Positions 1 through 64,000 of a stretch of 64,000 nucleotides of DNA are shown here, in pieces. Each line of letters starts with the position of its first letter. The first letter of the stretch is position 1. The stretch comes from Gemmatimonadota bacterium. Lineage in GTDB: Bacteria; Gemmatimonadota; Gemmatimonadetes; Gemmatimonadales; Gemmatimonadaceae. A program made the position numbers and the translations under genes. The notes under the pieces are model-generated. The model did no database searches and was not told where the DNA came from. It saw only the letters and a program-made list of their open reading frames with translations. Where the stretch lies: the NCBI GenBank assembly GCA_028287235.1, contig JAQBQB010000010.1, forward strand, positions 186,001 to 250,000, in the 5' to 3' direction.

Positions 1-1641
1 GCGCTCCGCGGCCGGCTCCTTCGGCAACCCGGGCATCGTCATGATGTCGCCACACTGCGCCACGACGAACCCGGCCCCCGCCGAGGGGCGCACCTCGTTC
101 ACATGAATCCGAAAGCCCCGCGGACGGCCAAGCTTGGTCGCGTCGTCGGTGAGCGAGTACTGCGTCTTCGCCATGCAGATCGGCGTGTTCCCGAGCCCGA
201 TCGATTCGAGATACGTGATCGCGCGATCCGCCTCGGGCGTGTAGTCGGCGCCCTCCCCTCCATAGATCTGCCGCACGATGATGTCGATCTTCTCCTTGAT
301 CGGCAGGTTCGTCGGATAGAGCGGACGAAACTCCGCGCCCTTCTTGTCGAGCAGCGACAGCAGCTCGGCGCCAAGCGCTTCGCCGCCGGCCCCGCCCTTC
401 TCCCACACCTCGGTCAACGCGAGCGGCACGCCGAGGCGCGACGCGAAGTCGGCGATCACCTGCAGCTCGGCGTCGGTGTCGGACGTGCGCCGGTTGAGGG
501 CGATCACGCCCGGCACGCCGAAGTGTCGCACGTTCTCGATGTGCTTCTCGAGATTCGGCAGGCCCCGCTCGAGCGCGCGCAGATCTTCGACGCCCAAATT
601 CTTCTTGTCTCCACCGCCGTGCATCTTGAGCGAGCGCACCGTAGCGACGATCACGGCGGCCTCGGGCTGCAACCCGCCCGCGCGGCACTTGATGTCGAAG
701 AATTTCTCGGCGCCGAGATCGGAGCCGAAGCCCGCCTCGGTGACGACGATGTCGGCCAGCGCGAGCGCCGAGCGCGTCGCAAGGATGCTGTTGCAGCCGT
801 GCGCGATGTTGCCGAACGGTCCCGCATGCACGAACGCCGCCCCGCCCTCGAGCGTCTGCACGAGGTTGGGACGGATGGCGTCCTTGAGGAGCAGCGCCAT
901 GGCGCCCGTCGCGCGCAGCTCGCCCGCCGTGACCGGACGCCGCGTGCTGCCCTTCGTGGCGCCGACGATGATACGCGCCAGCCGCTCCTCGAGATCCTGC
1001 GGGCTCGTTGCCAGCGCGACGATCGCCATCACTTCGCTCGCCGGAATGATCACGAAATGCTCTTCCCGCGGAATGCCGTCGCCCACGCCGCCGAGCCCGA
1101 TGATGCAATTCCGCAGCGCGCGGTCGTTCATGTCGATCGTGCGCGGCCAGGTGATGCGGCGCGGATCGATGTCGAGCGCGTTCCCCTGCTGCAGGTGATT
1201 GTCGAGCATCGCCGCGAGCAGGGCGTGTGCGCTCGAGATGGCGTGGAAGTCGCCCGTGAAGTGCAGGTTGATGTCGTCCATCGGCACCACCTGCGCGTAC
1301 CCGCCGCCCGCCGCGCCGCCCTTCACGCCGAACACCGGACCGAGGCTCGGCTCGCGAATGCACAGCGCGACGCGTTTGCCCATGCGCCGCAGCGCCTGCG
1401 CGAGGCCGACCGACACGGTGCTCTTCCCTTCTCCCGCCGGCGTGGGATTCGTCGCCGTGACCACGACGAGCCGCCCACGAATCGGCCGCTCCGCGATCTC
1501 GAGCGGGATCTTCGCCTTGTATTTGCCGTAGAAGTCGAGCTCATCGCGCTCGATCCCGAGCTCGGCGGCGACGTCCTCGATGGGACGCATCTTCACGGCT
1601 TGTGCGATTTCGATGTCGGACGGAACGGCGGACACGGCCAC
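1..1641 (-). CDS. fhs: Formate--tetrahydrofolate ligase (3' end cut by window edge)
   Basis: ATP-dependent ligation of formate to tetrahydrofolate, giving 10-formyl-THF for one-carbon metabolism in the cytoplasm. The 547 residues present cover almost the whole family length (about 555); only roughly the last dozen residues lie beyond position 1. The nucleotide loop TPAGEGKST is at residues 67-75, and family stretches such as GGAAGGGYAQVVPMDDIN and the near-terminal MPGLPKEPAAER are readable. I chose the GTG at 1641 because it gives the family-like start VAVSAVPSDIEIAQA and is preceded by GAGG nine bases away. It lies downstream of fdhD and the formate dehydrogenase genes on the same strand, so formate is the shared substrate. 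Identification is firm. Confidence 0.96.
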   Translation of the reverse strand, partial: MAVSAVPSDIEIAQAVKMRPIEDVAAELGIERDELDFYGKYKAKIPLEIAERPIRGRLVVVTATNPTPAGEGKSTVSVGLAQALRRMGKRVALCIREPSLGPVFGVKGGAAGGGYAQVVPMDDINLHFTGDFHAISSAHALLAAMLDNHLQQGNALDIDPRRITWPRTIDMNDRALRNCIIGLGGVGDGIPREEHFVIIPASEVMAIVALATSPQDLEERLARIIVGATKGSTRRPVTAGELRATGAMALLLKDAIRPNLVQTLEGGAAFVHAGPFGNIAHGCNSILATRSALALADIVVTEAGFGSDLGAEKFFDIKCRAGGLQPEAAVIVATVRSLKMHGGGDKKNLGVEDLRALERGLPNLEKHIENVRHFGVPGVIALNRRTSDTDAELQVIADFASRLGVPLALTEVWEKGGAGGEALGAELLSLLDKKGAEFRPLYPTNLPIKEKIDIIVRQIYGGEGADYTPEADRAITYLESIGLGNTPICMAKTQYSLTDDATKLGRPRGFRIHVNEVRPSAGAGFVVAQCGDIMTMPGLPKEPAAER

Positions 1642-1660
1642 GATGTTGGTCCTCGAAATG

Positions 1661-1699
1661 TGTCATCCCGAGCTCCGTTGTGCTACGCTCGAGATGACA
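1661..1699. repeat. GTCATCC-type palindromic repeat overlapping the fdhD 3' end
   Basis: The arms TGTCATCCCGAGC (1661-1673) and GCTCGAGATGACA (1687-1699) form an imperfect inverted repeat. Read on the minus strand it supplies the last codons of fdhD (SSRA) and the TAG stop at 1683-1685. It is the same family as the repeats at 4795-4924 and 22146-22222. Confidence 0.75.
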
Positions 1700-2534
1700 G
1701 CGTTGTGATGATTCGTTCAGGTCGACAATACACGTTCGCGGTTCTGCCCCGCACCAGCGCCACCAGTGTCACGCCAGCCGCGTCCGCGAACCGGATCGCC
1801 AGGCCGGTCGGCCGCGAGATCGCGGCGAGGAGCTCGACGCCGCAGGTCGCGGCCTTCTGCACCATCTCGTAGCTCGCGCGGCTGGTGACGATGATGAAAC
1901 CATCATTCGGTCGCTTGCCCTCGCGCGCCAGCGCACCCAGCACCTTGTCGAGCGCGTTGTGGCGTCCGACGTCTTCCCGCATGACGTGCAACACGCCGTC
2001 GGCGGTCGACCATCCGGCGGCGTGCACGGCCTTCGTTTCGTCGTTCAACGTCTGGAGACGCGACAGCTCCGCGCTCGCCCGCCAGATCGCGTCCTGCTCG
2101 ACGACGAGCGCGCGGCCCACGTGCACCGGCACGCGCAGCGCGTCGTCGATGTTCTCGACGCCGCACAAGCCACAGCCCGTGCGCGACACGAGCCCCCGCG
2201 CGCGGTCCCGCAGCAGCTCCGCGTCGGACGCGGGAATCTGAATCTGCAGCTCGATGCCGTGGCTCGCGCGCACGACGTCCACACGCTCGACGTGCGACGC
2301 ATCACCCACGATGCCTTCCGTGCGCGAGAACCCGACGGCAAGGTCCTCGAGATTGGCGGGCGTGGCCATCACGACGACGTGCGCGCGGCCGTTGTAGATG
2401 AACGCGACAGGGACTTCCTCGGCGACGACCGCGCGCAACTCGGCCGGCGCGTCGTCGCTGAGTCTGACGAACGAGCGCTCGGCCGAGGGCTGCGTGTAGC
2501 CCAATCCGACGAGCGGATCGTCAGTGACGGCCAT
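1683..2534 (-). CDS. fdhD: FdhD, sulfurtransferase for formate dehydrogenase maturation
   Basis: FdhD passes sulfur from IscS-type desulfurases to the bis-MGD molybdenum/tungsten cofactor and is needed for active formate dehydrogenase. The protein has 283 residues, the normal length, with the CxxC pair in GCGLCG (C121, C124) and the conserved C-terminal blocks DVGRHNALDK and TSRASYEMVQK. The start ATG at 2534 overlaps the end of the iron-sulfur subunit gene by 14 bases, indicating translational coupling in the fdh operon. Its last codons and stop lie inside a dispersed GTCATCC repeat, so the C-terminal tail may be a recent change. Confidence 0.95.
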   Translation of the reverse strand: MAVTDDPLVGLGYTQPSAERSFVRLSDDAPAELRAVVAEEVPVAFIYNGRAHVVVMATPANLEDLAVGFSRTEGIVGDASHVERVDVVRASHGIELQIQIPASDAELLRDRARGLVSRTGCGLCGVENIDDALRVPVHVGRALVVEQDAIWRASAELSRLQTLNDETKAVHAAGWSTADGVLHVMREDVGRHNALDKVLGALAREGKRPNDGFIIVTSRASYEMVQKAATCGVELLAAISRPTGLAIRFADAAGVTLVALVRGRTANVYCRPERIITTLSSRA

Positions 2535-3537
2535 TCCCCACGTCGGAGCCGGCGGGCGCCGCGGTGTTCTGCACGAAGCGCCAGCCGAACCGGCCCTTGA
2601 TGCAGAGGTTGCCCTGCGTGATCGCGTTCTCGAGCGGCGACGTGGCCTTCACGATCTCACCTTCGTCGACGTGCAGCCGCAGGGTACATCCCACGCCGCA
2701 ATACGGGCAAATCGTGTCCGTCGCCGTCATGCGCGACTCGTCCCAGTTGCCGGCGGCGCGCTTGTCGAACTCCGTCTTGGCCATCAGCGCGCCGGTGGGG
2801 CACACGGCGATGCAGTTGCCGCAGTAGACGCACGCCGACTCGGGCAACGGCACGGCGAACTCGGTCGAGATGTGCGCGTCGAATCCGCGGCCCGCCACGG
2901 CGATCGCGAAGGTGTTCTGATGGTCGGGACCGCACGCCTCCACGCACTTGTAGCAGAGGATGCACTTCGCGTAGTCGCGCACGTAGAGATCGTTGTCGAT
3001 CTTGGTCGGCTCGGCGACAGTCGCGGCGAAGTCGGGATTTGGCGGCGCGTGATGTCCGGCGATCGAGGCGTCGCGCGTCCCAGCGGGCGCCGGCGGCGCG
3101 GGCGGACCGAACCGCTCGGGCTTCGCATCGTACTCCGCGATCCACTCGGCAACGTTGGGCGTGGTCGAGAGATCGACCGACGAGGCGAGCATCTCGAGCA
3201 CCAGCTTTCGGCTGTGCTGCACGCGCGGCGAATTGGTGTGCACCACCATTCCCTCTTCCACCGCGCGCGAGCACGACGGCACGAGCACCCGCGCCCCTTC
3301 CAGCTCGACGACGCAGACGCGGCAGACGTTGACGGGGTGCAGCGTATCGAGGAAGCAGAGCGTCGGGATCTCGGTGCCCATCTGGCGGCAGGCATCGAAG
3401 ATCGTCGTGCCTTCGCGCACGGAGATCGGCGTTCCGTCGATCGTGCACGAGATCGTGCGCGTCGACATCCGCCGCGACTGGTCCGTCGCGTGCGTCGGAC
3501 GTTGGAGTTGAACGAGAGGCTGAGACGCCGCAGTCAT
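2521..3537 (-). CDS. Formate dehydrogenase iron-sulfur part (detached N-terminal portion of FdhA)
   Basis: The 338-residue protein matches the N-terminal electron-transfer part of NAD-linked FdhA. In order: a [2Fe-2S] ferredoxin domain (residues 28-105; C61, C72, C75, C89), two [4Fe-4S] motifs (C192/195/198/202 and C236/239/242/246), and the Fe4S4 domain that normally opens the molybdopterin catalytic region (C277, C280, C284, C312). It stops just where the catalytic domain should begin, and the catalytic part is a separate upstream gene at 5489-7513. The His/Cys motif for the extra NuoG-type cluster is absent (the region reads LASSVDLSTT). Start 3537 forms an ATGA overlap with the NuoEF stop. 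It presumably carries electrons from the active site to the NuoEF-like subunit. Confidence 0.88.
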   Translation of the reverse strand: MTAASQPLVQLQRPTHATDQSRRMSTRTISCTIDGTPISVREGTTIFDACRQMGTEIPTLCFLDTLHPVNVCRVCVVELEGARVLVPSCSRAVEEGMVVHTNSPRVQHSRKLVLEMLASSVDLSTTPNVAEWIAEYDAKPERFGPPAPPAPAGTRDASIAGHHAPPNPDFAATVAEPTKIDNDLYVRDYAKCILCYKCVEACGPDHQNTFAIAVAGRGFDAHISTEFAVPLPESACVYCGNCIAVCPTGALMAKTEFDKRAAGNWDESRMTATDTICPYCGVGCTLRLHVDEGEIVKATSPLENAITQGNLCIKGRFGWRFVQNTAAPAGSDVGNGRH

Positions 3538-5489
3538 GTCATCCCGAGAACTCTGACCCGATGGATCGCCGACTCGATTGCCGAATACGCCGTTTGGCCG
3601 AGTCCGCAGATCGACGCGTCCTTCATCGCGAGGCCCACTTCGTCGAGCAGCGCGATCTCTTGAGCTACGCCGCCGAGGGGCTTTCCGCTGGCGATCCGGT
3701 ACAACGCCTCCTCCTGCCGCACCGTGCCGACGCGGCAGGGTACGCACTGGCCGCACGACTCGTCGCGGAAGAACGACGCGATACGAAGTAGGATCTGCGA
3801 CATGTTCACGGTATCGTCGAACAGGAGGATCACGCCCGAGCCGAGCGTCGCCTTGGCGGCGCGCACGCCCTCGAAGGTCAGCGGCATGTCCAGCTCGTCG
3901 GGACCAACGAACACGCCCGCCGCGCCACCGAGCAGTACGGTCTGGAGCGTTCGGCCGTTTGCCACACCGCCCGCCAACTCGATGAGCTCGCGAAGTGTCT
4001 TGCCGAACGGCACTTCGTAGACGCCGGGACGCGTCACGTGACCGCTCAAGCAGAACAGGCGCGGTCCCGCCGACTGCTCCGTGCCGATGCGTGCGAATGC
4101 CGCGCCGCCCTCGAGCACGATGAACGGAATGTTGGCGAGCGTCTCGACATTGTTGACGACGGTGGGCAGCCCGAACAATCCGGCCTGCGCCGGAAAGGGC
4201 GGCTTGTTGCGCGGCTCGCCGCGATAGCCCTCGATCGAGTTGAAGATCGCCGTCTCTTCGCCGCAGATGTACGCACCCGCGCCGCGGCGGATCTCGATGT
4301 CGAAGCGCACGCCGCGACCGAGAATGTCGGCACCGAGGAAACCATGTTCCCTCGATTCATCGATGGCGTGCTGCATCCGCTCGGCGCCGAGGGGGTATTC
4401 GCCGCGGATATATAGAAAGCCGCGCTCGCACCCGGTGGCGAATCCAGCGATGGTCATCGCTTCCACGATCGCGAACGGATCGCCGTCGAGGAGCACGCGA
4501 TCCTTGAACGTGCCCGGCTCGGATTCGTCGGCGTTACAGATGAGATACTTCGTGCGGGCCGGCTGCTTGGCGACCGCGTCCCATTTGCGTCCCGTTGGGA
4601 ACGCCGCGCCGCCGCGGCCGAGCAGCTTGGAGTCCGTGACTTCGCGGATGACCGCGTCGGCTCCAATCTCGATCGCTTTGCGCAGCGCGTCGAAGCCGCC
4701 GGTGGTGCGGTAGGCGGAGATGGCGGTGGGGTCGACGACGCCGACGCGCTTGAGAAGAATGAGAGCGGGATCGCCACGTTGGGGAATATCGACTGTCACC
4801 CCGAGCTGCGCGCCATTGCTTGTCATCCCGAGCTGCGCGCCATTGCTTGTCATCCTGAGCGAGCGGAGCGAGTCGAAGGATCTCCGTAATGAACGAGATC
4901 CCTCGCCTTCCCCCAGGATGACAGCCGCGGCATCGCCAACCAGAAACTCCCGCGGCTCGACCCCAGCCTCCTGCACGAACGCCGCCGGCGCGTGATCACA
5001 CAACCCTAAACAGGGCGACCGCATCCACACGGCCCCCTCGGGATCGATCGCCACCTGATCCCCATGCGGCGCGTGCGAGTGCGCCGGCCCCACGGTGCGC
5101 TCGAGCGTCTCGATGAGCTCGGCCGCTCCTTTGCACCGGCACGCGATGTCGTCGCACACGTGCAGCACGCGCGGCGCGCGCGGCGACGTGGAGAGCAGCG
5201 CATAGAACGTCGCCACGCCCCAGGCGTCGGCGGGCGGCACGTTGAGCCGGGCGCAGACGTAATCGAGCCCGGTTTCGCTGAGCCATCCCACGCGCGCCTG
5301 TAACGCGCGGAGCGCCGGCAGCAGCAGATGCCGCTGCTCGCGCGCTTCGCGTCCGCCCGCCGCCGTGTGCGCGTCGCGAATGTCACCGCGTTCGCCGCCG
5401 TCCCACGCCGAGCGCGGAGGGCCGAGCAGTGCATCGACCGCGGCACGCTCGTCATCGGTTGGGGCGGCGTGGCGCAGGTGCAAATCCAT
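3534..5489 (-). CDS. NuoE-NuoF fusion, NAD-reducing (diaphorase) subunit of formate dehydrogenase
   Basis: The 651-residue protein joins a NuoE-like thioredoxin-fold [2Fe-2S] domain (C112, C117, C160, C164) to a NuoF-like FMN/NAD domain with GRGGAAFPTGRKW, CNADESEPGT and the [4Fe-4S] motif ESCGQCVPCRVG. By homology with FdsB/HoxF-type subunits it moves electrons between NAD(H) and the Fe-S chain. Start ATG 5489 overlaps the catalytic subunit stop (ATGA), and its own stop overlaps the next start, so the operon is coupled. The linker at about residues 196-231 is translated from a dispersed DNA repeat (RSFDSLRSLRMT, then MTSNGAQLG twice) and is not a conserved domain. Confidence 0.92.
   Translation of the reverse strand: MDLHLRHAAPTDDERAAVDALLGPPRSAWDGGERGDIRDAHTAAGGREAREQRHLLLPALRALQARVGWLSETGLDYVCARLNVPPADAWGVATFYALLSTSPRAPRVLHVCDDIACRCKGAAELIETLERTVGPAHSHAPHGDQVAIDPEGAVWMRSPCLGLCDHAPAAFVQEAGVEPREFLVGDAAAVILGEGEGSRSLRRSFDSLRSLRMTSNGAQLGMTSNGAQLGVTVDIPQRGDPALILLKRVGVVDPTAISAYRTTGGFDALRKAIEIGADAVIREVTDSKLLGRGGAAFPTGRKWDAVAKQPARTKYLICNADESEPGTFKDRVLLDGDPFAIVEAMTIAGFATGCERGFLYIRGEYPLGAERMQHAIDESREHGFLGADILGRGVRFDIEIRRGAGAYICGEETAIFNSIEGYRGEPRNKPPFPAQAGLFGLPTVVNNVETLANIPFIVLEGGAAFARIGTEQSAGPRLFCLSGHVTRPGVYEVPFGKTLRELIELAGGVANGRTLQTVLLGGAAGVFVGPDELDMPLTFEGVRAAKATLGSGVILLFDDTVNMSQILLRIASFFRDESCGQCVPCRVGTVRQEEALYRIASGKPLGGVAQEIALLDEVGLAMKDASICGLGQTAYSAIESAIHRVRVLGMT
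4795..4924. repeat. GTCATCC/GTCATCCTGAGC repeat cluster inside the NuoEF gene
   Basis: Two near-identical 27-bp units (4795-4821 and 4822-4848, beginning GTCAYCCCGAGCTGCGCGCC) are followed by GTCATCCTGAGCGAGCGGAG, which ends at 4924 with the inverted motif CAGGATGACAG. The 27-bp length keeps the reading frame and encodes a nine-residue duplication in the interdomain linker. Confidence 0.9.
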
Positions 5490-7513
5490 CAATCGTCTCC
5501 GGCGGCGGCAAACGGCTCGGCGCGCCGCGCGCCGACGGAGTGGGCCACGCGTATCGGCTCGACGCGCACGGCGCACGCTTTGAACTCCGCCGTGCCCGAG
5601 CGCGGATCGGTCGCATTGATCGTGAGGAGGTTCGTGGCGATCGCGTCGGGAAAGTGCAGCGTCATGAACACGACGCCCGCCCGGAGGCCCCGGTCGATGT
5701 GCGCCGGCGCCTGCACCGTGCCGCGGCGGGAGGTGACCTGCACCATGTCCCCCTGCTCGATGCCGAGCCGCGCGGCGTCTTCGGGAGAGAGATCGAGCGA
5801 CTCGCCGCGATGGAGCGGCGAGAGATATCCGCCCGTCTGCACGCCGGTGTTGTACGACTCGAGGCGGCGGCCGGTGGTGAGCGTTAGAGGATACTCATCG
5901 CTTGGCTGCTCCACCGGGCCCTCGTGTTGCACCACGGAGAATGGCGCAAGCCGTCCGCGCTTCGCCGGATCCTCGTCCCAGAGTCGCGCGTGGAGGAACA
6001 GCGTGCCCGGATCCGTTTCGTCGCGGCAGGGCCACTGCAGCCCGCCCAGCGCATCGAGGCGCGCGTAGCTCATGCCCGCGTGGTCGGGGGAGAGCGAGCG
6101 AAGCTCGTCCCAGACGTCTTCGGCGCTGGGATGCCCCCAACCGCGACCCATGCGCTTCGCGAGCTCACTCATGATCCAGAGCTCGTCGCGCGCCTCGCCC
6201 GGCGGTTCCACGGCTTTGCGCACGCGCTGCACGCGGCGCTCGCTGTTGGTGACCGTGCCTTCTCCTTCCGCCCACGTGGCCGTCGCGGGAAACACGACGT
6301 GCGCGAGCTGCGCCGTCTTCGTGAGGAAGATCTCCTGCACGACCAGGTGGTCGAGCTGATCGAGCAGATGCGCCACATGTGTCGCGTCGGCGTCGGACTG
6401 CGCCGGGTTCTCGCCGATGACGTAGAGCGCCGTGAGCTCCTTGTGCTCCATGGCGTACATCATCTCGGTGAGGTTGAGCCCGATCTCCGGCAGGATGTCG
6501 CGCTTCCACACGCGCTCGAACTTGGTGCGGTGCTCCGGGTTGTCGACGTCCTGAAAGCCCGGGAGCTTGTTCGGCAGCGCGCCCATGTCGCCGCCGCCCT
6601 GCACGTTGTTCTGTCCGCGCAGCGGGTTGCAGCCGCAGCCGTAGCGGCCGACGTGCCCGGTGAGTAGCGCGAGATTGATCAGCGAAACGACGTTGTCGAC
6701 CGCGTTGTGATGCTCGGTGATGCCGAGCGTCCAACAGATCATCGCGCGATCGGCCTTCGCGTATTGGTGTGCCGAATCACGAATGACGTCGGCAGGAATG
6801 CCGGTCGCCGCCGCCGCCAGCTCCAGCGTGTACGGCTCGACGGAATCGCGGAACGCCTCGAAGCCGGTGGTGCCGCGCGCGATGAAGGTTTCGTCATGCA
6901 GCCCCGCATGAATGATCTCGCGCGCCATCGCGTTGGAGAGCGCGATGTCGCTGCCCACGTTGAGCCCGAGCCAGACGTCGGCCCACTCCGCGGAGCTCGT
7001 GCGCCGCGGATCGACGACGTGCAGGCGCGCTCCGTTCTGAATCCCCTTGAGGAGATGATGGAACCAGATCGGGTGGGCGTCGCGCGCGTTCGAGCCCCAC
7101 AAGAACACGAAGTCGGTGTGCTCCGCTTCCTCGTACGAGCTCGTCGAGCCGCCCGCTCCCAGAATTGTCGTCAGACCGACGACGCTAGGAGCGTGTCAAG
7201 TTCGATTGCAGCTGTCGACGTTGTTGTTGCCGAACACCACGCGGGCGAATTTCGACGCCAGGAAGTTGACCTCGTTGGTCGACTTCGAGCAGCTGAAGAT
7301 TCCGGTGGACGTCCGCCCATGCTGGGCCAGATTCCGCTGGAATCCCTCGGCCGCGCGGTCGAGCGCTTCGTCCCAGGAGGCAGGCCGGAGGACGCCGTTG
7401 TCGCGGACCAAGGGCTGGGTGAGGCGAGGGTAGGCGCCCGGCGGGTTGGTTCGGGTGGATCGAGTGGAGCGGTCGGAGCCGTTCGAGCGGGGCTGCTTCA
7501 CGTGCATCTCCAT
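5489..7513 (-). CDS. fdhA: Formate dehydrogenase catalytic subunit, selenocysteine-containing (in-frame UGA read through)
   Basis: Molybdopterin oxidoreductase catalytic subunit, 674 residues including Sec at residue 106. Reading from 7513 gives the usual FdhA sequence after the Fe4S4 domain (RLTQPLVRDNG, ASWDEALDRAAEGF), then VDSCNRT-UGA-HAPSVVGLTTILG. The UGA (7198-7196) sits exactly where selenocysteine stands in E. coli FdhF (CCARV-U-HGPSVAG), and the frame stays open and homologous afterwards to 5489. Later blocks include GCNPLRGQNNVQGGGDMG and HVVFPATATWAEGEGTVTN. A SECIS hairpin follows the UGA directly. The protein lacks the N-terminal Fe-S domains, which are encoded at 2521-3537. Start 7513 (ATG) is chosen on homology; no good Shine-Dalgarno sequence is seen, and ATG 7507 is an alternative. 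Confidence 0.92.
7152..7198 (-). promoter_or_regulatory. SECIS element of fdhA
   Basis: Immediately after the UGA the minus strand folds into a hairpin. The outer stem pairs CGCTCC (7193-7188) with GGAGCG (7159-7154), AG pairs with CT, and an inner six-pair stem GTCGTC/GACGAC closes the loop GGTCT (7177-7173). GGUCU is the SelB-binding apical loop of the E. coli fdhF/fdnG SECIS, and the 18-base distance from UGA to the loop equals that of fdhF as I recall it. Confidence 0.9.
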
Positions 7514-7603
7514 GTGGGAATTGCCGTTAGATGGAGGATGCAACGTGGGGCGCAGAGGGCGCAAGAGCCGGCGAGGGCGTGCACGCGCGTCACGACGATG
7601 CGC

Positions 7604-8365
7604 TCAGCTGTCGTCGAACGCGTTCGCGAAGCAGCAGTCGCCCGCGCAGTTCATCCAGATGGCACCCGCATCGACGAACGAATGGATTCCTCCCTGCGAG
7701 CGCTCTGCCGCCAGCGTTCCAGGGTGCCATGAGTCATCGCACTTGTCGCCGAGTCTGAACATGGCCTTGTCGCCGGTGTTCCCGGTGTGACCGCACGACC
7801 CGAAGTTCCAGTACTTGTGACTGTTGTTCAGGTCCTGTTCCGTTGTGTAGTCGACGAGGTACGACTTCGTCTTGCCGTTTTTCTTGTGATCCACGATCCA
7901 TAGCAGATCCGCTCCGGCCGGGATGTTGAACGGCGCGGCGGTAGTGCACGGTCCGGTGTTCTTGATGCGAGCGAGCACGTACCCTCGGTGTTTTCCGGAT
8001 CCGTCACCGTACATTCCTGCGCCAATCGTTCCTCCGCTCGAATATTGTGTTACCTCGACCGAGGTCGAGTCGCCGGCGGCGCAGCCGATCGCGGCCGGCA
8101 CTTCCTGCGACGTCGTCGTCGACGCATCCAGTGCTTGCAGGTCCGCGATCTCTTTGATGCAGCCCGGCTCTTTGTTCTGTAGCTCTTTCACCGTCTGCTT
8201 CAGCTCCACCGGCTGCACACCTGCATCGTGCGGATCTTTGCACTTGCTGTCGGTTTGCGTGTGAAGGCCGGAACGGCCGGCGCACGCCATTGTCGTTGCG
8301 ACGACGAAGCTCATCAGAGCAACGGTACACGCGTAGCGCCGCGACAACGGACTCATGTCGGTCAT
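7604..8365 (-). CDS. Cys-rich secreted lipoprotein, function unknown
   Basis: The 253-residue protein starts with a lipoprotein-type signal (hydrophobic CTVALMSFVVATTMAC, cysteine near residue 28). The start at 8365 has AGAGGA upstream at good spacing. The mature part has about ten cysteines, including GSCGHTG, DKCDDSW and the near-terminal NCAGDCCFANAF, which suggests disulfide bonds outside the cytoplasm. I recognise no family. It is preceded on the same strand by the Ser/Thr kinase gene (26-base gap) and followed by fdhA after 90 bases. Confidence 0.7.
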   Translation of the reverse strand: MTDMSPLSRRYACTVALMSFVVATTMACAGRSGLHTQTDSKCKDPHDAGVQPVELKQTVKELQNKEPGCIKEIADLQALDASTTTSQEVPAAIGCAAGDSTSVEVTQYSSGGTIGAGMYGDGSGKHRGYVLARIKNTGPCTTAAPFNIPAGADLLWIVDHKKNGKTKSYLVDYTTEQDLNNSHKYWNFGSCGHTGNTGDKAMFRLGDKCDDSWHPGTLAAERSQGGIHSFVDAGAIWMNCAGDCCFANAFDDS

Positions 8366-8391
8366 GGTGGTCCTCTGGACTGGGGTGGAGT

Positions 8392-11300
8392 TTAGTGCGA
8401 CAGAACCCTCATTCGAGCGACAACGGGTTGAAGCGGCGCATCGGCGTTTCCCCATAGATCCACGACGGCCCGCGCGCATTGTGACGCGGTGGCGTGATCC
8501 GCGCGGCGCGCCGCCAGCTCCGCGCGAAGCGCCAGGGCGCGAACGAGCGACGCGATCTGCGTCACGCGCGACAGCAGCATCGGACCGAGCGTCGGAAGTG
8601 CGCGAAGCACCGGGTCGAGCTCCGCGAGCGCGGTTGCCGTGTCCGCGAGGAACAGCGCCAACCGCGCCCGGCGATAGTTTGCGTCGACGGACGTGCCCGG
8701 GATCTTGCCCTCTCGCAACCGCCGGGCTTCGACGAGCTTGACCCGCGCCGCCGCGGTGTCGCCGCGCGCCAGGAGGCTCAGGGCATTCGCCATCTCATCC
8801 GGCCCATCTCCCATGGCGGCAAGGAGGTCGGCCGTTTCTGGATACGCGAACGACAACGCCGGAGGGATGAGCGTAGCTCTGAGTCGGCTGGCGACATTGC
8901 CGCTTGGGAAGTAGCTCGTGGAAAGCTCCGCGGTACGGCGAGCGGCGACACGCACGCTGTCGATCGGGCCGCCCATCGCCGTGTACACCAACAGACGAGA
9001 CGCCGCGTCGGCGAGCTGCGGAGGCAGCGTGACTGGCGACCCGTCCGGCAACGGCTGCCGTCGGATTTCTTGATTTGTCGCCAGGAATATCGCGCTCTGC
9101 TCGATGTGGCCCACGAGCGCACTCAAGCCGGCAACACCGTCCACGACGTTCGCCCCGCGCCCCGCGCCCGCGCGCAGCAGCGAATCGGCAGTAAAACGCG
9201 CGGCGGAGAACCGGCCGTCTTTCACCAGCAATCGGACTTCACTGATCGCGAGACGCAGGCGCTGCGTGGAATCGCTCGAATACTGCATGGCTCGCCGAAC
9301 GATTTCCAACGTCGGCAGTTGTTGCTCTCCGACAGACGCATATCCGCCGGAGATTTCGGTCCACGTCGCCAGCGAGTCGTAGGCAATGGCACTTTGCGGT
9401 GATCGGCGAACCCATTCCTGGGCCGCCTCACGAAGCATCTCGCGATTTCGCGAAACCGCGGCCTGGACGCGCTCAGGCGGTGGATCGTTGGCTCCGCTCG
9501 CCAACTCGGCCGCGGGATGCGGCGCAAAGGCGAGCGTGTCGTGATCGAGGTACGGGAACGCGACGTACACCGCCGCGGTCGAATCGGCGAGACGGCCCAG
9601 TCGGATGTGGTTCGTGACGGCGTACAGGACGTGCGAGAGTCGTCCCAGAAGCCAACCACGAAATGGCGTGTCCGCGACGGCAGATCCACTTTCATTTGCA
9701 CGCTCGTACGCGCGCGCGGCCGCGGCGTAGCTACCGCGAAAGGTCCATCCCGTGTTGACGCGGCGATCTCGGACGACCGCATCATCCCGCGCCTGACAAT
9801 CCGCGGACCCCAGCCAGCCCGCCAAGTCCGACGAGTCCCTCACGACCATCATGCGAAACGCCTGACACGCGGCGGGAAATTGCCCGTCGGCCAACGCGAG
9901 AAGCCCCGTCGCGTGCAAGGAATCTCTCATAGACAATCCATCTGGCGCGTCGAGCGCGCGCCGGGCGGGTGCGCGCGCGTCGATGGGCGATCCCGGGACG
10001 GTCGACCACGTCATCGTTTGCGCGAGCCAGAGGTGCGCCAATGCCAGTCGCGGCTCCGCTGCCACCGCGGCGCGAAAGAGCGTGTCCGCTCGGGCGAGAT
10101 CCCACCGACGAATCGCCTGGCGGCCGGCATCGTACGATCGCCACGCCGGTAGCGAAGGCGCTGCCCGGCTGCTCGACGTCGTCCACGGCAACTCGTCGCC
10201 ATCGCGAACCAAGCCGTTGATCAATCGCCGCATGGCCATTGTTTGAGCGCCGCGCCCGTCCGTCGTCGCGTAGACCACGTCACGAACCTTCACCGAGCTG
10301 TCGCCGACGGCATCATACAGGGTCGCGCGAACGACGACGCTGTCCACGTCTCGCCTGGCGTCGACCGCGATGATGTTCCTCGAATCGAGCTCGCGGCCCA
10401 GTCGCCAGAGGTCCGGCATCGTGAGCGCCCGAGTTCCGTCTCGCCTCACGACGCCGCCAACCAGACTCTCATCGACGACGGATACGCCCTGCCACTCGCG
10501 AAGGGCATCGCCTACGGGGCGCACCAGGTCGTTCTGCGGATCGCCCGGGGACGACAGCGTCGTGACGACATACCGCGCCGCGTTCAACGGCCGCCGAATC
10601 GACCGCATCGACAGTACGCCGGCGGCGACGACAGCCGCGACGATAACGGCAGCGAGCGCAAACTGCACTCGAACCGAGAGGCCTGAGACACGTGGCAGTC
10701 CCTCCAAGCGCTCGACCATTGCTTGCGCAGACGCGATGCGATTCTCCGTCGACTGCGCCAGTGCGTCCGCCGCGACGGAGCTCAGCGTCCGGAGCTGACG
10801 TTGGTCGTCACCGCGAACTCGGCCGCGGGCCTGTAGAATCTCCTTCGCCGTCACCCCGCGCTTCGGCAATACGCCGCACAACATCTCGTACGCCACCACC
10901 CCCAATGCATACACGTCCGCCGACTGATCCGTCGGCAGCTCCGGCGCCATGTACGCCGGCGTCCCGGGCGTCATCCCACTTCCCGTCAGCGGCGTCTCCT
11001 GACTCGACACCGCCCGCGCGATCCCGAAGTCCGCCAGGATCGCGTGCCCGTCGGCGAGCAAAATGTTCCCCGGCTTCACGTCGCGATGCACGACGCCGCG
11101 CGAATGCGCGAACGCCAATGCGCCACTCGCGTCGCGCAAGATCTTCACGACGTCGTCGAGCGGCAGCTTGCCGTCGCGCGCAATGCGCTCGCGTAAGCTT
11201 TCGCCCGGAATGAACGGCGTGATGTAGTAGAGCCAATCCTCCCACGCACCGCTCGTCAGGATCGGCAGGATGTGCGGATGCTGCAGCCGCACCGTCAGCT

Positions 11301-11512
11301 CGATCTCGCGCTTGAAGCGCGCCGTGCTCGTCGTGGACACGAGCTCCGGCGACAGCACCTTCACCACGACCCGGCGACTGTGCCGGAGATCGGTGGCGAG
11401 GAACAGACGGCTCATGCCGCCGCCCGCGAGCTCCTGCTCGACGCGGTAGTCGGGGACCGAGGGCGTCTTGAATCTGCGTCGCGAGCTGCGCCGTCACACG
11501 AGCGGGATTCAA
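8392..11512 (-). CDS. Membrane Ser/Thr protein kinase with large C-terminal repeat domain; apparent one-base frameshift near the start
   Basis: Hanks-type kinase with VVVKVL (ATP lysine), HRDVKPGN catalytic loop, DFGIARA and APE motifs, one membrane segment (VQFALAAVIVAAVVAAGVL) and about 700 residues of helical repeat-like sequence outside, as in many Gemmatimonadota kinases. An uninterrupted frame begins only at ATG 11415, inside the glycine-rich loop. The missing start is present in another frame: TTG 11512 gives MNPARVTAQLATQIQDALGP, which joins DYRVEQELAGGGMSRLF if one G is removed from the GGGG run at 11452-11455. Either the assembly has an extra base or the gene is broken. Full product would be about 1040 residues. 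Confidence 0.87.
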
Positions 11513-11652
11513 TGGCGGGCGTTCAGGGGACGCCGGCCGCCCTCCTTCTATAGAAGAGAGCTACGGCGCTCGGCGAGCGGCGTCGCTCGACCGCCAAGAG
11601 CATACGCCGCCATCCGTTTGCCAGCAAGTATGCCAGGACGTGAATTGCCGAA

Positions 11653-13062
11653 CTACAGCAACGTCCCCCGCAAGAAGATGAACGCGACGGTGAAGTAGAT
11701 GATCAGCCCCGTCACATCCACGAGCGTGGCGACGAACGGTGCCGACGCACTGGCGGGATCGAAGCCCACGCGCTTCAGGAGGAAGGGCAACATCGACCCC
11801 GCGAGCGATCCGAACGCGACGATGCCGACGAGCGCGGCGCCCACGGTCATGGCGACGAGCATGTGATAGTGCCCGTAATCGAACAGATGGAGACGCTGCC
11901 ACAGCTCGATCCGCACGAAGCCGATGACGCCGAGGATGGCGCCGAGCGTCAATCCGGTAGGCAGCTCGCGCAGCGCGACGCGCCACCAGTCACGCACCGT
12001 GATCTCGCGCAGGGCCAATGAGCGAATGATCAACGACGTCGCCTGCGATCCGGAGTTGCCGCCGGAGCTCATGACGAGCGGAATGAACATCGCCAACACG
12101 ACGGCCTTCGAGATCTCGCCCTCGAAGTGCTGCATCGCCGTGGCGGTGAGCATCTCGGACACGAAGAGCGCGCACAGCCAGCCCGCGCGCTTCTTGATCA
12201 TCGCGCCAAAGCTGATCTGCGTGTACGGCTCGTCGAGCGCCTCCATACCGCCGAACTTCTGCACGTCTTCCGTCTGCTCGCGGACGATCGCGTCGATCAC
12301 GTCGTCCACCGTGACGATGCCGAGCACGTGCCCGTCGTCGTCCACCACCGGCACGGCGAGGAGGTTGTACTTGGAGATCATGCGGGCCACGTCCTCGCGG
12401 CCCATCGTCGGCGGCACCTCGAGCGGCTTGCGGCGGTTGCCGCACTGCAGCACGGGCAACGTTCGGTCGGCGAGCATGAGATCGCGCAGCGACACCACGT
12501 GCAGCAGCGTGTGCGTCTCGGGATCGAGCACGTAGATCGTGTAGATCGTCTCCTTCGAGCGCCCCACCTCGCTCACGTAGGCGAGTGCCTGCTCCACGGT
12601 GAACGTCGATGGAACGGAGACGTACTCGGTCGTCATGATTCCGCCGGCGGTCTTCGGCGGATACCGGAGCAGCAGGGTCAACGCCTCGCGTGTCGGAGCG
12701 TCGACGAGCGCGAGGAGATGCGCGCGCTCCTTCTCGGGGAGCTCGCGAAAGAGATCCGCCTGCTGGTCGGAGGACATCGCGTCGACCAACGCGCCGAGCG
12801 CGGCTTTCGGCACGTGCTCGATGAAGTCGACGCGCCGGTGCGCGAGCTCGGGCTCGTCGAGCACCTGCACCGCCATGTCGAAGGGGAGCGCGGCGATCAC
12901 TTTGCCGCCCGCCTCGGGCGCGAGCTGGACGAGCGCTTCGGCGAGATCGGCGGCGCGCGCGCCGGCGATGGCGGCCTCGAAGTCGGCGGGGTCGCCGAGG
13001 AGGAGGTAGAGCAGCTCCGGCGTCAGGCGCTCGTGGGTGCGCTCGGCGATCATGGCTGGCAT
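11653..13062 (-). CDS. mgtE: MgtE-type magnesium/divalent cation channel
   Basis: 469 residues in the standard MgtE order: N-terminal helical superhelix (about 1-135), paired CBS domains (about 136-260; TAGGIMTTEYVSVP and GIVTVDDVID) and a C-terminal five-helix membrane pore (about 285-469) with SSGGNSGSQATSLIIRSLALRE. MgtE gates Mg2+ entry through Mg2+ bound at the N/CBS domains, and some members also carry Co2+. It begins four bases after the RcnR-like repressor gene, so the two are probably cotranscribed and MgtE may be part of that metal response. Start 13062 is the first ATG; ATG 13053 is also possible. The 140 bases between 11513 and 11652 hold no gene. Confidence 0.95.
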   Translation of the reverse strand: MPAMIAERTHERLTPELLYLLLGDPADFEAAIAGARAADLAEALVQLAPEAGGKVIAALPFDMAVQVLDEPELAHRRVDFIEHVPKAALGALVDAMSSDQQADLFRELPEKERAHLLALVDAPTREALTLLLRYPPKTAGGIMTTEYVSVPSTFTVEQALAYVSEVGRSKETIYTIYVLDPETHTLLHVVSLRDLMLADRTLPVLQCGNRRKPLEVPPTMGREDVARMISKYNLLAVPVVDDDGHVLGIVTVDDVIDAIVREQTEDVQKFGGMEALDEPYTQISFGAMIKKRAGWLCALFVSEMLTATAMQHFEGEISKAVVLAMFIPLVMSSGGNSGSQATSLIIRSLALREITVRDWWRVALRELPTGLTLGAILGVIGFVRIELWQRLHLFDYGHYHMLVAMTVGAALVGIVAFGSLAGSMLPFLLKRVGFDPASASAPFVATLVDVTGLIIYFTVAFIFLRGTLL

Positions 13063-13066
13063 GGGA

Positions 13067-13345
13067 TCATTTCAGGTAGCTGCGCACGATGTCGATCAAC
13101 TCCTCGGATGCCTCCGCCTGATCCGATTCGGGATCGAGGTCAGGGTCCATAACGTGGAAGCGAATGTGGTCCTCGAGAATCTCGGCCATGAGGCCGTTGA
13201 TCGCGCCGCGGCAGGCGGCGAGTTGTTGGAGCACTTTGGCGCAGTCGCTTTCGGTATCGAGCAGCTTTTCGATGCCGCTGATCTGGCCGCGGATGCGCTT
13301 GACCCGATTGAGAAGCTTCGCCTGCTCGCGGACGGTGTGGGACAT
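13067..13345 (-). CDS. RcnR/CsoR-family metal-sensing repressor
   Basis: 92-residue helical DUF156 protein (LLNRVKRIRGQISGIEKLLD; LQQLAACRGAINGLMAEILEDHI). The residues H3, C35, H60 and H64 reproduce the Ni/Co-binding set of RcnR. The RcnR-like N-terminus MSHTVRE favours ATG 13345 over ATG 13378, and the upstream ATG would lie inside the operator. It is followed by mgtE and faces an Nramp-like gene and a CDF exporter, a layout like DmeR-DmeF. Likely a Ni2+/Co2+-released repressor of both directions; the actual ligand is inferred. Confidence 0.9.
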   Translation of the reverse strand: MSHTVREQAKLLNRVKRIRGQISGIEKLLDTESDCAKVLQQLAACRGAINGLMAEILEDHIRFHVMDPDLDPESDQAEASEELIDIVRSYLK

Positions 13346-13377
13346 CAAGATTTCTTGTCGGAGGGCTGTGATTGACA

Positions 13378-13392
13378 TACTATCCCCCAGTA
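13378..13392. promoter_or_regulatory. RcnR/DmeR-type operator
   Basis: TACTATCCCCCAGTA, which on the minus strand reads TACT-GGGGGAT-AGTA, fits the TACT-(G tract)-AGTA operator of RcnR-type repressors. It lies between the repressor gene and the divergent transporter gene. Confidence 0.7.
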
Positions 13393-13487
13393 TTGTACTG
13401 TCAGCCATTCGGCGGCGAAAGCCGCCCCGGCGCCACCCGGAAACATTACCGGAAACATCACCGGAGACTGCACATGGAGCATCGAAG

Positions 13488-14822
13488 ATGGCGCCCCTCA
13501 CCACGACCGCCCGAGGGGCACGAACGGCCGCGCGCCTAGGCGCATACGCCGCGGTCCACGGACCGCGCCGCACCGTCGGCGCACTTCGCAAATTCTGGGC
13601 GGCCCTCGGCCCCGGCGTCGTCACGGGTGCCGCGGACGACGACCCGTCGGGCATCGCGACCTACTCCATCACCGGCGCCCAGTTCGGCACCGCCTTTCTC
13701 TGGACGGCCCTGGTCACCTGGCCGCTCATGGCCGCCGTGCAGACGATGTGCGCGCGCATCGGGATGGTCACGGGCAAGGGACTCATGGGCGCGCTCGAGG
13801 AGAAGTTTCCCAGGCCCGTGCTCGCGACGGTGTGTTCCGCCCTGCTGATCGCGAACACGATCAACATCGGCGCCGATCTCGCCGGCATGGCCGACGCCGC
13901 CGAGTTGCTGAGCGGCGTCAGCTCGCACGTCTGGGTCGTCGGCTTCGCGGTACTCATCGGGTGGGCGACCGTGAGTCTGCGCTACGCGACGATCGCCGGC
14001 ACGCTCAAGTGGCTCGCGCTCGTCCTGTTCGCGTACATCGTCACGGCCATCAAGGTCGGTCCGCAATGGAAGCTCGTGGTGCACGACACCTTCATTCCCG
14101 CACCGCTGCACGGCTCCGCCGCGTGGGCGACGCTCGTCGCCATTCTCGGAACGACCATCTCGCCGTACTTGTTCTTTTGGCAGGCGTCGCAGGAAGTGGA
14201 GGAAGAGAAGGCGCTGGGACGCCACTCGCTCGTGGCGCGACGGGGCGTGACGCCCGACGAGATCGGACGGCGAAAGATGGACGTCGCCGTGGGCACCTTC
14301 TTTTCCAACCTCGCGATGTTCTTCATCATCCTCACCACGGCGGTCACGTTGCACGCCGCCGGGTTGACGAAGATCGAGACGAGCCGCGACGTGGCGCGTG
14401 CGCTCGAGCCGCTCGCCGGCCATCTGTCGACACTCTTGTACACGGTCGGAATCGTCGGCGTGGGAGCGCTCGCGATCCCCACGCTGGCGGGCTCCGCCGC
14501 ATACGCCTTCGCCGAGCTGCTCGGCTGGCGTCAGGGCATCGACGAGCATTTTCGTGGCGCGCCGGCGTTCTACGCCGTCATCTTGTTGTCGCTCGCGGCG
14601 GGTGTCGCGATGGATTTCGCCAGAGTCAATGCGGTGCATGCGTTGTATTGGACGGCGGTGTTGAACGGGGTATTAGCGCCCTTCTTGCTCGTCGGTATCC
14701 TGGCGGCCGCATCCGACGCGACGCTGATGCGCGGTCAGCCAAGCTCGCGGCTCGGCCGCACCGTGGTGGGAGTCACCGCGCTGGCGATGTTCGGCGCGGC
14801 CGTGGGCATGTTCGTTTTCTAG
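13488..14822 (+). CDS. Nramp-family divalent metal transporter with atypical metal site
   Basis: 444 residues, about 11 membrane helices, with the Nramp fold recognisable in LGPGVVTGAADDDPSG, IANTINIGADLAGMADA and IPTLAGSAAYAFAELLGW. The canonical helix-1 DPGN is DPSG (residues 52-55), and the helix-6 MPHN region reads TTISPYLFFWQAS. Thus the Asp is kept, but the Asn and metal-coordinating Met of Mn2+/Fe2+ carriers are not. Substrate is therefore uncertain. Start ATG 13488 has GGAG nine bases upstream; the frame is open further upstream but runs through the operator and the repressor gene. Divergent from the RcnR-like gene and followed by a CDF exporter. Confidence 0.85.
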   Translation: MAPLTTTARGARTAARLGAYAAVHGPRRTVGALRKFWAALGPGVVTGAADDDPSGIATYSITGAQFGTAFLWTALVTWPLMAAVQTMCARIGMVTGKGLMGALEEKFPRPVLATVCSALLIANTINIGADLAGMADAAELLSGVSSHVWVVGFAVLIGWATVSLRYATIAGTLKWLALVLFAYIVTAIKVGPQWKLVVHDTFIPAPLHGSAAWATLVAILGTTISPYLFFWQASQEVEEEKALGRHSLVARRGVTPDEIGRRKMDVAVGTFFSNLAMFFIILTTAVTLHAAGLTKIETSRDVARALEPLAGHLSTLLYTVGIVGVGALAIPTLAGSAAYAFAELLGWRQGIDEHFRGAPAFYAVILLSLAAGVAMDFARVNAVHALYWTAVLNGVLAPFLLVGILAAASDATLMRGQPSSRLGRTVVGVTALAMFGAAVGMFVF

Positions 14823-14844
14823 CTCTTTAGCGCATACTGAATCG

Positions 14845-15810
14845 ATGAGCACAGCGCACACACATACGCATACGGACGCTCACGCGCACGGAAACCACGG
14901 ACATCACGGGCATCACGGGCATCACCACGGTCCCGCGAGCTTCGACCGCGCGTTCGCGGTCGGCATCGGCCTCAACATGGCGTTCGTCGTCGCTGAAGTC
15001 GTGTTCGGAATTCGGGCCCACTCGCTGGCGCTCACGGCCGACGCCGGACACAACCTGGGCGACGTTCTCGGACTCGGGCTCGCGTGGGCCGGCAGCATGC
15101 TCGCGCGGGCGCGGCCCACGGAGCGCCGGACCTACGGCCTCCGGCGGTTCTCGATTCTCGCAGCGCTTGGCAACGCGGGCTTCCTGTTGATCGCCGTGGG
15201 TGCGATCGCCGTGGAGGCCGTGCACCGCTTGCAGCATCCAGAGCCGGTCTCGACCGGCATGGTGATGGTCGTCGCGCTGGTCGGCATCGTGATCAACGTC
15301 GGCACCGCGATCGGCTTCATGGCCGGCCGCGCCGACGATCTGAACATCCGCGGCGCATACGTGCACATGTTGGGCGACGCCGCCGCGTCGGCCGGTGTCG
15401 TCGTGGCCGGTCTCGTGATCGCGGCAACGGGCTGGTTCTGGCTCGACCCCGCCGTCAGCCTCTTGCTCATCGCGCTGATCACAATCGGGAGCTGGAGCTT
15501 GTTGCGGGACTCGTTCAATCTCGCGCTCGACGCAGTGCCGCAGGGCATCGATCCGGTGGAGGTGCGCCAGTATCTCATGTCGCTCGCGGGAGTGACGGAG
15601 GTGCACGACCTGCATATCTGGGGGCTGAGCACCACGCACGTGGCGCTTACTGCCCACTTGGTGCTGCCGGAGAAGGGCGACACCGACGCGCTGCTTGCCG
15701 ACGCGTGCCAGGTGCTGCGCGCGCGTTTCAAGATCGATCATGCGACGATGCAGATCGAGCGTGGCACGGAGGCGCACCCGTGCGCGCTCGCGCCGGCGGA
15801 TGTGGTGTAG
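14845..15810 (+). CDS. Cation diffusion facilitator (CDF) metal exporter with His-rich N-terminus
   Basis: 321 residues, six predicted membrane helices and a cytoplasmic C-terminal domain (about 215-300). Helix 2 has ADAGHNLGD and helix 5 HMLGDAAAS, the two HxxxD pairs of the transport site in CzcD/ZitB/DmeF-like exporters. Residues 5-30 contain about 13 histidines (HTHTHTDAHAHG, then HHGHHGHHHG), a probable metal buffer. It starts 22 bases after the Nramp-like gene and is likely cotranscribed. With an RcnR-type repressor nearby, Co2+/Ni2+ (DmeF-like) or Zn2+ are the main candidates. Confidence 0.93.
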   Translation: MSTAHTHTHTDAHAHGNHGHHGHHGHHHGPASFDRAFAVGIGLNMAFVVAEVVFGIRAHSLALTADAGHNLGDVLGLGLAWAGSMLARARPTERRTYGLRRFSILAALGNAGFLLIAVGAIAVEAVHRLQHPEPVSTGMVMVVALVGIVINVGTAIGFMAGRADDLNIRGAYVHMLGDAAASAGVVVAGLVIAATGWFWLDPAVSLLLIALITIGSWSLLRDSFNLALDAVPQGIDPVEVRQYLMSLAGVTEVHDLHIWGLSTTHVALTAHLVLPEKGDTDALLADACQVLRARFKIDHATMQIERGTEAHPCALAPADVV

Positions 15811-15823
15811 GCACAAGTCCGCC

Positions 15824-15938
15824 GCAGGCAACTGTTTTCCGTTTTGTGTTTTCGGTTCTGAGTTGTGGGAGCCGTCCGAGTCCATCAATCCCGGAGCACT
15901 CGCAGCGGAAAACAGGCAACGGAAAACGGTTGCCTGCA
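15824..15938. repeat. Palindromic intergenic element, copy A
   Basis: Ends GCAGGCAACTGTTTTCCG (15824-15841) and CGGAAAACGGTTGCCTGC (15920-15937) are inverted with one mismatch, and the interior contains GTCCGAGTCCATCAATCCCG as in copies C and D. It fills the gap between two convergent genes. Confidence 0.85.
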
Positions 15939-15946
15939 GTCTGGAC

Positions 15947-17878
15947 CTACGCTGTCGCGACTACATCTGTCTCATCATCGTGGTTGATCATGTCGCGCAG
16001 CCGGTAGGCGTGGCCGAGCAGGTACGGCACCGCGACCACCACGACGTTGGGCTTGAACATGAACGCGGTCCGAATGTAGAGCGCCGTCTTGTTGTGCAGA
16101 AAATGCTCCCACCACTTCTTGGGAACGATCTCCGGCACGACGACGGTCACCAGCTCGCCGGGCATCACCATTCGCAGGTTGTCGACGTACTCGACGAGCG
16201 GCCGGAGAATGGACCGCAGCGGTGACGGCAGCACGACGAGTGGAACACCGATGTCCCACTCCTCCCACGTCCGCTGCAGCTCGTCGGTGAGGCGCTTGTC
16301 CACCTCGATGTAGACGGCGACCACCTCGTCCGAGATCGTGGTGGCGTACACGAGCGCGCCGGCCGTCGCCTTCGTGATGCCGTTGACGGGCACGACGACG
16401 GTGTGATGGAGCGGAAGGATGGGGCTGTGCCCGGTGAACTTCACGTCGTCGGCGAACTGCGTGTAGTGCCGGTGAATGGCGACGAGCACCCAGATGATCG
16501 CCGGAATGATGAGGCAGACGATCCAGCCGCCCTCGGTGAACTTGGTGACGATCTGCACCACCGACACGATTCCGGTCGCGACCGCGCCAAGTCCATTCAA
16601 CGCCGCCCGCCGGCGCCATCCCCGCTCGCGCGATCGCATCCAATGGATGACCATCCCGGCCTGCGACAGCGTGAAGCACACGAACACGCCGATCGCGTAC
16701 AGCGGTACGAGGCGCGCGGTGTTCCCGTGAAATGCGATGACCAACACGATCGCCAGCAGCGCGAGCGTGACGATTCCGTTCGAGAACGCCAGCCGGTCGC
16801 CGCGCGCCGAGAATTGGCGCGGCATGAATCGATCGTTGGCGAGGATGCCGGCGAGGCGCGGGAAGTCGGCGAACGCGGTGTTCGCCGCGAGCACGAGCAC
16901 CGCGAACGTCGAATACTGCAGCGCGTAGTAGAAGAACCCCGTGCCGAAGATGTGCCGCCCCAACAGCGAGATCACGGTCTGGTCGGTGGTCGGCATCACG
17001 GCGTAGTGCGTCGCCAGATACGACACCCCAAGAAAGAACGCCGCGAGAATCGTCACCATCCAGGTGAGCGTCGTCGCGGCGTTGCGCTGCGCGGGCTGCT
17101 TGAATGCCTGGATGCCGTTGGAGATCGCTTCCGTGCCCGTCATCGCCGAACAGCCTTCGGCGAAGCCGCGCAGCAACAGGTAGAAGAGCGCGAATCCAGT
17201 GAGTGGGCTCATGATCGCCGCGCCGTGCCGCGCCGACGTCGGATCCACTTTGAGCGGCGACGCGAGAAACGCCAGCTCGTGGCCCATCGTGGCCCGGTAC
17301 ACGCCGACGACGATGAGCGCGACCATCATCACGATGAATGCGTACGTCGGAATGCTGAACGCCGCTCCAGACTCGCGGACGCCGCGCAGGTTCACGACCG
17401 TCAGGAGCACGATCGAGACGACACACAGGCTCACCGTGTGAATCGCGAGCGGCGGATACGCCGAAGTGATCGCCGCCACGCCGGACGAGATCGACACGGC
17501 TACGGTGAGGATGTAATCCGTGAGTAGCGCGGCCGCCGCAACGAGGCCGGGCGAGACACCGAGGTTCTCCTTCGCCACCGTGTACGAGCCGCCGCCGTTG
17601 GGATAGGCGAAGATCGTTTGCCGGTACGACAGTCCCACGAGCACCAGCAGCCCCACGATGACGGCCGAAATTGGAATGACGTACCCAATCGCCATCATGC
17701 CGATCGCGCCGCCGACGACGAACAGGATCTGATCGGTGGCGTAGGCCACCGACGAGATCGCGTCGGACGACAGAACCGCGAGCGCGGTCTTCTTGTTCAG
17801 ACGTTCGTGCTCGAGCCGTTCGCTCGGCAACGGGCGCCCGAACAGCACGTGCTTCAGTTGGCGGTAAGCGCCTGGCAT
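15947..17878 (-). CDS. KimA-like potassium/proton symporter (APC superfamily)
   Basis: 643 residues: about 12 membrane helices and a cytoplasmic USP-like C-terminal domain from about residue 480. The opening KKTALAVLSSDAISSVAYATDQIL closely follows B. subtilis KimA (LSSDALSSVAYGTEQI), a c-di-AMP-controlled high-affinity K+ importer, and AYPNGGGSYTVAKENLG is typical. I chose ATG 17878 (MPGAYRQLKHVLFG) by comparison with KimA; ATG 17947 would add 23 unmatched residues and nearly abut the upstream motif at 17956-17972. Placement beside kdp genes supports K+ as substrate. Older annotation would call it an amino acid permease. Confidence 0.86.
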   Translation of the reverse strand: MPGAYRQLKHVLFGRPLPSERLEHERLNKKTALAVLSSDAISSVAYATDQILFVVGGAIGMMAIGYVIPISAVIVGLLVLVGLSYRQTIFAYPNGGGSYTVAKENLGVSPGLVAAAALLTDYILTVAVSISSGVAAITSAYPPLAIHTVSLCVVSIVLLTVVNLRGVRESGAAFSIPTYAFIVMMVALIVVGVYRATMGHELAFLASPLKVDPTSARHGAAIMSPLTGFALFYLLLRGFAEGCSAMTGTEAISNGIQAFKQPAQRNAATTLTWMVTILAAFFLGVSYLATHYAVMPTTDQTVISLLGRHIFGTGFFYYALQYSTFAVLVLAANTAFADFPRLAGILANDRFMPRQFSARGDRLAFSNGIVTLALLAIVLVIAFHGNTARLVPLYAIGVFVCFTLSQAGMVIHWMRSRERGWRRRAALNGLGAVATGIVSVVQIVTKFTEGGWIVCLIIPAIIWVLVAIHRHYTQFADDVKFTGHSPILPLHHTVVVPVNGITKATAGALVYATTISDEVVAVYIEVDKRLTDELQRTWEEWDIGVPLVVLPSPLRSILRPLVEYVDNLRMVMPGELVTVVVPEIVPKKWWEHFLHNKTALYIRTAFMFKPNVVVVAVPYLLGHAYRLRDMINHDDETDVVATA

Positions 17879-17955
17879 CGCGATGGGGAAGAAAACCGAC
17901 GGCCGGCTGCGGCCTGTGTCGCTTGCGAAGGCTACGCAACGGTCCACCCCGACCG

Positions 17956-17972
17956 CATAAAGATTCCGTGAA
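17956..17972 (-). promoter_or_regulatory. Putative KdpE-like binding site upstream of the KimA gene
   Basis: The minus strand reads TTCACG-GAATC-TTTATG: two T-rich half sites separated by five bases, ending 78 bases before the start codon. The same arrangement occurs upstream of the kdp operon at 26944-26960, 81 bases before its first gene. Confidence 0.5.
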
Positions 17973-17981
17973 AATCCGCCG

Positions 17982-18923
17982 TCAGGCGCGCGAGAAGTCG
18001 AGCCGCGTTTCGCCCTCGGCTCGCGCGAGCGTGCCGCCTTGCGCCGCGATCAGTCGAACCGCGAGCGCCACGTCGGGCGTTTCGGCGACGCCCGGCCCAT
18101 GATGTACCGCTACGTGAATCGCGCGCGTGTCCCCGTCGACGTGGATGTGAACCTCGGCGCCGTCGGGCGTTCGGCGCACCGCATCGTGGAGCAGGAGGCT
18201 CAGCGCCTCCTGCAATCGCGCGCGATCGCCGAACACCGCCGGCAGAGCGGGCGCGATGTCGGCCGTCACTTTGACCTGCCGCGGCTCGCCCGCGGCGGCA
18301 AGCGCCGGCATCAACAGGCCGATCATCTCGCCCGGACGAACCGCATCGCGCCGAAGCACCACGGTTCCTCGATCGAGCCCGGCGATCTCGCGCAGCCGCT
18401 CCAACTCCGCGCTCGCGGCCTCGGCGGCCTGACGTGCGGCGCCGAGCATTTCCTCCTGGTTTTCGTTGAGATCGCCGAACTTGTTCTCGAGCAGGATGTG
18501 GAGCGGAAGGCGAACTTCATCGAGTCGCCGCACCGCCTCGTCCGATGCCGATGACAGCAGCTCGGCGTACTCACGATTGCGAGCCGCGAGCCGATCGGTC
18601 TCGAGCTGGCGCGCGGCCTCGGCCTCTCCGACCGCGCCGCTCAGTCGATCGACGACGTCTTCGATCGCGTCGAGCTCGTCCTGCCGTTTCCGGCGCGGGC
18701 GGGATCCGAGCGTGTCGCCCATGAGACGCTCGATGCGTTTCGCGACGTACCGCGTGTTGGTCCAGGCCACGATCAACGACACGACCGCGGCGACGACGGC
18801 CACGCCGACCACCCACGTGGGCGCCGTGTGGGCATACTGTCCCCAATAGGCGAGGCCGGCGACCGTGAAGACACCGAGCACCGCCGGCAGGACCGCGAGA
18901 AAAAGTCGTTGGCCGACGCGCAT
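17982..18923 (-). CDS. Degenerate sensor histidine kinase (pseudokinase) in the kdp operon
   Basis: 313 residues: two N-terminal membrane helices (about 8-28 and 35-55), a short helical linker, then a kinase-like core. At the HisKA position the sequence is LDEVRLPLHIL where SHELRTPL is expected, so the phosphorylated His is Asp. The N-box reads LLLHDAVRRTP (Asn replaced by Asp), and the G1 position VHHGPG has His for the usual Asp. Autophosphorylation is therefore unlikely. Start ATG 18923 overlaps the kdpD-like stop (ATGA), so it is coupled to it. It may be a membrane partner or scaffold for the split KdpD system; this is inferred. Confidence 0.75.
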   Translation of the reverse strand: MRVGQRLFLAVLPAVLGVFTVAGLAYWGQYAHTAPTWVVGVAVVAAVVSLIVAWTNTRYVAKRIERLMGDTLGSRPRRKRQDELDAIEDVVDRLSGAVGEAEAARQLETDRLAARNREYAELLSSASDEAVRRLDEVRLPLHILLENKFGDLNENQEEMLGAARQAAEAASAELERLREIAGLDRGTVVLRRDAVRPGEMIGLLMPALAAAGEPRQVKVTADIAPALPAVFGDRARLQEALSLLLHDAVRRTPDGAEVHIHVDGDTRAIHVAVHHGPGVAETPDVALAVRLIAAQGGTLARAEGETRLDFSRA

Positions 18924-20119
18924 CAGGCTCTCCGTGCTCCAGGGCCGCGCGCGTCGGCACGCGCTTCATCGAGCGAGACCACGAGGACGTCGAGCCCGAG
19001 CCTGTTGTTGACGAGCTGCTCGATCACGGAAGCCCGCCACAATTTCTGCCACCACGAGCGGCGGCTCTGGCCCACGAGGATCACCGTGACGCCCTTTTCG
19101 CGCGCGAATCGGCTCAGCGCTTGCGGGACATTCTCGCCGGTGAGCTTCACGACCTCGGCGCCCATCGTCTGCGCCATCTGGATGTTGTCGACGAGCTTTC
19201 GCTGAAGCGTCGCATCGATCTTGTCGGCCGCTTCGTCGGGCGTCTGGACGTAGACGCAATACCAGTCCGAGTTGAGCCGCCCGGCCATGCGGCTGCCTTT
19301 TCGGAGCAGAACGGCCGTGTGCGGCGGGCTGCTCGACATCGCGACGAGGATGCGATCGACCGTCTTTCGCTCCGGTGCCGGCCCTTGCTCCTCGCGGCGC
19401 ACGATCTCCTCGCGCGTGCGGTCCACGGAGCTGGCCACCTCGCGCAGCGCGAGCTCGCGCAGCGTCGTCAGATTCTCCGCGGTAAAGAAGTTCGTGAGCG
19501 CGCTCTGGATCTTCTCCGGCGCATAGATCTTCCCGTCCTCCAACCGCTGCCGCAGATCTTCGGACGAGATGTCGAGGTTCACCACCTGATCCGCCGAGCC
19601 GATGACCCAATCGGGAATCGTCTCGCGCACGGTCACCCCGAGCGTACGCTGAATGACGTCGTTGAGCGATTCGAGATGCTGCACGTTCACCGCCGTAATG
19701 ACGTTGATGCCCTCGTCGAGCAGGTCCATCACGTCTTCCCAGCGCTTGCGGTGCCTGGAGCCGGGCACGTTGGTGTGCGCGCATTCGTCGACGATGGCGA
19801 TCTTGGGGCATCGCGCGATGATCGCGTCGACGTCCATCTCCTCGAGCGTCACGCCGCGGTATTCGATCTTCTTCCGTGGCACGATCTCGAGATCCCTGAT
19901 CTGCGCTTCGGTATCGATGCGCCGGTGCGTCTCGACGAAGCCCACCACGCAGTCGATGTCGCGCCGGCGGAGATCGTGCGCTTCATTGAGCATGCGATAG
20001 GTCTTCCCCGTTCCGGCCGCCGACCCGATGTACACCTTGAGCTTCCCCCGCTCTCGTTGCTGGACGAGGGCGAGAAAGTCCGATTCTTCGGGAAGGCTGG
20101 CCGGCTTGGGTGTAGTCAT
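18923..20119 (-). CDS. kdpD: Stand-alone N-terminal half of KdpD (KdpD domain plus USP domain)
   Basis: 398 residues with the KdpD sensor ATP site GSAAGTGKT (residues 32-40), Walker B region IAIVDECAHTN, and a universal-stress-type domain (about 245-385, RILVAMSSSPPHTAVLLRKGSRMA). It ends before the DUF4118, GAF, HisKA and ATPase parts of full-length KdpD (about 890 residues). In other bacteria this region senses K+ status and can bind c-di-AMP. The matching DUF4118 kinase and KdpE-like regulator are at 36545-38825. A 65-base gap separates it from the porin gene upstream. Confidence 0.93.
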   Translation of the reverse strand: MTTPKPASLPEESDFLALVQQRERGKLKVYIGSAAGTGKTYRMLNEAHDLRRRDIDCVVGFVETHRRIDTEAQIRDLEIVPRKKIEYRGVTLEEMDVDAIIARCPKIAIVDECAHTNVPGSRHRKRWEDVMDLLDEGINVITAVNVQHLESLNDVIQRTLGVTVRETIPDWVIGSADQVVNLDISSEDLRQRLEDGKIYAPEKIQSALTNFFTAENLTTLRELALREVASSVDRTREEIVRREEQGPAPERKTVDRILVAMSSSPPHTAVLLRKGSRMAGRLNSDWYCVYVQTPDEAADKIDATLQRKLVDNIQMAQTMGAEVVKLTGENVPQALSRFAREKGVTVILVGQSRRSWWQKLWRASVIEQLVNNRLGLDVLVVSLDEARADARGPGARRA

Positions 20120-20184
20120 CGCACTCGAAAGTGTTCGACGAGGGGGAAGAGAGCGAGATGGAGCACCGGACGTCGCTCGTGTGG

Positions 20185-21549
20185 TTAGAGCTTCACGAGC
20201 AGCGCGAGATTCAGCCTCGTCTCGTTCTTTCGCAGATCCGGCGTGAAGCCCGGCACCACCGATCCCAATGGGCCGGTGTTACCGCCCGGCGGCGTCATAC
20301 CCCCGGGGCCGGCAAAGTACGGAACGTTCGCTTCGCGATGGTTGAGCTCGAGGCGAAACGTCGAATACTGATCGGGCATGTAGTCGAGCGTGATCGACGT
20401 GTCCCACGCCTTGAACTGATCCCCGGGATTCTCGGTGAAGTACGGCGTGCCGGAGAACGCCGTCGCGCCATTGATCGGCGGCAATAGCACCAGGTACCGG
20501 CCTGGGTTTGTCATACCTCCGATACCGAGCGTGAGACCGAACTTGTCCTGCGCGAACCAGCTCCGGTTGTAGAGCATGGCGCCAAGAAAATATTGCGATG
20601 GGCTGGCCGCGGTACCGCCGCTGCAGCTCACGCCTCCGCCGCTCTCACACCCCGCGTCGACGGTCAGCGAGAACGCGCCCTTGTCGTACGTCGACTTCGG
20701 TGCGTCGCAATATTTCACCTCGAGGCTGTTGTCCGTGTGGAGGCGCCAGCGATCCGGAATTCCAAGCCAATCGTGACCGTAGTAGTTGTTCGTCAGCATC
20801 GACACGGCGCCGTTGGGGCGATAGAGAATCTGCCCGCCCACACCCGGAGCTTCGTTGAACATGCCGTACGACTGCCACCCGTTGATCAGCCACGGCTCGA
20901 TCTTCAGGTGCTCGCTCGTGTACACCTGCAGGCGGAGCCCGGTGAAGAACCACGGCGTGTTCGACGAGACGTACGACGGCTGGTACGCCCAGTTGTCGGC
21001 GTTGTAATAGCTGAACAGGCCGATGTACGAGAGGAAGATCCCTGCGTCGAGGTTGATGCCGTTCAGCGTGTTCCAGTGGCGCCCGCCGTAGGCCTCGGAC
21101 AGATAGCGATACGCGTTGTCGAGCTGCCACTGGCCGCGGCCCGGGCTCGCGTCGTTGCGCGGCGTCATCGTCGAGTACATGCCGAATTGCGTCATGATGC
21201 GGCCGCGCGCGAAGCCGCAATGGAAATCGCCGCCAATTCCAAGCTGCTGCACCTGGATCTCATTCGTCCGCCCGCTCTCCGAGGTCCCGTCGAGCGTGTG
21301 GTCCTTGGGGTGGTTGAAGTCGCCGATGTACGCGATGTCCGCGCGGAACTCGCCGGTGAAGTACGGCGTGGCCAGCGGCGAGTCCTTCGCGCGGGTGTTC
21401 CCGTTCAACCAAGTCCAGTCGGCGAAGGCGAACGGATCGGCCTTTTTCCCCACGGTATCCGGGGCGCACGGTCCTGCCTGCGCGCCGGCGGACGTCGCCG
21501 CGAGCTGAAGGGCGAGGCCCACGCCGACGGCTGCAATCGATGTTTTCAT
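20185..21549 (-). CDS. Outer-membrane beta-barrel protein of the OmpL-like (BBP2) porin type
   Basis: 454 residues with a cleavable signal (MKTSIAAVGVGLALQLAATSAGAQA). The rest is rich in aromatic, alternating strands and ends NETRLNLALLVKL, as outer-membrane barrels do. Repeated motifs such as NADNWAYQPSYVSSNTPWFF and GQILYRPNGAVSMLTNNYYG fit the bbp_2 family, which is often found in kdp operons. The start overlaps the kdpC stop by four bases. A role in letting K+ cross the outer membrane is plausible but inferred from position. Confidence 0.85.
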   Translation of the reverse strand: MKTSIAAVGVGLALQLAATSAGAQAGPCAPDTVGKKADPFAFADWTWLNGNTRAKDSPLATPYFTGEFRADIAYIGDFNHPKDHTLDGTSESGRTNEIQVQQLGIGGDFHCGFARGRIMTQFGMYSTMTPRNDASPGRGQWQLDNAYRYLSEAYGGRHWNTLNGINLDAGIFLSYIGLFSYYNADNWAYQPSYVSSNTPWFFTGLRLQVYTSEHLKIEPWLINGWQSYGMFNEAPGVGGQILYRPNGAVSMLTNNYYGHDWLGIPDRWRLHTDNSLEVKYCDAPKSTYDKGAFSLTVDAGCESGGGVSCSGGTAASPSQYFLGAMLYNRSWFAQDKFGLTLGIGGMTNPGRYLVLLPPINGATAFSGTPYFTENPGDQFKAWDTSITLDYMPDQYSTFRLELNHREANVPYFAGPGGMTPPGGNTGPLGSVVPGFTPDLRKNETRLNLALLVKL

Positions 21550-22127
21550 TGTTTGAAGGCGCTGTCGAGCGCGATGTTGAGGAGAAGGACATTCACGCGC
21601 GGCTCGCCGAAGAAGCCGAACTGTCTGGCTTCGACGTGCCGGTCCAACAGGGCGCGCACCGCCGCCGAGTCGGCGTGCCGGGCGCGTGCAACCCGCGCGA
21701 CCTGCAGATAGGCATTCGCGGGCGAGATGTGCGGATCGAGTCCGGACGCGGACGACGTCACCATGTCCGTGGGAATCCGGCCCTTCACGGCGCCGTCGTT
21801 CTTCACGGCGCTGTCCACCGACTGAGCGATGAGCGTGTCGGCGAGCTTCGCGTCGGTCGGGCCCTTGTTCGTGCCTCCCGAAGCAGTCGCGTCGTAGCCG
21901 CGCCCCGCCGCGGAGGGTCGCGGGTGGAAGTACTTCGGCTGCGTGAACGCCTGGCCAATGAGCTCACTGCCCACCACCCGCCCTTCGACGGACACCAGTG
22001 AGCCGTTCGACTGTCGCGGGAAAACGGCCTGCGCGATGCCCGTGACTACGCCCGGATAGACGAAGCCGGTGATGACGCAGAGCAGCAGCGTCATGACGAT
22101 CGCGGGGCGTAATTGATTGCGTAGCAT
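21546..22127 (-). CDS. kdpC: KdpC, periplasmic/accessory subunit of the K+-transporting ATPase
   Basis: 193 residues with one N-terminal membrane helix (MTLLLCVITGFVYPGVVTGIAQAVFP) and the conserved SELIGQAFTQPKYFHPRPSA and SGLDPHISPANAYLQVARVA blocks. KdpC stabilises the KdpA-KdpB complex and raises K+ affinity. ATG 22127 fits the family start; a longer open frame reads upstream through repeated DNA at 22146-22222 and is not used. The 3' end overlaps the porin gene. Confidence 0.96.
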   Translation of the reverse strand: MLRNQLRPAIVMTLLLCVITGFVYPGVVTGIAQAVFPRQSNGSLVSVEGRVVGSELIGQAFTQPKYFHPRPSAAGRGYDATASGGTNKGPTDAKLADTLIAQSVDSAVKNDGAVKGRIPTDMVTSSASGLDPHISPANAYLQVARVARARHADSAAVRALLDRHVEARQFGFFGEPRVNVLLLNIALDSAFKQ

Positions 22128-22145
22128 AGATCCTTCGCGTTGCTC

Positions 22146-22222
22146 AGGATGACAAGCGGTGCAGGATGACACGCCGTTCAGGATGACACGCCGTTCAGGA
22201 TGACAAGCGGTTCAGGATGACA
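22146..22222. repeat. 17-bp tandem repeat between kdpC and kdpB
   Basis: About four and a half copies of AGGATGACACGCCGTTC / AGGATGACAAGCGGTTC. On the minus strand each unit contains TTGTCATCCTGA or GTGTCATCCTGA; the first supplies the last codons (LSS) and TGA stop of kdpB. Same family as 1661-1699 and 4795-4924. Confidence 0.9.
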
Positions 22223-24341
22223 AATGCGTGAAGACGAGAAGCACGTCGATGATCTTGATGCCGATGAACGGCACGACGAGTCCGCCGAACCCGTACACGA
22301 ACAGATTGCGCCGGAGAATCACGGCGGCGGGCGCGGGCCGATAGCGAACGCCGCGCAGCGCCAGCGGAATGAGCGCGATGATGATCAGCGCGTTGAAGAT
22401 CACGCTGGCCAGGATCGCCGACTGCGGCGAGTGCAGCCGCATTACGTTGAGTGCGTTGAGCGCCGGATATGTCACCATGAACATCGCGGGGATGATCGCG
22501 AAGTACTTGGCCACGTCGTTGGCGATCGAGAACGTCGTCAGCGATCCGCGCGTCATCAGCAGCTGCTTCCCGATCTCCACGACTTCGATGAGCTTCGTGG
22601 GATTGGAATCGAGATCGATCATGTTGCCCGCTTCCTTCGCCGCCTGCGTGCCGCTGTTCATCGCCACGCCCACGTCGGCCTGGGCGAGCGCCGGCGCGTC
22701 GTTGGTGCCGTCGCCGGTCATCGCCACGAGCTTGCCGCCGGCCTGCTCGCGCTTGATCAGCGCCATCTTGTCTTCCGGCCTCGCCTCGGCGAGAAAATCG
22801 TCGACCCCCGCTTCGTTCGCGATGGCCGCCGCGGTGAGCGGGTTGTCGCCGGTGATCATCACCGTGCGAATGCCCATGGCGCGGAGCCGGTCGAACCGCT
22901 CCTTCATGCCGCCCTTCACGACGTCTTTCAGATAGATCACGCCGAGGATTCTCGCCGTGTGACCCTCGGCTTCGGCGACGACGAGCGGCGTGCCGCCCGC
23001 GCGGCTCACACGCTCCACCGCTTCGGTCATCGCGCTGGGAATCTCTCCGCCATGCTCACGAACCCAGCGTGCGATGGAATCGCCGGCACCTTTGCGCAGC
23101 TCCACGCCGCTCCAGTTCACGCCGCTCATGCGGGTCGTGGCCGAGAAGGGAACGAACTCCATGTTCGTGGGCCGTTCCGCCAAGTCGCCGACGCCGACAC
23201 TTACCACGCGGTTCCCCTCGGCCAGCGTGCGGCCGCGTAGCCCGAACCGTTCCTTGGCGAGCACCACGATGCTCCTGCCCTCTGGTGTCTCGTCGGGGAG
23301 CGACGCGAGCTGCGCACGGTCGGCAAAGTGCGCCAGGTCCACGCCGGGCATCGGCAAGAACTCCACCGCCTGCCGGTTGCCGAGCGTGATGGTTCCCGTC
23401 TTGTCGAGCAGCAGCGTGTTGACGTCGCCCGCCGCCTCGACCGCGCGCCCGCTCATCGAGATCACGTTCTGCTGGATCATGCGATCCATGCCCGCGATGC
23501 CGATGGCCGACAGCAGTCCGCCGATCGTGGTCGGAATGAGACACACGAGCAAGGCGATGAGCACCGGAATGCTCGCCGGCGCGCCGCTGTAGGTCGCGAA
23601 CGGCTGGAGCGTCACCACCGCGAAGAGAAAGATGATCGTGAGCCCAGACAACAGGATCGTGAGCGCGATCTCGTTCGGCGTCTTCTGGCGCGTGGCGCCT
23701 TCGACGAGCGCGATCATGCGATCGATGAACGTCTCGCCGGGATTCGCCGTGATGCGAATGATCAGATAGTCGGAGAGCACCTTCGTACCGCCCGTGACCG
23801 CCGAGCGATCGCCGCCCGACTCGCGGATCACCGGGGCGGACTCGCCGGTGATTGCGGACTCGTCGACCGACGCGACGCCTTGAGCGACTTCGCCATCGCT
23901 GGGAATGACGTCGCCGGGCGTGCAGAGCACGAGATCTCCTTTCCGCAGCGACGAAGCGATCACCATCTCGAAGGCGAGCTTGTCGATCTCGCCCGCATGG
24001 CCCAGGTCCGAAGCGTCGAGCCGGCGGGCATGCGTCTGCGTCCGCGAGGCGCGCAGCGTATCGGCTTGGGCCTTCCCGCGGCCTTCGGCCATCGCTTCGG
24101 CGAAGTTCGCGAAGACGACGGTGAACCACAGCCAGAGCACGATCTGGATGGTGAATCCGATTGCGGCGCGTCCGCTGGCCACGTCGCGCACCAGAACGAG
24201 TGTGCTCAACACGCTGCCGACGAGCACGACGAACATCACCGGGTTCGGGAGCATGTGCCGCGGATCGAGCTTCACGAATGCTTCGCCGATCGCGCGGCGG
24301 ACGATGGGCGGGTCGAAGAGAGGGCGTTTCTGGATGGTCAT
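22212..24341 (-). CDS. kdpB: KdpB, P-type ATPase subunit of the Kdp K+ pump
   Basis: 709 residues. The phosphorylation motif DKTGT is at 313-317 (D313), TGES is at 165-168, and [17 protein letters not shown] is present. Membrane helices lie at about 35-80, 227-280 and the last 130 residues. Start ATG 24341 has GGAG six bases upstream. The final FTHLSS codons and the stop come from a dispersed repeat, so the C-terminus has probably been rewritten by it. The gene is separated from kdpA by a 533-bp inverted-repeat element containing a GxxExxY gene on the opposite strand. Confidence 0.97.
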
Positions 24342-24396
24342 GAAGAGCTCCGCGATTGAATGGTTCGCGGTGAGGGATCGAGGTGGTGGCGTTGCA

Positions 24397-24930
24397 ACAG
24401 CGTTGGCACAGACTGAGACGGACACGGCACGGACACGCACGGAGGCACGCATTGGGAGCTCATGGGACGGCGCCGTTGCTTCATGGCGACATCACGGCGG
24501 AGATCATTCGCCTCTTTCTCCGGGTGTACGACCGGCTTGGATTCGGCTACTTGGAGTCGGTGTATCGCAACGCGCTTGCGCACGAGCTCACGAAGGCCGG
24601 AGTTACATTCGAGCGCGAGGCGACAATCGATGTCTGGTACGATGGGATTTGCGTGGGACACTTTCGCGCCGACTTTCTCGTGGAGGGTCGCGTCATTGTC
24701 GAAGTGAAAGCCTGCGAGACACTCGTCGGTGCGCACCGAGAACAAGTCCTCAACTACCTCCGCGGCTCTCACCTCGAGGTTGGACTGCTGCTGCATTTTG
24801 GGCCCGCAGCCAAGTTTCGCCGCGTCCTCTACACGAATGACCGAAAGGCGGACCTTCGCGCCGTAACCGCCGTTCCGTGAGTGTCCGTGCTCGTCCGTGC
24901 GTGTCCGTGCGTGTCCGTGCCAACGCTGTC
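24397..24930. mobile_element. Small inverted-repeat-bounded element carrying a GxxExxY gene
   Basis: Left end 24397-24444 begins ACAGCGTTGGCAC and continues with GGACACGGCACGGACACGC. The right end, read inward from 24930, begins GACAGCGTTGGCACGGACAC and contains four GTGTCCGTGC-type direct repeats. The outer 13 bases match exactly in inverted orientation. The only gene inside is the GxxExxY ORF. The unit interrupts the kdpA-kdpB junction in antisense orientation. No target-site duplication is evident and there is no transposase, so mobility is inferred. Confidence 0.6.
24452..24880 (+). CDS. GxxExxY family protein (PD-(D/E)XK-like fold)
   Basis: 142 residues. The family signature appears as [13 protein letters not shown], followed by the nuclease-fold core [20 protein letters not shown], where D and E-x-K occupy the positions of a PD-(D/E)XK active site, and then [23 protein letters not shown]. 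The family's function is not established. TTG 24452 is chosen because GGAGG (24441-24445) lies six bases upstream; TTG 24476 is an alternative. It is antisense to the kdp operon and bounded by inverted repeats. Cargo or maintenance factor of a small element is my inference. Confidence 0.85.
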
Positions 24931-24943
24931 CCCGAGCTCGACA

Positions 24944-26659
24944 TCAGAACACCTTCCCCGCCGTCATCGACAGATGCTCGACGATCGGCCCAAGCGCGAG
25001 CGCCGGAAAAAACGTCAGCGCACTGAGAATGAGCACGACGCTCACCAGCAGTCCCACGAACAGTCCGCCGGTAACCGGAAACGTCCCCGCGCTCTCCGGC
25101 GCCACCTTCTTTTCGGCCATGAACCCCGCCAGCGCCAGCATCGGTACCATCATCCCGAACCGGCCGATCAGCGTGTTGAGACCGAGCGTCGTGTTGTAGT
25201 AGTACGTGCTTCCCGTCAGCCCTCCGAAGGCGCTGCCGTTGTTCGCCGCGGTCGACGTGAACGCATACAGGATCTCTGATAGTCCGTGCGGTCCGCTGTT
25301 GTTCAGACCGGCCCGTCCCGGCTCGAGCAGCACCGAGAGGCCGGTGAGCGTGAGAATGACCGCCGGAAACACGAGCGCATACAGCATCGCCATCTGGACT
25401 TCGCGCGCCTGAATCTTCTTGCCGAGGTACTCGGGCGTTCGACCCACCATGAGTCCGGCGATGAACACCGTCAGCACGATCATCACGATGATGCCGTACA
25501 ACCCGGCGCCCACTCCGCCGTAGACGACCTCGCCCAACTGCATGTTGATCAGCGGCACGAGTCCGCCGAGTGGCGTGAACGAGTCGTGCATCGCGTTGAC
25601 GCAGCCGCACGACGCGTCGGTCGTCACGGTCGCGAAGAGCGCGGAGTTGGCGATCCCGAACCGCACCTCCTTCCCTTCCATGTTGCCGCCCGGATTCGTC
25701 TCGCTGGCGACGAGATCGAGGCCGCGGGCACCATGAATCGGATTGCCCCGTGCCTCCGACCAGTAGGCCGTCGTGACGCCGGCGAAGAACAGCAGGAACA
25801 TCGCGGCCCATACGGCCCAGCCATGCCGCGTGTTCTTCACCATTCGGCCGAACATGTAGACCAGGCCCGACGGGATCATGAAGATCATGAACACCGACCA
25901 GAAGTTGGTCCACGGCGTGGGGCTCTCGAACGGATGCGCCGAATTCGCGTTGAAGAACCCGCCGCCGTTGGTGCCGAGCTGCTTGATCGATTCCTGGCTC
26001 GCCACCGGCCCCATGGCCAGCGTCTGCTTCGCGCCCTCGAGGGTGGTGACCGTGAGGTACGGCTTGAAGTTCTGAATCGTGCCTTGTTGAATGAACACGA
26101 GCGCCGCGACGAAGGAGAGCGGCAACAAGACGTAGAGCGTTCCGCGCGTGAGATCCGCGTAGAAGTTGCCGAGCTTTCCGGCCGAGCGCCGTGCGAGGCC
26201 GCGCACGAGCGCCACGGCCACGGCCATGCCCACGGCGGCCGAGATGAAGTTGTGATAGGCGAGCTGCGTCATCTGCGACAGATACGACATCGTCGATTCG
26301 CCGCTATACGACTGCCAGTTCGTGTTGGCCGTGAACGATGCCGACGTCTCGAACGACTGACGGTCCGGCACCGCGGCCAGATGCTGTGGGTTCAGCGGCA
26401 ATACCGCCTGCAGCCGCAGCACGACGTAGGTGAGCAGCATCGTGATCAGGCTGAAGATCAGCATCGCGCTCGCGTAGCGCGTCCAGTGCTGGTCCTCCTC
26501 GGGATCGACGCCGCAGAGGCGGTAGAGGATGCGCTCGACGGGCGCGAGCCAGCGGACCGACCCGTCGTACACGCGCGCGAGGTAGACGCCAAGCGGCTTC
26601 GCGACGAGCAGGATCGCGACTGCGAAGAAGGCGATTTGCAGCCAACCGTTGACGGTCAT
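24944..26659 (-). CDS. kdpA: KdpA, K+-translocating channel-like subunit
   Basis: 571 residues, about ten membrane helices, four selectivity-filter-like repeats, and the typical LGTNGGGFFNANSAHPFESP and GMMVPMLALAGFMAEKK blocks. KdpA carries the K+ selectivity filter of the KdpFABC pump in the inner membrane. Start ATG 26659 lies one base after the kdpF stop. Downstream, the inverted-repeat element begins 13 bases past its stop codon. Confidence 0.97.
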   Translation of the reverse strand: MTVNGWLQIAFFAVAILLVAKPLGVYLARVYDGSVRWLAPVERILYRLCGVDPEEDQHWTRYASAMLIFSLITMLLTYVVLRLQAVLPLNPQHLAAVPDRQSFETSASFTANTNWQSYSGESTMSYLSQMTQLAYHNFISAAVGMAVAVALVRGLARRSAGKLGNFYADLTRGTLYVLLPLSFVAALVFIQQGTIQNFKPYLTVTTLEGAKQTLAMGPVASQESIKQLGTNGGGFFNANSAHPFESPTPWTNFWSVFMIFMIPSGLVYMFGRMVKNTRHGWAVWAAMFLLFFAGVTTAYWSEARGNPIHGARGLDLVASETNPGGNMEGKEVRFGIANSALFATVTTDASCGCVNAMHDSFTPLGGLVPLINMQLGEVVYGGVGAGLYGIIVMIVLTVFIAGLMVGRTPEYLGKKIQAREVQMAMLYALVFPAVILTLTGLSVLLEPGRAGLNNSGPHGLSEILYAFTSTAANNGSAFGGLTGSTYYYNTTLGLNTLIGRFGMMVPMLALAGFMAEKKVAPESAGTFPVTGGLFVGLLVSVVLILSALTFFPALALGPIVEHLSMTAGKVF

Positions 26660-26660
26660 G

Positions 26661-26750
26661 TCAGAAGCGCTCCGGGCGGAGCAACGTGTACACGAGGTAG
26701 CCGAGGATCGCGACGGCGCACGCGAGGCCGACCCAGCTGTCGAGAGTCAT
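26661..26750 (-). CDS. kdpF: KdpF small membrane subunit
   Basis: 29 residues, MTLDSWVGLACAVAILGYLV followed by YTLLRPERF: a single membrane helix with the LRPE(R/K)F ending of KdpF, which stabilises the Kdp complex. It overlaps the preceding small gene (ATGA) and ends one base before the kdpA start. Confidence 0.93.
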   Translation of the reverse strand: MTLDSWVGLACAVAILGYLVYTLLRPERF

Positions 26751-26863
26751 GATTCGCGCTCCGGCGATTCGGCGCCGCGGCCCATTGCCGCGCACACCCG
26801 CACGTAGGCCAGCATGAGCGCGAAGAAGGCGACGGTTCCGCCTACGTAGATGAGGTCGATCAT
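26747..26863 (-). CDS. Small single-helix membrane protein heading the kdp operon
   Basis: 38 residues: MIDLIYVGGTVAFFALMLAY forms one membrane helix, followed by a polar tail rich in Arg and Glu (MGRGAESPERES). The stop overlaps the kdpF start in an ATGA, which argues that it is translated. Similar short ORFs precede kdpF in some other bacteria, but I know of no assigned function. It could be a further regulatory peptide of the pump. Confidence 0.75.
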   Translation of the reverse strand: MIDLIYVGGTVAFFALMLAYVRVCAAMGRGAESPERES

Positions 26864-26943
26864 TGTGGATTCGCCTGATTGGTCGATCGAGATTGAACGT
26901 ATTTCAGGCGTCGTAAACAGCGCACAAAGACCGGGCACCCTCC

Positions 26944-26960
26944 TATAAAGATCTCGTAAA
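26944..26960 (-). promoter_or_regulatory. Putative KdpE-like binding site of the kdp operon
   Basis: The minus strand reads TTTACG-AGATC-TTTATA, two T-rich half sites 11 bases apart. E. coli kdp has TTTATA-5-TTTACA. The site lies 81 bases before the first small gene of the operon and resembles the motif at 17956-17972. Confidence 0.55.
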
Positions 26961-27012
26961 GCCCAGCGAGATTCCCTTCCGGGTCGCGACACGCGAAACC
27001 GAAAACACAAAA

Positions 27013-27060
27013 CACACGACGGAACGCGGCAGCCTGCAGGCTGCTGCGTTCCGTCGTGTG
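27013..27060. repeat. 48-bp near-perfect palindrome upstream of the kdp operon
   Basis: CACACGACGGAACGCGGCAG (27013 onward) mirrors CTGCTGCGTTCCGTCGTGTG with one mismatched pair. The flank GAAAACACAAAA and the core CACACGACGGAAC match the inner part of the palindromic element at 39221-39402. It could form a strong hairpin or terminator between the divergent kdp operon and the gene at 27203. The rest of 26864-27202 shows no gene. Confidence 0.85.
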
Positions 27061-27202
27061 CTCCTTCAGCTGCTCGCGCCAGTGATGACGACGACCTTGC
27101 CTTTGCTTCCCGTCCGGTCTGACATTACGCTCTCCGGTCTGGCCGATCGATCCACCATCCGGCGACTGTGTGCCGCACACAATTCTACCTAGCGGGGCCG
27201 AT

Positions 27203-27772
27203 ATGCAGCCCGTCCTCACCGAGTGGCAATCGTTCTACGTGATCACCGGCTCATCGGGTGCGGCGCTCACGGGATTGATGTTCGTCGTGATCGCGCTTGC
27301 GGCAGACCGCCTGCAACGCGCGCCGAAGGACGGTCTGGGTGCCTTTTCCACGCCGACCGTGGCGCACTTGGCGATCGTGTTGCTCCTCGCGTCGTTCATG
27401 TCGATGCCGCTGCGCCACCTCACGGGCCTGAGCATCTGTCTTGCCGCCAGCGCGATCGTCGGATTGGTGTTCACGCTCCGCGCTGGAGTGCGCATGGTCA
27501 GGCTCGAGTCCTACGCCGCGGTGGTCGAAGACTGGATCTGGAACGTGATCGTTCCGTTCGCCGCGTACGTGGGTTTGTTCGTCAGTGCGGCGCTACTCGC
27601 GAAGTCTGAAGCGCGGGCGCTGTTCGCGATCGCCGCCATCGTGTTGGTGCTGCTGTTCCTGGGAATCCGCAACGCTTGGGACGTCGCCGTCTATCTCGTG
27701 ACGGAGCAGGTTCCCAACGCCGGCGCCGAGACGAACGCCGCCGCTCCGCAGCCGGCTGGCCAACGGAAATGA
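27203..27772 (+). CDS. Small multi-pass membrane protein, function unknown
   Basis: 189 residues with about five hydrophobic helices, for example GAALTGLMFVVIALAA, LAIVLLLASFMSM, LAASAIVGLVFTL and LFAIAAIVLVLLFLGI. The tail is polar and Ala/Pro-rich. Start ATG 27203 is preceded by GGGG. An earlier in-frame start at 27170 would lie closer to the divergent kdp control region. No recognised catalytic motif. Divergent from the kdp operon, with no clear link to it. Confidence 0.7.
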   Translation: MQPVLTEWQSFYVITGSSGAALTGLMFVVIALAADRLQRAPKDGLGAFSTPTVAHLAIVLLLASFMSMPLRHLTGLSICLAASAIVGLVFTLRAGVRMVRLESYAAVVEDWIWNVIVPFAAYVGLFVSAALLAKSEARALFAIAAIVLVLLFLGIRNAWDVAVYLVTEQVPNAGAETNAAAPQPAGQRK

Positions 27773-27774
27773 GC

Positions 27775-28437
27775 GGTGGGAAGCGTTGCTACAGATCCAA
27801 GCTGCGCAGGTCGGGTCTCACTGTCACGCACTTCGAATTCTACCATCGCGTCGGTCACGAGGACATCGACGCTCGGCGGTCCGCCGAGCTTCCCGGCGTC
27901 GTTCGCGTTCGCCTCGACGCCCAAGCGTTGCCCGACGAGTTTGTACGGCGTACGCTCTTCGCATACCATCACGTAGGCTCGCCCGAAGTGGCGACGGAGC
28001 CGGCGCAACGTGCGACGGTGGAAGGTCGACAAATCGCTCGAGCGGAGGGCGAGCTGTGGAGACATCGAGCGCGTGCGCCGTGCTCGGTCTCGTTCGCGTA
28101 CTCGGCTTCATCCGATCGGCGTTGCCTTCGACTGCATACACAGCTGATCGCTCGCGTCGCCCCATCTACTGGACGAAACTGCATAGCAGTCGGCAGTGAT
28201 GACGAGGTGACCCGTTCGTAGTTGGTGAGGCAGCTGACCGCGACATCGTGTGACGCGCGGCCTGCGAATTCCCCCCGAGCCGATCTTGGGGTCGCCTTGT
28301 TTGGCGATGTGTGCGACTTCAAGCAACGACTTGTCCTCCAAGCGTTCGCTGGAACGAGGGGCGATTGTCCACGTAAGCCTCTGGGGAGAGACGTCGATGA
28401 GTCCATACGCCCTGAAGTGGGTGCCGTCCTCAATCAC
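27775..28437 (-). pseudogene. Possible decayed gene; no intact CDS
   Basis: Protein-like fragments lie on the minus strand in shifting frames: MIEDGTHFRAYGLIDVSPQR with SLLEVAHIAKQGDPK near 28437-28270, then, in another frame, SHDVAVSCLTNYERV, then MVCEERTPYKLVGQRLGVEA with SVDVLVTDAMVEFEVRDSE near 27970-27800. No single frame holds them together and I recognise no family. Base composition is less GC-biased than the neighbours. Low-confidence remnant. Confidence 0.3.
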
Positions 28438-28560
28438 CAGTGAAGCGTGAAGTGATTGAAGGTCGGCAGCACCGCCGTAACGACAGGCCAGGCGATACTA
28501 CCGCTTGACTCTGCGACTGTTCGCTGTGTCCAATCCGATGAGGGGGTCGATGTCGACACA

Positions 28561-29330
28561 TCGCTGAGCGAAGTTGGAACGTCGCTGAGCGGACTTGGAT
28601 GAGTGCCGAGCGGACTTGATTCACTGCCGAGGCGACTTTCCTCGTCGCCGAGGTGAGCGCGCCCTGCCGCGAGGTCATCGTTACCGCCGCAGCAGGCGAC
28701 CGCACCAGTGGGCCTCGGCAGGCGCCACCACGCGAGGCTCGAGCCGCCACCGCCGGCGCGCGGACCGTCCACACTGGACCGTGTCATCGCCACCAACACT
28801 GAGACGAGACGACGCGCGTACCGAGGGAGCCGCCACCGTCGCTGAGATTGGCGCGCGTATGGCCACACCTGACCGCCACCGCCGGCGATGCGAGGGCCAC
28901 AGACGCGTAGCTGATCGCCACCACTGCGCACTCGATCCGGCGAGTTGCACGACTCAGCGCCACTTCGGCGCGACGTCACAACCACCGGCGCATCGGCGAC
29001 TCCCACCAGCGCGCGGCCGACCGGCAGCGACGCATGACGTCATCGGGAGCATTGCACGATGACATCGGCACCAATGCACGACGTCATCGCCACCGGCGCG
29101 TGGACGACTAGCACCATCGCGGAGCGCACCCGTCGCATTGCATGACCCGACCAGGCACATTGCACGAAGCGATCGGATCGCCATGCGTGAAGGACCCGGC
29201 GCATTGCATGCAGCGCCCGCCACCAGCGCCGCGTCAATCGCCACCGGCGGCGAACGCATGCCCACCAACCCGGAAGGCATCCCCACCAAGCCGCGTCGCA
29301 CTACCACCATCCGGCGGGGCGGCGAAGGGC
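28561..29330. repeat. Degenerate tandem array with a 21-bp period
   Basis: Units are easily aligned. From 28561 six consecutive 21-mers begin TCGCTGAGCGAAGTTGG, TCGCTGAGCGGACTTGG, GTGCCGAGCGGACTTGA, CTGCCGAGGCGACTTTC, TCGCCGAGGTGAGCG and GCCGCGAGGTCATCG. From about 28980 to 29310 units of 21-22 bases mostly end in CCACC, often CATCGCCACC. The minus strand reads heptad-like peptides (QVRSALI, QVRSATF, QLRSAMC; GGDAFRV, GGHAFAA) but is interrupted by stops and 22-base units. Probably a decayed heptad-repeat gene or a non-coding array. Confidence 0.75.
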
Positions 29331-29428
29331 TTCCTCGACACGAAGGACCGCCCACACCGACGCGCACTTCTTCGCGCGCCAGCCACATGATTGCATCAAT
29401 CACGTGAACCGGCACCTCGTTGCCGCCC

Positions 29429-29965
29429 CTATCCTGTAGCCAGCTCCCACGACGCCCGCACCAGCCGCGAGATCACATCGGCCTCGGCCTCGTCGCGCGG
29501 CGCGTACACCATCACCGCCAGCGGCGAGATCGCGCCGCGATCGGCGAACGGATGCGGCTCCGCCCACCCGGTGGCGATCGCCTCTTCACGCACTCCGGGC
29601 GGCAACGTCAAATGCAGACTGCCGTCCGGCAACGGGTGGAAGTGCGCGAACTCACGTCCAGTGAGGAACGCCGTGTCGTCGCGCGCCGCAACGTGCGACT
29701 CCACGCGAAGCGCCAGCGTGCCCACCGACCCGCACATCGTCGTGTCCGATACCACCCAGGGCAGCGCCGCGGCCGCACTGAACACGCGCTCCACCGCCGC
29801 CCACCTCGGCCGCTGGTTGATCTGCGAATGCGGGTTCGGGCGCGTGACCGGCCGATCGCCCGCGCGGCGCGGCAGCCCGAGCGAGCGGTCGTCGATCCAC
29901 AGGCAGAGCCCGCCCTCCCACGCGTCGTCGGCTGCGGGAAGCATGCTGAGATGCCGGGCGCTCAC
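29429..29965 (-). CDS. DUF5519 / luciferase-domain protein
   Basis: 178 residues containing HSQINQRP, HFHPLPDGSLHLTLPP, AIATGWAEPHPFA and a C-terminal VMVYAPRDEAEADVISRLVRASWE, the pattern of small proteins annotated as luciferase-domain or DUF5519, which lack an assigned reaction. GTG 29965 overlaps the efflux outer-membrane gene stop (GTGA), so it is the last gene of the RND operon; ATG 29944 is an alternative start. Its role in efflux, if any, is unknown. Confidence 0.78.
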   Translation of the reverse strand: MSARHLSMLPAADDAWEGGLCLWIDDRSLGLPRRAGDRPVTRPNPHSQINQRPRWAAVERVFSAAAALPWVVSDTTMCGSVGTLALRVESHVAARDDTAFLTGREFAHFHPLPDGSLHLTLPPGVREEAIATGWAEPHPFADRGAISPLAVMVYAPRDEAEADVISRLVRASWELATG

Positions 29966-31386
29966 GGCGCCCCCCACGTCCCGCCCACCGCCTTGTACAG
30001 CGCCACCAGCGACGTCGCCGCGGACGTATGCGCATTCGCTAACTGGTTCTCGGCGTCCAGCAACGTGCGCTGTGCGTCGAGCACCTGGAGAAAATCGGTG
30101 AGGCCCGCCTCGAAGCGCTGCTGCGCCAGGTCCGACGCGCGCCGGCTCGACGCCACCGCCTCGGTGAGAATGCCGAGCCGCTCGTGCGCGCGGTCGTAGC
30201 TCACGATGGCACCCTCCGTCTCCTCGATGGCACTCAGCACGGTGGACGTGTACTGCGCCTGCGCCTGATCCTGCAGCGCCGCCGCGATCGTCACGCGCTG
30301 TCGCACGCGGCCGAGGTCGAGCAGTGGAAAGCTCACCACGGGGCCGAAGAGCACGCGTGACGCGCCGGTGTTCGTCAGCGTCTGAAACCGGTTTGCCGTG
30401 TAGCCCACGCTCGCCGCGAGCGAGAACCGCGGCATGTAGTCCGCCTGCGCCGCGCTCACCGCGAACGTCTGCGCCTTCAACTGCCGCTCGGCCGCGAGCA
30501 CGTCGGGTCTGCGGCGCACGAGATCGCGCGGCGACCCGATAGTGACGGAATCCGGCAGTTGCGGCAGCACGCCCTCCGTCGCGAGCTCGTCGAACGGCGC
30601 CTCGGGCGAGCGGCCGAGCAGCACCGCGAGCCGGTACGTCGATACGGCGATCTGCGATTGGAATCCCGGAACAGCGGCCAGTGTGAGCTGCCACACCGAC
30701 CGGGCCCGCTCGATGTCGAAGGCATTGCCTCGCCCCGCGGCCAGCCGGTCCTGCGTCAACCCCACCGTCTTCCGCTGCACCTCGGCGTTCTGCCGCGCCA
30801 CCGCGAGCTGGCGCTGCGCTCCGCGCAGCTCGAAGTACGTCCGCGCCACTTCCGCCGCGAGCGTCACCTGCACGTCGTCGAGCGAGTGTTCCGATGACGC
30901 CACGAGCGCGTTCTGCGCGTTCACGGCGTGATGCACGCGCCCGAACACGTCGAGCTCCCACGATGCGTCGAAGCCCACGTCGTACAGATCGCGCTGGGGC
31001 AATGGACTGGTCAGTCCCGGAACCTGCGCCATCGATTGCCGCGTGCGGAGCACGCTTGCGGCGCCGGTCACCGACGGCGCGAGATCGAACGCCGACAGGC
31101 GCCGCGCGGCACGCGTGGCGTCGAGCCGCGCTTCGGCCGCGCGCACGGTGGTGCTGCCTCTGAGCGCCGCCTCGACGAGACGGGTCAGCGTGGTGTCGCC
31201 GATCTCGCGCCAGAACGGCGCCGTCGTCGCCGACTCGCGAAAGGTGGCCGACTGCGCGGCTTTCACCGGCGCGTATGCCGGTGCGACAGCGACCGGCGAC
31301 GGCTGGTACGCTGAGGAGCCCGTACACGCCGCGAGCGAAGCGAGCGACGCGGCCGCGGCGAGCGAGTACAGAATGGTTCTATGCAC
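29962..31386 (-). CDS. Outer-membrane efflux lipoprotein, NodT/OprM type
   Basis: 474 residues with a lipoprotein signal (LYSLAAAASLASLAAC; Cys near residue 21) and two outer-membrane efflux repeats. Typical motifs are SWELDVFGRVHHAVNAQ, ARTYFELRGAQRQL and FEAGLTDFLQVLDAQRTLLDAENQLA. It forms the trimeric exit duct for the RND pump. Start GTG 31386 overlaps the RND gene end by eight bases. It is followed with overlap by the DUF5519 gene. Confidence 0.95.
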   Translation of the reverse strand: MHRTILYSLAAAASLASLAACTGSSAYQPSPVAVAPAYAPVKAAQSATFRESATTAPFWREIGDTTLTRLVEAALRGSTTVRAAEARLDATRAARRLSAFDLAPSVTGAASVLRTRQSMAQVPGLTSPLPQRDLYDVGFDASWELDVFGRVHHAVNAQNALVASSEHSLDDVQVTLAAEVARTYFELRGAQRQLAVARQNAEVQRKTVGLTQDRLAAGRGNAFDIERARSVWQLTLAAVPGFQSQIAVSTYRLAVLLGRSPEAPFDELATEGVLPQLPDSVTIGSPRDLVRRRPDVLAAERQLKAQTFAVSAAQADYMPRFSLAASVGYTANRFQTLTNTGASRVLFGPVVSFPLLDLGRVRQRVTIAAALQDQAQAQYTSTVLSAIEETEGAIVSYDRAHERLGILTEAVASSRRASDLAQQRFEAGLTDFLQVLDAQRTLLDAENQLANAHTSAATSLVALYKAVGGTWGAP

Positions 31387-34300
31387 GGAGATCACCTTCG
31401 ACGACCGCGTATGGAAGCTCGGCGGGATGCAGCGGCCGGATGTTGTCCGGCGCGGCGTCATTGGAGCTCGACCGCCTGGTCACCAATCCGCGGATCACGA
31501 CGTAAAAGAGTGGAGTGAACAAGAGCCCGAAGAACGTGACGCCGAGCATGCCGGAGAACACGGCGACGCCCATCACGTGCCGCATCTCGGCGCCGGCGCC
31601 GTGGGCCAGCACCAGGGGCACGACACCCATGATGAAAGCGAACGACGTCATGAGAATGGGACGCAAGCGAATCCGGCTCGCCTGCAACGCGGCGGTGAGC
31701 CTGTCTACGCCCTGCCGCTCGAGATCGCGCGCGAACTCCACGATGAGGATCGCGTTCTTACAGGCGAGCCCCACCAACACGAGCAGGCCGATCTGCGTGA
31801 ACACGTTCGTGTCGCCGCGCGTGATCCACACGCCGGCAATCGCCGACACGAGCACCATCGGCACGATGAGAATGATCACGAGCGGCAACGACCAGCTCTC
31901 GTACTGCGCGGCGAGCACGAGGAACACGAGCAGCACGCAGAGCGGAAACACGAATACCGCGGTATTTCCGGCGAGCTTCTGTTGATACGTCAACTCCGTC
32001 CACTCGGCCGCGATACCGTTGGGGAGCGTTTGCGCCGCAAGCGCTTCCATCCGCTGCACCGCTTCGCCGGCGCTCACGCCGGGCGCCGCGCTTCCATTGA
32101 GGTCCGCGGCCGGATAGCCGTTGTAGTGCGTGACCTGGTCCGGCCCGTACGACTGCTTCACCGAGAGCACCGATCCGAGCGGCACCATCTCGCCATGAGC
32201 GTTCGGCACCTTGAGGCCAACAATGTCTTCAGCGGAGGCGCGGAACGGTGCGTCGGCCTGCGCGATCACCTGATAGGTGCGGCCGAACTTGTTGAAGTCG
32301 TTGACGTACGTGGAGCCGAGGTAGATGCCGAGCGTCTGGAAGACGTCGTTCAACGGGATGCCGAGCTGCTTCACCTTGTCGCGATCGACGTCGGCGAAGA
32401 GCTGCGGCACGTTCACCTGGAAGCTCGTGAATTCGCCGGCGAGCTGCGGCGTCTGGTACGCTTGGCCGAGCAGCGCCTGCGTCGACGCGTTCAGCAGCGA
32501 GTCGCCAAGCCCGGCGCGATCCTCGATCATGTACTTGAAGCCGCCGATCGCTCCGAGCCCGTTCACCGCCGGCGGTGGAAAGACGCCGATGTACGCATCC
32601 TGGATCGACGCGAACTTCTGTGACAGCGCGGCCACGATGGCGCCGGCGCTCGTCTCCGGCGTCGTCCGCTCCTCGAACGGCTTGAGCGCGAGGAACATCG
32701 TGGCCGAGTTGGGCTTGTTCGCGAACGCGCTCACGGAAAGCCCCGGGAACTGCACGACGTGGTCGACGCCCGGCTGCTTCAACGCGATCTCGCCCATGCG
32801 CCGAACCACGGCTTCAGTCCGATCGAGCGACGCCGCGTCGGGCAGCTGCGCGATGGCCACGACGTATGCCTTGTCCTGCGTCGGCACGAAGCCGGCCGGA
32901 ACCTTCTTGAAGCCGATCACGCCGAGCACCACGAGGCCGGCGTACACTCCGAGCACGAGCGCCGAGCGGCGTGTGACGAACTTGCCGACGTTGCCGTAGC
33001 GTTCGGAGAGACTGGTGAACGCACGATTGAACGGCCGAAAGAGCCAGCCGAACGCGCGGTTGATGACGCGCGTGCCGGCGTCCTCCGGTGCACCGCGCGG
33101 CTTGAGCAGCAGCGCCGCGAGCGCGGGCGACAACGTCAGCGAGTTGAACGCGGAAATGAGCGTCGAGAAAGCGATCGTCAGCGCGAACTGCCGGTAGAAC
33201 TGTCCAGTCAGGCCACTGATGAACGCCACCGGCACGAACACCGCGCAGAGCACGAGCGCGATCGCGATGATCGGACCGCTCACCTCCTCCATGGCGCGGT
33301 GGCTCGCGTCGAGCGGCGAGAGGCCTTCCTCGATATGTCGCTCCACGTTCTCGACTACGACGATGGCGTCGTCCACGACGATGCCGATGGCGAGCACCAT
33401 GCCGAACAACGACAGCGTGTTGATCGAGAAGCCACTCGCGAGCATTACCGCGAACGTGCCGACGATCGAGATGGGCACCGCGGCGAGCGGAATGATCGAC
33501 GCGCGCCACGTCTGCAGAAAGAGCACGACGACGATGACGACCATGAGCGTCGCCTCGAGCAGCGTGCGGATGACCTCGCGAATGGAATCGCGCACGAACA
33601 CCGTGGGATCGTAGACCGACGACCACTCGACGCCCTGCGGAAAGCGCGTCTTGAGCTCGGCCATCTTGGCGCGCACGCCGCTCGAGAGCGCGAGCGCGTT
33701 GGAGCCCGGCGCCTGGAACACGACGATCGCCACCGCGGACTTGTTGTCGAGCAGCGAACGCAGCCCGTAGTCGCCGGAGCTGAGCTCGAGACGCGCTACG
33801 TCGCGGAGCCGCGAGACTTCGCCGTTGGCGCCCGTCTTCACGATGATGTTGCCGAACTCCGCCTCGTCGGCGAGTCTACCCTTCGCGGTGACCGTCAGTT
33901 GATAGGCCACGGCTTCCGGCATCGGCTGCCCGCCAACGACGCCGGCGGCGACCTGAAGATTCTGTTCGCGGATGGCCTGCACGACCGCATTCGCCGAGAG
34001 ACCGCGCGCGGCGATCTTGTTCGGGTCGAGCCACACGCGCATGGCGTAGTCGCCGGCGCCGAAGATGACGACTTGGCCGGCACCCGGCAGCCGCGCCAGC
34101 TCGTTGCGCACGTTGAGCGTCGCGTAGTTGCGCAGGTACACGGGGTCGTATCGCCCGTCGGGCGACGACAGGTGGACCACCATGGTGATGTCGGGCGAGC
34201 GCTTCTCGGTGGTCACGCCGAGCGTGCGCACGGCTTCGGGCAATCGCGCGAGCGCCTGGCTCACGCGGTTCTGCACCTGCACCTGCGCGAGGTCCACGTT

Positions 34301-34600
34301 CGTTCCGATCGCGAACGTGACCGTGAGATTGAGCACGCCGTCGGCCGTGGCGGACGACGTCATGTACAGCATGTGCTCCACGCCGTTGAGCGCGTCCTCG
34401 AGCGGGGTGCCAACCGTCTGCGCGAGCACGGTGGGATTCGCGCCCGGATACACCGCGCGCACCACGATGGTGGGCGGCGTGACCTCAGGGTACTCGCTGA
34501 TCGGCAGCGCCGTGATGGAGATCAGGCCCGCGGCGAGGATGAGAATCGACAGCACGATCGCGAAGACCGGCCGATCGATGAAGAACCGTGAAAAGCGCAC
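31379..34600 (-). CDS. RND multidrug efflux transporter (HAE1/AcrB family)
   Basis: 1073 residues, full length for AcrB-type pumps: twelve membrane helices, two large periplasmic loops, opening MRFSRFFIDRPVFAIVLSIL, the ISEYPEVTPPTIVV segment, and the proton-relay helix 4 region LAIGIVVDDAIVVVENVER with two adjacent Asp. It exports amphipathic compounds using the proton gradient. It lies 40 bases downstream of the adaptor gene and overlaps the outer-membrane gene, making a complete tripartite operon under a divergent TetR-type gene. Confidence 0.97.
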   Translation of the reverse strand: MRFSRFFIDRPVFAIVLSILILAAGLISITALPISEYPEVTPPTIVVRAVYPGANPTVLAQTVGTPLEDALNGVEHMLYMTSSATADGVLNLTVTFAIGTNVDLAQVQVQNRVSQALARLPEAVRTLGVTTEKRSPDITMVVHLSSPDGRYDPVYLRNYATLNVRNELARLPGAGQVVIFGAGDYAMRVWLDPNKIAARGLSANAVVQAIREQNLQVAAGVVGGQPMPEAVAYQLTVTAKGRLADEAEFGNIIVKTGANGEVSRLRDVARLELSSGDYGLRSLLDNKSAVAIVVFQAPGSNALALSSGVRAKMAELKTRFPQGVEWSSVYDPTVFVRDSIREVIRTLLEATLMVVIVVVLFLQTWRASIIPLAAVPISIVGTFAVMLASGFSINTLSLFGMVLAIGIVVDDAIVVVENVERHIEEGLSPLDASHRAMEEVSGPIIAIALVLCAVFVPVAFISGLTGQFYRQFALTIAFSTLISAFNSLTLSPALAALLLKPRGAPEDAGTRVINRAFGWLFRPFNRAFTSLSERYGNVGKFVTRRSALVLGVYAGLVVLGVIGFKKVPAGFVPTQDKAYVVAIAQLPDAASLDRTEAVVRRMGEIALKQPGVDHVVQFPGLSVSAFANKPNSATMFLALKPFEERTTPETSAGAIVAALSQKFASIQDAYIGVFPPPAVNGLGAIGGFKYMIEDRAGLGDSLLNASTQALLGQAYQTPQLAGEFTSFQVNVPQLFADVDRDKVKQLGIPLNDVFQTLGIYLGSTYVNDFNKFGRTYQVIAQADAPFRASAEDIVGLKVPNAHGEMVPLGSVLSVKQSYGPDQVTHYNGYPAADLNGSAAPGVSAGEAVQRMEALAAQTLPNGIAAEWTELTYQQKLAGNTAVFVFPLCVLLVFLVLAAQYESWSLPLVIILIVPMVLVSAIAGVWITRGDTNVFTQIGLLVLVGLACKNAILIVEFARDLERQGVDRLTAALQASRIRLRPILMTSFAFIMGVVPLVLAHGAGAEMRHVMGVAVFSGMLGVTFFGLLFTPLFYVVIRGLVTRRSSSNDAAPDNIRPLHPAELPYAVVEGDLRA

Positions 34601-34640
34601 GGAGATGTCCGGAAAAGTGTTTGGCTACTTGCTTGTTTGC

Positions 34641-35771
34641 CTACTTGAGGGCGAGCATGGTCGCGCGCTTGGCGGCGACCTTCATCCCGGGCCGCACGCG
34701 CAGCAGCCCGTTGATCACGATCGTCTCGCCGGGCTTCAGCCCCGATTGGACGATGCGCAGCCCATCCACCACGCGGCCGACGGCGATGGCGCGATACTCC
34801 ACGGTGCTGTCGGGCTTGAGGACGAGCACGAACTTGCGATCCTGGTCGGTGCCGATCGCCTGGTCCTGGATCAACGTGGCCTGCCGCTGCGCGCCGCCGG
34901 CAAGGCGCACGCGGGCGAACAGTCCGGGCGCGAACTGGCCGCCGGGGTTCCGCACGACGGCGCGGATACGCATTGTGCCGGCCGAGCGGTCGACTTGGTT
35001 GTCGACGAAGTCCAGCGTGCCGGCGTGCGGAAAGCCCGTCTCGTTGGCGAGGCCGATCTGCACGGTGTGTCCCGCGCTCTGCGCGGCGCCGCCCGAGCCG
35101 ACGTACTTCAGATACGCTTGCTCGTCGCTGGTGAAGTACACGAAGATCGGATCGAGCGACACGATCGTCGTCAACAGCGATGCGGTCGGGGAGCCGCCCT
35201 GCACGAGGTTGCCCGCGGTGATCTCCGCGCGCCCCACGCGCCCGGAGATGGGCGCCCGTACCGTGGTCCACTCGACGTTGAGCTTCGCGTTGCGCGCCGC
35301 CGCCTCGGCCGCGCGAACCGCCGCCGACGCTTCGGCCAATGCGCTGGAGCGCGCGTCCAACTCTTCGCGCGAGATGGCTTGCGTGTTCACCAGCTTGTTG
35401 GCGCGGTCGAGCTCCTGGCCGGCGAGGCTCACATGCGTCTTCGCCTGCTCGAGCACGGCTTCGGCGCGGGAGACTTCCGCCTCGTAGGGGCGAGGATCGA
35501 TGGTGAGCAGCACGTCGCCCTGGTGCACGATGGCACCTTCGGGGAACGAGACGTGGTTGATGTAGCCGGACACGCGAGGCCGGACTTCAACCGACTGGAC
35601 CGCTTCGAAATGGCCGGTGAAGTCGTCCCAATCCGTGATCTGGCGCTCGACCGCGGTCGCGACGGTGACTTCCGGAGCCGACGCGACCGGCGCCGGCTTG
35701 CTGCACCCAACCGCGGAAAGTGCGACGATTGCGGCGAGGAGACTGGTGGAGCGGTGTGCGATGTGCCTCAT
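34641..35771 (-). CDS. Periplasmic adaptor (membrane fusion) lipoprotein of RND pump
   Basis: 376 residues with signal and lipobox LSAVGC, a biotinyl-lipoyl half-motif (VRPRVSGYINHVSFPEGAIVH), an alpha-hairpin of about 60 residues, the second lipoyl half (TTVRAPISGRVGRAEITAGNLV), and a beta-barrel/MP domain. Links the RND pump to the outer-membrane duct. First gene of the operon; its promoter lies in 35772-35907 with the TetR-type operators. Confidence 0.95.
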   Translation of the reverse strand: MRHIAHRSTSLLAAIVALSAVGCSKPAPVASAPEVTVATAVERQITDWDDFTGHFEAVQSVEVRPRVSGYINHVSFPEGAIVHQGDVLLTIDPRPYEAEVSRAEAVLEQAKTHVSLAGQELDRANKLVNTQAISREELDARSSALAEASAAVRAAEAAARNAKLNVEWTTVRAPISGRVGRAEITAGNLVQGGSPTASLLTTIVSLDPIFVYFTSDEQAYLKYVGSGGAAQSAGHTVQIGLANETGFPHAGTLDFVDNQVDRSAGTMRIRAVVRNPGGQFAPGLFARVRLAGGAQRQATLIQDQAIGTDQDRKFVLVLKPDSTVEYRAIAVGRVVDGLRIVQSGLKPGETIVINGLLRVRPGMKVAAKRATMLALK

Positions 35772-35821
35772 TACGGGAGCTCAGCGAATGAGCCACGTGG
35801 CTCGTGAGACTTCAGATGTGG

Positions 35822-35862
35822 TACCGATCGGTAACATCACTATGTTACCGACCAGTAACATC
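35822..35862. promoter_or_regulatory. TetR-family operator cluster
   Basis: Three overlapping dyads: TACCGATCGGTA (35822-35833), CGGTAACAT-4-ATGTTACCG (35829-35850), and GTTACCGACCAGTAAC (35844-35859). They lie between the efflux operon and the divergent regulator gene, where such a repressor would control both. Confidence 0.7.
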
Positions 35863-35907
35863 AGAGTCAACCCTGTTCCTGTGGAGTCCGAAGGAGGACG
35901 CCAAGCG

Positions 35908-36531
35908 ATGTCAGAAGGACTGCCACCACGCCAACGGATTCTCGCCGCGGCCGACGATCTCTTTCGTCGACACGGAATTCGCGGCGTCGGCGTGGAGGCC
36001 ATCGCCGAGGCTGCCGGAACGAACAAGATGACGCTCTACCGACACTTCGAGTCGAAGGACGAGCTGATCGCGGAGTGGATGCGCGGCATCGTGTCGCAGA
36101 AGGACCGGGTGTGGGACGAGATGGTCGAGCGGCATCCGAACGACCCGGTCGCCCAGATTGTGGATTGGAGCCAGCGGACCGCGGAGGCGCTGGCACAGAT
36201 GGAAGAGCGCGGATCGCCGATCCTGAATGCGCTGGCGGAATTGCCGGAGCCCGATCATCCGGCGCGCAAGGTCATCGACGAGCATCGCGCCCGCGAGCAT
36301 GACAGATTGCTCATTCTCTGCCAACAGGCGGAGTTTCCGGAGCCCGAGCTCACGGCCGATCAGTGCTTCTTCCTGCTCGAGGGCGCGAAGTCCTGCGTGC
36401 AATGCATCGGACTGAAACGCGTGGGCGAGCATCTCATGCGGCTCATCAACTCGATGGTCGGCGCGCGCGGACGCGAGCTGCCCGCGGCGGGCGGATCGCC
36501 CGCGCCAAAACCGGCGCGCCGCACGCGCTGA
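35908..36531 (+). CDS. TetR/AcrR-family repressor of the RND efflux operon
   Basis: 207 residues: N-terminal helix-turn-helix (about 10-57; ILAAADDLFRRHGIRGVGVE, then AEAAGTNKMTLYRHFESKDEL) and a C-terminal helical ligand domain. ATG 35908 is preceded by AAGGAGG. It is transcribed away from the efflux operon with dyad operators between, the usual layout for a drug-released local repressor. Its 3' end converges with the sensor kinase gene 13 bases away. Confidence 0.93.
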   Translation: MSEGLPPRQRILAAADDLFRRHGIRGVGVEAIAEAAGTNKMTLYRHFESKDELIAEWMRGIVSQKDRVWDEMVERHPNDPVAQIVDWSQRTAEALAQMEERGSPILNALAELPEPDHPARKVIDEHRAREHDRLLILCQQAEFPEPELTADQCFFLLEGAKSCVQCIGLKRVGEHLMRLINSMVGARGRELPAAGGSPAPKPARRTR

Positions 36532-36544
36532 CCGCCGCTCGCAA

Positions 36545-38137
36545 CTACTCCGGCGACTCGCCTCCACGTGCGAGCTCGGCGCTCGACATCGCGGGAACGC
36601 GGAGGCTGAAGATGCTCCCGCCTCCGTCGCGATCGCTCACCGCGAGGCTGCCCCGCTCCGCGACAGCAATACCCCGCGCGATCGACAATCCGAGACCGGC
36701 ACCGCCCACGTCCGACGCGCGCCCCGGTGCGCGATAGAACGGCTCGAAGATTCGCTCGCGCTCCGCGACGGGAATACCCGGACCCCGATCGGCCACCGCG
36801 AACACGAGCCATGCGCCGTCGCGATACGCAGACAGGTCGACCGGCTCCGCATCCGGCGAATACTTCGCGGCGTTCTCGATGAGATTCACGAGCGCGCGCA
36901 AAGTTTGAGAGAAATCGAATCTGCCGAACAGCAGCTCGTCGCTCGACGCCACGGAGATGCGGAGCTCGTGGCCACGGAGCCCGCCGGCCGACTGTTGCGC
37001 CGCGGCGCCGAGCAAATCCTCGGCTTCGTTCGGCTGGATGTCCACCGCGGCCGAGCCGCTCGAAATGCGCGACAGGTCCAGCAGCTGCGCGACCAGCCGG
37101 CTGAGCCGGCCCGCCTCCTCCTCGATGATCGCGGCGCGATCGTCCCCATCGGCCGCGATCTCGTGCGCGAGCCCCATGATCGTCGTGAGCGGCGTACGTA
37201 GATCGTGCGATACCGACGCGAGCACCGCATCCTTGGCGCGATGCGCTTCCTGGAGCGATTGCGCGCGCTCGGCTTCGGCGGCCAATCGAACGCGCTCCAC
37301 GCCGAGCGCCGCGTAGTACGCGAGCGCTTCGAGGACGCGGACTTCGGCCGTGCTCAGCGCGAGACCTGCGTCCTTTCGGAGCGCGAGCACGCCCACGGTG
37401 CGGTCGCGCACGCGCAATGGCTGCATCAGCTCGCGTGCGCGACCCGACGAGTCCGCGCCCGCCGCAACGGCCGCCGGATCGACACCGACGCGCGTCGTTC
37501 CGTCGACGTGCTCCGCCGCGGCCGCTCCGCGCGACGCGACCCACTCGATGAGGTCGTGCGGGTTGCGCGCCTCGGGAATCGGCCGCGAATCGTCGGCCGA
37601 GCGAATGGCGAGCCGCACGCCGTCGTCGTCCGTGCCGGACATGTACACCGAGCATGCATCGAGATGCAGCGTGGTGCGAATGACCTCCGCGATCGCCGTG
37701 AGCGCGTCCTCGGAGCGCGCGACGTTGAGCGTCTCGGCGCCGAGCGCGGCAAAGCGGTCCACTTCGGCGGCACGCTGTCGCGCAACTTCCGCTTCGGCCT
37801 GCGCACGATAGAGCAGTTGCGCCGACAGGATGCTCGAGCCGAGAAACGCCACGAGCACGAGCCAGTTCAGCGGATTCTGCACGACGAGCGTGCCGTACGG
37901 CAGAAGAAAGAGCAGATCGAAGCACAGGAACGCCGCGAGCGCGATCGCGATGCCGAGCGGCCGCCCGCCTCGCGCGCTCGCGCCCTGCACCACGAGCAGG
38001 TAGGCGAGGGTGACGAGCGCTTCGTTGAGCGATGCGCGAGCGCTCAACATCATCGCCGTGACGACGGCCAGGATGGCGAACCAGATCGCCGCCTCTCGCC
38101 CGCTCGAGCGCCCGAGCGCCCGCGGTTCTCCGATCAT
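36545..38137 (-). CDS. DUF4118-GAF sensor histidine kinase resembling the C-terminal half of KdpD
   Basis: 530 residues. In order: DUF4118 membrane domain (about 15-110, four helices as in KdpD), GAF-like domain (about 135-280), HisKA with SVSHDLRTPLTTIMG, and an ATPase domain with NLIENAAKYSP, VADRGPGIP, FEPFYRAPG and GAGLGLSIARGI. All catalytic residues are present. ATG 38137 starts one base after the regulator stop. It lacks the KdpD/USP N-terminal part, which is encoded at 18923-20119. Likely partner of the KdpE-like regulator; whether K+ is the signal is inferred. Confidence 0.92.
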   Translation of the reverse strand: MIGEPRALGRSSGREAAIWFAILAVVTAMMLSARASLNEALVTLAYLLVVQGASARGGRPLGIAIALAAFLCFDLLFLLPYGTLVVQNPLNWLVLVAFLGSSILSAQLLYRAQAEAEVARQRAAEVDRFAALGAETLNVARSEDALTAIAEVIRTTLHLDACSVYMSGTDDDGVRLAIRSADDSRPIPEARNPHDLIEWVASRGAAAAEHVDGTTRVGVDPAAVAAGADSSGRARELMQPLRVRDRTVGVLALRKDAGLALSTAEVRVLEALAYYAALGVERVRLAAEAERAQSLQEAHRAKDAVLASVSHDLRTPLTTIMGLAHEIAADGDDRAAIIEEEAGRLSRLVAQLLDLSRISSGSAAVDIQPNEAEDLLGAAAQQSAGGLRGHELRISVASSDELLFGRFDFSQTLRALVNLIENAAKYSPDAEPVDLSAYRDGAWLVFAVADRGPGIPVAERERIFEPFYRAPGRASDVGGAGLGLSIARGIAVAERGSLAVSDRDGGGSIFSLRVPAMSSAELARGGESPE

Positions 38138-38138
38138 C

Positions 38139-38825
38139 TCATGGCTCGCGCTCGAACCGGTACCCCACGCCCGGCTCGGTGACGATGAGCCGCGGCCGCA
38201 CCGAATCCGATTCCATCTTGCGGCGCAGGCTGCGCACGTGCACGCGCAAGTACTGCTGCGCGTCGCCATACGAGTTTCCCCACACCTCGCGGAACAACTG
38301 CTGGTGCGTGAGCGTTCGGCCGGCGTGGCGAACGAGCACGCGCAGCAGATCCCACTCGGTCTTGGTGAGATGCACGACGACGCCGCCCTTCTTGAGCGAC
38401 GGCTTCACGAGATCGATCACGACGTCGCCGACTTCGACGGTCGACTCCGCCGACTGCGACGGATTCAGCCGCGCGCGACGCAACTGCGCGCGCGCCCGCG
38501 CCTGGAGCTCGGGAGGACTGAACGGCTTCGTGATGTAGTCGTCGGCGCCCGCGTCGAGCAGCGCGACTTTCTCCTGATCGGAGTGCCGCGCCGAGAGCAC
38601 GATGATGGGCGCGGTGGACCATTGGCGGATCTCGCGGCACACGGCTTCGCCGCCGAGGTCCGGCAGTCCGAGATCGAGCACGATGAGCTCGGGACGCTCG
38701 GCGGCCGCGAGGTCGATCGCATCGCGGCCGGTCGAGGCTTCGATGATCCGGTCGGCCATCTCGGCGAGCGAGTTTCGGACGACGCGGCGGATCTGGGGTT
38801 CGTCGTCGACGATCAGGAAGGGCAT
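38139..38825 (-). CDS. kdpE: KdpE-like OmpR-family response regulator
   Basis: 228 residues: receiver domain (about 1-120) with DDEPQIRRVVRNSL, phospho-acceptor Asp in LIVLDLGLPDLGG, and the conserved Lys in DYITKPFSPPEL; winged-helix DNA-binding domain (about 130-226) with HLTKTEWDLLRVLVRHAGR, THQQLFREVWG and VRSLRRKMESD, ending TEPGVGYRFE. These match KdpE closely. First gene of a two-gene operon with the kinase. Its likely targets are the motifs at 17956-17972 and 26944-26960. Confidence 0.88.
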   Translation of the reverse strand: MPFLIVDDEPQIRRVVRNSLAEMADRIIEASTGRDAIDLAAAERPELIVLDLGLPDLGGEAVCREIRQWSTAPIIVLSARHSDQEKVALLDAGADDYITKPFSPPELQARARAQLRRARLNPSQSAESTVEVGDVVIDLVKPSLKKGGVVVHLTKTEWDLLRVLVRHAGRTLTHQQLFREVWGNSYGDAQQYLRVHVRSLRRKMESDSVRPRLIVTEPGVGYRFEREP

Positions 38826-38847
38826 CGGAGAAGTCTAGTGCTTTTGC

Positions 38848-38930
38848 GGGCTGCCGTTTTCCGTTGTGAGTTTTCCGTTTCGAGTTATGCGGGATTTGGT
38901 GGACTCGGACGGGGACCGGGACGGGACAGA
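38848..38930. repeat. Palindromic element, copy B (partial)
   Basis: GGGCTGCCGTTTTCCGTTGT, then GAGTTTTCCGTTTCGAGTTATGCG and GGACTCGGACGGGGACCGGG resemble the left half of copies A, C and D. It lies on the left of the broken S23 gene, with copy C on its right. Confidence 0.7.
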
Positions 38931-38991
38931 ACAGCGCTGTAGGCGTGAGTTCGGTGCTGGGCGGCCACCGGTACCTGCGTACCGTACAGCC

Positions 38992-39187
38992 ATGCAGGAC
39001 TACCACGGACTCCGCGTCTGGAAAAAGGCGCAGGCCCAGGCGATCAACATCGAGCGGCTCACCCGCGGCTTCCCGCGCCGACGGATACGGAATCGTCGCC
39101 GACCGCGAGTCCAAGCTCGTGATCGAGGAAGTCCAGGAGGTCCGCAAGATGACGTGGGGTCTCCGCAAAAGGGTGCTCGGGGAGTAA
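38992..39187 (+). pseudogene. Four-helix-bundle (S23 / IVP-type) gene with internal deletion
   Basis: ATG 38992 begins MQDYHGLRVWKKAQAQAINI and RLTRGFPR, the first helix of four-helix-bundle S23 proteins. After about 30 residues the frame breaks. In the +1 frame the family's last helix follows directly: ADRESKLVIEEVQEVRKMTW, GLRKRVLGE, stop at 39187. Helices 2 and 3 (about 60 residues) are gone, so this is a deletion derivative. It sits between palindromic copies B and C. Confidence 0.75.
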
Positions 39188-39220
39188 CCGTCCCGATATC
39201 CTCACTCGCCCGCGCAGTGC

Positions 39221-39402
39221 CAACGGAAAACACACGACGGAACACGGCGGCTCGCAAGCTGCCGTTCTCCGTTACCCGTTATCCATCTCGAGTTCTGCGA
39301 CCCCGGCTCCGTCGGGACCCCGCTCTGCCGGTCCCCGTCCGAGTCCAACAAATCCCGGCCAACTCTAAACGGAAAACCCACAGCGGAAAACGGTTGCCTG
39401 CA
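39221..39402. repeat. Palindromic element, copy C
   Basis: Starts CAACGGAAAACACACGACGG and ends CGGAAAACGGTTGCCTGCA. The interior shares GTCGGGACCCCGCTCTGCCG with copy D. The ends are less symmetrical than in copy D, and the left part also contains CTGCCGTTCTCCGTT. The remaining bases to 39440 show no gene. Confidence 0.8.
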
Positions 39403-39440
39403 ATTCCGTTCTTGCTATTTTCTTAGCACACCAATACTTT

Positions 39441-39459
39441 CCCCTCTGACTCAGAGGGG
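39441..39459. promoter_or_regulatory. Palindrome just upstream of padR (possible PadR operator)
   Basis: CCCCTCTGACTCAGAGGGG is a perfect 9-bp dyad with one central base, ending seven bases before the ATG at 39466. Its right arm also supplies a GAGGGG ribosome-binding sequence. Autoregulation is a plausible use. Confidence 0.5.
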
Positions 39460-39465
39460 ACCATC

Positions 39466-39813
39466 ATGCTCGATCGCGACGGCGGCCTGCTCCGCGGCAC
39501 TCTCGATGTTCTGATCCTCAAGGCCCTGAGCTGGGGCCCGCGCCACGGCTACGCCGTCGCCGAGTGGATCAAGGTCATCACCGACGGCGACGTCCTCGTC
39601 GAGGAAGGGCCGCTCTACACCGCCCTGCACCGCCTCGAGAAGAACGGCTGGCTCACCGCCGAGTGGGGCTACTCCGAGAACAACCGGAAGGCCAAGTACT
39701 ACCAGCTCAGCCGCTCGGGCCGGCAGGAGCTCCGCGAGGAGATGAGCTCGTGGGAGCGCTACGCCCGCGCGATCGGCAAGGCGCTCGCCGCCGCCTCTCC
39801 CCTCACTGCGTGA
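39466..39813 (+). CDS. PadR-family transcriptional regulator
   Basis: 115 residues, a winged helix-turn-helix with LLRGTLDVLILKALSWGPRH, GPLYTALHRLEKNGWL and KAKYYQLSRSGR, all typical of short PadR proteins. In Acidobacteria and Gemmatimonadota such a gene usually precedes an orphan permease gene, as here (ten-base gap). Probably represses the pair through the palindrome at 39441-39459. Confidence 0.94.
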   Translation: MLDRDGGLLRGTLDVLILKALSWGPRHGYAVAEWIKVITDGDVLVEEGPLYTALHRLEKNGWLTAEWGYSENNRKAKYYQLSRSGRQELREEMSSWERYARAIGKALAAASPLTA

Positions 39814-39823
39814 GGACGCCAGC

Positions 39824-42577
39824 ATGCGCCGCGTATTCCGCTTGCCGTTCGGCCGCGCCGGCATCGCGCGTGAGGTGGACGACGAGCTGGCGTTCCATCT
39901 CGAGATGCGCACCCAACGACTGATCGCCGCCGGCATGACGCCCGACGCGGCGAAACTGGAAGCCCTCCGCCAGTTCGGCGACGTCGACACCGTGCGGCAG
40001 GATTGCGTCACCATGGACAACGAGCGAGAGCGCAAGATGTCGAGAGCCAACACCCTGGGCGAGCTGCAGCAGGATTTCGTGTACGCGCTGCGCACGCTGC
40101 GCAGAAATGCCGGCTTCACCGCGATCATCGTCGGCGCGCTGGCGCTCGGCATCGGCGCGAACACGGCGATCTTCAGTTTGATCGACGCCGTCGTGGTGCG
40201 CGGACTTCCTGTGAAAGACGCCGGCCGGCTCGTCGCGATCGGCGATCCGCAGCGAACCAGCTCGTTCTCGCAGGGCTCGCCGCGGACGGACTTGATCTCC
40301 GCTCCGCTCTATAGAGACATCCGCGACCACAGCCGATCGTTCAGCGGCGTGCTCGCCTCCGGACGTCCCGCACGGCTGGACGTGCGCATCGACGAGAAGA
40401 ACGCCGACGCCGAGCACCCGCGCGCACGGTACGTGTCGGGTAACTACTTCGCGGTGCTCGGCGTGCCCGCGTTCGCCGGACGCGTGTTCGACGGCAGCGA
40501 AGATCGGTCGGCGGGCGCGTCGCCGGTGGCGGTGATCAGCTACGCGTATTGGACCCGCCGCTTCCACAACGATCGCTCGGCGATCGGCCGCACGGTCGTC
40601 GTCAACGATACGCGCATCACCATCGTCGGCGTTACGCCGCAGTCGTTCACCGGCGAGATCGTCGGCGCGTCGAACGACGTCTGGCTACCGCTGTCGATGC
40701 ACGACGTACTGCACCCCCACCAGCGCGTCCTCGACGATCGCAGCTCGAGCTGGCTGCTGCTCCTCGGCCGGCTCACCCCGGACGCGACCCTCGCGCAGGC
40801 GCAGCAGGAGTTGACGCCGTTCATCACGCGGACAATCGTGGCCAACGCGCCCGGCTCGGCGGGCCAGTCGTTCCTCGCCGACAAGCCGAAGATGTACGTC
40901 AGCGACGGCGCGCGCGGATTTTCGCGGGTGCGCGCCACCTTCCAGGCGCCGCTGTTCACGCTGATGATCGGCGTGGTGCTGCTGCTCTGCATCATCTGCG
41001 CGAACGTGGCGAATCTCTTGCTCGCTCGGGCCATCGCGCGCGGCAAGGAGATGGCGGTGCGCCTTGCGCTTGGCGCCGATCGCGGGCGTCTCGTGCGGCA
41101 GTTGCTCACGGAGAGCGTCGTGCTGGCGATGGCCGGCGCGGCGACGGGCTTGCTGCTCGCCTGGTGGGGCAGCCACGCGCTGCTCGTGCTCGCGTCGGGC
41201 GGCTCGGCGATTCCCCTCGACCTCTCGCTCGACCTGCGCGTGATGGCGTTCACGCTCGTCGTGTCCTTTTTCGCGGTCGTGCTGTTCGGCCTTGCGCCGG
41301 CGGTGCGCGCGTCGCGCGTGGAGCTCGCGTCCACGATGCGCGCCGGTGCGCAGTCGGTTGCGGGAAGCGCGCTAGGCAATCGCGGCCAGCGCGCGCCGCT
41401 CGGCAAGCTGTTGATCGCCGGCCAGGTCGCGCTCTCCGTGGTGCTGCTCGTGGGTGCGGCGATGCTCGTGCGCAGCCTGCGCAACGTCCAGTCGGTGGAC
41501 GTGGGACTCGACCGCGATCATCTGTTGATCTTGGGCGTGGACGTGAACGCGCGCGGCTATTCGGGCGCGAGGCTCTCGAACCTCGCGCACACCCTCCGCG
41601 ATCGCATTGCCGTGATCCCCGGCGTGGCGGCCGTCGCGTTCTCGGAGAACGGCATCTTTTCAGGAACGGAGTCGGCGACCACCATCGAGGTGCCCGGGTT
41701 CGTGGCGCGCACGCCGAACGACACGTCGATCGCGTTCGACCAGGTGAGCCCCGACTACGTCCGGGGCATCGGCGCGCGGCTGATCCAGGGGCGCGACCTC
41801 GCGACGAGCGATGAAGGCCATCCGTCGCGTGTGGCGGTCGTCAACCAGTCGCTCGCGCAATTCTATTTCCCCGGCGAGAACGCGGTGGGCAAGTATCTGC
41901 ACGTGCAGGATTCCGTGGCCATCCAGATCGTGGGCGTCATCGCGGACACGCGCGATCATCAGGGAACGCTCCAGAGCGAGCCGTCGCGGCGCGCGTACTT
42001 CTCGTACGTCCACGCCGACACCGTGATCGGCAGCCCCGGCTCCCTCCGCGTCGAGATTCGCGCGAACGGCGATCCATCAGCATTGGTGCAGCAGGTGCGC
42101 GCCACGGTGAAGTCGATCGATCCTACCTTGCCCATCGACGGCGTCGATCCGCTGACGAAGTTGATGCAGCAGTCGATTCAGGAGGAGCGGCTCGTCGCCA
42201 AGCTCGCGTCGGCGTTCGGCGTGCTCGCGCTCGTGCTCGCGAGCATCGGGCTGTACGGCGTGATGACTTACGCGATCACGCGCCGCACGGGCGAGATCGG
42301 CCTTCGCGTCGCCCTCGGCGCGCAGCAGCTCGACGTCGTGCGGATGGTGCTGTTCGACGCCTTGCGACTCGTCGGCATTGGGATGGCGGTTGGCCTGCCG
42401 CTCGCACTGGCGTCGACCCGACTGCTGCGCACGCAGCTGCATGGCGTTGGCGCGGTGGACCCCGCGTCGATCGGCGCGGCGATGGTGGTGTTGATGGCGA
42501 GCGCCGTGGTGGCGGTGCTGCTGCCGGCGATGCGCGCGTCGAAGGTGTCGCCGATCGTGGCGCTGCGGGCGGAGTGA
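39824..42577 (+). CDS. Orphan MacB/FtsX-type permease (ADOP family)
   Basis: 917 residues. A cytoplasmic N-terminal segment (about 1-75, AREVDDELAFHLEMRTQRLI) typical of ADOP proteins is followed by two MacB-periplasmic-core plus FtsX units. The first FtsX block is near residues 380-510 (LLARAIARGKEMAVRLALGA), the second at the C-terminus (ITRRTGEIGLRVALGAQQLD). No ATPase domain and no ATPase gene alongside. Such permeases may act with a shared ATPase or as mechanotransmission proteins; substrate unknown. Cotranscribed with padR. Confidence 0.93.
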   Translation: MRRVFRLPFGRAGIAREVDDELAFHLEMRTQRLIAAGMTPDAAKLEALRQFGDVDTVRQDCVTMDNERERKMSRANTLGELQQDFVYALRTLRRNAGFTAIIVGALALGIGANTAIFSLIDAVVVRGLPVKDAGRLVAIGDPQRTSSFSQGSPRTDLISAPLYRDIRDHSRSFSGVLASGRPARLDVRIDEKNADAEHPRARYVSGNYFAVLGVPAFAGRVFDGSEDRSAGASPVAVISYAYWTRRFHNDRSAIGRTVVVNDTRITIVGVTPQSFTGEIVGASNDVWLPLSMHDVLHPHQRVLDDRSSSWLLLLGRLTPDATLAQAQQELTPFITRTIVANAPGSAGQSFLADKPKMYVSDGARGFSRVRATFQAPLFTLMIGVVLLLCIICANVANLLLARAIARGKEMAVRLALGADRGRLVRQLLTESVVLAMAGAATGLLLAWWGSHALLVLASGGSAIPLDLSLDLRVMAFTLVVSFFAVVLFGLAPAVRASRVELASTMRAGAQSVAGSALGNRGQRAPLGKLLIAGQVALSVVLLVGAAMLVRSLRNVQSVDVGLDRDHLLILGVDVNARGYSGARLSNLAHTLRDRIAVIPGVAAVAFSENGIFSGTESATTIEVPGFVARTPNDTSIAFDQVSPDYVRGIGARLIQGRDLATSDEGHPSRVAVVNQSLAQFYFPGENAVGKYLHVQDSVAIQIVGVIADTRDHQGTLQSEPSRRAYFSYVHADTVIGSPGSLRVEIRANGDPSALVQQVRATVKSIDPTLPIDGVDPLTKLMQQSIQEERLVAKLASAFGVLALVLASIGLYGVMTYAITRRTGEIGLRVALGAQQLDVVRMVLFDALRLVGIGMAVGLPLALASTRLLRTQLHGVGAVDPASIGAAMVVLMASAVVAVLLPAMRASKVSPIVALRAE

Positions 42578-42602
42578 GCGTCACCTTCGCTCGGCATGAC
42601 GA

Positions 42603-43700
42603 TCATTTCGGCTTCGTGCCCAAACACGCCTCGGCGATGCTCTGCGTCGCCGACGGCGGGTCGTTGATCGTCTTGTAGAAATCGTCGAAGTAGCGAAGCG
42701 TCTCCTTGACGTCGGCGGGCCGCAGGCGCTTGCCGAGCGAGTCGGCGTACAGCGCGTAGATCGCGTCCTTCTTGGCGTTGAAGAGCGCGAACACCTTGAG
42801 ATACGTCTCCAGCGGCACGCAGTAGCCGCGGTACAGCCGCTCGCGCACCGTATGATTACGGAGACGCGGGTCCACGGTGGCGTACTTCGCATTTACGGCG
42901 CCCGAGAAATCGAAGTCGTACACGACCGGCCAGTACTCGCCGCTCGGCATTCCCAGCAGCTCGGCGTTGTGCAACGCGCCGAGGCCGAAGTCGGTGTTGC
43001 CGATCATGTACTGGAACACACCGACGAGCGCGCTCTGAAAGGGCGCGAGATCGTCGGGCAGCGCACCGGCAATCTTGAGCATCCGGCCGTTCACGCGGAT
43101 CGCAACCGAGTACGGCTCCTCCTCCATGAACCCGTAGCGCGTCGCCAGCTTCTTTCCGCTCGCGCTGTCGACGTACGTCAACCGCATCAGCCGCACCGCG
43201 TGGCTGGCGGGCGAGAGCAGCTGATAGATGCGATAGAGCTGGAACTCGCGCAGCACGTAGTCTTCGTACTCGTCCTGGTCGCGGCAGTAGCTCACGAGCT
43301 TCGGCTTGTCGAGTCCGCGAAACACCGTCGGCTTCGCGACGGAGCTCGAGAAGTTGATCCGCACGGGCGGGAACTCGCAGTTCTTGAGACGCCAGATGCC
43401 GCGCACTTTCACCTTGATCGGCATCTCGACCGCCGCGCCGTCGGCGCCGGTGTAGCTCAGCGTGGCGGCGCGCCATGGCGCATTGCCGTCCTTGTCGACC
43501 TTGTCGCCCTTGAGCCGCTTGATGTTCGTGGTGAGCGTAGCGGTGATGGGCTCCTGGCTCTGAAAGAAGCGCGACACTTTGGCACTGTCGTGCGGAGTGC
43601 GCACGGTATCGCGCGCCGCTTTTTTGCTGGTCACCGACTTCTGCGCGCCGGCGGCCGCGGCGACGAACAGCGCCGCGAACGCCCACCGTGCGCGCATCAT
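42603..43700 (-). CDS. Secreted protein, possibly CotH-kinase-like, paired with DUF4956 protein
   Basis: 365 residues with a cleavable signal (MMRARWAFAALFVAAAAGAQ). The mature part contains MPIKVKVRGIWRLKNCEFPP, LREFQLYRIYQLLSPASHAV, GFMEEEPYSVAIRV, MIGNTDFGLGALHNAELLG and WPVVYDFDFSGAVNA. The order of an N/D-rich loop and a later DFD resembles atypical kinases such as CotH, and CotH genes often accompany DUF4956 genes, but the match is distant. ATG 43700 overlaps the DUF4956 stop. Confidence 0.6.
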   Translation of the reverse strand: MMRARWAFAALFVAAAAGAQKSVTSKKAARDTVRTPHDSAKVSRFFQSQEPITATLTTNIKRLKGDKVDKDGNAPWRAATLSYTGADGAAVEMPIKVKVRGIWRLKNCEFPPVRINFSSSVAKPTVFRGLDKPKLVSYCRDQDEYEDYVLREFQLYRIYQLLSPASHAVRLMRLTYVDSASGKKLATRYGFMEEEPYSVAIRVNGRMLKIAGALPDDLAPFQSALVGVFQYMIGNTDFGLGALHNAELLGMPSGEYWPVVYDFDFSGAVNAKYATVDPRLRNHTVRERLYRGYCVPLETYLKVFALFNAKKDAIYALYADSLGKRLRPADVKETLRYFDDFYKTINDPPSATQSIAEACLGTKPK

Positions 43701-44746
43701 GGACGGTCCGCCTCGAAGAGGCCGGCGCCGTGCGCGCGCAGGAGCTCCATCAACTCGTCGGGACCTTTGCTTTTCCGGGGCAACACGAGGTATTCGAGGA
43801 TGGTGATGCCCTCCGCGTCGGTCACCGCGCTGTCGAGATGCCAGCGCTTCGACGCGTCCTGCAACTGCCCTTCGACGATCGGCCGCGCTGCCGCCGGGTC
43901 GGTCGTGCGCACGCGAATGCGCGTCTCGACGCGCACCTTCCCCGCGTCGCCGTCGGGATGGTTCTCGCGCGCCCGGCGCCAGGCGCGCTGTGCCACGCCC
44001 TCGAGCTGCTCGGCGCTCATGTTGCGCAGCACCTCGTTGTCGATCTGCGCCACGAACGTTCCGGTGCGCGCGAGCTGCCGCGCGCGCTGCAGGCGGCGCT
44101 CGGCCATCTTTCCGTCGAGCGCCACGGCCGTGCGGCCGAAATCGGTGATCCACAGCGTGACGATCAGCGCGTTGAACAACAGCGAGATCACGAGGGCCAC
44201 GGGCAGATCCACCGCGGCGGCGATGCCGACTCCCGTCGCGAGAAACACGTAAACCGCGTCCTTGCTGTCGTCGAGCGTGTTGCGAAAACGCACCGCCGCC
44301 ACGATGCCGCCGAGGCTGAAGGCGAGCGCGATGCTGTACTTCACGAGCACGACGATGCCGGCCACGACCACCGGCAGCACGATGAGCAGCTGGACCACCG
44401 ACTGCTGATAGCCGCGCTTCGAGCGCGTGAGCGTGTAGATCCAGGCGACCGGCAGCGCGAGGAGCGCGGCCGCGAGCATGGCCAGGGTGACCGTCGCCGC
44501 GAGCGTCGTCTGATCGACGCCGGGAGCGATGATCGCGCTCTTGCTCGCGGTGGCGCCGAACGACGCAGCCGATCCGAACAACGAATCGAGCGAGGCTTCG
44601 GCGATGAGCCGCGTGCGCGGGAGATACTTCCACGCCAGCGCCCCAACGGTAGTGAGGGCGACGTAATACAACGCAACGCGTATGAGAACTCTATTCGCGG
44701 CGGGCGTTGCGCTCGCGCCGTTCGTGCCGGTCACGCCGGTCGCCAT
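43697..44746 (-). CDS. DUF4956 membrane protein
   Basis: 349 residues. Four membrane helices (about 22-42, 80-105, 118-145, 155-190) enclose the typical SIALAFSLGGIVAAVRFRNT and LDDSKDAVYVFLATGVGIAA, followed by a soluble C-terminal domain of about 140 residues. DUF4956 proteins are commonly linked with VTC-type polyphosphate polymerases and CotH proteins; function is unproven. First gene of a coupled pair with the secreted protein. Confidence 0.9.
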   Translation of the reverse strand: MATGVTGTNGASATPAANRVLIRVALYYVALTTVGALAWKYLPRTRLIAEASLDSLFGSAASFGATASKSAIIAPGVDQTTLAATVTLAMLAAALLALPVAWIYTLTRSKRGYQQSVVQLLIVLPVVVAGIVVLVKYSIALAFSLGGIVAAVRFRNTLDDSKDAVYVFLATGVGIAAAVDLPVALVISLLFNALIVTLWITDFGRTAVALDGKMAERRLQRARQLARTGTFVAQIDNEVLRNMSAEQLEGVAQRAWRRARENHPDGDAGKVRVETRIRVRTTDPAAARPIVEGQLQDASKRWHLDSAVTDAEGITILEYLVLPRKSKGPDELMELLRAHGAGLFEADRP

Positions 44747-44827
44747 GCGCCGTCATCTCGAGGTGGGGGCAGCGCAATAATCGCCTGCGCGAAGTCGCGG
44801 CGCTAGCGCCGCGGCCCGCGGCTTCGG

Positions 44828-45388
44828 TCAGCCGCCGCGCCCGCGCCCCTTCTCCTTTTCCTTCTCGGCGTCGGCGATGGCCTTTTCCGCCTTGTCCTCC
44901 AGCTCTCTCGCCTTCGCGCTCTGCGGCGACGACAGGAGGGCGAATGCCCGCTCGCGCGACGCCGCGATGTTGTCGCGAACGGTACCCTGGGTGTCGAGGA
45001 TCGCGCCGCGCGCCTGGACCAGCGAATCGCGCCGCTCGGGGCTCGGGTTTCCGAAGACCAGCGAGCCACCTTTGAAGAGATGCTGAATCGAATCCAGCTT
45101 GCGCATCTGCGGCGCGTTCGTGGAGTCGAGCGCGCGCTTGATGGCGATGATCCGGACGAATTGCGTGTCCGTGAGCGCCAGCACCTGCCGGTTCTCCACG
45201 AGCAGGTTCACCGCGTTGACGAGCTTGGGCACCGCGATGCCCGGCTCGCGCGCGATGGAGCCGGGTCCGCGCCGGCCCACGCCTCCGGTGCCCATGCTGC
45301 CGCCGGGCATGACGCCGCGCTGCGCGAGCGCCAGCGACGGTACCAGGGTGAGCCCAATCACGATCCCTCTCAAATGACCGACCATCAT
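44828..45388 (-). CDS. Spy/CpxP-like periplasmic protein (LTxxQ motif)
   Basis: 186 residues with an N-terminal signal (GIVIGLTLVPSLALAQ), a Gly-rich stretch, then a mostly helical domain with LALTDTQFVRIIAIKRALDS (an LTxxQ motif) and a charged helix ending KEKEKGRGRGG. Resembles periplasmic Spy/CpxP-type chaperone or metal-stress proteins; the assignment rests on the motif and helical pattern. Start 45388 is the first of two adjacent ATG codons. A cupredoxin gene lies 20 bases upstream on the same strand. Confidence 0.7.
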   Translation of the reverse strand: MMVGHLRGIVIGLTLVPSLALAQRGVMPGGSMGTGGVGRRGPGSIAREPGIAVPKLVNAVNLLVENRQVLALTDTQFVRIIAIKRALDSTNAPQMRKLDSIQHLFKGGSLVFGNPSPERRDSLVQARGAILDTQGTVRDNIAASRERAFALLSSPQSAKARELEDKAEKAIADAEKEKEKGRGRGG

Positions 45389-45408
45389 GACCCACCCCGG
45401 AGTTGTCG

Positions 45409-45801
45409 CTACTTCACCAAGACGCTGCCCGTCATCCCCCCGTGTAACGTGCACAGGTAGGAAAATGTTCCCGCGGTAGCGAAAGTCCGCGAGTAGGTGG
45501 CGTTTGCTCCGATCGTCGCCGACGCGACGCCGTCTCCAAAGGTGACGTTGTGCAGCGCCGCGGTCGAGGCCCAGGTCCAGGTGACCGTGGTGCCCGGCGA
45601 GACCTGAATGCTGGACGGCGAGAAGAAGTCGTCGCCGACGCCGACCGCGTTGGTCAACGTCGGGGTGGCTGGGGTCGACGGGGAGCCCGTGGTCGGGCCA
45701 CCGCCGGTGGTGTTGGTGGGGCTGGTGCTGGCACTCGCACCGCCGCAGCCGCCGACAGCGATGAAGCCTGCGACTGCGAGCGCGCCAAACAGATTTCTCA
45801 T
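45409..45801 (-). CDS. Plastocyanin-like cupredoxin lipoprotein
   Basis: 130 residues: lipoprotein signal (LAVAGFIAVGGC), a Ser/Thr/Pro-rich linker (about 20-50), and a type-1 copper domain. The copper ligands are visible as His in ALHNVTFGDG and Cys, His and Met in SYLCTLHGGMTG. Likely an extracytoplasmic electron carrier. It precedes the Spy-like gene by 20 bases and probably forms an operon with it. Confidence 0.92.
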   Translation of the reverse strand: MRNLFGALAVAGFIAVGGCGGASASTSPTNTTGGGPTTGSPSTPATPTLTNAVGVGDDFFSPSSIQVSPGTTVTWTWASTAALHNVTFGDGVASATIGANATYSRTFATAGTFSYLCTLHGGMTGSVLVK

Positions 45802-45870
45802 TTCGATAGCTCCGGATTCTGGCTTGGATACAATCGCCAGAATCCGGATATCGACGATCAGGTTCCCGCG

Positions 45871-45905
45871 CTATGTGCTCGCTATGTGCTCGCTATGTGC
45901 TCGCT
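45871..45905. repeat. 11-bp direct repeats at the end of a small gene
   Basis: GCTATGTGCTC occurs three times in a row with a fourth degenerate copy (GCTATTTGCGC) overlapping the stop codon of the small gene at 45904-46161. Confidence 0.85.
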
Positions 45906-46161
45906 ATTTGCGCGCGTCCTTCCGGGTTCGACCCGTCACGCGGCCAACGTCCTCGCGGTTCTCCTCGATCAATTCGGCGATGTGGCGTGCCGGCTCCGCG
46001 GCGTGCGGCCCCACGTCGGCCACCGCTCCCGCCGAGCGAACTTCTTCGCGCACGATGTCGGCGCCGCGTGGGTCTTCGAGCAGCTCTTCCACGTCGGCTT
46101 TCGGCACGCCCAACCGGCCATGAAGGTCCCGTCCGTTGTGTGGTTCGCGATGATCGGACAT
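45904..46161 (-). CDS. Small hydrophilic protein, unknown
   Basis: 85 residues, rich in Glu, Arg and Asp, with no signal or membrane segment (PKADVEELLEDPRGADIVRE, then HIAELIEENREDVGRVTG). Mostly helical in appearance. ATG 46161 has GGAG about nine bases upstream. No family recognised. Lies alone between the cupredoxin gene and the divergent SusC-type gene; coding status moderately likely. Confidence 0.5.
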   Translation of the reverse strand: MSDHREPHNGRDLHGRLGVPKADVEELLEDPRGADIVREEVRSAGAVADVGPHAAEPARHIAELIEENREDVGRVTGRTRKDARK

Positions 46162-46437
46162 GTATCGAGATCTCCCCGTTGATAGTTGGAGGCGGAGAGT
46201 CGCAAAGGACGGGCCCCTGTAGCGGACTGCGCGGCGGTTCTTCTCGGCCTGCCTCTCTATATGGAAGCGAGCGGCTTCGTCGAGCCGGCGGGCCGTTTGT
46301 ATACAAGTGTGACTTGCGATTCTTTATGCGGAGTTACATGATCGAGCCAGCTCGCGGCTCCGCTGGGCCGTTTCATCCCTTCCCGCAGCCGCTGTATCGC
46401 GTCGCATTGGGCCGCCCTTCCTCCCTCCGAGGTGAAC

Positions 46438-49400
46438 ATGAAGCGCCTTTGCTCGTTCCGCGGTCTCGTCTATTTCCTCTCGGCGGCGGTGATGCTGCTC
46501 CGCGTCCCAATTCTCCATGCCCAGTCGGCGACACTGACTGGCCGCGTGATGTCCGAATCGGGGCAACCGATCGAGAACGGCAACGTGTTCATCACGGAGC
46601 TCAACATCTCCGTGGGAACGAACGCGCAGGGCCGGTATACGCTGGCCATTCCCGCCGAGCGCGTGCGAAACCAGAGCGTGGTGCTTCGCGTGCGCGCGAT
46701 CGCGCATCTCGCGCAGGCGAGGCCGATCACCATTCGCGCCGGCGCGCAGACGAATGACTTCGAGCTCAAGCGCGACATCAACCGGCTGCAGGAGGTCGTC
46801 GTCACCGGCGTGACCGGCGCGACGGAGCAGAAGAAGACGACGTTCACCGTGGCGACGCTCAATCGAGACGTCGACATGCCGATCGTGGAGACGAGCGCGC
46901 TCTCCTCTCTCGCCGGCAAGATCGCGGGCGCCACGGTGGTGGGCGCCAACGGCCGTCCGGGCGTGGCGCCGGACATCGTCCTCCGCGGCGCGAAGTCGAT
47001 CAACGCCTCCGGGCGCGATCAGGGTCCGCTCATCATCGTGGACGGCGTGCTGCTCAACGGCAACAGCTCCGACTTGAACCCCGAGGACATCGAGAGCATC
47101 GAAGTCGTGAAGGGCGCGGCCGGTGCGTCGCTCTACGGATCGCGCGCCGAGAACGGCGTGATCTCGATCAAGACGAAGCGCGCCTCGGACGCGTCGCAGG
47201 GCATCCGCATCGACGCGCGGCAGGAATCGGGCTTCAGCAACATCCAGGGGACGTATCACTTCCCCCTGACGCAGATGCTCGTCATGAACGAGGACAACAC
47301 GCGCTTCTGCATCAAGCAGACGGGCCTGCCCATGTGCTCGCGCACGGTCGACTGGGACACCGAGGCGTTACGCATCAACGACTTCCCGGGCCCGAACACG
47401 CTCACGCCGTACTCGCTCGAGCGTGACTACGGCATCGCGAACGCGGCGAGCAAGCCGGAGCTCAAGGGGCTGTTCATGGTCAACCCGTGGCCGAAGCGCT
47501 ACAGCCCGGTCGACGCGATCAAGACGGCGAACCCGTACCTCGGATCGACGTTCACGTTGAGCGGCAAGCAGGGCGGCACGGGCTACTTCACGAGCTTCAA
47601 CAACACGATCCAGCAGGGCGCGGTAAAGTACGAGCACGGCTACACGCGCCAGACGGCGCGCGCCAACATCGATCAGCAGGTGGGCTCGAACCTGACCGCC
47701 TCGCTGCAGACGATGTTCTCGCGCAGCACGCTCTTCCCCGACAACGCGAGCTGGTTCGGTCTCACGCGCGAGCACGCGGCGGCAAACCTGAACGCGGTCG
47801 ATAGTCACGGCCGGTTGTTCTACCGCCCCGACATCACCGCGGAAACGTCACAGGACACGAACGACAATCCGCTGTACTTCGCGTCGGCCGCCTACGGCCG
47901 TCTCGACGCCAACCGCTTCCTCGGCTCGCTCTCGTCGCGGTACACGGTAGCGAACTGGCTCTACTTCGAGTCGACGACGAGCATCGACGACCGGCGCTCC
48001 GACCGCATCGACCAGCAGGACAAGGGCTACCGAACGGTCGTCGCGAGCCCCACGAACCTGGGCACCGCGTCGGACACCTCGGCGCACAACCAGTCGTACA
48101 ACATCCTGCTCAGCGGAACGGCGACGCACAATTTCGGCAGCGATCTCGTGACGCGGATGGACTTGCGCTACACGTACGAGGATCAGCTGGCGAACCAGAT
48201 CACGGGCTCGGGCAATACGCTCGTGCTTCCGGGTCTGCTCACGCTGACGAACGCGACCACCTCGCTGAACCCGGGCTACACCACGCAGGAGCAGCGCGCG
48301 GTGGGTTACGCCACGGCGTTCAACGCGGGATACAAGGACCGCTATTTCTTCGACGGATCGCTCCGCAAGGACGGCAGCTCGCTGTTCGGCGCGGACCAGC
48401 GCTATCACAACTACTATCGCGCCTCCGGTGCCTGGCTGCTGTCCGAGGAGCCGTGGTGGAAGTTCCGCAACGCGATCGACGAGTTCAAATTCCGCGGCGC
48501 CGTCGGCACCGCCGGCGGTTGGCCGCGTTTCTCGGCGCAGTATGAGGCGTTCACCATCGGCGCCGGCGGCTCGATCACCGCGAACACGCTCGGCAACAAG
48601 AATCTGCGTCCCGAAAACACGCTCGAGACCGAGTACGGCATCGACGCGGAGCTGTTCCACAAGTACGGCGTGACGCTCACGTATGCTCGCGACATCACGA
48701 CGGATCAGCTGCTTCAGGTGCCGCCGTCGGTCTCGTCGGGCTTCTCGTCGCAGTGGAAGAACGCCGGCACGATGGACGGCCGGACCTGGGAAGCCTCGCT
48801 CAACGTGCCGATCATCAACAAGCGCGCGCTGGCGTGGACGAGCCGCTTGAACTGGGATCAGACGCGTACGTACATCACGCGGATGGACGTGCCCGACTTC
48901 TTCGCCACGAACAACAACGCGAACATCAAGTACGCGGTGGGCGAGCGGTACGGCAACGTGTACGGCAAGAAGTTCGTCACGAGCTGCGACCAGCTTCCGT
49001 CGGACTTCGTCGCGCGCTGCGGCAGCGGCAAGGATTGGCAGGCGAACGATCAGGGGTACATCGTGTGGGTCGGCGCCGGCAACTCGTACAAGGACGGCGT
49101 CACGAAGAATCTCTGGCAAGCCCAGTTGCTCGGCTGCTCGGTCAACGGCGTGCCCACGGCGACCATCACGGGCGCGGCGAACTGCCAAAAGGCGGGCGGC
49201 ACGGTGAACACGCCGTGGGGCCAGCCCACCGTGAACTGGGGCATGCTCCAGGTCATTCGCGATTCGACGGCCTCGCCGCGGCTGCTGCTCCTCGGCAACA
49301 GCCAGCCGCTCTGGAAGATGAGCTGGTCGCACAACGTGCAGTACAAGCGCATGGCGCTGTACGCGCTGTTCGACAAGACGTTCGGCGGCAAGGTGTACAA

Positions 49401-49824
49401 CCAGGATCGCCAGTGGTCGTTCGGCGACTTCATGACCGCCGACGACGAGCAGTCGGGCAAGACGGTGGAGAACGCGAAGCCGATCGGCTATTACTGGCGC
49501 GCTCCGGCGCCGGACAACGCCGCGGGTGTCGGCGGCTACTACGACGTCCTCGGCCCCAACGCGATCTCGTTCGAGGATGCGTCCTACGTGAAGCTCCGCG
49601 AGATGTCGTTCGCGTACAACGTCGGCGCGATCAAGCACCTCGCCGGCGACTGGAGCATCAGCGTGGTGGGCCGGAACCTCTACACCTGGACGAAATTCGC
49701 GGGCTGGGATCCGGACATCGGGCAGGGCGGCGGCAACACGAACTCCGGCGCGCTGTTCGGCGCGCAGGCCGCCAGCTATCCGGCCAGTCGTACGTTCACG
49801 TTCGCGCTCGCGTCCAAGTTCTAA
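46438..49824 (+). CDS. SusC/RagA-type TonB-dependent outer-membrane receptor
   Basis: 1128 residues: signal (about 1-24), a CarboxypepD-regulatory-like domain (ATLTGRVMSESGQPIENGNV), a plug domain (about 125-245; IVVDGVLLNG, IESIEVVKGAAGASLYGSRA) and a 22-strand barrel ending TFTFALASKF. Energised by TonB, it imports bulky substrates with its SusD partner, which follows after 27 bases. ATG 46438 has GAGGTG upstream. The substrate cannot be told: no glycoside hydrolases or peptidases lie in the same operon. Confidence 0.95.
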   Translation: MKRLCSFRGLVYFLSAAVMLLRVPILHAQSATLTGRVMSESGQPIENGNVFITELNISVGTNAQGRYTLAIPAERVRNQSVVLRVRAIAHLAQARPITIRAGAQTNDFELKRDINRLQEVVVTGVTGATEQKKTTFTVATLNRDVDMPIVETSALSSLAGKIAGATVVGANGRPGVAPDIVLRGAKSINASGRDQGPLIIVDGVLLNGNSSDLNPEDIESIEVVKGAAGASLYGSRAENGVISIKTKRASDASQGIRIDARQESGFSNIQGTYHFPLTQMLVMNEDNTRFCIKQTGLPMCSRTVDWDTEALRINDFPGPNTLTPYSLERDYGIANAASKPELKGLFMVNPWPKRYSPVDAIKTANPYLGSTFTLSGKQGGTGYFTSFNNTIQQGAVKYEHGYTRQTARANIDQQVGSNLTASLQTMFSRSTLFPDNASWFGLTREHAAANLNAVDSHGRLFYRPDITAETSQDTNDNPLYFASAAYGRLDANRFLGSLSSRYTVANWLYFESTTSIDDRRSDRIDQQDKGYRTVVASPTNLGTASDTSAHNQSYNILLSGTATHNFGSDLVTRMDLRYTYEDQLANQITGSGNTLVLPGLLTLTNATTSLNPGYTTQEQRAVGYATAFNAGYKDRYFFDGSLRKDGSSLFGADQRYHNYYRASGAWLLSEEPWWKFRNAIDEFKFRGAVGTAGGWPRFSAQYEAFTIGAGGSITANTLGNKNLRPENTLETEYGIDAELFHKYGVTLTYARDITTDQLLQVPPSVSSGFSSQWKNAGTMDGRTWEASLNVPIINKRALAWTSRLNWDQTRTYITRMDVPDFFATNNNANIKYAVGERYGNVYGKKFVTSCDQLPSDFVARCGSGKDWQANDQGYIVWVGAGNSYKDGVTKNLWQAQLLGCSVNGVPTATITGAANCQKAGGTVNTPWGQPTVNWGMLQVIRDSTASPRLLLLGNSQPLWKMSWSHNVQYKRMALYALFDKTFGGKVYNQDRQWSFGDFMTADDEQSGKTVENAKPIGYYWRAPAPDNAAGVGGYYDVLGPNAISFEDASYVKLREMSFAYNVGAIKHLAGDWSISVVGRNLYTWTKFAGWDPDIGQGGGNTNSGALFGAQAASYPASRTFTFALASKF

Positions 49825-49851
49825 TCACCCAGCGGACTCCGAGGATACCTG

Positions 49852-51480
49852 ATGAAGGCGATTCATACGCTCGCATCGGCGGCGCTGCTGGTCATCGCGG
49901 CGACGGCGTGCAACAAAGACCTCACGGTCGAAAACCTGAGCAACCCGGACGTGGCCCGCGTGTTCGCGACCGGCGCGTCGATCGAAGCCACGATCGCTGC
50001 CGCCTACCAGACGGTGCACAACGGCACCACCAACCAGGCGCTGTGGCCCGAAACGCTCATGCACTCGCTCGAGCAGTACTCGAGCCTCAACAACTTCAAC
50101 ATGGGCGTGCGCGTCGCCATTCCGCGCGCGCCCATCGTCAACTCCAACGGTGCGCCGACGGTCTTCACCGAATTCAGCGCGTTGTCGCGCGAGTCGCGGC
50201 TGTCCGTCGAAGCGCTCGACGCGCTCGACAAGTACATCAAGGCGGGCAACACGCTCGGCACGCACGCGCAGGATCTTCGCGCGCGGTCGTTCGGCTTCTT
50301 CGGCGCGGCGGCGTCCCTCGGCTGGCTGGCGATCATCTACGACTCGGCCGGCATCGTCAGCACGGGCATGCCGAGTGATTCCATTCCGCCGTTGAGCGCC
50401 GCGGCGGACGTCATGAAGGCTGCGCTTACGCTGTTCGACAGCGCCTACGCCATCGCGATCGATCCGGCCGCCAGCACGACGGGTGGATTTCCGCTTCCCA
50501 CGTCGTGGTTGAGCACGAGCGCGGCGGTGTCGGCCGATCAATACGCGCGCCTCATTCGGTCGTATCGCGCGCGCTTCCGTGCGGGCGTGGCTCGCACACC
50601 GGCGCAGCGCGCAGCGGTCGACTGGCAAAAGGTGATCGACGACACCGAGGGAGGGATACAGGCCGACTACCTCGCGAACGTCGGCGGCAGCACGGGCTGG
50701 AACATCGGCGACATCAGCCAGATCTACGTCGATCCGGGCTGGGGCCAGATGTCGATGATGTACATGGGCATGGCCGACGTGTCGGGCGCGTACGCGAACT
50801 TCATCGCGACGCCGATCGCCACGCGCAGCGGCTACTTCCTCGTCATGACGCCGGACAAGCGGTGGCCGGCGGGCGCGACGCGCGCGGCGCAGCAGGCCGC
50901 GTCGACGCAACCCACGAGCCTCACGTCGAAGCCGTACATCTCGAACCGCACCGTGGCCGACATTCCCGGCGACGGGTGGGGCGTGTCGTTCTATGACTTT
51001 TTCCGCTTCAAGTACATCCGCAACGCCAGCAACATCGGGCTCTATCCCGATTTCCTGAAGGCGGAGAACGATCTGCTGGCCGCGGAGGCGTATCTCCGCA
51101 CCGGCAACATCGCGGCGGCGGCGGCGAAGATCGACATCACGCGCGTGGGGAACGGCGGCTTGCCCGCGCTCTCCGGCACCGTGACGAGCGCCACGCAAGT
51201 GGTGCCGGGCGGCGCGTCGTGCGTGCCGCAGGTTCCCAATGGCGCCACCGTCTCGTGCGGCACGCTCCTCGAAGCATTGAAGTACGAAAAACGCATGGAG
51301 ACGGCGCTGTCGAGCTTTGGGCGCTGGTGGATCGACAGCCGCGGGTGGGGAGATCTCATCACCAACACGGTGCTCGAATACCCGGTGCCGTATCAGGAGA
51401 TGCAGGCGCGCCAGAAGGTGTCGTACAACCTCGGTGGAGGCAGCGCGAGCAGCGCCGCCAAGGGAACGTACGGATTCTGA
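49852..51480 (+). CDS. SusD/RagB-type substrate-binding lipoprotein
   Basis: 542 residues with lipoprotein signal (SAALLVIAATAC), four TPR-like N-terminal helices pairs (NPDVARVFATGASIEATIAA, then SVEALDALDKYIKAG), and the C-terminal segment LEALKYEKRMETALSSFGRWW typical of SusD. Caps the SusC barrel on the cell surface and binds the substrate. Its stop overlaps the next gene start (ATGA arrangement), so the operon continues. Confidence 0.93.
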   Translation: MKAIHTLASAALLVIAATACNKDLTVENLSNPDVARVFATGASIEATIAAAYQTVHNGTTNQALWPETLMHSLEQYSSLNNFNMGVRVAIPRAPIVNSNGAPTVFTEFSALSRESRLSVEALDALDKYIKAGNTLGTHAQDLRARSFGFFGAAASLGWLAIIYDSAGIVSTGMPSDSIPPLSAAADVMKAALTLFDSAYAIAIDPAASTTGGFPLPTSWLSTSAAVSADQYARLIRSYRARFRAGVARTPAQRAAVDWQKVIDDTEGGIQADYLANVGGSTGWNIGDISQIYVDPGWGQMSMMYMGMADVSGAYANFIATPIATRSGYFLVMTPDKRWPAGATRAAQQAASTQPTSLTSKPYISNRTVADIPGDGWGVSFYDFFRFKYIRNASNIGLYPDFLKAENDLLAAEAYLRTGNIAAAAAKIDITRVGNGGLPALSGTVTSATQVVPGGASCVPQVPNGATVSCGTLLEALKYEKRMETALSSFGRWWIDSRGWGDLITNTVLEYPVPYQEMQARQKVSYNLGGGSASSAAKGTYGF

Positions 51481-51974
51481 TGATGGACCGGCGCATCCGG
51501 CTTCGCGGCATGTGGATGACGGCAGCGTTTCTGCCGGCCGTGGCGTGCTACGAGTACGCGCCACTGCCGGCAGCGGCGCCGCCGATTGGTGAGACGGTGG
51601 CATTCGACATCACCGATCAAGGACGTGTGGCGCTCGCCGATCGATTCGGTCCGGGCATTGCCCGGATCGAAGGCAAGATCGCGCGGGCCGATACGAGCGT
51701 GTACATCGTCAACGTCTTCAGCGTCGCGCATCTCAACGGCGACAAGGCGATGTGGAGCGGCGAGACGACGAGCCTTCAACGCAGCTACCTCGGCACGGTG
51801 AGCGGCCGGCAGTTCTCACGCTCACGGACGGCGATCGTCGCCGTCGCCGTGGCCGGTGTCGTGGCCGCATTCATCGTCAGCCGAAATCTCTCGGGAAGCT
51901 TTGCGGGTTCGCCGTCCGACCCGACGCAACATCCGCCGGTGAGCACGCGGATCCCCGCGGCTCCCCGACCCTAA
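51480..51974 (+). CDS. Lipoprotein with C-terminal membrane segment, unknown
   Basis: 164 residues. Signal with lipobox FLPAVAC, a middle domain (ETVAFDITDQGRVALADRFG, then IEGKIARADTSVYIVNVFS) and a hydrophobic helix (TAIVAVAVAGVVAAFIV) followed by a Ser/Pro-rich tail. Two ATG codons (51480, 51483) overlap the SusD stop. Similar short genes follow SusCD pairs in Gemmatimonadota; the function is not known to me. Confidence 0.7.
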   Translation: MMDRRIRLRGMWMTAAFLPAVACYEYAPLPAAAPPIGETVAFDITDQGRVALADRFGPGIARIEGKIARADTSVYIVNVFSVAHLNGDKAMWSGETTSLQRSYLGTVSGRQFSRSRTAIVAVAVAGVVAAFIVSRNLSGSFAGSPSDPTQHPPVSTRIPAAPRP

Positions 51975-52012
51975 CGCACTATCACAGCTTCGACTGTGGA
52001 GGATATGCGAAG

Positions 52013-52849
52013 ATGAGAGCACTACGATTTATCATTGCGGTCGCGAGTCTCGCGGCGCTCGGCGCGTGCGGCAGCGACGGCACCACGGCGATCACGACCA
52101 CCGCGACCAACATCGCGTTCACGCGGTTCGTGAACGCCGTGGCCGACAGCGGTGCGCAGGATTGGCGATTCATCGACGTGATCGAGAACTCGCCGACGAC
52201 CTTCGGCCTCGCGTTCCGCGGAACATTCCCCGGAGCGGGCTATCAGGCGACGGGCGCCGGCTCGCGGCACTTGCGGCTCTTCCAGACGAGCACCGACATC
52301 CTGCAGACGCAGAAGGTGCTGTTCGACACGACGTTCACGTTCACCGCCGGCACTCACTACACGTTGATCGCCGCGGGAAATCTGCGCCCCGGCGCGGCGA
52401 ATCCAGCGAAGCTGTACATCCTGACCGACGACTTCACGGACCCGGGCGCGAGCGTCGCGCTTCGGGTGGTCAATGCCGGCGCGGCGACGTCGGTCGACGT
52501 GTACGGATCGACGACGGGCGGCACGACGGCGCTACCGGCGTCGCCGCTCGCGGGCGGTGTGGCGGCGTTCTCCGCGTCGAAGTACCTGACGATGTCCCCG
52601 GGCGCGCTCGACTTGCGCGTCTTCTCCTCGGGCTCGACGACCTTCCCGGCGATGATCGACGCAGTGGCGCCGGCGGGCCTCGCCGCCGATCGCGTGAACA
52701 ACCTCACGGCGGTGGGCGGCTCCACGCAGGCGGGCAGCGTGTTCACCGCGTTCCTCTTCCCTCGCTCCGTGGCGGGCAGCGCCGCCGCGAACTTCACGAC
52801 GCCGGGCGTCGTGTACATGGTCGACAAGCAGCCGCCTAGCGGATTCTAA
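52013..52849 (+). CDS. DUF4397-domain lipoprotein
   Basis: 278 residues, lipoprotein signal (FIIAVASLAALGAC), then a DUF4397-like beta-sandwich: TRFVNAVADSGAQDWRFIDV, FTFTAGTHYTLIAAGNL, ALRVVNAGAATSVDVYG, AASKYLTMSPGALDLRVF-type strands. Such domains are extracytoplasmic and of unknown role. ATG 52013 has GGAGG ten bases upstream. Last gene of the SusC/SusD cluster, 38 bases after the previous one. Confidence 0.85.
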   Translation: MRALRFIIAVASLAALGACGSDGTTAITTTATNIAFTRFVNAVADSGAQDWRFIDVIENSPTTFGLAFRGTFPGAGYQATGAGSRHLRLFQTSTDILQTQKVLFDTTFTFTAGTHYTLIAAGNLRPGAANPAKLYILTDDFTDPGASVALRVVNAGAATSVDVYGSTTGGTTALPASPLAGGVAAFSASKYLTMSPGALDLRVFSSGSTTFPAMIDAVAPAGLAADRVNNLTAVGGSTQAGSVFTAFLFPRSVAGSAAANFTTPGVVYMVDKQPPSGF

Positions 52850-52874
52850 GCGGGGCTGTCGAACGACGAAGGAG

Positions 52875-52912
52875 CTGGGCTCGTTGCGTGCTTCATATCG
52901 CAACGAGCCCAG
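52875..52912. terminator. Bidirectional terminator hairpin
   Basis: CTGGGCTCGTTGCG (52875-52888) pairs perfectly with CGCAACGAGCCCAG (52899-52912) around a ten-base loop, between convergent genes. Confidence 0.85.
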
Positions 52913-52930
52913 GCGCGTTTGGAGGGTGCT

Positions 52931-55375
52931 CTACCGTCCCCGCAACGCCTGCACCGGATCGATCTTCAATGCGCGCCGCGCCGGCAGGAAGCACGCGGCG
53001 CCCGTGATCGCCATCAACGTCAACCCCACGAGCACGAAGGTGCGCGCGTCCGTCGCCGGGGTGTCGTAGAGCAGACCCTTCATCACCTTCGTGACGCTCA
53101 GCGACACGGCGACGCCGATGACCAGACCGACCGACGCGAGGAGCAGACCCTGGCGCATCACCAGCCAGAGCACCGAGCTGCCCTCGGCGCCGAGCGCGAG
53201 GCGGATGCCGATCTCGTTCGCGCGCTGCGTCACGCCGTATGCGATCACACCGGCCAATCCGGCCCCGGTGATCACGAGCGCCAGCACGGCGAACGACACG
53301 AGCAGCGCCGTGGTCACGCGCGGCTCCGAGAGCTTCGTGCTGCGCAGCGCATACAACGTCTGGATCGATACGACGGGCTGCCGCGGGTCGATCTCTCGCA
53401 CGGCGGCGCGGATGGCGGCGCCCATGGGCGACGGATCGGATGCCGTGCGCACGATCACGCGCATGTCGGTACCGGTATTCTGTCCGTTGAAGAAGGGCAG
53501 ATAGATCTCGTCGGTGACGTCCTGCGACAGCCCGTTCTGATGCACGTCGCCCGCGACGCCGGAGATCGTGAGCCAGTGTACGCCGTTGTCGATCGAGATC
53601 TGCTGGCCAACGGCATCTCTCCCCGGCCAGTTCGCCTGCGCCAGGCGCTGGCTGACGACGACGTTCTGCGCGGCGGTATCGCGCTCGGCGTCGGCGAACT
53701 CGGCGCCGTGCAGCATGGGGATGCCGATGGTCTTGAAGTAGCTCGCGCTCACGGCCGTCAGGTCGGCTTTCGGCAGCCGCTCGGCCGCCACATCCTGCCC
53801 GCGGATATGGAAGGGCACCTGGAACGGATTGGCGCGATTGAGCGGGATGTTGCTGGCGATCGCCACCGACTGCACGCCGGTCTGCGGAGCAAGCCGCGCG
53901 AGCAGGCGGTCGGCGAACGTCTGGATGAGGGGCGTCTGATCCGTCGTGACAGCCGGATTGGCATAGCGCGTCCAGTCGAGATCGACGCGGGCGGAGAGCA
54001 CGTTCGTCGTCACGTAGCCGCCGTTCACGCCCTCGAGCTTCACGAGACTGCGTACCATCAAGCCGGCGCCGACGAGGAGCACGAACGCAATGGCCACCTG
54101 CGCGCCGACCAGCACGCTGCGCATTCTGCCGTCGCTGCGCGACGCCGTCGCGGTCGTCGCACCGGCGCGCAGGTTGTCGGACAACGAGACGCGCGAGCGC
54201 AGAAGCGGAACGATCGCCGCGACGAGCCCCACGACCATGCTCACGGCGAGCGCGAACGCCAACACCGCCGGGTCGATCGTGATCTCCGTGGCGCGCGGGG
54301 TGACGCGCGTCGCCAGCGAGCGCAGCATGCCGAGACCGCTGTAGGCGATCACGATGCCCAGCACACCGCCGGCGAGGCTCACGACGAGACTCTCGGTAGC
54401 GAGCTGGCGGAACAGCCGGCCCGCGCCCGCGCCGAGCGCTTCGCGCAGCGCGATCTCGCGCTGGCGGCGAAGTTGGCGGGCCAACACGAGGTTCGCGAAA
54501 TTCGTCATCGCGATGAGCAGCACGAAGCCGGCGGCGGCGAGCAGCGTGAGGAACAAGGGACGCGACTGCGCCGTGAGCTCGTCGTGCAGCGAGACGACCT
54601 GGGTGGTGAGCTTGCGCGCGGGCGGGAACGCTTCGGGATATTGCGCGTGGAGCCGCGACGACACCGTCGCCACGTCGGTCGACGCCTGCGCCACCGTCGT
54701 GCCCGGCGTGAGCAGCGCAAACTGCTGTACGAGACGGCCGCGGCGATTGTTCATGCCCGAGTCGCGGAAGGGACAGGCACCGGCGGGCATCCAGATGTCG
54801 TTGTCGTCGGGATACGACGGCAGCGGCGGCAGCACGCCGATCACGGTGTGCACGTGGTCGTTCATCGTGAACGTGGAGCCCACGACGGCGGGATCACCTC
54901 CGAGCTTCTGCGTCCAGTAGCGATAGCTCAGCAGCACCACGGGCGGCGCGCCGACCGCCTCTTCGCCCGGGCGAAACGTTCGGCCGAGCAGCGGCGCCAC
55001 GCCGAGCACCTCGAAGAAGTTGTCGGAGACGACGCCCGTCTGCACGCGCTGCGGCTCACCCCGCCCATACAGTTGGAAGGGCATCGAGTGGTATTCGGCG
55101 GTTCGTGCGAAGCTCTTTACCTGCGAGCGGTAGTCCGCGATCTCGAGCACCGAGAAGCGCGCGTCGGGTCCGGTGGCGGACGGCTGCTTCACGCGCACGA
55201 GCCGGTCGTCGCCGGCGTAGGGCAGGCGCCGCATCAGGACGCCGTGCACCATGCTGAAGGCCGCGGTGTTGGCGCCGATCCCGAGCGCGATGGTGACGAT
55301 GGCCAGCAGCGCGAACCCGGGCGCGTTGCGCAGCGTCCGGATGGCGAAGCGGATGTCCTGTAACAAGTCTCGCAT
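52931..55375 (-). CDS. Orphan MacB/FtsX-type permease (ADOP-like), second copy
   Basis: 814 residues: MRDLLQDIRFAIRTLRNAPG opening, a membrane helix, a MacB periplasmic core, FtsX block (LVLARQLRRQREIALREALG), then the duplicated unit with RANEIGIRLALGAEGSSVLW near the end and the closing RRALKIDPVQALRG. No ATPase. Compared with the permease at 39824 it lacks the longer cytoplasmic N-terminal segment and has no PadR gene. ATG 55375 has GGGAG upstream. The frame stays open upstream through the repeat at 55532-55681, which is not part of the protein. Confidence 0.92.
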   Translation of the reverse strand: MRDLLQDIRFAIRTLRNAPGFALLAIVTIALGIGANTAAFSMVHGVLMRRLPYAGDDRLVRVKQPSATGPDARFSVLEIADYRSQVKSFARTAEYHSMPFQLYGRGEPQRVQTGVVSDNFFEVLGVAPLLGRTFRPGEEAVGAPPVVLLSYRYWTQKLGGDPAVVGSTFTMNDHVHTVIGVLPPLPSYPDDNDIWMPAGACPFRDSGMNNRRGRLVQQFALLTPGTTVAQASTDVATVSSRLHAQYPEAFPPARKLTTQVVSLHDELTAQSRPLFLTLLAAAGFVLLIAMTNFANLVLARQLRRQREIALREALGAGAGRLFRQLATESLVVSLAGGVLGIVIAYSGLGMLRSLATRVTPRATEITIDPAVLAFALAVSMVVGLVAAIVPLLRSRVSLSDNLRAGATTATASRSDGRMRSVLVGAQVAIAFVLLVGAGLMVRSLVKLEGVNGGYVTTNVLSARVDLDWTRYANPAVTTDQTPLIQTFADRLLARLAPQTGVQSVAIASNIPLNRANPFQVPFHIRGQDVAAERLPKADLTAVSASYFKTIGIPMLHGAEFADAERDTAAQNVVVSQRLAQANWPGRDAVGQQISIDNGVHWLTISGVAGDVHQNGLSQDVTDEIYLPFFNGQNTGTDMRVIVRTASDPSPMGAAIRAAVREIDPRQPVVSIQTLYALRSTKLSEPRVTTALLVSFAVLALVITGAGLAGVIAYGVTQRANEIGIRLALGAEGSSVLWLVMRQGLLLASVGLVIGVAVSLSVTKVMKGLLYDTPATDARTFVLVGLTLMAITGAACFLPARRALKIDPVQALRGR

Positions 55376-55531
55376 GGTGCACTCCCGCGCATGGTCGATT
55401 GGCGACTGCGATACGCGGGACAATACGCGACGCGACGTGAAACGCGGTGAGCGAAGCGTGCGAGAGGTGTAAGAGAAGTGTGCAATCCGATGCGCGCGGC
55501 TGCAGTCGGTCTCGCGCGGCGGTGAAACACC

Positions 55532-55681
55532 TGCAGGCAACCGTTTTCCGTTTTGAGTCGTCCGTGCCGAGTTCTGAGATCCTGGCCCCGTCGGGACCCC
55601 GCTCTGCCGGGACCCGTCGGAGTCCATCAAATCCCGGACTACTCAACACGGATGACTCAAATCGGAAAACGGTTGCCTGCA
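55532..55681. repeat. Palindromic element, copy D (most complete)
   Basis: Perfect 19-bp inverted ends TGCAGGCAACCGTTTTCCG (55532-55550) and CGGAAAACGGTTGCCTGCA (55663-55681). The 112-base interior contains GGCCCCGTCGGGACCCCGCT, which can itself fold. Located between two minus-strand genes; nothing else is seen in 55376-55689. Confidence 0.92.
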
Positions 55682-55689
55682 AGGAACTC

Positions 55690-58137
55690 CTATCGGGTCC
55701 ACAACAACAGCACCCCACACGGCCCCGACCGGTACGACATCGGCGCGCTGGCACTGCCGGGATAAAACTCCACCCCTGCCAACTGACTCGGCGGATAGTC
55801 GTTCAAATTGGGCGGCGGCGTTTTCGGGGACGACTGGGTCTTGTCGTACAGCAGCACGCCGTCGAGATACACCGTCGCGAAGCATGCTGGGGGGCCTTCG
55901 CCGCTCATGGCGAGCTTGCCGCTGCGCGTATCGCGCGACGACATGGCGTACGTCGCGTTGGCCGACCGTTGAATCCTGAGCGCAGCCACGTGCGACTGTA
56001 GCACGTCGCCCAGGCCGCGGTCCTCGTTCTGCCGCAGCAGCGAATCGGAGAGAAACGATCCGCCGAGTCCTTCCCGCCGCCGCTCCTCGAACGCCCGCAA
56101 CTTCGGCGAGCTCGGTCGACTGGCGGCGGCAATCGTGCGCACCGTGTCGAGCACCACCGCTCGCCGCAGCGAAAAGACGCGGCCTGAGTCGTCACCCGGA
56201 AGCAGCGTGACCGAATCGGCCGCAGGCTCGTCGCCGACATGGCGAATCTGGAGCGCGTAGCGCCCCGAGGGAACGTTGGCGATCCGAAATGCGCCGTTGG
56301 CGTCTGTCACCGTGCTTCGCCCCGCGGCGAGCGACACCTCGGCGCCGGCGACCGGCACGTGCGACGAGTCGCGCACGACGATCCCGTCGAGCGTCGCCAT
56401 CTCCTGCGCGGCGGCGTTGCGGAATCGCGGACGCCAATCGATCGACTCGAGCTCGATGGAATCCGACATGGTCACCGACGTGTCCGCGAACGCCGCACCG
56501 CGCGAGACGCGAAGTCGCACCGGGCGGCCGCGCGCAATGCCGCACAGCACGAATCGTCCGCGGTCGTCGACCGTCGAGTGCTGCTGCAACGACGAGATCA
56601 CGACGACGTTGTTCCCCGTGACCGCGTAGCCGGCCTGCCAGGTGCCGCGCACCTCGGCGTTCGCGAGCTTCGTTCCGTCGGTCGGCGCAACGGACCCGAC
56701 CAGCGTTGCGGTACCGGAACTCATGCGCTGCCCCTTGCAGACGTCGGCGATGACTCCGGCGAGCGGTGCGAGCTCGGTGCGCATCAGCATGACTTGGCCG
56801 CGCGCGACGTTTACGACGCGCGTCTCGCTTCGGTCCGGCGCGAACGCGCTGAGCGCGGTATCGGTGACCACGACGGTGTAGCGCCCCGCGACGATCGGCG
56901 TGAAGGTGAACCGCCCCGCCGCGTCGGCGGTGACCGTATCCGGCGTGCCCCGCAACGTGATCAACGCGTTGGCGATCGGGGCCTGCGTCCCGCGTTGCAC
57001 CACGCTGCCGGTGAGGCCCGTGGGCGGCGCCTCCCAACGAACGCTGTCGTCCCACTTCGCCTGGAGAACTTGCCCGCCCGCCTCGATGATCTCGGCAACG
57101 CGGTAGTCGAATCGATCCTGCCTGCGTGTCGTCCTCGACGGCGCGGGCCGGGTTCTCGACGACGCGCCGATCTCGAGCTGCGTCATGATCGGCAGTCGCA
57201 GCGTCCAGTACTCGATGAAGGTCACGCCGTTCGGCATCGTGCGGAACTCGAGATGTCCGCCGGTGCCCGAGCGGTCGGCGGCAGGCTCGAGGCCGACGTA
57301 CCGAAATTCCAGCGTGCGAAGCGCCGGCGCCGCGCGGTCGATCCAGATCACGCCCGCCACGTCGACGAGCGTGTCGCGCCCCTTCACGGGCGCGAAGGCG
57401 AGGCCGGCCTGATCCGGATGCGCCTTGTCCGACGCCTCGAGGTGGAAGCAGTGCGTGGCCGCGAACGACTCGTCGAGCAGCACGTCCTCGTCGGGCGCGT
57501 TGTAGGTGCGCGCACCGGTCGCGTCTTCGTCGACGTAGCCGTTCTTCGCGAAGGTGGACGGCGCCGCGGCGGCGGTGAAGGGCTTCGTGGTCCGACCGGT
57601 GCGCGGCGTCACCCGCTGGCGGCGAATGAGATTGTCGTTGGGCCACATGCCGCGCTCGAACATGAGCGTCGTGGCCGACGCGGGTTTGGCCTCGCGAGCG
57701 ACCACGGCCGCCAGCAGCCCGGCACGCGCCTGTTCCCAGAGCTGGAAGGCGGCGCCTCGCTCCACGGAACCGGGGCACAGCTCCGTGCCAACGACGCGAA
57801 CGGCGTCGAGCACCGGAGGAATCCGGAGCATCGAGAACGAGATGGACGCGTCGCCGGCCAGACGAGCGACGGGCAGCGGCACATCCCGAGGCGCGTAGCC
57901 GATGCGAATGACATGGAGGCGTGCGGCACCTGGCCCGAGCGGGAGTGTGAAGCCGCCGGCGCCGTCGGCGATCGTGCGACCGGCTGGGTTCCCAAGAGAA
58001 TCGACGACGGACACCACGGCGCCGGGCAGGAGCGCGGACGAGGCGCTGTCGCGCACGACGCCGCGAATGCGCTGCGCGCCCAACGCCAGGGGAAGGGCGC
58101 AGAGAGCGATCCCGGCCATGGGGAAACGTGTGCGCAT
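55690..58137 (-). CDS. Large secreted protein with several carboxypeptidase-regulatory-like domains and a plug-like C-terminus
   Basis: 815 residues, signal peptide (MAGIALCALPLALGAQ), then repeated Ig-like regulatory domains: IRGVVRDSASSALLPGAVVS (about 22), LTGSVVQRGTQAPIANALIT (about 400) and LDGIVVRDSSHVPVAGAEVS (about 600). The C-terminal part (RGLGDVLQSHVAALRIQRSA, PPACFATVYLDGVLLYD) resembles the plug region of TonB-dependent receptors, but no barrel follows. ATG 58137 is preceded by GGAGGG. Role unknown; probably outer-membrane associated. Confidence 0.8.
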   Translation of the reverse strand: MRTRFPMAGIALCALPLALGAQRIRGVVRDSASSALLPGAVVSVVDSLGNPAGRTIADGAGGFTLPLGPGAARLHVIRIGYAPRDVPLPVARLAGDASISFSMLRIPPVLDAVRVVGTELCPGSVERGAAFQLWEQARAGLLAAVVAREAKPASATTLMFERGMWPNDNLIRRQRVTPRTGRTTKPFTAAAAPSTFAKNGYVDEDATGARTYNAPDEDVLLDESFAATHCFHLEASDKAHPDQAGLAFAPVKGRDTLVDVAGVIWIDRAAPALRTLEFRYVGLEPAADRSGTGGHLEFRTMPNGVTFIEYWTLRLPIMTQLEIGASSRTRPAPSRTTRRQDRFDYRVAEIIEAGGQVLQAKWDDSVRWEAPPTGLTGSVVQRGTQAPIANALITLRGTPDTVTADAAGRFTFTPIVAGRYTVVVTDTALSAFAPDRSETRVVNVARGQVMLMRTELAPLAGVIADVCKGQRMSSGTATLVGSVAPTDGTKLANAEVRGTWQAGYAVTGNNVVVISSLQQHSTVDDRGRFVLCGIARGRPVRLRVSRGAAFADTSVTMSDSIELESIDWRPRFRNAAAQEMATLDGIVVRDSSHVPVAGAEVSLAAGRSTVTDANGAFRIANVPSGRYALQIRHVGDEPAADSVTLLPGDDSGRVFSLRRAVVLDTVRTIAAASRPSSPKLRAFEERRREGLGGSFLSDSLLRQNEDRGLGDVLQSHVAALRIQRSANATYAMSSRDTRSGKLAMSGEGPPACFATVYLDGVLLYDKTQSSPKTPPPNLNDYPPSQLAGVEFYPGSASAPMSYRSGPCGVLLLWTR

Positions 58138-58244
58138 CAGCCCTCCGGCCTGGTAGCGATTCAACGGCGGCGCTCTTACAACAGTTCGCACCTGCCTCCA
58201 GTATATAAGAGATGCACGGCCATCTCCCGACCCTTGGAGGCTCC

Positions 58245-60323
58245 ATGCGCCCTGTTCGAATCGCCGCCGGCGCGCTGTCCATGCTCAGCGTCGCCCTCGC
58301 ACCGCTCGTCGCTCCACTCGTTGCACCGCTCGCCGCTCAGCAGCTTCCGAAAAACCGGATCGCGCTCGAGCAGTATCTCGACTGGGAGGAAGTCCAGACT
58401 CCCCAGCTCTCCCCCGACGGCACGCAAATTCTATTCAGCCGCCGTTGGGTCGACAAGATGAACGACAAGTGGGAGTCGTCCATCTGGTTGATGAACGCCG
58501 ACGGCTCGCATCAGCGCGCGCTGACGCAGGGCTCCGACGTACACTGGTCTCCCGACGGCAAGCGCATCGCGTACGTCGGCAAGGGAGAGCCGAACGGCCA
58601 GCAGATCTTCGTTCGCTACATGGACGCGGAAGGCGCGTCGACGCAGATCTCGCACGTCACCGACACGCCGTCGGGCCTCGAGTGGGCGCCCGATGGCAAG
58701 TCGCTCGCGTTCACGATGAACGTGCCGATCAAGGAGACCTGGCGCATTCCAATGCCCGCCGCGCCGAAGGGCGCCAAGTGGACGGAAGCGCCGAAGGTCG
58801 TCACGCGGCTCAACTATCGCTCCGATCGCATCGGCTACACCGACGACTCGTACCGGCACATCTTCGTCATCCCGGCCGACGGCGGTACCGCGCGCCAGGT
58901 GACCACGGGCGACTTTAGCCACTCGGCTCCGTCGTTCTCCGGCGACAGCAAGTGGATCGCGTTCTCCGGATATCGCGAGAAGGACGCCGAGATGGCGTTT
59001 CGGAAGTCGCAGATCTACGCGACGAACGTCGAGACGGGCGAGGTCAAGCAACTGACCCACCGCAACGGCACGAACGGCGGCCCGGTGTTCTCGCCCGACG
59101 GCAAGACGATCGCCTTCATGTCCGCCGACTCGACCAATCATTCGGCGTGGGCCGAGAGCAAGTTGTACATGATGAATGCGGACGGATCGAATCCGCATCT
59201 CGTGTCCGGCGCGCTCGACCGTCCGATCTCCGGCCTCGTCTGGGCGCCGAACGGCAACCTGTACTTCAACGTCGAAAGCGAAGGCTCGAAGAACCTCTAC
59301 GTCACCAGCAGCACGGGACAATTCCATCCGGTGACGAGCGGCAAGCAGGTGCTCACCGTGGCGAGCGTCGGCAAGAACGGGCTTGGCGTCGGCATTCGCA
59401 CCACGCCGACCAAGCCGAACGACATCGTGAGCTTCACCGTGCCGGCAACGGGCACGGCGACCGCGTTCACGCAGCTCACCGCGGTGAACGACGACGTGCT
59501 CGCCGGCAAGCAGCTCGCGCAGACCGAAGAGATCTGGTACACGTCGAAGGACGGACTCAAGATCCAGGGCTGGATCGTGAAGCCGCCCGATTTCAATCCG
59601 GCGAAGAAGTATCCGCTCATCCTCGAGATCCACGGCGGACCGCAGTCGATGTACAACGTTGCGTTCAACTACTCGCGGCAGGACCACGCGGCGAACGGCT
59701 ACGTGATTCTCTACACGAATCCGCGCGGCAGCACGGGCTACGGCGAGAAGTTCACCAACGAGATCATGAACGCGTATCCCGACAAGGATTTCGACGACCT
59801 GATGGCCGGCGTCGATACGGTGGTCGGCCGCGGCTACGTGGACCCGAAGAACATGTTCGTGTACGGCTGCTCGGGCGGCGGCGTGCTCACCGCGTGGACC
59901 GTGGGACACACCACGCGCTTCGCGGCGGCCGCGGCGCTCTGTCCGGTGATCGACTGGATCAGCTTCGTCGGCCAGACCGACGGCGCGAGCTGGTATCAGA
60001 ACTTCGAGAAGCCGTTCTGGGAAGATCCGAGCGAGTATCTGCGCCGGTCGCCGATCATGTACGTCGGCCACGTGAAGACGCCGACGATGCTGATGACGGG
60101 CGTGCTCGACCTGCGCACGCCGATTCCGCAGATCGAGGAGTACTACCGCGCGCTCAAGGAAGCGGGTGTTCCCACCGTGATGATCCGCATGAACAACGAA
60201 TATCACGGCACCTCGAGCACGCCGTCGAATTTCCTTCGCACGCAGTTGTACCTGCGAAGCTGGTTCGACAAGTACGGCACGAACCACGGCAGCGCGGTCA
60301 CGACGACGTCGCAGCAACGGTGA
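58245..60323 (+). CDS. S9-family prolyl oligopeptidase-type peptidase, exported
   Basis: 692 residues: signal (about 1-32), WD40-like beta-propeller (about 40-420; TPQLSPDGTQILFSRRW, PVFSPDGKTIAFMSADS) and an alpha/beta hydrolase domain (about 440-680). Catalytic residues are visible: Ser in YGCSGGGVLTAW, Asp in TGVLDLRTPIPQ and His in NEYHGTSSTPS. Likely an acylaminoacyl- or dipeptidyl-peptidase acting on imported or external peptides. ATG 58245 has GGAGG five bases upstream, and TATAAG near 58203 may be a -10 box. Divergent from the secreted-domain gene. Confidence 0.95.
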   Translation: MRPVRIAAGALSMLSVALAPLVAPLVAPLAAQQLPKNRIALEQYLDWEEVQTPQLSPDGTQILFSRRWVDKMNDKWESSIWLMNADGSHQRALTQGSDVHWSPDGKRIAYVGKGEPNGQQIFVRYMDAEGASTQISHVTDTPSGLEWAPDGKSLAFTMNVPIKETWRIPMPAAPKGAKWTEAPKVVTRLNYRSDRIGYTDDSYRHIFVIPADGGTARQVTTGDFSHSAPSFSGDSKWIAFSGYREKDAEMAFRKSQIYATNVETGEVKQLTHRNGTNGGPVFSPDGKTIAFMSADSTNHSAWAESKLYMMNADGSNPHLVSGALDRPISGLVWAPNGNLYFNVESEGSKNLYVTSSTGQFHPVTSGKQVLTVASVGKNGLGVGIRTTPTKPNDIVSFTVPATGTATAFTQLTAVNDDVLAGKQLAQTEEIWYTSKDGLKIQGWIVKPPDFNPAKKYPLILEIHGGPQSMYNVAFNYSRQDHAANGYVILYTNPRGSTGYGEKFTNEIMNAYPDKDFDDLMAGVDTVVGRGYVDPKNMFVYGCSGGGVLTAWTVGHTTRFAAAAALCPVIDWISFVGQTDGASWYQNFEKPFWEDPSEYLRRSPIMYVGHVKTPTMLMTGVLDLRTPIPQIEEYYRALKEAGVPTVMIRMNNEYHGTSSTPSNFLRTQLYLRSWFDKYGTNHGSAVTTTSQQR

Positions 60324-60328
60324 CGCAG

Positions 60329-60375
60329 ACACGACAGAGCGGCCTCGGCAACACGCCGGGGCCGCTCTGTCGTGT
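60329..60375. terminator. Bidirectional terminator hairpin
   Basis: ACACGACAGAGCGGCC (60329-60344) pairs perfectly with GGCCGCTCTGTCGTGT (60360-60375), between convergent genes. Confidence 0.88.
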
Positions 60376-60449
60376 AATGTGCTTCGATGTCACCGCCGAA
60401 TCCCTCGCCAGAGCGCTCCCACCGGACGGCGCCGTGGTCACTGAGCCGG

Positions 60450-60791
60450 CTAGGTCGTCCAGCTCAGCGCGAGCAGCCGGTCGTCGTCGAGCGTTCGCCA
60501 GTCGTGCGGAAAGTCCCGGACGCGGCGCATGACGTCGTCGCTCTCGAAGACGAGCGTGGGACTCGACCGCCGATCGAGCATGGGCACGTGCTCGTAGACG
60601 AGCCAGCGAGCGCCGTCCACAACGAGAATTCGCGCGTCCTCGCGCGTGGTGCCGGACGCTGTCGTCACTCGAGTCGCGGTTGATGACGTGAAAGGTTGCG
60701 CTGAAATCGGAACGTGGGAGAATAGCGCGGCGCCAGCCCAAGCGACAGAGAACAGGTGTTTGAGTCGCAATTTTTGTGGGCGAATAGTCAT
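60450..60791 (-). CDS. Small exported protein, unknown
   Basis: 113 residues with a signal-like N-terminus (HLFSVAWAGAALFSHVPISAQ) and a soluble domain (TREDARILVVDGARWLVYEH, then RRVRDFPHDWRTLDDDRLLA). No family recognised. The ATG at 60791 overlaps the MFS gene stop (ATGA), so it is translated with that gene, a good argument that it is real. Confidence 0.7.
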   Translation of the reverse strand: MTIRPQKLRLKHLFSVAWAGAALFSHVPISAQPFTSSTATRVTTASGTTREDARILVVDGARWLVYEHVPMLDRRSSPTLVFESDDVMRRVRDFPHDWRTLDDDRLLALSWTT

Positions 60792-62050
60792 CCGGACCCA
60801 CGTGCCGCGAATCCCGCCATCGCCAGCGCGACGAGGAGCAACGCCGTCACGTAACCGGCTACGCCGCGCCAGCCCGCGGCGTCCCAGAACAATCCGCCAA
60901 CGGCGCCGGCGACGCTCGAGCCCATGTAATAGAAGAAGAGATAGAGCGCCGACGCCTGCGCCTTCGAGGTGTGCGCCCGCAGTCCGATCCAACTGCTCGC
61001 CACCGAGTGTCCTCCAAAGAAGCCCACCGTGACCACCGCCACGCCGGCCACGACAAAGGGCAACGGACGAAGCAGCGTGAGGCCGACTCCCGCGAGCATG
61101 AGCGCGACCATGAGCAGCAGCATCCGTTCGCGGCCGACGCGGTCGGCGCGCGCGCCCACCCATGCCGAGGCGACGATGCCGAGGAGATAGACGGTGAAGA
61201 TCAGGCCGGCCGCGGTCTGGCTGAGCGAGTACGGCGGCTGCAGCAGATGATACGTGGCGTAGTTGTACGTGGTGACGAACGCGCCCATGAGCAGGAAGCC
61301 GATGGCGAAGAGCGGAGCGAGACGGAAATTCCGGAGTTGCTCCCAGAACGTTCGTGCGAGCGCGCCGGCGCGCAGCGGCCGCGGCACGAAGTGGCGCGAC
61401 GGCGGCAGCGTGCGCCAGAAGATTCCCGTCGCGACGACGCCCAGCGCGCCGATGGCACCGAGTGCCCAGCGCCAGGAGAGGACGTCGGTGACGTACGCGG
61501 TCACGAGACGTCCGACCATTCCGCCGAGACCATTTCCGCCGATCGCCAATCCCATGGCGAGGCCGATGGACCCTGGGTCGACCTCCTCGCTCAGATAGGC
61601 CATCGAGATCGCGGGGAGACCCGCGAAGGCGAGGCCGGCCAGAGCGCGCGTGAGGAGAAAGACATTCCAGCTCCGCGCGAACGCGGAGAGAATCATGAGG
61701 AGCGACGACGCGAGCAGCGACGCGACCATCATGGACTTGCGGCCGCGCGACTCGGAGATCGCGCCGGCGAAGATCATGGCCGGCGCGAGAATGCCGGTGG
61801 TGAGCGAGAGCGACAGGCTGCTTCGCGCCGCGCTGACGCCGAAGTCGCGCGCGAACACGGGCATGAGCGGCTGCACGCAGTAGAGCAGCGCGAAGGTCGC
61901 GAAGCCAGCCGAGAACAGGGCGAGGTTGGTACGGCGGAACTCGGGGGTTCCGTGATGGATCCGGTCTGTCGAGAGCACGTAAGGAAAGTAACGTGCGCCG
62001 ATTGAGCTCTCGACGCGCAAAGTCGCTGCGCTAATTTCCGATCGGCCCAC
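60788..62050 (-). CDS. MFS transporter, YnfM-like exporter
   Basis: 420 residues with twelve membrane helices and the YnfM-type opening LALFSAGFATFALLYCVQPL. The MFS loop motif is GAISESRGRKSMM, and GARADRVGRERMLL occurs in the second half. Probably exports small organic molecules; substrate unknown. ATG 62050 overlaps the end of the upstream gene by 20 bases. The first 35 residues are poorly conserved, so GTG codons slightly downstream are possible starts. Confidence 0.9.
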   Translation of the reverse strand: MGRSEISAATLRVESSIGARYFPYVLSTDRIHHGTPEFRRTNLALFSAGFATFALLYCVQPLMPVFARDFGVSAARSSLSLSLTTGILAPAMIFAGAISESRGRKSMMVASLLASSLLMILSAFARSWNVFLLTRALAGLAFAGLPAISMAYLSEEVDPGSIGLAMGLAIGGNGLGGMVGRLVTAYVTDVLSWRWALGAIGALGVVATGIFWRTLPPSRHFVPRPLRAGALARTFWEQLRNFRLAPLFAIGFLLMGAFVTTYNYATYHLLQPPYSLSQTAAGLIFTVYLLGIVASAWVGARADRVGRERMLLLMVALMLAGVGLTLLRPLPFVVAGVAVVTVGFFGGHSVASSWIGLRAHTSKAQASALYLFFYYMGSSVAGAVGGLFWDAAGWRGVAGYVTALLLVALAMAGFAARGSG

Positions 62051-64000
62051 CTCGAATCCGCATCAACTGCTCGGGCGTCCCGACGAACAATCCCTCCGGA
62101 TACCGCTTGTACTGCAGCATCTGGCTGTAGATGCCGGCCTGATCGTACACGTTGAGCCCCAGGCCCGCGAGATACTGCAGGCGCAGGTTGCGGTCGTGGT
62201 TGATCTGGGCGTCGGCCAGCCACGGACGCAGCATTGGCTCGTTGCCGGCGAACGTCGCGAACAGCTCGGTCGCGGAGTTGAAGCCGATGTCGCGCAGCGA
62301 CTGCGCCACGCCCGCGTACTCCGGCTGCGCGAGGCGCTTCTCGATGGCGTCGACGTCGATCTTCATGGTGCCGAGCTGCCCCACGAGCACGAGGTCGTAG
62401 CCGCCGCCGTTGTTCGTGTTGCCGAAGACCACCCCGTTCGGGAACGCGTTGAAGAACGTCGCGACTTCGCTCTTCACCGCTTCGGTGTTGCTCTCGTACA
62501 GCTGCACGAAGAGCGTGACGACGCCGCCGGGATTGAGGTGCGTCTTCACGACGTTGAAGAACTCTTCGGTGTACAACGTCGCCGCGCCCTTCACCCAAGG
62601 ATCGAGCGGATCGGAGGTCACGGCGTCGAACTTCTGGTCGGTCGTCAGGATGAAGTGGCGCGCGTCGTCGATCTGCACGTGCACCTTCGGATTGTCGACG
62701 ACGTTGAAATTGTGCGCGCCGAAATACTTCGACACCACCTTCGGCACGAGCGGCTCGATCTCGGCGATGGTCTCGCTCTTGAGCGCCGGGTCGATGCTCA
62801 CCGCGCCCGCCGTGACGCCGGCGCCGCAGCCGATGACGAGCACCGAATACGGGTGTGGCGGCAGCAGCGTGGTCAGATGTCCGAGCATGCGCTGCAGCCG
62901 CATGTCCTGCGGCTCGCTCGACGCCTGCACCTTGCCCGCGTTGTGATAGTTGAGCACTCCGTTCGCCAGCTTCGACACCGCGACGGACGACACCATGCCT
63001 TCACCCACGTAGATGAAGTCGTTCTCGTTCTGCAAGCGGCTGGCAAACCAGCGGCCGTAGCCCACCAGCAGCGGCGGCACCGCGGGCACCGACATCATGA
63101 AGAAGACCGTGACGATCCCCGTGACGAGCCCCCAGCTGAACCCGCGCTTCTTCGACGCGCCCGCGACCGCCGGTTCGGCGAGCATGGTCATGAACGCGAC
63201 GAGCGCGCTGATGCCGGCAACGGCGATGAGGATGCGCTGCGCCCACTGCGTGCCGAGCCATGCGATGATCAGCAGGCTGCCGAACAGCGCGCCCACGATG
63301 CCGCCGACGGTGTTCGCGGCGTACACGGTTCCGACGAGGCGGCCCGGATCCTTCTCGTCGCGGCCCACCGCCGCGAGGGCGAGCGGAAAGCTCGCGCCCC
63401 AGAGACAGGCGGCGGGCAGCACGGTCCACAGACAGCGTACGAGATCGATCTGAAACGTGGCGCCCGGGCTGTTCGCGAGTTGCGGGTTGATCGGCCAGTA
63501 CGGGAGCAGGCGCGTCATGGAATACGCGGCCCAGGCGATCGCGGCGGTCAGCAGAAATTGGCAGACGCCGAGCGCCGTCTTGGGATTCGCGACGGTCCTC
63601 GACAACACCGAGCCGACGCTGCTGCCGATGCCGAGTCCCACGAGGAACGCGGCGAGGATGAGCGAAAAGGTGTACGTCGTGGCACCCAGCAGCAGCGACA
63701 GGAGCCGCGTCCACACCGCCTCGGCGGCGAGCGCGGTGGCGCCCGAGAGACCGATGGTGAGGTACACCGGCCAGGTACCCGGTGGAATGAGCGGTCGTTT
63801 CACCAGATGTTCGTCGGTTACCACGACGTCGTCGACCGCCTCGTGATGCGTGAAGCGCGCGAGCGCGAGGCTCGCCGCCGCGACCGCGACGTCGATGGCC
63901 ACAGCGACGTACGTCGCGTAGGCCATGTCGTGCACGCGGAGGAGATAGAAGCCGGCGAGCAGACAGCCGAACACCGCGCCGGCGATGTTGCCGCCGTAGA
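62031..64000 (-). CDS. Fused membrane / spermidine-synthase-like methyltransferase protein (5' end outside window)
   Basis: At least 655 residues; the frame runs off position 64000 (YGGNIAGAVFGCLLAGFYLL), so the true start is not seen. The N-terminal part has about ten membrane helices (EAVWTRLLSLLLGATTYTFS, GTVYAANTVGGIVGALFGS). From about residue 330 a Rossmann domain resembles spermidine synthase: VLVIGCGAGVTAGAVSID, IDDARHFI, DPLDPWVKGAATLYTEEFF. Such fusions are common in several phyla, and polyamine synthesis has not been shown for them. It overlaps the MFS gene. Confidence 0.88.
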   Translation of the reverse strand, partial: YGGNIAGAVFGCLLAGFYLLRVHDMAYATYVAVAIDVAVAAASLALARFTHHEAVDDVVVTDEHLVKRPLIPPGTWPVYLTIGLSGATALAAEAVWTRLLSLLLGATTYTFSLILAAFLVGLGIGSSVGSVLSRTVANPKTALGVCQFLLTAAIAWAAYSMTRLLPYWPINPQLANSPGATFQIDLVRCLWTVLPAACLWGASFPLALAAVGRDEKDPGRLVGTVYAANTVGGIVGALFGSLLIIAWLGTQWAQRILIAVAGISALVAFMTMLAEPAVAGASKKRGFSWGLVTGIVTVFFMMSVPAVPPLLVGYGRWFASRLQNENDFIYVGEGMVSSVAVSKLANGVLNYHNAGKVQASSEPQDMRLQRMLGHLTTLLPPHPYSVLVIGCGAGVTAGAVSIDPALKSETIAEIEPLVPKVVSKYFGAHNFNVVDNPKVHVQIDDARHFILTTDQKFDAVTSDPLDPWVKGAATLYTEEFFNVVKTHLNPGGVVTLFVQLYESNTEAVKSEVATFFNAFPNGVVFGNTNNGGGYDLVLVGQLGTMKIDVDAIEKRLAQPEYAGVAQSLRDIGFNSATELFATFAGNEPMLRPWLADAQINHDRNLRLQYLAGLGLNVYDQAGIYSQMLQYKRYPEGLFVGTPEQLMRIRGGPIGN

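Follow-up and report, generated by a model that had tools for sequence, protein, structure and literature searches.

A 533-bp unit in which a GxxExxY gene lies between inverted ends (24397–24929) occupies the interval between kdpA and kdpB in the window, by which we mean the whole 64,000-nucleotide stretch of DNA analysed here. Gene-less hairpins of one family are dispersed through the same genome, with the unit as their gene-bearing counterpart, and most of the GxxExxY genes compared, from many phyla, lie between matched ends of the same architecture. We consider it probable that the two forms constitute an autonomous/non-autonomous pair of mobile elements whose nuclease acts on the element's own ends and would be the mobilizing enzyme. 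The element class looks undescribed and very widespread in bacteria. The features of the locus are:

22212–24341, minus strand: kdpB, with its ATG at 24341 and a GGAG 6 nt upstream; the frame continues without a stop across the left array as far as 24452
24395–24451, plus strand: left inverted array, consisting of the outer end CAACAGCGTTGGCAC followed by ~10-bp units ACGGACACGG CACGGACACG CACGGAGG; aligns with the right array over 47 bp
24452–24880, plus strand: GxxExxY gene (PDDEXK_3), 142 amino acids from TTG 24452, with matches to PF13366 and TIGR04256 and conserved catalytic residues
24881–24929, minus strand: right inverted array, with GTGTCCGTGC at 24881, 24901 and 24911, one variant unit between them, and the outer end CCAACGCTGT
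24944–26659, minus strand: kdpA, whose stop overlaps an ATG (TGATG)

The sequence-only reading had described a unit with matching outer ends and internal repeats, holding an intact GxxExxY gene with its own GGAGG antisense to the operon, and this description was confirmed. CAACAGCGTTGGCAC runs on the plus strand from 24395 (ACAGCG.. at 24397) and its inverse copy ends at 24929; the three listed GTGTCCGTGC units are on the plus strand and one inverted unit lies at 24427 (minus strand). Alignment of the left arm with the right extends over 47 bp and scores 52 (99th percentile of random placements, 33), and the element contains almost no sequence beyond the gene and these ends. The gene is on the plus strand, antisense to both kdpA and kdpB.

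The two kdp genes are separated by 605 bp here, compared with 2–128 bp (mostly 2–6 bp) in 27 kdp operons of Gemmatimonadaceae that are without the element and have empty sites. As kdp is absent from the other five species of the genus, these empty sites all belong to other genera of Gemmatimonadaceae. Where the gap in a relative is larger, it appears to be taken up by an in-frame N-terminal extension of KdpB. In the window, the kdpA stop still overlaps an ATG (TGATG), a few codons follow before the element is reached, and the kdpB core with its ATG at 24341 is intact beyond it. This ATG is probably where an earlier N-terminal extension of KdpB began, an extension that the element has interrupted, which suggests that the element probably entered at the extendable 5′ end of kdpB. 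The minus-strand kdpB frame is open across the left array (24341–24452), and the array could supply an alternative KdpB start.

The protein encoded by the element scored 125.1 bits against PF13366 (curated cut-off, 22) and 123.5 bits against TIGR04256 (cut-off, 35). PDDEXK_3 was its sole Pfam match at E ≤ 0.001, with no match at that threshold to DDE, serine, tyrosine or HUH transposase domains. The longest open frame starts at GTG 24383 and ends at a TGA (24878–24880) that abuts the right array; the start is most likely TTG 24452, because a GGAGG Shine–Dalgarno sequence (24441–24445) sits 6 nt upstream of it, within the last left unit. An alignment of 38 sequences showed conservation of the catalytic residues E58 (GxxE), D97, E107xK109 and Q121xxxY125 (numbered from GTG 24383). 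In the predicted structure, whose core has a pLDDT of ≥93 by block, the fold is closest to Cas4 SSO0001 (4ic1; Z = 10.8), while comparison with other PD-(D/E)XK nucleases, including LHK-Exo and Hjc, gave Z near 7, the level of common ties. Foldseek listed LHK-Exo and lambda exonuclease among its matches, and PADLOC returned a weak match to a Cas4b profile (E = 7e-4), which agrees with a Cas4-like fold. The conserved residues and the predicted fold agree with the PD-(D/E)XK-like core proposed from the sequence alone. A sequence search of the PDB with the GxxExxY protein returned no match. The open literature on GxxExxY, PDDEXK_3, TIGR04256 and PF13366 is near silent, with no assigned function found there (subscription journals may differ): 2 papers name GxxExxY, one of them in passing, none names PDDEXK_3 or TIGR04256, and the single paper for PF13366 deals with Arctic microalgae according to its title and abstract.

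The genome carries four GxxExxY copies with 43–54% mutual identity and no recent duplicates; the gene is therefore not multiplying like an insertion sequence, which the gene-less copies do, and it may be kept vertically rather than selfishly. GxxExxY was found on 0 of 50,697 phages and 8 of 72,556 plasmids, with 2 relatives in IMG/VR. The gene is thus almost absent from plasmids, phages and IMG/VR, and we rejected phage or plasmid carriage. A Bacteroides finegoldii ‘plasmid’ with GxxExxY appears to be a chromosome fragment, with housekeeping genes throughout, and its GxxExxY gene has the same kind of ends.

Matched ends proved to be a general property of GxxExxY loci. An inverted repeat scoring ≥32 lies just outside the gene at 64% of 164 GxxExxY loci, from Gemmatimonadaceae and many other phyla, compared with 0.5% of 186 control genes, which were other predicted genes from the same loci and the window (Mann–Whitney P = 1e-32). 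The remaining 36% of the 164 loci had no clear repeat by this test. For the best inverted repeat between 500-bp flanks, the median score was 39 in 91 Gemmatimonadaceae loci (random placements, 23; 63% above the 99th percentile of 33); the median best score was 38 for 76 loci from Acidobacteria, Planctomycetes, Chloroflexi, Bacteroidetes, Proteobacteria and others (random placements, 21; 68% above the 99th percentile). A Bacteroides GxxExxY copy adjacent to radA also has inverted ends.

The arms consist of near-tandem units with a period of 10 (z = 23.6 at lag 10, 13.7 at lag 9 and 6.1 at lag 20; for example, GCCGCGGATTAACGCGGATTAACGCGGAT), and the unit sequence varies between loci and is common to both arms within a locus. 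Left and right arms scored 47.5 within a locus versus 22 against the nearest protein neighbour, a gap inflated by the choice of arms for high within-locus score; the random-placement and control-gene tests are unaffected by this choice. Arm similarity tracks protein identity (Mantel r = 0.326, P ≤ 0.001, n = 88; within Gemmatimonadaceae, r = 0.153, P ≤ 0.008), and L148, which at 60% identity is the nearest protein relative of the window gene, is also the locus whose ends resemble it most. At the three remaining GxxExxY genes of the genome the ends follow the same plan with sequences of their own, clearly at L010 and more weakly at L011 and L012. As these three lack GTGTCCGTGC, we rejected the idea that GTGTCCGTGC ends flank every GxxExxY gene: the proposed check for the same inverted ends at every locus failed as worded, the ends being locus-specific, and succeeded for the architecture, which is matched locus by locus.

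Across the 5.73-Mb genome we counted 50 occurrences of the decamer GTGTCCGTGC, compared with 6 of the reversed control. Many lone matches look like chance occurrences inside other sequence, and the clustered ones mark copies of the family. Because the census used pattern searches, its counts are a lower bound: about 7 complete gene-less copies of ~130–260 bp and several single ends have the window's ends (type A), and at least 12 dispersed gene-less copies have the ends of L010 (type B; 11 end matches including L010's own versus 0 for the control). Across both families the copies are hairpins of 130–330 nt. Compared with the four resident genes, type A ends match only the window's locus (L009) and type B ends only L010 (scores of 71/56 and 52/74; others ≤18). 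The five other genomes of the genus gave no close match to type A ends. Several copies in both families have a common internal core (GACGCTCGGGA..TCCCGAGCGTC, TTCCAAAGAAA, CGCAACGAGCC), pointing to one non-autonomous core fitted with different ends. Two further end types, C and D, surround the same kind of hairpin (C1:156746, C4:65284, C6:120491 and C19:56246; L353, L355, L359 and L365), with no matching GxxExxY gene in the genome.

The copies are predicted to fold as single hairpins with 71–86% of bases paired (minimum free energy, −61 to −252 kcal/mol; z = −23.6 for the copy on C30). The C30 copy (L344:1337–1650; C30 ~36836–37149) is a 314-nt gene-less near-perfect palindrome. Its arms agree with each other where they differ from all other copies, and among 7 copies 13 of 104 paired positions were changed on both sides; the arms therefore seem to be recopied from, or corrected against, each other. 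For the copy at C26:98874–99005, the orthologous sites in four other species are without it; the copies at C26:77949 and C23:176022, for which only one flank could be aligned at orthologous sites, were left out as empty sites. In a search for target-site duplications, direct repeats at the copy boundaries were not above those of shuffled pairs, the exact boundaries being uncertain.

These results support in part the suggestion, made from the sequence alone, of a minimal selfish or non-autonomous element. Three observations speak strongly for a minimal selfish element whose sole cargo is a nuclease: relatives have empty sites, matched ends are general among GxxExxY genes, and gene-less copies share those ends. 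The non-autonomous label does not apply to the unit in the window, which is the gene-bearing form.

A similar plan was found around an unrelated gene family. Among the Gemmatimonadaceae loci of PF05635, the 23S-IVP four-helix-bundle family (L286–L315), 26 of 29 score ≥35 between arms, compared with a cross-locus median of 23, and their arrays are locus-specific tandem units of ~7 bp (z = 25.4 at lag 7, 20.6 at lag 14 and 17 at lag 21). This common plan suggests that elements of one gene between matched unit arrays form a wider class, PF05635 included. 23S rRNA intervening sequences with S23p/IVP genes are stems processed by RNase III (PMC4990558). They resemble the present element in being small single-gene elements whose inverted ends form a stem, but the proteins are unrelated (PF13366 here, PF05635 there), the unit period here is 10 rather than 7, and the element in the window lies between kdpA and kdpB, outside rRNA.

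Among known systems, REPIN/RAYT (PMC3116915, PMC8266576) likewise combines a single chromosomal nuclease gene, which does not amplify and is bounded by inverted palindromic ends, with many dispersed gene-less copies sharing the resident gene's ends (here types A and B); no target duplication is visible here. RAYT is, however, a Y1 HUH transposase, whereas GxxExxY has a PD-(D/E)XK fold, and the arrays of ~10-bp units and copies of 130–330 nt differ from REPs of 20–40 nt. A search of the whole genome for a Y1 transposase (PF01797) returned no match, and we rejected RAYT/IS200 as the mobilizer. The element thus resembles REPIN/RAYT in working plan but lacks its defining Y1 enzyme. As with MITEs and their autonomous insertion sequences, gene-less copies have only the terminal inverted repeats in common with the gene-bearing copy; in contrast to them, we detected no known transposase domain, and no target duplication at boundaries whose exact position is uncertain, the unit arrays are locus-specific and the whole copy is a long hairpin.

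We know of no report of matched array ends around genes for Rpn (PF04754) proteins. These recombination-promoting nucleases (PMC5350276) are also PD-(D/E)XK nucleases linked to DNA mobilization, but belong to a different family from GxxExxY. Cas4, lambda exonuclease and RecB-like nucleases are the best structural matches and have the QxxxY motif; unlike them, GxxExxY stands alone in its own array, without a CRISPR or recombinase partner. We do not assign it to Cas4: Cas4 has conserved iron–sulphur cysteines, no cysteine is invariant or near-invariant in the 38-sequence GxxExxY alignment, and CRISPR context is absent at the window element, whose neighbours are kdp genes. The link to Cas4 consists of predicted fold similarity and the weak Cas4b match.

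The palindromes might instead owe their spread to another enzyme, or to slippage and template switching during replication, with GxxExxY as cargo caught in the loop. The C30 arms, near identical and carrying variants absent elsewhere as if homogenized by palindrome correction, would fit this, as would the pairs changed on both sides, the end types C and D that have no partner gene, and the similar inverted arrays around the functionally unrelated PF05635 genes. We nevertheless judge it unlikely, as the association of GxxExxY with arrays holds over many phyla, the ends track the protein sequence with types A and B each matching one gene, the catalytic residues are conserved, and arrays of this kind are missing around control genes.

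Selection on RNA would offer a different account of the pairing. The arms would form a long mRNA stem removed by RNase III, as for 23S rRNA intervening sequences, and matched arms would be kept since insertions into operons become harmless; the nuclease might still mobilize the element, pairing being selected as RNA. The stability of the hairpins is consistent with this, including the z value of the C30 copy, as is the predicted fold of the element within kdp mRNA, which pairs its ends. Intervening sequences with an S23p gene are RNase III-processed stems (PMC4990558), and that family has the same plan here. Such an account nonetheless leaves the ~10-bp tandem unit and its correlation with the protein unexplained, and many copies are intergenic, where processing is unneeded, making it in our view quite improbable. 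GxxExxY might also be a nuclease domesticated for defence or housekeeping, beside which regulatory hairpins occur incidentally. This would accord with the PADLOC match to Cas4b and with a chromosomal gene that is rare on plasmids and phages, yet one would not expect a housekeeping gene to be inserted in scattered contexts, to have empty sites or to share its ends with dispersed gene-less copies, and we regard this reading as very unlikely.

In the mobile pair that we favour, the gene-bearing form would comprise one Cas4/lambda-exonuclease-like PD-(D/E)XK gene flanked by two inverted arrays, each with about three ~10-bp units. The nuclease may recognize its own array, or a cruciform or hairpin formed by both arms, and the helical-period spacing of the units would suit binding along one face of the helix. 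It would then cut or trim at the array or hairpin, and a hairpin intermediate may take part, such that the gene-bearing copy and, more often, gene-less copies with the same ends, served in trans, would be copied to new intergenic sites without target duplication. We know of no other case in which a lone PD-(D/E)XK protein of the GxxExxY family would serve as a complete transposase. A more specific version, which we hold to be possible but rather doubtful, is that a lone Cas4-like nuclease mobilizes DNA through a hairpin (fold-back) intermediate with one arm recopied at each move, defining a new class of elements, with IVP genes as a second class. Under fold-back movement, the ends would be matched within a locus yet different between loci because one arm is recopied from the other each time.

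If the favoured reading is correct, GxxExxY would be the coding half of a REPIN-like system whose evolutionary origin is an unrelated nuclease fold. GxxExxY genes occur in very many environmental bacteria, and such a system would explain the ~10-bp tandem palindromic repeats scattered in soil and sediment genomes. The upkeep of matched, fast-changing inverted ends would become directly testable, and the puzzle of 23S rRNA intervening sequences would be linked to a wider class of elements.

Short arrays were also observed at other positions. At L323, L327, L335 and L319, the same or nearby intergenic sites appear to contain different short arrays in other species of the genus, arranged in tandem or inverted as if the sites had been used repeatedly. 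At the start of contig C1 (L346, near base 134), a type B end is followed directly by a 7-bp tandem array, (GGGGCGT)n, at the contig edge, and this array resembles the unit arrays around PF05635 genes.
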